Source: a virus. Taken from it: a DNA stretch of 25,098 nucleotides. A model generated the notes under the pieces. That model had not been told where the DNA came from and did no database searches. It saw nothing but the letters and a program-made list of their open reading frames with translations. Shown in pieces: positions 1 to 25,098 of this stretch; the first letter of the stretch is position 1, and each line of letters starts with the position of its first letter. Position numbers and translations under genes: made by a program. The stretch lies in IMG/VR virus record IMGVR_UViG_3300025012_000273, positions 1 to 25,098 of that record; one strand, written 5' to 3'.

Positions 1-146
1 CAGGCGGCATCGCCTTCGTTTACAAGGCGCGTCACGTTTTCATACTCACAGGTATGCCTATCTTCGTTGACAAACTTGAAACCTTCCCATTCGGCATATG
101 CACCAGAAGTTACCAAGAGAAGTAGTGCAACGATTACGTATTTCAT
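1..146 (-). CDS. Secreted small protein, partial (C-terminus beyond the window edge)
   Basis: The first 48 residues are visible. They open with a classical Sec signal peptide (MKYVIVALLLLVTSGAYA, probable cleavage after AYA at residue 18). The mature part begins EWEGFKFVNEDRHTCEYENVTRL and contains one Cys. The start is chosen because its ATG overlaps the stop of the upstream hydrolase gene as ATGA and a GAGG-type ribosome site precedes it. The gene closes the visible lysis and envelope cluster, so an exported role at the host envelope is a reasonable inference. No family is recognised and the C-terminus is not in the window. Confidence 0.6.
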   Translation of the reverse strand, partial: MKYVIVALLLLVTSGAYAEWEGFKFVNEDRHTCEYENVTRLVNEGDAA

Positions 147-763
147 TTCCTCAACTCCCATGTGGCCCGTACAATGGCCGTGTTGGTTTTAATAGGGCTT
201 TCCCCCACCTCATGTCTCACGCCGGTTCCTGCCTCAACCTGGACGGTTTTTGGACAGGCGACGGAAGCGCAGCCAGTGAGGGCAATAAGCAGAAGCGATA
301 ACGGCAACGACTTAATACGAAGTCGCCGTTCATTCTTGAGCAGGGAGTACAGTTTATTCGGGCTGATCCTCGAAGGAGTGTAGCCCACCAAATAGCCAAT
401 CTGTTGCAACGCCGCCGCGCATATCTCTGAGCAAAACCACTTTTCTGCCGACTGCCAGCCAATAGGAATGGGAAGGAAGGAAAAGCCGATGCCTACCATG
501 TCGTACTTCAGTCCGTCTTCTCCTTCACAGAACTTACGGATTTCCTTCTCCTGAGTCTTGTTGCAAGGAATGTCGATGAAGTCCCACTCGTCATCGGTCA
601 TTATCCCGTCTTTCCAGCGCGTCCCACCATCAGACTCGTCAGCAGAAAAACTTCTGCCATCGGAGAAGACGATTTCCGAATGAGAGTACTTGCCAAAAGT
701 CCAGAAACAGATAATCCGGCTGTAAATGGTGTGGCACTTCTTGCGGAACGCTATCTTCATCAT
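143..763 (-). CDS. Papain-like (NlpC/P60- or YiiX-type) hydrolase with embedded C-terminal lipoprotein signal
   Basis: A 206-aa ORF. Residues 1-145 look like a permuted papain-like cysteine hydrolase of the kind seen in phages: KYSHSEIVFSDG with His28 and, later, KWFCSEICAAAL with Cys111 as candidate nucleophile, followed by a typical SPNKLYSLL segment. Such enzymes cut amide bonds in peptidoglycan or proteins. Residues 145-165 then read like a lipoprotein signal: basic residues (RRLRIK), a hydrophobic run and the lipobox LTGC (Cys165), followed by about 40 soluble residues. The start overlaps the upstream Zn-finger gene (ATGA), and a GGAGGG site precedes it; the second ATG at 760 has better spacing. 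It sits after the endolysin gene, so lysis or spanin-like function is possible. Hydrolase call fairly sure; role of the tail uncertain. Confidence 0.65.
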   Translation of the reverse strand: MMKIAFRKKCHTIYSRIICFWTFGKYSHSEIVFSDGRSFSADESDGGTRWKDGIMTDDEWDFIDIPCNKTQEKEIRKFCEGEDGLKYDMVGIGFSFLPIPIGWQSAEKWFCSEICAAALQQIGYLVGYTPSRISPNKLYSLLKNERRLRIKSLPLSLLLIALTGCASVACPKTVQVEAGTGVRHEVGESPIKTNTAIVRATWELRK

Positions 764-843
764 TCATCCCTCCATTGGCAATACTTGCAGCACGGCTCCA
801 TGCCATGCGCTTTGTTGCGTCTGTGGTGTGGGCAGTAGCTCAT
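760..843 (-). CDS. 27-aa putative zinc-binding mini-protein
   Basis: A very short gene, MSYCPHHRRNKAHGMEPCCKYC followed by QWRDE. It has a compact metal-ligand pattern (C-P-H-H, then CCKYC), suggesting a single zinc knuckle. Its ATG overlaps the endolysin stop (ATGA), with a GGGGAG site about 12 nt upstream. Its own end overlaps the start of the hydrolase gene, and its last codons carry the GGAGGG ribosome site for that gene. The precise coupling on both sides is the main reason to treat it as translated. No family name can be given. The alternative is a purely coupling leader peptide. Confidence 0.5.
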   Translation of the reverse strand: MSYCPHHRRNKAHGMEPCCKYCQWRDE

Positions 844-1262
844 GCTACGTGAATCTCCCCAGCTTTCCATTTCGCTTGTACCGTTTTCCATCCGGCATCT
901 TCGACATGAGGCGCATCGTAAATAGTTTTGAAATAAAAGCCCGACACCATTCCCATCTCCCGCGCAATATCGGCCATCTTCTGCCATACCGACTTAGGCG
1001 CTTCCCACCAGATACGGCCATCTCTCCGCATCGGGGCAAGGTCGGCGGCAAGTCCAAAATTGTGAGCCGATGAACCGGGACGAGCATTGGTCACAACTTT
1101 CCCCGGTGCCGTCCTTCCTTGCTTATACAGCTTGAGTTGTTCCGCCATCGTGCGCCTGCCAGAAGTGATGACCCATTTAAGCTGCGTCGCCATCTCCGTT
1201 GCTTTTATCAGCGCCTTGACCTTCTCCGCAAACTCCGGTTCGAGACTGTCTATCCTGCTCAT
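840..1262 (-). CDS. M15-family D-Ala-D-Ala carboxypeptidase-like endolysin
   Basis: A 140-aa zinc peptidase of the M15/VanY family, predicted to cut peptide cross-bridges or stems in host peptidoglycan at lysis. Visible motifs are SGRRTMAEQ near residues 34-42, SSAHNFGLAADL with zinc ligands His67 and Asp74, and DAPHVE with His119 as third ligand and nearby Glu121. The length fits single-domain phage endolysins without a cell-wall binding domain. Start: ATG at 1262 has an AAGGAG site 10 nt upstream; an upstream in-frame ATG at 1304 overlaps the preceding stop (ATGA) and would add 14 residues unlike the family. No signal peptide is seen, so it would need a holin to escape. Confidence 0.85.
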   Translation of the reverse strand: MSRIDSLEPEFAEKVKALIKATEMATQLKWVITSGRRTMAEQLKLYKQGRTAPGKVVTNARPGSSAHNFGLAADLAPMRRDGRIWWEAPKSVWQKMADIAREMGMVSGFYFKTIYDAPHVEDAGWKTVQAKWKAGEIHVA

Positions 1263-1300
1263 ACTATTTGCACTCCTTCCAGTCGCAATGCACCCATCTG

Positions 1301-1489
1301 TCATAGTTGTGATGTTCGCAGTGGAACATTTTTAGGGTCACGTTTCATCTCCAACAACTCGTCAATCGCCATCTGTAGCAACAGTTCGCACCGATCAACA
1401 ATCTGATGCTCCCCCGGCCCATACGCCCAATCCCGCGCCATGTGGCAGAGGTTGACGGCTTCTGCTATAGCGAGCGGGACGGCTTTCAT
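1301..1489 (-). CDS. 62-aa helical hypothetical protein
   Basis: Starts MKAVPLAIAEAVNLCHMARDW and ends KRDPKNVPLRTSQL. It is predicted mostly alpha-helical, with no membrane segment or metal motif. The ATG at 1489 is chosen because it overlaps the stop of the 26-aa Cys-rich gene as ATGA; a TTG further upstream at 1528 would lengthen it but would run over that gene. Its stop overlaps the alternative upstream ATG of the endolysin gene. The position inside the lysis cluster is the only hint of function. Confidence 0.5.
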   Translation of the reverse strand: MKAVPLAIAEAVNLCHMARDWAYGPGEHQIVDRCELLLQMAIDELLEMKRDPKNVPLRTSQL

Positions 1490-1566
1490 TTTGGCGGTAT
1501 CCAGTTGGGGCAATCTCTTAGACAGCAACCGTATCGACGCTGATGTTCACAGGGATTCAGGCACAT
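1486..1566 (-). CDS. 26-aa cysteine-rich mini-protein
   Basis: Reads MCLNPCEHQRRYGCCLRDCP then NWIPPK, with five Cys (positions 2, 6, 14, 15, 19) and one His (8), a likely zinc knuckle. A good GAGGTGA ribosome site, overlapping the stop of the upstream membrane-protein gene, lies 5 nt before its ATG. Its stop overlaps the next start as ATGA. The ribosome site plus coupling on both sides supports real translation despite the length. It resembles the 27-aa C-H-H/CC-C protein encoded at 760-843 in style but not in alignable sequence. Confidence 0.55.
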   Translation of the reverse strand: MCLNPCEHQRRYGCCLRDCPNWIPPK

Positions 1567-1570
1567 AATG

Positions 1571-1807
1571 TCACCTCAGTTTAGTTTCAAGAATAGATAC
1601 CCGGTCCTTGATTGCTTGGACTTCATTCTTCAGGTCGGTTTCCATCTGCATCATTTCCTTCGCCAAGTCGTATCGAAGGTTCGGCACCTGAACGAACGAC
1701 GAGTAACCCAGCATCGCTACGGCTACTGTCCCAATGGCAACGTTGATTTTCATCCACATAAGGATGCCTGAATGTTCCTGGCAGAGATGATCTTTAGTCG
1801 GCGGCAT
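1571..1807 (-). CDS. Single-span membrane protein with C-terminal coiled coil (holin or spanin candidate)
   Basis: A 78-aa protein. The N-terminal 18 residues are hydrophilic with a CxxH pair (CQEHSG), followed by one hydrophobic span at about residues 20-39 (INVAIGTVAVAMLGYSSFV) and a charged helix, NLRYDLAKEMMQMETDLK onward, with coiled-coil heptads to the end. AAAGGAG lies 8 nt before the ATG. Located three genes before the endolysin, it is the best candidate in this window for a membrane lysis function. The order span-then-coil fits an inner-membrane spanin subunit as well as a small holin; the sequence does not decide. Confidence 0.6.
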   Translation of the reverse strand: MPPTKDHLCQEHSGILMWMKINVAIGTVAVAMLGYSSFVQVPNLRYDLAKEMMQMETDLKNEVQAIKDRVSILETKLR

Positions 1808-1818
1808 CAGCGGCTCCT

Positions 1819-1884
1819 TTAGGCGTAGTAGGTTTTGGGCTTCGGTTTCGGCGCTGGCTTCGGTTTTGGCTTAGTCTTTTTCAT
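1819..1884 (-). CDS. 21-aa Lys-Pro repeat mini-peptide
   Basis: The complete peptide is MKKTKPKPKPAPKPKPKTYY followed by a terminal Ala: an alternating Lys-Pro rod with an aromatic end. GAGG lies 5 nt upstream of the ATG, and its stop is immediately followed by the AAAGGAG ribosome site of the membrane-protein gene. A still shorter frame (ATG at 1925, 14 codons) with a GGAGG site ends in an ATGA overlap with this start. Known small Lys-Pro segments act as rigid extended linkers; any function as a free peptide is unknown. It could instead be a leader controlling the next gene. Confidence 0.4.
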   Translation of the reverse strand: MKKTKPKPKPAPKPKPKTYYA

Positions 1885-1918
1885 GGTGTCCTCACAGTGT
1901 TTGAAGTGTCGTTATCCG

Positions 1919-1947
1919 CCACCATGCGTCCTCCACGGTGATGGTGG
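1919..1947 (-). repeat. Inverted repeat after the tailspike gene
   Basis: A perfect 7-bp inverted repeat (CCACCAT / ATGGTGG, arms 1919-1925 and 1941-1947) lies 11 bases past the tailspike stop. The 15-nt loop carries a GGAGG Shine-Dalgarno sequence, so the hairpin could expose or mask a ribosome site. No U-run follows, so it is not a convincing terminator. Confidence 0.45.
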
Positions 1948-1957
1948 GGTGTTACTG

Positions 1958-4900
1958 TTACCAAGTCCCGGTTATCTGCACGCGTTTCCATGTGTCGGTA
2001 GCAGTGCAAAGGTATAGATAGTCATTGACAAAGGTAAACGTGCCAGCGGTGCAAGCTGTTGTGGTGGTAGCGGGGGCTGATTGATTTGACATTCTCAGCT
2101 TTCCATCTGCTTGTATTCGCAGCCTTTCGGCTCTGGTCGCTGAATCAACAGGGGTGGTTTCAAATCGGATGTTAGTACTGTGATCGGTTCCACCAACATA
2201 TTCATCTTCTGCATATGCCAATATTGCACCACCGTTTCTAGCTGTTGCTGCTGATTCCGTACCGGAAAATGAACCAAAGACAAGACCTCCCAAGCGATCT
2301 GCTGCGCTCGGCAACACAAAATCAGGCCCAGACTTAGCGTTGTTGTGGAACAGGTAGACCAGCCCACCGCCGGAGGCAAGAGTCTTCTCCCTTCTCACCA
2401 TGAACTCTCGCGTATCTACCCCCCCGTAAATATCAACACCCTTCTGTGGTGTTATAGTGCCAATTCCATATGTGCTTGCGGAGAAGATCGCTGCCGGCAC
2501 ATTGTCCACGGTTGTCGTGATACTTGACCCGGTGCCGGTGTCTGAAATGGTGACAGAGGTATCATTGACCGCTATGCCGCTGCCGGTCTGGTCAGTGCCA
2601 CAGGTATAGGTGTTAGTCGTTACGTCATAAAGAAGTTTGCTGGTGGTTGCATTGTCACAGTCTGGAATAGGATGTTTCACCGCCTGCCAGCCTAAAGTTG
2701 TTCCCTCACTGATGAACTGCCCCGTACCCGTAGAAGGTATGCGCCATTCAAGACCCGGAGTGTCGTCTATGTAACCACTTGCCGCGATAATGTCTTGCGC
2801 AGCACCGGAACTGTTTTTAACGGTAAGAATTTTTCCTGCAATGCAGTCTGCTGGGAGAGTGGTATCTGCGCCAGCCGCACCGCTGGTAATAGTAACTATT
2901 GTGTTGTCGCAGGAAACAGTGCCACCGGCGGCGATGCTGGCAAGGTTGACAGCACTTCCTATCCCGGTCAGCCCTGAACCGTCACCAGCAAAAGCAGTGG
3001 CTTTAACCGTACCGTCTACCTGTACCCTCGATGTACCATCGTCAGAATAGGCACCGTTAGTACTGAAGATACTGCGCTGTCCAGAGTTGATCTTTAGCGC
3101 CAGAGTTGGCGCGGATATAGCAGGATTACCAGCGGCAGTAGTCAAAAATCTAATATTAGTCCCTAGACCAGTATCCATATTTTCTTCTGCCTGGAATTGC
3201 ATCTGCGCTGTGGCAAAGCTAGGCCAACCACTGCCGGTATGCCCTCTGGCGCCAAAAGCAAACAGCACATCGTCGGCCAGTTTCTTGGTCGGTGTCGCTT
3301 CTGTTCCATTAGCAGAACGCGCCATAAAACGAACGATATCGCCATACACGTCAAAGACAGACATAATATTACTTGTTCCGGTGGACGTGTACTCACGCAC
3401 TACCTTCAAAGCAGTTGGGTCATCCACAGCGCCAGTTGTGGTTGAGGTGTATCCCTTGATAGCTACCGGCGCTCTTATTTGGGCGATACTTTTATACTGA
3501 TTAACATTGGTGGGAGGGCTCCATAGACTTGTGTCGGTTTCAAGTAGGTCGGCTATTACGGTATTATCTTCAAGCCCGGAGGGAGGGGTTGCCGTAGAAT
3601 ATTCAAGATACCCCGTGACAATATTTCCAACTCCACCGTTAAAAGAAAGTGGGTTAAAATCTCCCCTTGTTTGCCCGTTCCATCCCGAATCGTTAAAGAC
3701 TTGCATTTCTACAACATTGGAGTTACACCACGCATCCCAATCCAGGCCAATATTGGCATCGTTGCGGAGGGGATGAATCATAAAGTGGTTAAACGTATTG
3801 GCGTTGAAATTTACTTCTCTGGAATAATATGCAGCCTCGGCCCCGTGGATAACTATATTCTTGAAGCTGTTACCCGCCATCCACGCATTATTTGCAGGAG
3901 TAGTCCCGGCTTTGGTGTTTTTTATCCCGTAATAAGGAAATTCGATGTGGATATTTTCAAGTTCGACATAGTTAATGCCGCTTCTTCCATCCGTGGTATC
4001 TATCCAGAACTCAATCCCTGTCCACGCAGGTTCAAGTGATACATCACCCGCCGCGCCGGTTGTCGGGTCCCAATCTATTGCACTTGCGGTGTAAATTTTT
4101 ATATCGTGATAGCGGTGGTTCCGTATCGGCCCCCACCCCCTGCCCACTGCGCGAGAGTACGAGGAAGAAACGCGAAGTGTCGTTGCTGTATTGGCATCTG
4201 GCACCTCTATAGCAAACCCACCCATCCTCACATTGTCGATTACTGAAACATCAAAAAGAGTAGCGTTGGCCGATAATCTGAAGGTAGCATTTTCACCTAC
4301 AAGGGTTATAGGGTCATCAATGAGAAACCCACCAGAAGTCTTAAATATTCCGTCTATAAATTTAAGCGGCCTACCTGTACTGACGGCAGAAGCAAGGGCA
4401 TTAGTGATACAGGTTGTGTCATCGGTCGAACCGTCACCAGTGCAACCAAAGTCTGCCTTAGCATCAATATAATTGGCAGTCTTAGCAAGCGGGCTATACC
4501 CCGCCGCCACCTCATCCTGCGTAACCCTCCCCCCGCCTGCGGAGGTGTAGGAGGTGAAGGCGGAAACTGGCAAACGGTCAGTAGTAGTGTAATTCTTGAA
4601 AGCGGTGTTCAGCACCTTCCCCTGTTCAGCCGACAAAGGGACGGCAGTACCGCCAGCCGTCAGGTTATTCACCACATCGTTAACTTCCAGAATGGCGCTT
4701 TCCAGGTCGGAGAGGTAGGCGAACTCCACCGCACTCGGGCCGGTTTCGCCCTTGTACTTACTGGCATTGACGACACCTGTTCCTGAGTAAGTCAATGTCC
4801 CGCCTGAACCCAAGGTCATCGTAGAAGATGTATTCGTTCCCCCGCCTACCGTGTCGAAGGTCGGGCTTGAACCAGTTAAATCATCTCGCCACGCCGGATT

Positions 4901-5860
4901 CCCTGAACCATCAGTCTTCCAGACCTTCGAGGCATTTCCCGCCCCCGAAGTCACCAGACCCGCCGCCGTAAACGAGTTTGAAGGGATGGTCGAAGACGTG
5001 TGATTGTGCGTATCGTCACCGACTACAATAGCCCCATACGTCCCTGAGACATCCCCGCCAAAGGCCGTTGACGTACCTATCTTCCCGTTAAACTGATTCT
5101 GGACTAAAGACGTTACCCCGCTCAGATAACTTATTTCAGTCGAGGTCACGGAAGATGTTGCGACTTTACCCGAAGTATTAGAGACAAGCGCCCGACTTGC
5201 GGTAAGGTCGCTTCCGGTAATAGTAGTCGCTCCCCCGGTTACGGTCGACTGTTTCGCATTGAGAGTGCTCTGTAAATCAGTAATGCTGCTTATTGGATGT
5301 TGGTCTGCGCTGTCTCTGCCGGTAGTACTTTCATGTGTTACAACGCCCCCTTCCCCGGCCCTGTTGAGAGAGGTGTACGCAGTAAATGCGGCAACAGTTA
5401 GCCGTTCAGTTGACGTATACGTGTCAAAGATAGTTTTGCCTAGCTTGTCATCAAGCGAACTTTGCAAGTTTGTGATGCTGCTAATTGGGTGTTGGTCGGA
5501 AGCATCTTTTCCTGTAAGGCTTTCATGGGTAGTAACGCCAGCACGTTCAACCGAGGTGTATGCGGCAAATATAGAGGCAAGAAGCCTGTCTTGAGAGGTA
5601 TAAGCGGCAAAAGTTGCTTCATCGAGTTTCCCCGCAACACTTGCCGCCGCATTAGGCCTATGCTTGTAGGCACTCGACGCATTGATGTAGACCAAAGCAC
5701 TACCGTCATCACCAGCGGTCGGAGCTTCGACCCGTTTCCCCTGGATCTTGTTGGCATCAGTCTTCGCCGGCAGTGCGACTCCCGCCCATACGTGAGGGAG
5801 GATTTCAACACAGGCGATAATCCCAAAAGCTGCGATGATCGGTAAAGTGCCGCGTTTCAT
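1958..5860 (-). CDS. Tailspike / tail fibre with pectate-lyase-type beta-helix domain
   Basis: A 1300-aa receptor-binding protein. Residues 1-27 form a signal-like segment (MKRGTLPIIAAFGIIACVEI then LPHVWA), unusual for a virion protein. Residues about 80-205 hold two modules of the common fibre type containing DQHPISSIT (residues 122-130 and 187-195), separated by AAYTS/TAYTS spacers. A third YTS pair lies near 423-440. From about 466, ADFGCTGDGSTDDT marks the start of a pectate-lyase-superfamily beta-helix, extending to roughly residue 790; such domains bind or cleave surface polysaccharide. The C-terminal part has two related TNIRF-containing domains and ends in an intramolecular-type tip finishing with KRVQITGTW. 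An AAGGGG site precedes the ATG. Depolymerase activity cannot be read from sequence. Confidence 0.85.
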   Translation of the reverse strand: MKRGTLPIIAAFGIIACVEILPHVWAGVALPAKTDANKIQGKRVEAPTAGDDGSALVYINASSAYKHRPNAAASVAGKLDEATFAAYTSQDRLLASIFAAYTSVERAGVTTHESLTGKDASDQHPISSITNLQSSLDDKLGKTIFDTYTSTERLTVAAFTAYTSLNRAGEGGVVTHESTTGRDSADQHPISSITDLQSTLNAKQSTVTGGATTITGSDLTASRALVSNTSGKVATSSVTSTEISYLSGVTSLVQNQFNGKIGTSTAFGGDVSGTYGAIVVGDDTHNHTSSTIPSNSFTAAGLVTSGAGNASKVWKTDGSGNPAWRDDLTGSSPTFDTVGGGTNTSSTMTLGSGGTLTYSGTGVVNASKYKGETGPSAVEFAYLSDLESAILEVNDVVNNLTAGGTAVPLSAEQGKVLNTAFKNYTTTDRLPVSAFTSYTSAGGGRVTQDEVAAGYSPLAKTANYIDAKADFGCTGDGSTDDTTCITNALASAVSTGRPLKFIDGIFKTSGGFLIDDPITLVGENATFRLSANATLFDVSVIDNVRMGGFAIEVPDANTATTLRVSSSYSRAVGRGWGPIRNHRYHDIKIYTASAIDWDPTTGAAGDVSLEPAWTGIEFWIDTTDGRSGINYVELENIHIEFPYYGIKNTKAGTTPANNAWMAGNSFKNIVIHGAEAAYYSREVNFNANTFNHFMIHPLRNDANIGLDWDAWCNSNVVEMQVFNDSGWNGQTRGDFNPLSFNGGVGNIVTGYLEYSTATPPSGLEDNTVIADLLETDTSLWSPPTNVNQYKSIAQIRAPVAIKGYTSTTTGAVDDPTALKVVREYTSTGTSNIMSVFDVYGDIVRFMARSANGTEATPTKKLADDVLFAFGARGHTGSGWPSFATAQMQFQAEENMDTGLGTNIRFLTTAAGNPAISAPTLALKINSGQRSIFSTNGAYSDDGTSRVQVDGTVKATAFAGDGSGLTGIGSAVNLASIAAGGTVSCDNTIVTITSGAAGADTTLPADCIAGKILTVKNSSGAAQDIIAASGYIDDTPGLEWRIPSTGTGQFISEGTTLGWQAVKHPIPDCDNATTSKLLYDVTTNTYTCGTDQTGSGIAVNDTSVTISDTGTGSSITTTVDNVPAAIFSASTYGIGTITPQKGVDIYGGVDTREFMVRREKTLASGGGLVYLFHNNAKSGPDFVLPSAADRLGGLVFGSFSGTESAATARNGGAILAYAEDEYVGGTDHSTNIRFETTPVDSATRAERLRIQADGKLRMSNQSAPATTTTACTAGTFTFVNDYLYLCTATDTWKRVQITGTW

Positions 5861-5863
5861 GCG

Positions 5864-6235
5864 TTACCCCTTGATGATGCCCAGAATTTCAGCAGCGGTT
5901 ACTTTGAAGCCAGCCAGGTCGGAAACATCCTTGACTTTCGGCAGAGCAGGCTTGTTGCCGATAGACTTGCCGTAAGCCTCGACGGGAATCTGAGCGATTG
6001 CAGCCTTGATGATTTCCAGGCGGTCAAATTCGCCTTCTAAAGCCTCTTTCGTTTCTTCCTGCGGCACTACTATGTCTTTTGCTTTTTCTGCAGTCACGGG
6101 AACAGGAGTTTCTTCGACAGGCATCTCATACGGTTCCATGTCATCACGATTCGCCTTGAACGGAGAAAAGGGATAGATACGTCCGGTCGTGGTCTGCTTC
6201 AGATATTTCGGTGGGTTTAAAAGATCGATCTTCAT
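5864..6235 (-). CDS. Hypothetical virion-region protein
   Basis: A 123-aa protein starting MKIDLLNPPKYLKQTTTGRI. The middle is acidic and Pro/Val/Thr-rich (around VEETPVPVTAEKAKD), and the C-terminus is a small helical region ending FKVTAAEILGIIKG. The start at 6235 is selected because AAGGAGG lies 5 nt before it; an in-frame ATG at 6337 would add 34 residues but has only a weak site. It lies between a decoration-like protein and the tailspike, so a head-tail or accessory structural role is an inference. No known domain recognised. Confidence 0.55.
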   Translation of the reverse strand: MKIDLLNPPKYLKQTTTGRIYPFSPFKANRDDMEPYEMPVEETPVPVTAEKAKDIVVPQEETKEALEGEFDRLEIIKAAIAQIPVEAYGKSIGNKPALPKVKDVSDLAGFKVTAAEILGIIKG

Positions 6236-6339
6236 TGCTGCCTCCTTAGATTTCATAGGCTCCTTGTAGTTCACTCCGTATTCAGGAGGAACATCAGACA
6301 TGCCAGTTGTTTCGCCATTGGTTACGATGGTTGCCATAG

Positions 6340-6597
6340 TTATGCCTGAGTAATAGCGGTAAACTCACAGGAAAGGCGAGTTCCCTTGTTGCAGTAAAGG
6401 CCAGTCGTACCGGTTGTTACGTTCGTGTCAATGAACAGACAACCTTTGGCAAAGCCGACTCCTGCGTTGGTCGGGACAGTCGTACCAGTAGCCCACAGGA
6501 TGTCTCCCAAGTTGTCATACAGTAACGTGGTGATGCGCTGTCCACCCTTCAGGTCTGGTATTCCACCTATCTGGATTGCGTCGAATATCTTGCTCAT
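6340..6597 (-). CDS. Small structural protein, paralogous to the N-terminal domain of its upstream neighbour
   Basis: 85 aa, starting MSKIFDAIQIGG; AAGGAG lies 8 nt before the ATG. The segment TTVPTNAGVGFAKGCLFI aligns with TTIPTNGGAGYAIGCRFV in the 322-aa protein encoded just upstream in the transcript, and both continue to a CxxG/N-x-GT-xxSC-F ending. This module is common in phage virion proteins near the coat gene. Function is probably a head decoration or fibre-attachment domain; that is inferred from position only. Confidence 0.65.
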   Translation of the reverse strand: MSKIFDAIQIGGIPDLKGGQRITTLLYDNLGDILWATGTTVPTNAGVGFAKGCLFIDTNVTTGTTGLYCNKGTRLSCEFTAITQA

Positions 6598-6631
6598 CTG
6601 GGATCTCCTTTTTGTTTGGTTGCTCAAATCA

Positions 6632-6653
6632 GGGGAGAAATTGCTTTCTCCCC
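6632..6653 (-). terminator. Perfect 9-bp hairpin with GCAA tetraloop
   Basis: GGGGAGAAA-GCAA-TTTCTCCCC on the transcribed strand, between the 322-aa and 85-aa genes. A GNRA tetraloop on a perfect stem is very stable. The downstream bases are TGATTTG, without a proper U-run, so it may be a weak terminator, an RNA-processing site or an mRNA-stabilising 3' end. Confidence 0.55.
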
Positions 6654-6672
6654 GTCTTTCAACAGTCAAACT

Positions 6673-7641
6673 TTAGTACGCCCTGAGAATTGCATAGGCG
6701 AAGGCATGGGTTGTGGATGGATCTGCCGAGGCTGTCACCGTGAGAGTATCCGCAGTGACTACGGCTTTTCTGATCGCATCGGTGTCATCGGTTACGGCGT
6801 AATTGACGATTGCCACGTCCGTCGCCAGTGCTCCTGTGACCGTAATCGCTTCCGCAGCCGCCCCGCCTACAGTCGTATGCGTACCTGCCGCAAAGACGTA
6901 GTGGGAAGGCTTGAAAGAACCGCGAGGACGCAGGATGCAGTAATGGAGCGCATGGGTTGTGCCAGGATTCGCGCTCATTGTCACCGTCAAAGTGTTTGCA
7001 GTCATGACGGCTTGGGAAATAGTATCGGTGTCGTCAGTCGCAGCGTACTGAACCAAAGCAATGTCAGTAGCCAAAGCCCCGGTAATGGTGATGGCTTCAG
7101 CGGCAGCGCCTCCAACAGTCGTATGAGTCCCGGCGGCAAAGATGTCGTAACCGGGGAATCCGCCTTGACGCAGCAGCGCGTATTGTGTCGAATGAGCCGA
7201 CAGCGGATCGGCGCTGTTGGTAATCGTGACGGTGTTGAGCGTTGCCAGGACTGAGATAAGCTGGTCATTGTCGTCAGAAGTGGCGTGACTTGCCAAGGCA
7301 ATGTCAGAGGCAAGAACCAGCGCCGGAAGAGAGACGGCAAGGCCAGCAGTCCCGTTAGCAAACGCAGTTGTGTTTGCCAGGTTGAACCCGTACCCATTGA
7401 TGGGGCCGGCAGGACGGAACGCGCAAGAGGAAGCAGTGCCGTGGTTCACCCACTCCATGCACTGACCGGCACCAGCGTTGGTTTTGACGAACCGGCACCC
7501 AATAGCGTAGCCGGCCCCTCCGTTTGTCGGAATGGTCGTACCCTCCACAAGCAGGGCATCATCCCGAACGTCGAGTTGGAGGACGTTGTGGGCAGTCGTA
7601 CCGTCGCCCTGCAACGTCATGGTTTCAAATATCTGTCCCAT
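6673..7641 (-). CDS. Structural protein with tandem ~80-residue repeats
   Basis: 322 aa. Residues 1-80 hold an N-terminal module shared with the 85-aa neighbour (TTIPTNGGAGYAIGCRF). Residues 84-320 hold three tandem repeats. The last two are very close: FAAGTHTTVGGAAAEAIT recurs at residues 168 and 249, each followed by TGALATD, a TDDTD motif, LTVT and TTHA with ILR at the end. The first copy (about 95-158) is diverged and lacks the FAAGTHT opening. The repeats look like beta-sandwich decoration domains, as on phage heads or fibres. A GGGGGAG site precedes the ATG. The placement after the coat gene supports a capsid-surface role. Confidence 0.65.
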   Translation of the reverse strand: MGQIFETMTLQGDGTTAHNVLQLDVRDDALLVEGTTIPTNGGAGYAIGCRFVKTNAGAGQCMEWVNHGTASSCAFRPAGPINGYGFNLANTTAFANGTAGLAVSLPALVLASDIALASHATSDDNDQLISVLATLNTVTITNSADPLSAHSTQYALLRQGGFPGYDIFAAGTHTTVGGAAAEAITITGALATDIALVQYAATDDTDTISQAVMTANTLTVTMSANPGTTHALHYCILRPRGSFKPSHYVFAAGTHTTVGGAAAEAITVTGALATDVAIVNYAVTDDTDAIRKAVVTADTLTVTASADPSTTHAFAYAILRAY

Positions 7642-7651
7642 GATCTCCCCC

Positions 7652-8098
7652 TTAGCTCATGTCGCAAACGAGCATTTTCACCAGGACGGTGGGATTCGTG
7701 GTAGTCGTGCCGGAACCGACAGCAGCGACGAGATTCACCAGGACATCGGAAGTCCCGACGTTGAGCGGGAGGGCAGTCGTTGCCGAGCCACCAGTTGCCA
7801 CGGTGTTAATGGTCAGCATGTCGGCGGTCGCTGAAACATCAGTAGTGCCGAAACGAAGCTTCAGGGTCGAAGTCCCGCCAGCCCCTACGTTGGCAACCAT
7901 GATCTTGATTCTGGTTGCAAGAATGACGTGATTCGCCGGCAGGGTGAAGAGGTTGATAATGTCTGCATTGGCGATCTTCGCGGAAAGAAGGGTGTCGAGA
8001 TCAAACGTCTTCTCGATCATGAACGGCTGATTCGCCTGAGAACGGGCAACAACTGCCTCAGTGCTCACGGCGGTCGTAGTCGAAGGATAAGCTGCCAT
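7652..8098 (-). CDS. Hypothetical head protein (decoration/stabilisation candidate)
   Basis: 148 aa, MAAYPSTTTAVSTEAVVARS at the start, then beta-rich sequence with alternating small and hydrophobic residues (LRFGTTDVSATADML, VLVNLVAAVGSGTTTT). No signal, metal motif or membrane span. An AGGAGAC site lies upstream of the ATG. It immediately follows the coat gene after a 7-bp hairpin, a position often held by head-decoration proteins. Family not recognised by name. Confidence 0.6.
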   Translation of the reverse strand: MAAYPSTTTAVSTEAVVARSQANQPFMIEKTFDLDTLLSAKIANADIINLFTLPANHVILATRIKIMVANVGAGGTSTLKLRFGTTDVSATADMLTINTVATGGSATTALPLNVGTSDVLVNLVAAVGSGTTTTNPTVLVKMLVCDMS

Positions 8099-8120
8099 AA
8101 CTATGTCTCCTGTAAAGTTG

Positions 8121-8144
8121 CCCCCTCCTATGAAAGCGAGGGGG
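8121..8144 (-). terminator. Intergenic 7-bp hairpin directly after the coat gene
   Basis: CCCCCTC / GAGGGGG with a 10-nt loop, in the 54-nt gap between the coat gene stop and the next start. It is followed by CAACTTT rather than a U-run, so partial termination or protection of the coat mRNA 3' end is more likely than full termination. Confidence 0.5.
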
Positions 8145-8152
8145 GAAAGAGA

Positions 8153-9094
8153 TTAACCTTTAACGGCGTAGCAAACACCCAGGGAGGTCGGCTTGACGAC
8201 TTCGTAGCCATAGACCTGAAGGCCGTCCATGATGGTTGCGAAGGAATCGGGGTCGGGGAAGGTGCGGTTTTTGATGAGTTGGGAAGCGAAGGTCAAGGCC
8301 GACTTGTGACCATAGACCACGTTCCAGCAGGTCATGGCACCGTCAGTAACCCCGGCGTAGTTGTTGGAGGCGTAGAGGTCAAAGTTGGAAATCTGACCTT
8401 TGTAGCCGTTGCGAATGACCTTGTTGGTCTGGTCGCCGGTTACATCGGCCCTTCTGAGGTCGCCTTTGTTGAGCAGGTTGAACCACCACTCCGGAAGGAC
8501 CAGCCAGCGGTCGGTGTCAGGGCAGTTCTGTTCGGAGATGACTGAGCACATATCCTGAATCACGTCCAGCGCATTGGCTTTAGTGATGACGACAGGAGTC
8601 CCGGTAACGCCCATGTTGTAGGACGAAGAGATTGCGCCGGCAGTTGCGCCGGTATTGGCGGCGGCGGCATCGGCATCGATTGCGTTGAGAATTGAACGGT
8701 CGATGGAAATAGCGAGTTGCTTGCCGCCGTCTTCGGCCCAAGCGGCCATCGCATCGATGTCGTTCTGAATCTTGTCGATGTCGTCAATGTTGAGGGCATA
8801 GGCTTTCGCCTTGTCGATCAACAGTTCAACGGTCGAAGATTCCGGAGTCTGACGATGCTCACGCAGCGACATCCCTTTGACGTAATCGAAGATGGTCACG
8901 TCGGGGCGAGTCCGGATGATGACTTTATCGCCCTGTTTCGAGATGCTTCCCTCGTACTTGGAATTGGAGATTTGAGCAAAAACGGTGGAGAGATAGAACT
9001 TCTCCAAAAGTTCCATCGCGTAAATTGCCGGGGTGTAAACGCTTGCTCCCGAACTGGAAAGATCGGGATAACCTGCTACTCGATTGACAGACAT
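8153..9094 (-). CDS. Major capsid (coat) protein
   Basis: 313 aa, consistent with an HK97-fold coat protein. Features: an N-terminal arm (MSVNRVAGYPDLSSSG), a region IRTRPDVTIFDYVKGM typical of the E-loop/spine-helix area of podovirus and siphovirus coats, an acidic helix IDDIDKIQNDIDAMAAW, and a C-terminal half with RWLVLPEWWFNLLNKGDLRR and FASQLIKNRTFPDPDSF. The gene order portal, scaffold, coat fits. TAAGGAG precedes the ATG with good spacing. Expression is probably boosted relative to downstream genes by the hairpin that follows. The exact family was not searched. Confidence 0.85.
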   Translation of the reverse strand: MSVNRVAGYPDLSSSGASVYTPAIYAMELLEKFYLSTVFAQISNSKYEGSISKQGDKVIIRTRPDVTIFDYVKGMSLREHRQTPESSTVELLIDKAKAYALNIDDIDKIQNDIDAMAAWAEDGGKQLAISIDRSILNAIDADAAAANTGATAGAISSSYNMGVTGTPVVITKANALDVIQDMCSVISEQNCPDTDRWLVLPEWWFNLLNKGDLRRADVTGDQTNKVIRNGYKGQISNFDLYASNNYAGVTDGAMTCWNVVYGHKSALTFASQLIKNRTFPDPDSFATIMDGLQVYGYEVVKPTSLGVCYAVKG

Positions 9095-9105
9095 TGTGAC
9101 TCTCC

Positions 9106-10062
9106 TTAAACCAGTCTGCCCTCTGCCTTAGCTTGCAGAAATTCCCGCTTCTTCGCCTCGTACTCCTGTTCTTTTCCACGATACAGTCCTCTGGAAAAGT
9201 CGTTATACAAGGCTTCAAGGTCGGTCATTTTCATGACGTTTCCCTTGTTGTTCTCGATGATCGTCTGAGCGCCACCGCCTGTCTTTGCAGGAGCGGCCAG
9301 ATGAGCGGGTATTTCTCGCTTCACAGGGGGTTCCGGTAGTTCGATGGTTGATTTGAAGCGGTTGATGATGTTCGCCATGCTGTGGATGTCGCCTTCGTAA
9401 GCTGCTTCCTGAAACGCTTTCAGGGCAAACGTCTCGTTGAGCCAGCCGACAAAAGCGGGGTCTACATTGATGCCTCGCTTGACATCGATCCAGTCGGGGC
9501 AGAGTTCGTGGAGTTCCCGGTGGAATCTTTGTTCGGCAGTCTCAGCCTCGTTCGAGTTCATTCTTTCCTCGACAGGCTTGACCGTATTTTGCGCGGCCAG
9601 GATCGACATTTCGGCTTGACGTTCGGCGTAGGTCTGACCAAACTCCGCGAGGTAATACTGATAGGTGTCCGATTTCCGGATCTCATCAGTGACGTGCGGA
9701 GAGCGGTACAGCGGTTTGCCTTCGTCGTCAGTCTCAGGGACCGATGCCGTTTGCAATTCGATGATCTGGCGCTGAAGGTTGGTTATCTCGTTGGTCAGGG
9801 TCGCAATCTTCTCGTCCTTTTCCCGATTCCACGAATGGAGGCGCGGGACTTCAGAGTTGTACTTCGCAAGGAGCGCGTCGTACTTCTGATCGGGAGGAAC
9901 CTCGACAACGGGAGTCTCGACTTCAGGGGCCACAACGGGAGTCCCTTCGGTTTCAACTTCGTTTGCCTGGTCAGTCTCGCCGGCTAACGCTGCAATGCGC
10001 TCTTTCTCCAACTTGATTAACCTTTCCTTTTCTTTTCTGGCTTTCGTTGCTCCATCTTCCAT
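9106..10062 (-). CDS. Scaffolding protein
   Basis: 318 aa, highly charged. Begins MEDGATKARKEKERLIKLEK. Residues 30-60 are Pro/Val/Glu-rich and disordered, residues about 75-115 form a coiled coil (EKIATLTNEITNLQRQIIEL), the centre has ERMNSNEAETAEQRFHREL, and the C-terminal helix ends with YEAKKREFLQAKAEGRLV, a basic end typical of coat-binding scaffold tails. GGAGGCAGTAA precedes the ATG. The position directly before the coat gene and the coiled composition are the basis of the call. Confidence 0.8.
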   Translation of the reverse strand: MEDGATKARKEKERLIKLEKERIAALAGETDQANEVETEGTPVVAPEVETPVVEVPPDQKYDALLAKYNSEVPRLHSWNREKDEKIATLTNEITNLQRQIIELQTASVPETDDEGKPLYRSPHVTDEIRKSDTYQYYLAEFGQTYAERQAEMSILAAQNTVKPVEERMNSNEAETAEQRFHRELHELCPDWIDVKRGINVDPAFVGWLNETFALKAFQEAAYEGDIHSMANIINRFKSTIELPEPPVKREIPAHLAAPAKTGGGAQTIIENNKGNVMKMTDLEALYNDFSRGLYRGKEQEYEAKKREFLQAKAEGRLV

Positions 10063-10107
10063 TTACTGCCTCCAAGGGGCGCTTTAAGCGAATCCCAATG
10101 TTAAATG

Positions 10108-10133
10108 CCGGGGCCAGAGGGCTGGAATCCCGG
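10108..10133 (-). repeat. Nested hairpin between the 86-aa gene and the scaffold gene
   Basis: CCGGG / CCCGG outer arms enclose CCAG-CCCT-CTGG. It starts immediately after the stop of the 86-aa gene. There is no U-run, so it is likely a processing or attenuating structure rather than a terminator. Confidence 0.4.
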
Positions 10134-10394
10134 TCAGAATGTCTTGCTCATGTTCACTGCTTTGCTGGTTGCTTCCTTCGCCTTGAGCGTCTGGAAAGTA
10201 CCCAAGGCATTGTCGATTTCTTCGATGATCTCTTTCAGGATTCTTCGCTTGCCGATTGCGACATTCGCCACTCTGTCTGAAGCGGCGTTGTCGATTTCTT
10301 CACTGGCATCTTCCTTTAACTTCAGAAGGTGCTCGTAGAAGCGCGAATCCTTGAGTTCATTCAACTCGCCTAGAAGTCTGGTGTCGGTTATCAA
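10134..10394 (-). CDS. Small helical protein between portal and scaffold genes
   Basis: 86 aa, MITDTRLLGELNELKDSRFY at the start, then a charged helix with heptad character (RRILKEIIEEIDNALGTF) and a basic C-terminus. The start is a TTG whose last two bases lie in the TGA stop of the upstream gene (TTGA); a GAGGAA site lies 5-6 nt upstream and supports that unusual start. Small helical proteins of this kind are common among podovirus head genes. Function unknown; a minor head or assembly protein is inferred. Confidence 0.6.
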   Translation of the reverse strand: MITDTRLLGELNELKDSRFYEHLLKLKEDASEEIDNAASDRVANVAIGKRRILKEIIEEIDNALGTFQTLKAKEATSKAVNMSKTF

Positions 10395-10966
10395 TATGTT
10401 TCCTCGTACCAGAATAGTTTGAGATGGACGTTGACAGTCCCGGCACCGTTATTAGTGACTTTGATGAAATACTTTGTCCCAGGGTTGAGGACGATTTCGT
10501 TTTCTCCAATAGCCCCCGCCCCTGTTTTGCTGACGCCTACTCCCGTCCCGCCACCAAGAAAGTCGGAGTCGATCCTTAAAGTCGGACTTGGCGTAGTCGG
10601 AGTATGAAAGAAGGTGTCTACCATCGCACTAGCAACCGGGTTGTACCGATGCCGATTAATTGGTGTCAGTCCCGTTCCATTGGCTGCTACCGTCCCACCT
10701 TCGTACATCTCGACATCGACATTCGGGCCATCGCTCGTCAACAGCGAAGGCTTGAAATGCACCAGCCCACTAGTGATTGCCGGGGTCACAAAATAGAGAA
10801 ACGCGGTCCCTGCCGGGGCAATATTGGCAAACTTATGTGCCAACGTGAAAGCAATCTTCTGGTGAATGCCGTGATGGTCCTGCGTGATAACCACCAGGTC
10901 ATTTGTCAAGGCATCGACCTTGACGACTTCAGGAATCCCGTATTCGTTATCGCCGATCATTGTCAT
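10391..10966 (-). CDS. Virion-associated hypothetical protein
   Basis: 191 aa, mostly beta structure. Contains HFKPSLLTSDGPNVDVEMYE, a Gly-rich turn (FLGGGTGVGVSKTG) and a final strand pattern NPGTKYFIKVTNNGAGTVNV. The last motif (PGT-y-x-I-x-V-x-N) recurs in proteins encoded next to podovirus portals and coats. The start overlaps the portal stop as ATGA. A head-fibre or decoration role is inferred from context; the family has no assigned function that I recognise. Confidence 0.6.
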   Translation of the reverse strand: MTMIGDNEYGIPEVVKVDALTNDLVVITQDHHGIHQKIAFTLAHKFANIAPAGTAFLYFVTPAITSGLVHFKPSLLTSDGPNVDVEMYEGGTVAANGTGLTPINRHRYNPVASAMVDTFFHTPTTPSPTLRIDSDFLGGGTGVGVSKTGAGAIGENEIVLNPGTKYFIKVTNNGAGTVNVHLKLFWYEETY

Positions 10967-13062
10967 GCCGCTAACCCCTGCATATCAGCCCCACCCGCAG
11001 GATTCCCCGCAGGATCGAGAGTCTGAGGCGCGGGACCGGGAGACGGCCCGTTCATGCCTGTCGGAGAACCACCCATCGGAGAAGATCCTTTTTGTTGCAA
11101 CTGAAGGAGTTGCTGTTTCTGCTGTTCCTCGATCTTCGCCATGATCTCCTTGAGTCCATTTTCATCGGGGATGATGTCGTCAACCGGAATGTCGAGTCCT
11201 TGCAGCGCCACCTTGAGCAACTTTGCTCTGCCAGGAATACCCATGATTTGCGAGTCTATCGGGTTGTTGGTAGCAGCAAGGATCTCGTTCGTGCGAACGG
11301 TCTTCTGTTCCTTCGCCATGAACCCTGCGGAACCCCTTGCCACGACTTTCGCATCTCCCTTGATGCTTTCATCCGAGTCGTAAAGCATGTTGAAGTCGTA
11401 GGTCCGAGAGACACAGCCAGCGAAGACGCGATCAATGTGAGCAATTGCTTCCTTGATGTTTCGGGAAGCGGAAGTCATGAGCATGGAAAGACCGGAAGAC
11501 GTAGTCCCTGCACCGCCGATATTGGTATTACCGTAAGCCCATCGTGGAATCCCAGTCTGATCTTCAGCAATGGTTGACCAGACTTCCAAGACTGCTTGAA
11601 GGGCCTGCACGACTATCGGGATGTTGTAGACTCTGACGGCGGGAGCTTCCAACATCTGTGAATTGGTGGACTGAAAGATTTTCCAGGGGTGTAACTTTTC
11701 GTTTTCACCGCATCTATCAGTGTTGACTTCGATGATCGGTCCTGAAGCCAGCATTGCGTTATTGGCAATCGCCCTACCCGCGACATTCGCCTGATGCTGC
11801 GCGTCTGCCATCAACTCAGGAACGCCCTTGCCCCAAAAGGAACCGGGAACGCGATGATACGAGTCCACCGAATACGGCTTTCTGCCTAACTTGTCAGGAT
11901 TGAGAATCGCCCGAATGACGTAGGAACCGACCATGATTGCGTTGATTTCGTACTCTTCTTCAGGGTCAAGGTCTTTCATGCCCCAATCAATCAACATCGA
12001 CCCGGGAACCGATCCCCAAAACTCCAAACCGTCCATCTTGTCTGACTTGTAGAGAGAGTCGGTGGAACCAAAGTCGAACATCGCTCTCTGAGAGTCGATT
12101 GAAAGCTGTTCTCTCTTCCCGCCGATGCCGTATTCCTTGATGACGGTCCTGATATTCTCTTCGGAGTAGCCAGGAACACCGATCATCTCCCACAAGCCTT
12201 TACGGGTCAGGGGGATTCTCTCGATCAAATAACCGTCATCGGGATTTCTCGAATCAGGAGCAGGATAAAGGTCAAACGGGGAGACTCGTTCATAGGTCGG
12301 CTTGAGGCTTTTCGTCGCAGAGACGTTCCAGCCGTCCGGCCCCTGCACCCATTCCTGGGTCTTGACCTGTCTCACAACCGGGCCTTTGATGATGCCGGCT
12401 TTGAGTCTTACGAAGTCCGAGACGAAGGCCCACTGTGCATCGTGAAAGCCCCCTTCGGTCATCTGGTCATCGATCTTCTGCGACATTCTCGCGCAACGTC
12501 TGACGGCTTCTTCCTGCACTTCCCGTAGAGCCTTGTCGCGTTTCGTGGTCGCGTATTCCCTGATCTCGTCCTTGATGTCGGAGAGGTTGAACATCTCCCC
12601 GGCCTGCATGATTTGAGCTAAGACTTCCTGATAGACCATCTCAGTCTCGTTCATGATTTCGGCTTCAAGGTCAGGCTGAAGTTGCGCCACAGGAGTCGGT
12701 TGAATCGTCCACGGCTTGTCGTCTATCGGTCGGAGGATGTCGTTGATCCACGTTTCCGCCGCCCTACAGAGTTTCGCGGTCAGAAGGACGTAGACTTCAG
12801 AACCGCCCATTTCCCTGATTGCCGCCAGAACGTCAGCTTCGTAGATGCCGTTATCCATTCTGAGGTTACGGAGCATCTGCTGTTCGATAGGCTGCTTCGC
12901 CATTTTCGCAGCGTCCCAACATTTAGCGATGTATCCAGAAAGGGGGGAGATGATAGGGTTATCTTGCGGGGCAGGGGTCTTGGAGGCTTGTTCGGCAAAG
13001 ACGGCGTCGGGGCTTCTGTATTTGTGAAATCCGATGCTTGATACGCCGTCGATTGCTTGCAT
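10963..13062 (-). CDS. Portal protein (head-tail connector)
   Basis: 699 aa. Forms the dodecameric channel through which the terminase packages DNA. Seen here: an N-terminal helical clip/wing region (VYVLLTAKLCRAAETWINDI), the segment YERVSPFDLYPAPDSRNPDD found in P22/T7-type portals, PGSFWGKGVPELMADAQHQA (a conserved portal core motif), WAYGNTNIGGAGTTSSGLS, and a Gln-rich then Pro/Gly-rich C-terminal tail. Size and motifs fit podovirus-type portals. The ATG at 13062 is chosen for its GGAG site 6 nt upstream; a TTG four codons earlier lies inside that site. An intrinsic terminator lies just before it, so expression needs read-through. Confidence 0.9.
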   Translation of the reverse strand: MQAIDGVSSIGFHKYRSPDAVFAEQASKTPAPQDNPIISPLSGYIAKCWDAAKMAKQPIEQQMLRNLRMDNGIYEADVLAAIREMGGSEVYVLLTAKLCRAAETWINDILRPIDDKPWTIQPTPVAQLQPDLEAEIMNETEMVYQEVLAQIMQAGEMFNLSDIKDEIREYATTKRDKALREVQEEAVRRCARMSQKIDDQMTEGGFHDAQWAFVSDFVRLKAGIIKGPVVRQVKTQEWVQGPDGWNVSATKSLKPTYERVSPFDLYPAPDSRNPDDGYLIERIPLTRKGLWEMIGVPGYSEENIRTVIKEYGIGGKREQLSIDSQRAMFDFGSTDSLYKSDKMDGLEFWGSVPGSMLIDWGMKDLDPEEEYEINAIMVGSYVIRAILNPDKLGRKPYSVDSYHRVPGSFWGKGVPELMADAQHQANVAGRAIANNAMLASGPIIEVNTDRCGENEKLHPWKIFQSTNSQMLEAPAVRVYNIPIVVQALQAVLEVWSTIAEDQTGIPRWAYGNTNIGGAGTTSSGLSMLMTSASRNIKEAIAHIDRVFAGCVSRTYDFNMLYDSDESIKGDAKVVARGSAGFMAKEQKTVRTNEILAATNNPIDSQIMGIPGRAKLLKVALQGLDIPVDDIIPDENGLKEIMAKIEEQQKQQLLQLQQKGSSPMGGSPTGMNGPSPGPAPQTLDPAGNPAGGADMQGLAA

Positions 13063-13077
13063 TCTGAACTCCAAAAG

Positions 13078-13112
13078 AAAAAAGGGCGTAATCTCGATAT
13101 GAGAAAACGCCC
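13078..13112 (-). terminator. Rho-independent terminator between HNH-AP2 gene and portal
   Basis: Stem GGGCGT / ACGCCC (arms 13107-13112 and 13084-13089) with an inner TCTC / GAGA pairing, followed directly by TTTTTT (13078-13083) and then CTTTT. This is the best classical terminator in the window. It ends the transcript of the HNH-AP2 gene and lies only 15 nt before the portal start. Confidence 0.8.
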
Positions 13113-13142
13113 CGATTCTTACTCTAAGGACCTTTTTAGAAA

Positions 13143-13625
13143 CTAAAGAATATTCAGCTTTGCAAACTCTCCAAAAAATACTACTGCTTGGTTGTTGTAA
13201 GCTTTCGCTGCTTCTTCCTCTGTATCAAATTGGCCTAGATATTGTCTTTTGCCAAATATTTTAATATGTGCTTTCCATTTTGCGTTGGCCTTATTAAGCC
13301 ACACTCCTTTGAATCTTGAAGCACCTTTGGTTTTACGAGTGTTTGCCTGTTGCTGCGTTCTGGTAGCAAACCTTAAATTAGACCGCCTATTGTCTAATCC
13401 ATTACTATTTTGGTGGTCTACCGTTACCCCGTCCATAGGTTGCATAATGAATCGGTGCATCAAAACAGATTTATATTTACCATTCCCAAGATATTCGTCC
13501 GTTATGGCGTACACTAAATCTGAATTTTTTACTCTAAACGCACGCCATTTTCTTAAAACTACCGACTTATAATCTTCATCATCAACAACAGCCACAAATC
13601 CATGGTTAAGCTTTATCTCGTTCAT
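13143..13625 (-). CDS. HNH homing endonuclease with AP2 DNA-binding domain
   Basis: 160 aa. The HNH core spans about residues 50-95: LMHRFIMQP (His57), VDHQNSNGLDNRRSNLRFAT with Asp70, His71 and Asn80. A C-terminal AP2/ERF-type domain follows at 103-158 (SRFKGVWLNKANAKWKAHI, YLGQFDTEEEAAKAYNNQA). Such proteins are free-standing homing endonucleases that nick or cut phage DNA near their own insertion site. GGGGGTGG precedes the ATG. The gene is AT-richer than its neighbours and is bracketed by an upstream promoter and a downstream terminator, consistent with a recently acquired moron. Confidence 0.9.
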   Translation of the reverse strand: MNEIKLNHGFVAVVDDEDYKSVVLRKWRAFRVKNSDLVYAITDEYLGNGKYKSVLMHRFIMQPMDGVTVDHQNSNGLDNRRSNLRFATRTQQQANTRKTKGASRFKGVWLNKANAKWKAHIKIFGKRQYLGQFDTEEEAAKAYNNQAVVFFGEFAKLNIL

Positions 13626-13706
13626 TCCACCCCCGTAAGGTGCCGTATATTTTGTTAACGCCCAGACTGGTACGGTTCCAGTTTTTCCCCCGCTAAAGGT
13701 AGGGCG

Positions 13707-13835
13707 CTACTTTAAATCCTGAACTTCCTTGTATTCAATTTTCTTCGGCTCCCCATCGGCATAATGCACGGTAACGGAACCATGAAATTTTTGTTTGTCC
13801 TCGACCAGTTTTTTAGCAACTTCTTTTTTTGTCAT
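13707..13835 (-). CDS. 42-aa charged protein, probably translated from a leaderless mRNA
   Basis: Begins MTKKEVAKKLVEDKQKFHGS, continues with VTVHYADGEPKKIEYKEV and ends QDLK. A basic helix is followed by a predicted beta hairpin; no Cys, no membrane span. There is no Shine-Dalgarno sequence before the ATG, unlike most genes here, but a TTGACA promoter places the transcript start about two bases upstream. The downstream sequence contains pairings (CGCCC / GGGCG; ACTGG / CCAGT) before the HNH-AP2 gene. The fold pattern resembles no family I can name. Confidence 0.55.
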   Translation of the reverse strand: MTKKEVAKKLVEDKQKFHGSVTVHYADGEPKKIEYKEVQDLK

Positions 13836-13843
13836 TGGTCGCA

Positions 13844-13872
13844 ATTAGTTCATACGAGTTGGCATTTGTCAA
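13844..13872 (-). promoter_or_regulatory. Sigma70-type promoter for the 42-aa / HNH-AP2 unit
   Basis: A perfect -35 TTGACA (13867-13872), a 17-bp spacer and a -10-like ACTAAT (13844-13849, 4 of 6 matches). The predicted start is near 13837, only about two bases before the ATG at 13835. Confidence 0.55.
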
Positions 13873-13918
13873 GAGATTATTTTCATGGAAGTTTAAGCAC
13901 CAATAATTTCCATCTCTT
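13871..13918 (-). repeat. Inverted repeat overlapping a promoter
   Basis: AAGAGAT / ATCTCTT, 7 perfect base pairs (13912-13918 and 13871-13877), with an additional inner GGAA / TTCC pairing. The proximal arm overlaps the -35 hexamer of the promoter at 13844-13872 by two bases, so it may be an operator, or the 3' end structure of the RNA upstream. There is no U-run. Confidence 0.4.
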
Positions 13919-13955
13919 CTTTAGTTATTTGATGTCCTCGATGAATCCCTTGAGT

Positions 13956-14345
13956 GATGCCGTAGTCAAGCCCCCCCTACCCCCCAAAGCATAGAAATGC
14001 TCAGGAAGTAGGTTCGCTAACTACGGCATCAACGAGAACCGCGCATTGTGTCCTGCGAAGTTATCCTCTCGCTTATCCGCTCACAGACCCGTTAGTACGG
14101 CACCGATACTTTGGTGGCCTTGACGCCCTCTGTGATTCGTCTAGGTCGGTGCTAGCCAATCCCCGCTTCTTCACCGTCGCACCATAACCCCCACTGATAC
14201 GGCATACAGCAGGCAGGGGAAATAAAACGCCCCCCTTGGGATTTTTTACGGTGTCAAGGCGTAAAGAGCAGTACCCAAGAGGGGCTTAGACGGCGCATTG
14301 CCGGTGAAGCTATTCAGTTGTAAACTACTCTTATTCCTTGACGCC
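13956..14345 (-). ncRNA. Candidate large structured non-coding RNA
   Basis: About 390 nt with no supported reading frame, directly downstream of a TTGACA promoter. Perfect pairings read on the minus strand are as follows. GATGCCGTAGT / ACTACGGCATC (11 bp, 14020-14030 with 13956-13966) encloses CCTACTTCC / GGGGGTAGG and AGCAT / ATGCT. CCCC-T-CTTGGG pairs with CCCAAG-GGGGG (14274-14284 with 14230-14240) and encloses TTTACG / CGTAAA. CTTCACCG / CGGTGAAG pair at long range (14302-14309 with 14169-14176). GCACCGA / TCGGTGC pair at 14146-14152 with 14100-14106. CGAGA / TCTCG pair at 14067-14071 with 14033-14037. Two loops (CCUUGAC and GUCAAGG) can kiss. Large ornate phage RNAs such as GOLLD or ROOL are possible relatives, but I cannot confirm any family. 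The 3' end is undefined. Confidence 0.65.
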
Positions 14346-14348
14346 GAT

Positions 14349-14378
14349 AATGTACCTAAACTCATTCGGGGATGTCAA
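14349..14378 (-). promoter_or_regulatory. Sigma70-type promoter for the structured RNA
   Basis: A perfect -35 TTGACA (14373-14378), an 18-bp spacer and -10 TACATT (14349-14354, 4 of 6). The predicted start, near 14342, falls inside GGCGTCAAGG, the first copy of a 10-mer that recurs within the RNA. Confidence 0.6.
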
Positions 14379-14401
14379 GAAATATTCATTATCACCATCA
14401 T

Positions 14402-14665
14402 TCAACTTTTATTTTCATTCCTGTTCATCGCCATTTGCTGCGCTGCTTCTCGGTAGTAAGCGTTCATCATTCCTTGACCTTGACCAAATCCGGCTACGTA
14501 CCCATTCGAGTCGATCTTAACGCTATACGGAGCAGGCTTCACCCCCACCTTGACCTCATCCCCTATCTCAATCGTAATCTTATCCGCTTCTGCTACGTCA
14601 ATCCCCTCCATACGCATCATCACTGACAACGCAGAGAGTAATTCCTTGCCTGACTCGATCTGCAT
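14402..14665 (-). CDS. Hypothetical protein, probably the frameshifted 3' half of one gene
   Basis: 87 aa from the first in-frame ATG (MQIESGKELLSALSVMMRME). The part ESGKELLSALSVMMRMEGID aligns with ETPEALITTLKMQMRLHGID in the 88-aa protein encoded at 15121-15387, and both continue into a DEI/DKI-x-I-x-I strand. The homology extends upstream of this ATG (SITISLETF against TLHIPLPDF), into sequence open only in this frame, and there is no ribosome site. A +1 shift at a run of seven C (14708-14714) would fuse it to the 14598-14864 frame and give one 153-aa protein. The C-terminus is Gly/Gln/Asn-rich and hydrophilic. Function unknown. Confidence 0.5.
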   Translation of the reverse strand: MQIESGKELLSALSVMMRMEGIDVAEADKITIEIGDEVKVGVKPAPYSVKIDSNGYVAGFGQGQGMMNAYYREAAQQMAMNRNENKS

Positions 14666-14864
14666 CTTCTGGAAGGTTTCGAGGGAGATAGTGATGGAGG
14701 TCGGTTTGGGGGGGAGAGGCTATAACTCGATCATAGGCAGATTTATAAGCGTTCAGTGCAGCCTCAGCCATAAGGCGGCTTTGTTCTTGTGCTGAAACCA
14801 TAATGTCTTCCGGCTTCGTACCTATGCCAAGAATTTTATCGCGCAACTCCGTCCATTTGCTCAT
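14598..14864 (-). CDS. Hypothetical protein, probably the 5' half of a frameshifted gene
   Basis: Starts MSKWTELRDKILGIGTKPED with a GGGGGAG site and an ATGA overlap with the upstream gene. The first 52 residues, up to YDRVIASPP, form convincing helices. After the C7 run (14708-14714) the frame continues for 36 residues (PQTDLHHYLPRNL and so on) that look like a shadow of the other frame and end at 14598. Read as is, the product is 88 aa. Removing one C would join it in frame with the 14402 ORF. The break may be a real mutation, a programmed event or a homopolymer sequencing error. Confidence 0.5.
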   Translation of the reverse strand: MSKWTELRDKILGIGTKPEDIMVSAQEQSRLMAEAALNAYKSAYDRVIASPPQTDLHHYLPRNLPEDADRVRQGITLCVVSDDAYGGD

Positions 14865-15139
14865 ACCGTCTCCCCCATAAGTCTCGCATAGACTATCGCT
14901 GCGGTTATATCTTCGTCGGTTGCGCCAATCTGTCGTAACGCGGCACGTTGCCATTCGCCTGACCAAGTAGGAATCTCAATTCTTACCCATTCGCGGTTAT
15001 CTTCTTTGTCAATAATTGCGTAGCGCGAAGGGCCAAAGTTCCCGTCTGGAATATGTATTATCAGCCCGTTGAACTCAAGAACCGGCTCTCTCTTCGGATG
15101 CCATTTCAAAGGATTGCGCGTCAAAACGGCACCGACCAC
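14861..15139 (-). CDS. Hypothetical protein in the RHH-controlled operon
   Basis: 92 aa from a GTG start (VVGAVLTRNPLKWHPKREP). Predicted beta-rich N-terminal two thirds (LEFNGLIIHIPDG, REWVRIEIPTW) and a C-terminal helix rich in Ala ending ARLMGETV. It overlaps the upstream gene by 19 nt in another frame; a TTG start six codons later is also possible. The end overlaps the next ATG (ATGA). No motif identifies a function. It is one of three or four small unknown genes transcribed after the 52-aa repressor-like gene. Confidence 0.5.
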   Translation of the reverse strand: MVGAVLTRNPLKWHPKREPVLEFNGLIIHIPDGNFGPSRYAIIDKEDNREWVRIEIPTWSGEWQRAALRQIGATDEDITAAIVYARLMGETV

Positions 15140-15387
15140 GTTGCTTCGACACGCACTACGTTATGATCAAAGTCGATGCTGATTATAATTTCATCCATGC
15201 CGTCAAGGTCTATCCCATGCAATCTCATCTGCATCTTCAGCGTCGTGATTAACGCTTCTGGTGTCTCGCAGGGGAGTTTCATGAAGTCGGGGAGCGGGAT
15301 GTGCAGCGTGTTTTGGGACGTGGGCCATTTTATTCGATGATTGCGCATTTGAGCTTTACCGATTGAGTCAACCTCTACCATAAGCAT
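15121..15387 (-). CDS. Hypothetical protein, paralogue of the 14402 product
   Basis: 88 aa, starting MLMVEVDSIGKAQMRNHRIK. The region LHIPLPDFMKLPCETPEA, continuing to an LHGIDLDGMDEIIISIDF segment, aligns with the protein fragment encoded at 14402-14665, pointing to a local duplication. The pattern is strand, helix, strand with acidic loops. GAGG lies 8 nt before the ATG, and the gene overlaps the HNH gene by 13 nt. Function unknown. Confidence 0.55.
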   Translation of the reverse strand: MLMVEVDSIGKAQMRNHRIKWPTSQNTLHIPLPDFMKLPCETPEALITTLKMQMRLHGIDLDGMDEIIISIDFDHNVVRVEATWSVPF

Positions 15388-15797
15388 GAATTGGCCTCTA
15401 ATTCTCTTTTTCTACGGATATGGCCTTTGGTAAGGACTCCTTTGGTATAAGCATTTTCACCTTTTTTATAAAACCCTCGCCCCCTTTCGGCTCGGTCCCT
15501 ACAATTCTCCTTGTTGGTGCCCAAATACAAATGCTTGGGGTTAACACATGAGGGGTTATCACAATGGTGTAAAACCCATAAACCTTCAGGTATAGGGCCG
15601 TTAGCTATTATCCACGCTACTTTGTTGGATCTTGCTTTTTGTCGCCCATATCTGAATCTTCCATACCCATCCTTATCTTTACCAGCCATCCATTCCCAAC
15701 ACTCATTATCTCCTTTTACCGACACCTTGGCCCAAAATCTTACGGCAAGAGGTACACCATACATTTTGACTGAATATCGTTCAGATGCTGCGCTCAT
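15375..15797 (-). CDS. HNH endonuclease
   Basis: 140 aa. The N-terminal part has the family opening RFWAKVSVKGDNECWEWMAG and GYGRFRYG. The catalytic core is WVLHHCDNPSCVNPKHLYLG (His77, His78, Cys79, Cys84, Asn86, His89), typical of HNH_3-type free-standing endonucleases of phages. The ending GENAYTKGVLTKGHIRRK looks like a truncated or diverged NUMOD/HTH tail. The start overlaps the ribbon-helix-helix gene (ATGA). These enzymes nick specific DNA sites; its position in a regulated accessory operon is unusual for a pure homing enzyme. Confidence 0.85.
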   Translation of the reverse strand: MSAASERYSVKMYGVPLAVRFWAKVSVKGDNECWEWMAGKDKDGYGRFRYGRQKARSNKVAWIIANGPIPEGLWVLHHCDNPSCVNPKHLYLGTNKENCRDRAERGRGFYKKGENAYTKGVLTKGHIRRKRELEANSCLW

Positions 15798-15952
15798 GCC
15801 CCGATCTCCTTGTCCCTCTTAGCTTCCGCTACTTCAAGAGATTCAAGAGCGCGTTCCATTACATTGACAAATGACGTGTCCAGTTTTTTGGCTAGTTTCT
15901 GAAGAATTGCTTCGTGGCGGGAACTCAGTGTGTAGGAATGACGGATTGCCAT
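15794..15952 (-). CDS. 52-aa ribbon-helix-helix transcriptional regulator (likely autorepressor)
   Basis: MAIRHSYTLSSRHEAILQKL begins with a short beta-ribbon (IRHSYTLS) followed by helix A (RHEAILQKLAKKL) and helix B (VNVMERALESLEVAEAK), the layout of Arc/MetJ-type DNA-binding proteins, which dimerise and bind repeated half-sites. GGAGGTCAAC precedes the ATG. The gene lies directly behind a promoter and an inverted CGCATAA repeat, so negative autoregulation is the simplest model. It heads an operon with an HNH endonuclease and small unknown genes. This resembles, but is not proof of, anti-CRISPR-associated regulator loci. Confidence 0.7.
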   Translation of the reverse strand: MAIRHSYTLSSRHEAILQKLAKKLDTSFVNVMERALESLEVAEAKRDKEIGA

Positions 15953-15965
15953 GTTGACCTCCAAA

Positions 15966-15987
15966 CGCATAATGTGAAACTTATGCG
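15966..15987 (-). promoter_or_regulatory. Probable operator: inverted CGCATAA repeat
   Basis: CGCATAA / TTATGCG, 7 perfect bases each side of an 8-bp spacer, between the -10 element and the ATG of the ribbon-helix-helix gene. A further half-site (CGCATA at 16007-16012) sits inside the promoter spacer. Confidence 0.6.
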
Positions 15988-15992
15988 CTGTT

Positions 15993-16019
15993 TTTATACC
16001 AAAAAATATGCGTAGTCAA
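15993..16019 (-). promoter_or_regulatory. Promoter of the RHH / HNH accessory operon
   Basis: -35 TTGACT (16014-16019) and -10 TATAAA (15993-15998), with a short 15-bp spacer. It lies in the gap after terL. A repeat half-site between the two elements suggests the regulator can block polymerase. Confidence 0.55.
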
Positions 16020-16026
16020 CATATTT

Positions 16027-17772
16027 TTAGCACCCGCCCCACCCACCCCTATTGCCACCTGAACTTTTACCTTCTTTAAGATGAGATGGTTTCGGACGTT
16101 GAGGGATTGGGACCTTGAGGCGTAAATACTTTCCAATGGCTATGGAAATAACTCTATCATCGTGCCAACCTTGTTCAGCTTCTTCTTTCGATCCACACTT
16201 TTTGAAGCCAAGCATTTCACTGAATGTCTCGGCGCAATTTATGCCGTGAGTCCCTTCGATACACTCAAGTTTGAGCGTGTCAAGGATCTCGGTTCTTGTC
16301 TTGGAACTAGTTACCCATCCCCACCGTTTACGTGGCTTACCTGGCGGTTCAGGGACCATCTCCATGTGGATTCTAGGGTATCCAGAGTCAACTATTTCGG
16401 TGACAGTCGTAAGGCCGTGGTTGTTGCGCTCAGGGGCTAAATACGCCACGTTATATCTTCTACCAAGAGACACCAGTATTTGACCATATATCTTGGGAGG
16501 CCATTTGCCATGAAGATGCGCCACTTGTTCGCCTGTTCGATGGTCTATAACATCAGCCGAATCAAAATCTCCGCTTTCAAGACCTTCAGCCACGTCAGCA
16601 CTAATGATATACGAGGCTCCGACTTTAGGCTCTTGCCACACGCGAAGCTCGCCGTCTTCTTTTGCGTACCATACGCCCGTTGACGGCATACACGAATACC
16701 GTACTTTGGGAGATTTTGCCGCATCTCTAAAAGCCGCAATCTTTTTGTTATCAAAAACTGGAACTCCGGTTGAAAAGAAAGCTTCTTCTGGTGTAGAGGG
16801 ATGCATTTCGTTAAATTTCTCGATAATGCCATCGGCGTCATTATCAATCGTGTATCTGCGCCAATACATTTGTTCGTCGTCTAAATTAAACTGAGCTTTT
16901 ATTTCGGTCTCTTCTTCTGTCAAAACAAAATCGGATGGTACGAGCATCCTATTGAGCTCAAAAATAAACCAAGGGAAAAATATGGCAGTGTAATTATTTG
17001 ACTTATTAGCGGATTCGTTGATTTCCTCTTCGACTATTGGTTCACCATTATCATCCAGCCTTTTTACAAAATACCTGTAACGGCACCCCCAAAATCTTCG
17101 ATATACTTCACCCCCAACGCCGTCTGCTGTACCCTCAATCACTACTTCTGTACCTGGTTCGGGGGGTACGCATGGCAGTACAGCCTTAATCAGACCTTCT
17201 GCGTTCTCGCGGGGCAGTTTAAAGGCATCAGATATATGAAGTCGATGTACTGCTTGCCCTGAACCAACATCATCTTTACCGCCAGTCGCAACACGAAAAG
17301 CAGAATCAAGGCCCGTTCCTTGCGCGTTGTTGAACTCCAAAAGACGGGCGTTGTTGGCGAGAACTTCCGGCCTCTCCTTTGCCGGGATATTATTGTGAAA
17401 GCGTTTGACCATTTTGAAAATGAACTCACTCGCAGCGGGTTCGTGTGTAATTTGCATGCAATATGTACTTGGATTGCTCGTAACGTGCTGGTAATTCTTA
17501 CCGGAAAAAAGCGTCGATATGCCCTGCCGCCTGCCTTTTAAAATAACCACTCTGACTAAACGGCCTTTGGCTACAATTTTTCTTTCAATCTTTTCATAAA
17601 GTCGTTGTGGACCGTTGAGTATGAAACGCTCAAAGCCGCCCCCCTCCCTCGGCTGCACCTTGAGCTTCGTCCTGGCGTATTCCTCGAAATCCACCGACAT
17701 CTTCAAGTCAGCGATCAACTCCGCTATCTGGTCGGCACTGAGGTCTTCGAATTGTTGAAGGGCATTAGCCAT
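16027..17772 (-). CDS. terL: Terminase large subunit (packaging ATPase and nuclease)
   Basis: 581 aa. Cuts concatemeric phage DNA and drives it through the portal. ATPase domain: Walker A-like GRRQGIST at residues 80-87, a Walker B region around HRLHISDAFK (177-185) and the conserved VVIEGTADGVGGEV (210-223). RNase H-like nuclease domain: SADVAEGLESGDFDSADV with Asp393, APERNNHG with Glu448, and GWHDDRVISIAIG with Asp538/Asp539. The length is typical. The start overlaps the 51-aa membrane protein gene by 8 nt; no strong ribosome site is visible, so translational coupling is likely. The C-terminus is Gly-rich (SSGGNRGGWGGC). Confidence 0.93.
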   Translation of the reverse strand: MANALQQFEDLSADQIAELIADLKMSVDFEEYARTKLKVQPREGGGFERFILNGPQRLYEKIERKIVAKGRLVRVVILKGRRQGISTLFSGKNYQHVTSNPSTYCMQITHEPAASEFIFKMVKRFHNNIPAKERPEVLANNARLLEFNNAQGTGLDSAFRVATGGKDDVGSGQAVHRLHISDAFKLPRENAEGLIKAVLPCVPPEPGTEVVIEGTADGVGGEVYRRFWGCRYRYFVKRLDDNGEPIVEEEINESANKSNNYTAIFFPWFIFELNRMLVPSDFVLTEEETEIKAQFNLDDEQMYWRRYTIDNDADGIIEKFNEMHPSTPEEAFFSTGVPVFDNKKIAAFRDAAKSPKVRYSCMPSTGVWYAKEDGELRVWQEPKVGASYIISADVAEGLESGDFDSADVIDHRTGEQVAHLHGKWPPKIYGQILVSLGRRYNVAYLAPERNNHGLTTVTEIVDSGYPRIHMEMVPEPPGKPRKRWGWVTSSKTRTEILDTLKLECIEGTHGINCAETFSEMLGFKKCGSKEEAEQGWHDDRVISIAIGKYLRLKVPIPQRPKPSHLKEGKSSGGNRGGWGGC

Positions 17773-17920
17773 TATAGCCTACCAGCGTTATCATGATGCT
17801 TGATAAAGCGCATCCGAGTAATAACACACTCAATAAAATATTGCCGCGTTGGTAAAAATAAACGCTTGATACAATATTAAAGGCATCCAAAAATGATGTA
17901 ATAATTAATGATAATATCAT
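17765..17920 (-). CDS. 51-aa two-helix membrane protein between terS and terL
   Basis: Starts MILSLIITSFLDAFNIVSSV. It has two hydrophobic segments, residues 2-22 and about 28-48 (ILLSVLLLGCALSSIMI), joined by a short YFYQRGN turn, and ends LVGYNG. GGGGGGAG lies just before the ATG, which overlaps the terS stop (ATGA), and the gene ends 8 nt inside terL. The reading frame fills the whole AT-rich gap between the terminase genes. A small holin-like or membrane-disturbing protein, or an exclusion factor, are options. No family recognised. Confidence 0.6.
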   Translation of the reverse strand: MILSLIITSFLDAFNIVSSVYFYQRGNILLSVLLLGCALSSIMITLVGYNG

Positions 17921-18552
17921 TCTCCCCCCTGTTGCTTCATCTCAAGCATCTTCTGAAGATCCGCCAACATACTCGGATTCGCCTTGACCTCTGCTATCAA
18001 CTGAACCTTCTGTTCGTACTTGAACTCTTCGATGACAACCTTCTTCTCCGGCATCGCCTGTTGCGCCTCCGCAGCAAACTTCGCCGCGTCCATTCTTGCT
18101 CGATGGTCGGGATACATCTTGATGACTTCTTTCGTCACCAGTTTCCCGTCTTCAATCGTCGTCTCCCTACCCCTGAACGCCTGTTCTGCATTCATCGCAT
18201 CGGCTACGACTTCGGCAATCTTGTTGACTCCGGCGTTTTTCAGGGCAAGGAGTTCCTGAAGACGGAGGTTGTTGCTGGTCTTCTCCTTCACTCGTTCCAA
18301 GGCGTATGACACCTTACTCGCAATCGTTTCATCCTTGCCCACAAGTCCCGCAGCCCTTGCCTTTTCAAGTCGGGTCGCGTCAGGATTCATCAAGTGAGCC
18401 TTCATAATGTTGATTTCCTGACCCGTAAAGCCCTGTTCTTCCTTGAGTTTCTGACGTTTGGCAAGGGACTTCTTGCTTAACTTCTTGCGCTTGATGGTCG
18501 GAGTTTCAATGGTCGATGGGAAAATCTCAAGATCGGTGATTTCGTCAGACAT
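17917..18552 (-). CDS. Putative terminase small subunit
   Basis: 211 aa. Very basic N-terminus (IKRKKLSKKSLAKRQKLKEE), then a helix-turn-helix-like region (AHLMNPDATRLEKARAAGL, ASKVSYALERVKEK), a helical middle (LLALKNAGVNKIAEVVADAM) and a C-terminal coiled region ending LQKMLEMKQQGGE. Small terminase subunits bind pac/cos DNA and hand it to the large subunit. The call rests mainly on position directly before terL and on the N-terminal DNA-binding appearance. GGAG lies 8 nt before the ATG. The overlap with the upstream zinc-protein gene is 8 nt. Confidence 0.65.
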   Translation of the reverse strand: MSDEITDLEIFPSTIETPTIKRKKLSKKSLAKRQKLKEEQGFTGQEINIMKAHLMNPDATRLEKARAAGLVGKDETIASKVSYALERVKEKTSNNLRLQELLALKNAGVNKIAEVVADAMNAEQAFRGRETTIEDGKLVTKEVIKMYPDHRARMDAAKFAAEAQQAMPEKKVVIEEFKYEQKVQLIAEVKANPSMLADLQKMLEMKQQGGE

Positions 18553-18853
18553 TGTTCCACTCCAAGATAGGTTCTTCAGGATTGTCGAAAACCTCGTTAA
18601 GCTCAGGATTTACCGCGCAGAAATCGTTTTCGCAGCCGACCCCATAGACTAGCTGCTCGTCACTCGGATGCACCCTCAGAGCCGGTAATCCTTTGCACCA
18701 GGGGCATTCCTTGATAGTCTTCTGCAACTCTCCCAAAGACTCCATCCATTTCTTGAACTCGTTGACAGTACCATCAGGTTTGTGCAGTTTGTAGAGACGG
18801 TAGAAATTCACCCATGAAGAATCGTGCTCGATCTCGCCGGCTTGAGTTGCCAC
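18545..18853 (-). CDS. Zinc-ribbon protein with Lar-like cysteine layout
   Basis: 102 aa from a GTG start with GGGAGGTAACA upstream. The N-terminal 48 residues are helical (WVNFYRLYKLHKPDGTVNEF). The C-terminal half has CPWCKGLPALRV, then VGCENDFCAV and a final EEPILEWNNV: two Cys pairs and a Trp-Asn near the end, the layout of Lar-type restriction-alleviation proteins, though the second pair is spaced C-x4-C. Lar membership is only suggested. It immediately precedes terS. Confidence 0.5.
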   Translation of the reverse strand: MATQAGEIEHDSSWVNFYRLYKLHKPDGTVNEFKKWMESLGELQKTIKECPWCKGLPALRVHPSDEQLVYGVGCENDFCAVNPELNEVFDNPEEPILEWNNV

Positions 18854-18855
18854 TG

Positions 18856-19116
18856 TTACCTCCCGGTTACTCTATGTAATTGCATTGCAAGAAGTCCTGC
18901 GTGTTCCATCGTCGTCACGTTCGCAGCGTAGAAGTTGTAATCCACAGAAGTTTCGTCTACACGGACGGTGTAACTTATCACGAGCCGTTCAGGATTAATG
19001 TCGCCGTTTTCCAAGTCTCTGAGGCAGGCCAGTAGCGCGTCTCTTGGGGTCCATTTTCGGCAGTCGTCTGATTCGTTAGCGCGTTTTTCAGCAAGTTCAT
19101 TCGGTCGAAAAGTCAA
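18856..19116 (-). CDS. Hypothetical protein
   Basis: 86 aa. TTG start inside the upstream stop (TTGA), supported by GGAGGA 7 nt upstream. Sequence features: basic N-terminus, WTPRDALLACLRDLENGDIN, then strands (RLVISYTVRVDETSVDYNFY) and a C-terminal helix. The pattern of a short helix followed by three strands is seen in small uncharacterised phage proteins. No function assigned. Confidence 0.55.
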   Translation of the reverse strand: MTFRPNELAEKRANESDDCRKWTPRDALLACLRDLENGDINPERLVISYTVRVDETSVDYNFYAANVTTMEHAGLLAMQLHRVTGR

Positions 19117-19388
19117 TGCAGTTCCTCCTTCGGTATCAACAGCGCCCTCAGTTCTTCGCCAAACAGTCCTGTGACGAATTTCGACGTGTCCTGATACGCT
19201 TTCGCCGCTCCATGTCTTTCGTGATTCTCGTCCATCTGACTTCGCGTAAGCGCCGGATGCTTCTGCTTCGAGAGATTCGACTTCATCAGTCTGTCCAAGG
19301 TCTGAAGGAGGAAGACGAGTCGCTGTTCCATCGGTAGGGCTTTCAATGCTTCAAAGCCGGATAGGGTTTCGGTTACTTCCTCAGACAT
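19113..19388 (-). CDS. Hypothetical helical protein
   Basis: 91 aa, MSEEVTETLSGFEALKALPM at the start, then a long helix (EQRLVFLLQTLDRLMKSNL) and a central HPALTRSQMDENHERHGAAK segment, ending LRALLIPKEELH. GGTGGAGAG precedes the ATG; an in-frame start ten codons upstream lacks a site. No metal or membrane motif. Translationally coupled to the TTG-start gene that follows. Confidence 0.5.
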   Translation of the reverse strand: MSEEVTETLSGFEALKALPMEQRLVFLLQTLDRLMKSNLSKQKHPALTRSQMDENHERHGAAKAYQDTSKFVTGLFGEELRALLIPKEELH

Positions 19389-19398
19389 ACTCTCCACC

Positions 19399-19725
19399 TC
19401 ATTTTTTGGAATTGTCAAGAATTTTTCTGCCAGTCTGTGCTTCGTACTTTATTTTGTTCCGGGCGATAATAGCGTCAATCTGCCCTTCCCTAAAGATTCC
19501 ATTACCTTTCTTGCCAGCGTTGTCGAAGACCTTGTGATGCTGGAAGCAGACACAGATTGCATCGTAATCCGACCCTTTCAGCGATGTGCCACCTGTAGAG
19601 GTATGATGGTAAATCTTCTGCCCCATACATGGCCCACGGCCTCGTAACTCGCATTCCTGAGTCAAAAGCCACAAAAGGAAGTTCTTATCACGCGGAGTTT
19701 TGATTTTCCAGTTCGCACCCGTCAT
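19399..19725 (-). CDS. HNH-superfamily nuclease, Ref-like candidate
   Basis: 108 aa. Sequence after the N-terminus: QECELRGRGPCMGQKIYHHT, then GGTSLKGSDYDAICVCFQHH, then KVFDNAGKKGNGIF. Paired His and Cys residues (HH, C-V-C-x-x-HH) resemble a beta-beta-alpha metal site like that of Ref/RecA-dependent or NinG/DUF968-type nucleases of phages. Such proteins help recombination or process DNA. Start: ATG at 19725 overlaps the upstream stop (ATGA) with AAAGG nearby. The family choice is tentative; the nuclease character is moderately supported. Confidence 0.5.
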   Translation of the reverse strand: MTGANWKIKTPRDKNFLLWLLTQECELRGRGPCMGQKIYHHTSTGGTSLKGSDYDAICVCFQHHKVFDNAGKKGNGIFREGQIDAIIARNKIKYEAQTGRKILDNSKK

Positions 19726-20000
19726 TCCTTTCCCGCCAGCGCCTCGCGTGCTATCTGCGCCCACCCTACCGGATTGCTACCGTCTCGCCGTTTTGGTGCA
19801 ATGTCTACTATCCTTTTCAGCGCCCCCTCCAACGCCGCTATCCTGGCGCGTGCTTGGGTGAGGTCGTCCATTAATCCGCGTACCGTGGCTTCCGTGATAG
19901 GCGGCAGATACTCCGCACATGGGTCGATATTGTTGATACTGAAGAATGTTGGGTCCAAACTCATCCCTGCTGCACGTTCGTGTGCTTCCTTGTTAGTCAT
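19722..20000 (-). CDS. Hypothetical coiled-coil protein
   Basis: 92 aa, MTNKEAHERAAGMSLDPTFF at the start, a Pro-rich linker, then a coiled coil (RGLMDDLTQARARIAALEGA) and a terminal helix GWAQIAREALAGKE. The ATG overlaps the upstream stop as TGATG, with GGGGGAG just before; a GTG one codon earlier is also possible. This layout (short N-terminus, RIAALE coil, REAL tail) is common in small phage accessory proteins of unknown function. Confidence 0.55.
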   Translation of the reverse strand: MTNKEAHERAAGMSLDPTFFSINNIDPCAEYLPPITEATVRGLMDDLTQARARIAALEGALKRIVDIAPKRRDGSNPVGWAQIAREALAGKE

Positions 20001-20221
20001 CACTCCCCCTCTCGCCGGATGGCTTTTAACTTAACCGCCCGTTCGCAGCAAAGATTAAGAATGACTCGACTCTTCATTATTTCGGGTTCGGCTAGCAGCG
20101 TAGCAAAAAAAACCAGTTCATCCTCTATCCATGGGTTTCTCGGCTTGTTTGGGCAATCATCGGTGTGGCCGTTTTTGAGGCCGCATTTGGTGCAGGCTGG
20201 GAAATGTGTCAATCCTGGCAT
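20000..20221 (-). CDS. Small zinc-binding hypothetical protein
   Basis: 73 aa. N-terminal motif FPACTKCGLKNGHTDDCPNK (three Cys and one His) suggests a zinc knuckle. The rest is helical and ends AVKLKAIRREGE. The ATG at 20221 is supported by AAAGGA; upstream in-frame codons are shadow. The AIRREG ending recurs in two other small proteins of this cluster and carries the ribosome site for the next gene. Confidence 0.5.
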   Translation of the reverse strand: MPGLTHFPACTKCGLKNGHTDDCPNKPRNPWIEDELVFFATLLAEPEIMKSRVILNLCCERAVKLKAIRREGE

Positions 20222-20225
20222 TTGT

Positions 20226-20603
20226 TTATCCTTTCTCTCGCCGGATGGCGTTGGCAATACGCTCTTGCATCACACGTTGCCCATTTATGTGGAATATCGT
20301 CAAGTGTGTTTTTTCCGCAATCTCCGCGCACCGCTCCCTAGTATCCCGCTCCACCTTCTCCCTACACCAATGGCACGATTTGCCACCGTCCTGAATGGAT
20401 GCAAGGATGTTGGCTTCAGCAACCTCAATGGCGTGTTCATTTTCCCGCTCCACCGTGGAAAGGGCTTGAAGGAGGTCTTCTATCAGCTTTGCTATGCCTT
20501 TGCCATTCTCATATTCGACACGAGCCATTGACCCACTCATGCCCTTCAAGTTGTCAATGGCTTTCCTCGCCCTCTCCCGCAACTCCCTCATCTCGTCGGT
20601 CAT
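20226..20603 (-). CDS. Coiled-coil protein with CxxC motif, paralogue of the 21755 product
   Basis: 125 aa. Begins MTDEMRELRERARKAIDNLK, has LLQALSTVEREN, a central CHWC motif, RERCAEIAEKT and the ending IANAIRREKG. The blocks RERAR, LLQAL, RERCA-x-x-AE and AIRREG are shared in order with the 84-aa protein encoded at 21755-22009. The ATG overlaps the upstream stop (ATGA) and GGAGG precedes it. A regulatory or scaffold-type small protein is possible; function unknown. Confidence 0.55.
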   Translation of the reverse strand: MTDEMRELRERARKAIDNLKGMSGSMARVEYENGKGIAKLIEDLLQALSTVERENEHAIEVAEANILASIQDGGKSCHWCREKVERDTRERCAEIAEKTHLTIFHINGQRVMQERIANAIRREKG

Positions 20604-20875
20604 GGTGCCTCCTGTCGCGCCTTATAAACTGCCATTGATACCTCCCCCGGCATTACTGTAGTAACCATCTGCGGCGAAAAGGGTTGATGGAATGTAAGTT
20701 GGCCTAGCCATATTTTCCTGTTCTTAACTAGATCGGCTATGTCTTGATCGTCCAGTTCCCAGCAAGACCAAGTTGTTCCTGCTATATCATTACATCTGAG
20801 CGCCGGGAGTTCCATGTATTGTGGCTGACCTTTACCGAGCACCATATTCTGACCTTTGAATTCGATTGGTTTCAC
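20600..20875 (-). CDS. Conserved phage hypothetical (KPIEF...IWLGQLTF family)
   Basis: 91 aa from a GTG start overlapping the upstream stop (GTGA). The sequence KPIEFKGQNMVLGKGQPQYM, the SCWEL motif and the segment KIWLGQLTFHQPFSPQ match a pattern I recognise from many phage and prophage hypothetical proteins, in which an IWL-x-x-LTF-x-x-P-x-x-P core follows a short N-terminal hook. The function of that family is unknown to me. The C-terminus ARQEAP encodes the ribosome site for the next gene. Confidence 0.6.
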   Translation of the reverse strand: MKPIEFKGQNMVLGKGQPQYMELPALRCNDIAGTTWSCWELDDQDIADLVKNRKIWLGQLTFHQPFSPQMVTTVMPGEVSMAVYKARQEAP

Positions 20876-21198
20876 TCTTTCCCCTCCCTTCCGATCATCT
20901 CGCCGATAGCGGCGGTTATGGCGGCTGCGATGGTGGTGTCCATCTCGCTTATTGACTCTTTCTCCGAACGATCCCATATTTCACAAATCCAGTGGTCTCC
21001 AGCAGACGACAGGCTGACCACGTATCCTTTCTTCACCAACTCCGGCAGCAGTGAGACGGCGGCAGCGTCACTATCAAACCTGACTGGCAAATGACGTGGA
21101 CACGCATTTAATCCGTCAGGAGATACCCAATGTGTAACTCCCTCTATATCCTGCTGAGTCCAGCCCAGCCACCTTGCAATAGCTTCGTGTCTTTCCAT
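20872..21198 (-). CDS. Phage ABA-sandwich-like hypothetical protein
   Basis: 108 aa from ATG at 21198, chosen over 21204 because it gives proper spacing to AAAGGAGGG. N-terminus MERHEAIARWLGWTQQ, then HWVSPDG, a PVRFDSDAAAVSLLPELVKK segment, GYVVSLSSAGDHWICEIW, and a helical Ala-rich tail ending EMIGREGKE. The order (A-WLGW; W; F-x-x-D-x-x-A-x-x-L-L; strand with W) resembles phage ABA-sandwich proteins of unknown function. The assignment is by memory of the pattern and only moderate. Confidence 0.5.
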   Translation of the reverse strand: MERHEAIARWLGWTQQDIEGVTHWVSPDGLNACPRHLPVRFDSDAAAVSLLPELVKKGYVVSLSSAGDHWICEIWDRSEKESISEMDTTIAAAITAAIGEMIGREGKE

Positions 21199-21249
21199 CC
21201 CCATCCCTCCTTTACCGGGCGCGCCGGTTGGGTTGCGTTATATGGAGTG

Positions 21250-21510
21250 CTATGATCTTCTATTCCACTTATCAGCCAGGATAGGTTTTGCATCCTCCAT
21301 CAGCGGATAAACTAGCGCCGTACTAGCAAAGCATTTCTGACACTGGACGTACTCCCCATTATCGCGATCCTCCGACACACCAAACGCAGCGGACCCCCCG
21401 CAAAATGGGCAGGGGCAAAGATCATAACCAGCCGATGCAGCGGGTTCCTCTCCAAACTGGCACTTAAACGGGTCGTTCTCTTTCCCGCAAAATTCACATT
21501 TCCAGCCCAT
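21250..21510 (-). CDS. Lar-family restriction-alleviation protein with extra N-terminal zinc ribbon
   Basis: 86 aa. The C-terminal 60 residues match the Lar layout: LCPCPFCGGSAAFGV, then YVQCQKCFAS, ending ADKWNRRS. In lambdoid Rac prophage, Lar modulates type I restriction-modification to relieve restriction; phage homologues are common but rarely tested. The N-terminal MGWKCEFCGKENDPFKC adds a second Cys set not usual for the family. GGGAGGAGGGG precedes the ATG at 21510. Anti-restriction activity is inferred from family membership only. Confidence 0.75.
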   Translation of the reverse strand: MGWKCEFCGKENDPFKCQFGEEPAASAGYDLCPCPFCGGSAAFGVSEDRDNGEYVQCQKCFASTALVYPLMEDAKPILADKWNRRS

Positions 21511-21542
21511 TTCCCCTCCTCCCTTGTCACCCCTGGCGGGGG

Positions 21543-21767
21543 TTAGACCAGCGCTTTTTTGCAGCATGGGCATTTGTCTGTTGTGGTTGTAACCCGCTTA
21601 ACCCCTGCACCAAGGTTGTATATGGCAAAAGGTACATCTCTACGGCTCATGACTTCAATTAGCCACTGAATGGCCTTTGTGAATCCAGATGTAATGTCTA
21701 TGGGCTGGCCTGCGTCGAGCTTCGCTAACATCTCTCTTTGCCAATTTGGAGCAACTATTTTTCCCAT
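21543..21767 (-). CDS. Hypothetical protein with C-terminal CPCC motif
   Basis: 74 aa, MGKIVAPNWQREMLAKLDAG at the start, then helices (TKAIQWLIEVMSRRDVPFAI) and a final CPCCKKALV. Only one Cys pair is visible, so zinc binding would need a partner. Start at 21767 is supported by GGGGGGAAGGG, which lies inside the last codons of the upstream gene. Unknown function. Confidence 0.5.
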   Translation of the reverse strand: MGKIVAPNWQREMLAKLDAGQPIDITSGFTKAIQWLIEVMSRRDVPFAIYNLGAGVKRVTTTTDKCPCCKKALV

Positions 21768-22009
21768 CCCTTCCCCCCTTCGCGCCGGATTGCGGCAGCA
21801 ATTGTGTCTCCACATTCCCATTGGTCGCAGCCTAGTCGCTCGGCTGTTACCGCGCACCGCTCCCTCTCCTCGCGCTCGGCATCGTCGAGGGCTTGCAAAA
21901 GCTCAAGCATAATGCCCACGCCTTCTTTCTCATGCTCATTCAGGTCGATTGTTCTACAGGCTGTTGTCCACTCCCTCGCCCTCTCCCGCAGGTCGCTCTT
22001 TTCGCTCAT
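21755..22009 (-). CDS. Small coiled protein, paralogue of the 20226 product
   Basis: 84 aa. MSEKSDLRERAREWTTACRT, then GIMLELLQALDDAEREERER, CAVTAERLG, and AAAIRREGG near the end. The order of blocks matches the 125-aa protein at 20226-20603, with a shorter centre and without the CHWC motif. ATG overlaps the stop of the secreted Cys-rich gene (ATGA). Function unknown. Confidence 0.55.
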   Translation of the reverse strand: MSEKSDLRERAREWTTACRTIDLNEHEKEGVGIMLELLQALDDAEREERERCAVTAERLGCDQWECGDTIAAAIRREGGKGWEK

Positions 22010-22266
22010 TTGTCACCCTCCCTAAACGGATTACTAATCTCCTCGTCCGCTTCGGTGCATCCCATAGTCGTACAGGTACAGGTGTCCCGCACTGAGTACC
22101 ATTTCCCCCCAACACAGTAGGCGCGGCATGTGCAATAATTGCAGCCGTCATCTAATTGCGTGAAGTACGTACAAGGGACGTCTTTCGAGCAGTCTTTGCA
22201 TTCGCGCTCAATCCCCCACGCCACCCCCGCCCACAGCATCATCACCGATACCAGTAGCTTCTTCAT
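22006..22266 (-). CDS. Secreted cysteine-rich small protein
   Basis: 86 aa. MKKLLVSVMMLWAGVAWG is a Sec signal peptide; no lipobox. The mature part is rich in Cys: ECKDCSKDVPCTYF, GCNYCTCRAYCVGG, TCTCTTMGCTEAD, eleven Cys in about 68 residues, implying disulfide bonds in the periplasm. ATG at 22266 overlaps the upstream stop, with AAGGAGG just before. Exported Cys-rich phage proteins are sometimes superinfection-exclusion or envelope-modifying factors; that role is an inference. Confidence 0.6.
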   Translation of the reverse strand: MKKLLVSVMMLWAGVAWGIERECKDCSKDVPCTYFTQLDDGCNYCTCRAYCVGGKWYSVRDTCTCTTMGCTEADEEISNPFREGDK

Positions 22267-22484
22267 GGTGCCTCCTTGCGTGCCACACGTTCCAACCATG
22301 CTTGATACCCATCGTCGCCCATTTGGTTACACAGAGCGTCAAGCAGTATGTTCCCAAGTTCGTCCCACCCTATCCAGTCATTGTCCAGGTGGTGCTTCCT
22401 GTATGCGGCTTGTACGGCATAAAGCAGCGTGCCCGCACGCAACAGCTCCAGCAGCATGACCGGAGCATTTTGGAGGGTCCGCAT
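22263..22484 (-). CDS. Hypothetical helical protein
   Basis: 73 aa from ATG at 22484 (MRTLQNAPVMLLELLRAGTL), with YRKHHLDNDWIGWDELGNIL and YQAWLERVARKEAP at the end. Protein-like amphipathic helices throughout. It overlaps the preceding Cys-rich ORF by 107 nt in another frame, and no start candidate (TTG 22502, ATG 22484, ATG 22457) has a strong ribosome site. Its last codons carry the AAGGAGG site for the secreted protein gene. Confidence 0.5.
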   Translation of the reverse strand: MRTLQNAPVMLLELLRAGTLLYAVQAAYRKHHLDNDWIGWDELGNILLDALCNQMGDDGYQAWLERVARKEAP

Positions 22485-22683
22485 GTTCCAGAACACAATC
22501 AACGCATTCTTCGTGGCTGCGGTCTACGTCTGGCTGTGCCGACAAGTTGTGGTCACAAACATTGCAGGGGTGCGAAAATTGGCTCTTGTCCTGATTTACG
22601 CAGCAGCAGCACGGGAATGAAATCGTATCGTGTGGTTTTTCCTCAAAGCGATCACGGTTTACGTTGTAGTCATAAAGTGGCAT
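22378..22683 (-). CDS. Cysteine-rich hypothetical protein
   Basis: 101 aa. N-terminal MPLYDYNVNRDRFEEKPHDT, then FPCCCCVNQ, PCNVCDHN and HEECVDCVLEHADPPKC: four clusters of Cys, probably zinc sites. The last third overlaps the next gene out of frame and reads poorly, so the true protein may be shorter or a frameshift may be present. AAGGA lies 6 nt before the ATG. Confidence 0.45.
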   Translation of the reverse strand: MPLYDYNVNRDRFEEKPHDTISFPCCCCVNQDKSQFSHPCNVCDHNLSAQPDVDRSHEECVDCVLEHADPPKCSGHAAGAVACGHAALCRTSRIQEAPPGQ

Positions 22684-22740
22684 AATTATTCCTTTTTATA
22701 CTGGTAATTTGGAGAGGTTATCACCACCCCACGCGGCGGG

Positions 22741-22953
22741 TTAAAGAAAATATCCTGTCCGGCCTTCTTTGAGCAGTTGCTTATATGCTGCCTTCGCTTC
22801 TTTTTTGGTCTTGCGTACTGGACCCCATAGCCCTCTTGTCGTATTGACGTAACGATAACCATCCGAAGCATATTCGCAATGTGTGGATATGCCGAGATAT
22901 TCGGCAAACGTCACACCACTGTCAGCGTGTATCCAATCAGCGTATTTACTCAT
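22741..22953 (-). CDS. Hypothetical small basic protein
   Basis: 70 aa, MSKYADWIHADSGVTFAEYL at the start, GYRYVNTTRGLWGPVRKTKK, then a basic helix (KEAKAAYKQLLKEG). The strong site GGGGGGAGG lies immediately upstream. A GC-rich hairpin sits before that site and another after the stop. No known family. Confidence 0.55.
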   Translation of the reverse strand: MSKYADWIHADSGVTFAEYLGISTHCEYASDGYRYVNTTRGLWGPVRKTKKEAKAAYKQLLKEGRTGYFL

Positions 22954-22964
22954 CCTCCCCCCTC

Positions 22965-22977
22965 CCCGCAGCGCGGG
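22965..22977 (-). repeat. GC-rich intergenic hairpin (one of a dispersed set)
   Basis: CCCGC-GCT-GCGGG, five perfect pairs, between two small genes and directly before a GGAGGGGGGAGG ribosome site. Similar short GC hairpins lie at 21214-21228, 21530-21541, 22728-22740 and 23304-23325, and most follow a TAAC sequence at or near the stop of the upstream gene. Confidence 0.45.
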
Positions 22978-22983
22978 TGTTGG

Positions 22984-23280
22984 TTAAGCAAATCCCTTGC
23001 CCGTTTCATACAGCACCCATTGCTGCTTACCTTGTCGCTGGTAGTACGCTTCCGACAATGGGCCGACGAAGTGAATGCGCCAATCGTCTTCGGGGTAGAG
23101 TGCGGCCATGGTTTCTGCTTGCTTGACCGTGAGGCATTCAGTAAATTCATAACTAGAATCTTCCATCCACACAGGCTGTCCGTTCCGTAGAAGCATTGCC
23201 GAACCGAAACCGACAGTGATAACTGTGTTCATGGGTAGCAACTCGCTTCCCGGTATTGCGTCCATTTTCTCAAATTTCAT
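22984..23280 (-). CDS. Hypothetical protein
   Basis: 98 aa, MKFEKMDAIPGSELLPMNTV at the start, strands around VITVGFGSAMLLRNG, then TVKQAETMAALYPEDDWRIH and YYQRQGKQQWVLYE. Mixed alpha/beta, no Cys pairs or membrane spans. GGGGGG precedes the ATG. Not recognised. Confidence 0.5.
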   Translation of the reverse strand: MKFEKMDAIPGSELLPMNTVITVGFGSAMLLRNGQPVWMEDSSYEFTECLTVKQAETMAALYPEDDWRIHFVGPLSEAYYQRQGKQQWVLYETGKGFA

Positions 23281-23338
23281 ACTCCCCCCTAACTCAGTAA
23301 TTACCGCCGCCCGTAGAGGTGGCGGGTTATGTCGTTAT

Positions 23339-23668
23339 CTAAAACGGCAACTCGTCATAGTCATCTACACGCGCTGACTCCAAAAGCCTCTGCTTCACCG
23401 CCTCTGCCGTCACCGCCCCTAAATCGTACACCGTGACCGGAACTCGACCCAACTTTTCAGCAGCAGCCAAACAAACGTCCCGATCCACAAACGTCATGCC
23501 GTAAATCGCTTGCGCCCCGAACAGTTTGGTAAATCCTACATTGCCACCAACGGCGGGAACGTCAACGCGAACAAATGTCCCACCAAGGCTGTACTCACTC
23601 ACCTTGCCGGCTATTGTCTGCCTTCCCATCAGTTCAAGAATCGCGTAGAGATCAGGGGAATCGGTCAT
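23339..23668 (-). CDS. Conserved phage hypothetical protein
   Basis: 109 aa. MTDSPDLYAILELMGRQTIA, then GKVSEYSLGGTFVRVDVPAV, a FTKLFGAQAIYGMTFVDRDV segment, and an acidic end YDELPF. The LMGRQ-x-IAGK-V-S-E opening and FTK-x-x-x-x-x-AIY motif recur in many phage and bacterial hypotheticals that I recognise by pattern; their role is unknown to me. The acidic C-terminal tip resembles the tails of single-strand-binding proteins only superficially. ATGA overlap with the upstream gene. Confidence 0.6.
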   Translation of the reverse strand: MTDSPDLYAILELMGRQTIAGKVSEYSLGGTFVRVDVPAVGGNVGFTKLFGAQAIYGMTFVDRDVCLAAAEKLGRVPVTVYDLGAVTAEAVKQRLLESARVDDYDELPF

Positions 23669-23793
23669 TTCATCATCTCCTTCGCAATCTCCACGGCCTT
23701 CGCCTCATCGCACTGCTCACCTTCCATGATAATGGTCACGCGCTCTAGGAACTCGCAGTTCTCGTCGGTGATAGGAACGTCAAAAACACTCAC
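23665..23793 (-). CDS. 42-aa hypothetical protein (GTG start)
   Basis: Starts with GTG, reading (M)SVFDVPITDENCEFLERVT, and ends AKAVEIAKEMMK. AAAGGAGGG lies before the GTG, which overlaps the stop of the zinc-ribbon gene (GTGA), and its own stop overlaps the next ATG. Predicted two helices; no motif. Translation is supported by signals at both ends. Confidence 0.55.
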   Translation of the reverse strand: MSVFDVPITDENCEFLERVTIIMEGEQCDEAKAVEIAKEMMK

Positions 23794-23933
23794 AGCGCCC
23801 TCCTTTTATAATCAGGCATGATAACCCTTCGTCGTCCATTGAAACGCGGCTGGCACAAAACCTTGAGACACACAGGGCAATAGACACCCTTCTTGCTCTT
23901 GACCTCGCCGCCACATTTGATGCAGAGTTTCAT
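23790..23933 (-). CDS. 47-aa zinc-ribbon protein
   Basis: MKLCIKCGGEVKSKKGVYCP followed by VCLKVLC: two CxxC pairs (C4/C7 and C19/C22) with the spacing of a small zinc ribbon, then a basic tail (RFNGRRRVIMPDYKRRAL). Such mini-ribbons often bind nucleic acid or a polymerase subunit. The ATG overlaps the upstream stop as ATGA. Its tail codons encode the AAAGGAGGG site of the next gene. Confidence 0.6.
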   Translation of the reverse strand: MKLCIKCGGEVKSKKGVYCPVCLKVLCQPRFNGRRRVIMPDYKRRAL

Positions 23934-24256
23934 GGCTCAGAAACCTTAAGCAATTTCATTGCCTGTTTAATGTCGTCAAGTGTAACTCCATCAGGGCGAG
24001 TTCCATAGCGAATAGCCTCTTGTAAGCGGCCCCATACTTTGCTTAACTCTAACTCTTGCAAGTAAGTCTCTTGGTTTAAATAACATCTTCCAGGCGAAGA
24101 GCCATCTGCGTACCACGTTTCAAGATCAATGCGCTCTGGTCTGAACCCTTCTCCAACCGTTGCCCATTTCCGCCCCACCTTAGTAACTTCGACTTCGTAT
24201 GACGCACCTCTACTCGGCACGTACCAGAGTTTTTGACCCACCTTTAACATTGTCAT
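23930..24256 (-). CDS. Hypothetical protein with N-terminal small beta-barrel
   Basis: 108 aa. MTMLKVGQKLWYVPSRGASY followed by EVEVTKVGRKWATV gives strands typical of a KOW/SH3-like barrel, then a helical C-terminus (VTLDDIKQAMKLLKVSEP). The layout is frequent in small phage proteins. The ATG overlaps the recombinase stop (ATGA), with GGGAGA just upstream. Confidence 0.55.
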   Translation of the reverse strand: MTMLKVGQKLWYVPSRGASYEVEVTKVGRKWATVGEGFRPERIDLETWYADGSSPGRCYLNQETYLQELELSKVWGRLQEAIRYGTRPDGVTLDDIKQAMKLLKVSEP

Positions 24257-24840
24257 ATCTCCCTCATATACATCGTTTTCATATCTTCCACCTGAAGACC
24301 AAGATAAACCCGTGTAACCTTTTCCGACACATGACCCAACGCTTCCGCAATCATCGTCAAAGACTCCCCCGATTCAAACTGAAATCGCGCCCAAGTCTTT
24401 CTCAACGTATGAGCTGAATACCCCCCACGAAGCCCCGCCCTGAAACACCACGTCTTCACCATCTGCGAAAACGCTGGCACAGTCAGAGGCCCACCGCCGC
24501 GCTCAGAGGCAAACAGCCAATCGTCGTCATCCCTTCCTTCGATCAAAGGCACAACCGCTTTCTTGATGGAGTTGTTGATATAGAACTCACGAACTTTACC
24601 AGTCTTCTTCTCGCGCTTCTTAACAACGTCACCCTTCACATCGCCAACCTTCAGGCTCAAGAGATCTGAGGCACGAAACGCAGTGTTGACCCCTACAGTG
24701 AACAGAGCAAAGTCACGCGGCCTACCCGACAGGTCATCTTTGATCTTCGCTATCTTCGCCATATCAGTAATTGGCTTAGACGCTATGATGCTATCCTTTT
24801 TTGGATGATTCCGAGATTGTGCTAGTTGTCGCGGAGTCAT
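24253..24840 (-). CDS. Short tyrosine recombinase / integrase (catalytic domain only)
   Basis: 195 aa from ATG 24840, which overlaps the upstream stop (ATGA) and has GGAGAG 8 nt before it; a start at 24882 would read through the upstream gene. Catalytic residues: Arg56 (FRASDLLSLKVGDV), a Lys in the KREKKTGKVREF hairpin, His144 and Arg147 (SAHTLRKTW), His170 (LGH) and Tyr179 (TRVYLGL). Only about 35 residues precede the catalytic domain, so the usual SAM-like core-binding domain and arm-binding domain are missing. It may integrate phage DNA, resolve multimers, or be a domestic recombinase. No att site could be identified here. Confidence 0.85.
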   Translation of the reverse strand: MTPRQLAQSRNHPKKDSIIASKPITDMAKIAKIKDDLSGRPRDFALFTVGVNTAFRASDLLSLKVGDVKGDVVKKREKKTGKVREFYINNSIKKAVVPLIEGRDDDDWLFASERGGGPLTVPAFSQMVKTWCFRAGLRGGYSAHTLRKTWARFQFESGESLTMIAEALGHVSEKVTRVYLGLQVEDMKTMYMREI

Positions 24841-24977
24841 CGTGACTCTCCAAAAGTCTTGAAATAGGAATCCAGCGCACACCGGATAATCTCAGCATAC
24901 GATTTACCCGACCGTCTCTTTTCCTCGCGAAGCAACTTCATGTACTGTTCCGGTAGCGAAATATTACATGCAGGCAT
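24837..24977 (-). CDS. 46-aa ribbon-helix-helix DNA-binding protein
   Basis: MPACNISLPEQYMKLLREEK then RRSGKSYAEIIRCALDSYFK: ribbon strand CNISLP, helix A, a turn with SGKSYAEI and helix B. This is the Arc/CopG fold. It is the first gene after the strong promoter at 25015-25043 and is coupled to the recombinase, so it could regulate that promoter or assist recombination as an excisionase-like factor. AGGGGGTGA lies 6 nt before the ATG. Confidence 0.65.
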   Translation of the reverse strand: MPACNISLPEQYMKLLREEKRRSGKSYAEIIRCALDSYFKTFGESR

Positions 24978-25014
24978 TGGTACTCACCCCCTGTAGAAGC
25001 ATTAATTTTACGCA

Positions 25015-25043
25015 AAGATAGTACAGGTAAAGGGCAATGTCAA
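25015..25043 (-). promoter_or_regulatory. Strong sigma70-type promoter for the leftward operon
   Basis: -35 TTGACA (25038-25043), 17-bp spacer, -10 TATCTT (25015-25020). The predicted start is near 25008, about 30 nt before the first ATG. Upstream lies a homopolymer-rich tract including nine G on the plus strand. Confidence 0.7.
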
Positions 25044-25098
25044 TACAAAAAATGGGGGGGGGAAAAAATTTAGACGGAGAAATTTTGGGGGGAAGGTC

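Follow-up and report, generated by a model that had tools for sequence, protein, structure and literature searches.

Large structured RNAs are few in bacteria and their phages, and each new class represents an independent case on the role that such molecules have for phages. Two of them, GOLLD and ROOL, form RNA cages. Other RNAs have a characteristic gene neighbourhood: the pRNA of phage phi29 is encoded among the packaging genes, and the HEARO and omega RNAs are found beside HNH-bearing nucleases. GOLLD has a conserved 3' region and a less conserved 5' region, is often longer than 800 nt, and is located near tRNA islands (PMC12286853). ROOL, a phage and prophage RNA as well, contains several stems and pseudoknots and has no known protein partner (PMC12286853).

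The window analysed here, the whole 25,098-nt stretch of a 25-kb phage contig (IMG/VR record IMGVR_UViG_3300025012_000273), carries on its minus strand a structured RNA of about 410 nt. An initial annotation of this DNA had proposed a large non-coding RNA, either a divergent member of a class such as GOLLD or ROOL or a new one. The RNA resembles GOLLD in its phage or prophage setting, its large size, its pseudoknot, and the conservation of its 3' part versus a less conserved 5' part, and it shares with ROOL the phage setting, the several stems and the pseudoknotting. However, it has only half the length of GOLLD, and the window is devoid of tRNAs. When all Rfam models were applied to the window RNA and to its most distant homologue (L058), at gathering as well as permissive cut-offs, only chance-level hits were obtained; the covariance models of GOLLD and ROOL gave no match in either of them even at E up to 10, and that of HEARO did not match them either. 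Thus, while the phage setting, the size class, the pseudoknot and the GOLLD-like conserved 3'/variable 5' pattern (PMC12286853) would suit a divergent GOLLD, ROOL or other described class that the models had missed, this reading has to be considered quite improbable.

Neither tRNA nor tmRNA genes were found in the window by ARAGORN and Rfam, and a group I or group II intron was rejected, with no Rfam match and with complete flanking ORFs. A literature search that covered few subscription journals yielded no paper describing the ~410-nt RNA. The structured RNA encoded by this locus is real and defines a new class in phages, different from GOLLD, ROOL, introns and tmRNA; of the two alternatives in the initial annotation, the new class is the one that the Rfam searches support.

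A conserved fold in six homologues

The initial annotation had named three checks for its candidate, a folding energy better than that of dinucleotide-shuffled sequence, covariation among homologues and the absence of an ORF conserved in relatives, and the locus withstands all three. The window region folds better than its shuffles (z -4.7 for 471 nt, -4.5 for 426 nt), as do all six homologues (z -3.2 to -4.4). The RNA of about 410 nt (z about -4.4) was surpassed by none of its shuffles. The plus strand folds equally well (z -4.9), and for this reason the strand assignment relies on G-U pairs and on the promoter, not on energy. Several of the kept pairs appear as G-U, which would be A-C on the opposite strand, and these states fix the RNA strand as minus. 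They also bear on the proposal of a structured DNA element (a cruciform, or a recombination or packaging site), with which the inverted repeats and the good folding of both strands would agree. As DNA, or on the opposite strand, the kept G-U states would be mismatches; moreover, the architecture is nested and interlocked, and the promoter ends right before the first stem (P1), all of which makes a DNA element extremely unlikely.

Covariation is strong. The core alignment (A5) comprises six sequences, 282 columns and 59 pairs, with 99.4% of the pair cells formed. Fourteen of the 59 pairs have changed on both sides, nearly all of these double changes resting on the one distant homologue, L058; this number was reached by none of 500 shuffles, and no more than 4 such pairs arise when the partners are slid. 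Between the window and L058, 38 pairs are identical, 14 have changed on both sides without loss of pairing, 5 have changed on one side and still pair, and 2 are broken, whereas a null of independent changes at the same rate produces a mean of 2.4 double-compatible pairs (maximum 11 in 20,000 runs) and 23.5 broken ones. That a real structured RNA is encoded here is almost certain. The architecture became clear only when L058 was added: RNAalifold on the five close sequences returned zero covariation and a partly wrong fold, in which CGGUG/CACCG replaced P4, and L058 corrected it.

The six homologues have one architecture, in which a 5' H-type pseudoknot is followed by two hairpins (P3, P4) and then by a closed domain with several branches, P5-P10 (Table 1). 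P1 is a long stem that begins at the putative 5' end of the transcript, and the pseudoknot is formed by a segment within the P1 loop that pairs with a segment 3' of P1. This pseudoknot is the best of its topology in each of the six sequences, being equalled by 0-1 of 200 shuffles in each case, and it has been rebuilt with different letters in four lineages. Thus, L006 has AAGTGAGTAAC/GTTACTTACTT in P1 and AACCCCCTTGGG/CCCAAGGGGGTT in the pseudoknot stem, L008 an 18-bp P1 and a pseudoknot stem GACCCCCTTGG/CCAAGGGGGTT, and L058 a P1 TGCGAGCATCGG/CCGATGCTCGCA together with its own pseudoknot stem. Among the window, L002 and L003, a single P1 pair appears as C-G, U-G and U-A; together with the rebuilt pseudoknot, these P1 changes add support to that from the core. 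The domain closed by P10 contains P5 (with P6 and P7), P8 and P9, and double-sided changes affect three pairs in P6 and one in P7.

Table 1. Features of the RNA locus in the window (all on the minus strand)
Feature	Position	Strand	Remarks
Sigma-70-like promoter TTGACA-18-TACATT	14349-14378	-	scores 10/12
Structured RNA, ~410 nt	13936-14345	-	homologues in L002, L003, L006, L008, L058; covariation
P1, 5' strand GGCGTCAAGG + AAGAGTAGT	14324-14345	-	pairs with 14272-14250; letters replaced in L006, L008, L058
Small hairpin CACCGGC...GCCG in pseudoknot loop	14291-14306	-	in five sequences, not L058 (alignments)
Pseudoknot stem, 5' strand GCCCCTCTTGGG	14274-14285	-	
P1, 3' strand ACTGCTCTT + CCTTGACACC	14250-14272	-	
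Pseudoknot stem, 3' strand CCCAAGGGGGGC	14229-14240	-	L058 counterpart AAAACCCGCC/GGCGGGTTTT
P3 hairpin CCTGCTG/CAGTGGG, conserved loop TAYGCCGTRT	14190-14213	-	three pairs changed on both sides
P4 GGTGC/GCACC, conserved loop ...GGGGATTGG...	14148-14183	-	TGCGC/GCGCA in L058
P10, 5' strand CCTAGACGAATC, closing the 3' domain	14134-14145	-	pairs with 13947-13936; U-A to C-G in L058
P5 TCACAGA/TCTGTGA	14081-14135	-	encloses P6 (14116-14101) and P7 (14100-14089)
P8 hairpin CGAGA...CTTCGCA/TGCGCGG...TCTCG	14032-14072	-	three pairs changed on both sides
P9 compound hairpin GATGCCGTAGTT/GACTACGGCATC	13956-14030	-	two pairs changed on both sides; tip varies 12-16%
G6-8 - (T/A)A - G7-8 tract, 3' side of P9 tip	13971-13985	-	conserved in 6/6
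P10, 3' strand GATTCATCGAGG	13936-13947	-	
Remnant of downstream small ORF	13908-13928	-	ATG of relatives is ATA here (alignment)

The compound hairpin of three stacked stems already recognised in the initial annotation (14030-13956) corresponds to P9. The perfect complementary arms noted there are real, and those recovered here include one of 12 bp (13955-13966/14020-14031) and one of 8 bp (14169-14176/14302-14309). Only some of them are part of the conserved fold: the arm of 12 bp corresponds to P9, and the 8-bp CTTCACCG/CGGTGAAG pair is not conserved among relatives. The conserved loop of P3, GGGGATTGG in the loop of P4 and the G-tract are candidate contact sites. Five nucleotides of the P3 loop (GCCGU) are complementary to the invariant ACGGT of P4, a candidate loop contact that shows no covariation. 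For four of the six sequences, the window copy not among them, the energy model favours a G-quadruplex at the P9 tip. In the window, 8 nt of the P3 loop are complementary to the 3' strand of P9, but a switch based on this pairing was discarded, as it is absent from L058.

In agreement with the earlier claim that the region has no convincing ORF, no frame is open through the core in all homologues; the G-rich 3' part has an open frame in relatives (MGGKGGLDYGITQ..) and is closed in the window. Outside the P9 tip, the window core differs from its close relatives by only 1.3-1.8%, compared with 12-16% in the P9 tip and 20-23% at fourfold sites of the portal gene. Since the P9 tip of the same RNA varies to this extent, the low divergence of the core does not come from recent copying of the module, and it points to purifying selection on the core.

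Carriers and genomic setting

Relatives were reached through the portal protein and, from it, through viral contigs of like gene order. The RNA recurs at the matching place in L002, L003, L006 and L008, four distinct phage sequences besides the window; L007 and L010 are identical copies of L006, and L025 was grouped with L008. A wider portal search led to L058, with a portal 66% identical, whose RNA is matched by the sequence profile of the close set (E = 9e-35) and is flanked by the terminase and an HNH gene. The comparative set is therefore formed by six distinct sequences, the window included, all of them from uncultured phages. Besides these six, DNA patterns searched in viral contigs and one genome-contig scan gave chance hits only, blastn against phages and plasmids returned no matching record, and a covariance model of P4-P8, applied to 80 portal-family loci, 30 whole contigs and the pattern hits, again gave chance hits only, often in coding DNA.

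In all carriers the RNA is located between the terminase and portal genes, which in the window occupy 16027-17772 and 10963-13074 (SU10-type portal protein), respectively, accompanied by several HNH genes. The placement between these two genes given in the initial annotation holds only loosely, as small ORFs and HNH genes intervene. A packaging RNA serving terminase and portal, like the phi29 pRNA, would account for this constant location, and the RNA does share with pRNA the packaging-gene neighbourhood. Nevertheless, it is uncoupled from the type of terminase and missing in near-identical phages: L004 and L005 are devoid of it despite portals 98% identical to that of the window (and, in L004, a terminase that is also 98% identical), and the terminases of L003 and L008 share only 67% and 76% identity with that of the window, against 96-97% for the RNA core. 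The packaging role was rejected on this presence/absence pattern, which shows no linkage to the motor, and is highly improbable.

Where the carriers have a promoter and the RNA, L004 and L005 have a promoter before the next small gene. The RNA is an accessory element: it is absent from two near-identical phages, its neighbouring terminase is variable, and the gene downstream is not the same in all carriers or has been lost. As to the HEARO and omega RNAs, an HNH gene directly follows the RNA in L058 and is found further downstream in the window; however, the HNH genes here stand alone and belong to different Pfam families, in addition to the lack of a HEARO match.

It has to be mentioned that the terminase-portal interval, when L004 and L005 are compared with L003 and L006, displays swapping of small modules, each with a TTGACA promoter of its own, the change points being at the promoter. 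Two HNH genes (15375-15797 and 13143-13625) lie inside this interval in the window. Elsewhere in this phage with an SU10-type portal, a tyrosine-recombinase-like gene is present at 24253-24882 (minus strand; Pfam Phage_integrase, E 1e-20).

Transcription, downstream gene and proposed role

The promoter TTGACA-N18-TACATT, which had been claimed to lie directly upstream of the RNA, is indeed there, ending 3 nt short of the 5' stem, and a TTGACA occurs at a similar distance ahead of this stem in all four lineages. With regard to the RNA bounds, the 5' end is set at 14345, and 13936 is the 3' limit of the conserved fold, not a mapped transcript end. No terminator was found at the 3' end of the RNA in the window, so that the element may belong to a longer mRNA.

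Such an arrangement could also correspond to an unusually extended 5' leader, of the riboswitch or attenuator kind, that controls the small gene next to it; the ribosome site of this gene, GAGG, overlaps the 3' strand of P10. A gene begins 8-30 nt after the RNA in five of the six sequences, and in L002, L003, L006 and L008 its ATG lies 8 nt after P10 with its GAGG within P10; the lack of a terminator between the RNA and the next gene in the window is also consistent with a leader. On the other hand, a same or related gene is not found downstream in the different carriers: the proteins are unrelated, namely MTKEEMEKE.. in L002, L003 and L008 (where the small ORF is intact), another one in L006, and an HNH endonuclease in L058. 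In the window this ORF has been lost and the RNA fold is intact, the ribosome site of L058 lies outside P10, and the size and the elaborate 5' pseudoknot would be atypical of a leader. Unrelated downstream genes and retention of the RNA despite ORF loss favour a trans-acting RNA over a leader of one gene; a leader is thus unlikely, and a separate RNA likely, judging from the sequence comparison.

The most likely role of this RNA, a new type of large structured molecule carried as an accessory gene by phages with SU10-type portals, is that of a stable, trans-acting scaffold (probability of roughly 0.6). According to this proposal, it would be transcribed from its own host-type promoter, and the pseudoknot at the start of the transcript would provide a 5' end that is hard to attack, its shape being kept while its letters are free. 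A stem plus pseudoknot at the extreme 5' end is a plausible shield from 5'-end-dependent decay. The slowly evolving 3' domain (P3-P10) would carry the function, and the scaffold would act in trans, probably by binding the ribosome, a protein or further molecules of the same RNA. By analogy, its manner of working may be like that of the large 'ornate' phage RNAs.

In having its own promoter, in being present or absent among near-identical phages, and in having been retained after loss of the ORF, the RNA resembles an accessory 'moron' gene. A more specific version can only be put forward tentatively: a self-standing and dispensable 'moron' RNA, with an origin independent of GOLLD and ROOL, would form assemblies of its own via the invariant loops of P3 and P4 or the G-tract of the P9 tip, or would join the ribosome during infection. 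The RNA is smaller than GOLLD, and near-identical phages provide natural pairs with and without it. Its sharp division into conserved and free parts makes the role testable by deletion, and the fold by probing or cryo-EM.

Neighbouring structured elements

Other structured elements are present close to the RNA. In the window, positions 13643-13709 (minus strand) match the Rfam int-alpA RNA (RF02996) with 37.2 bits, the cut-off being 35.8. This element sits between a 43-aa ORF (13838-13707) and the HNH/AP2 gene (13625-13143), and its location upstream of the portal gene is unexpected, because the family name implies a different gene setting. In L004, this int-alpA stretch is replaced by a second strongly folding one (5740-5990, z -5.2; similar in L006, 5730-5955), flanked by the small MNKPLW.. 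gene on one side and the portal gene on the other; this stretch has a terminator-like hairpin at its 3' side and zero Rfam hits at gathering score. Finally, in L059, L060, L064, L067, L068 and L070, a small ORF of about 40-55 aa and, behind it, a hairpin of the GCCCGGAT...CCGGGCTTTTT type directly precede the portal gene, an arrangement that recurs in the family.
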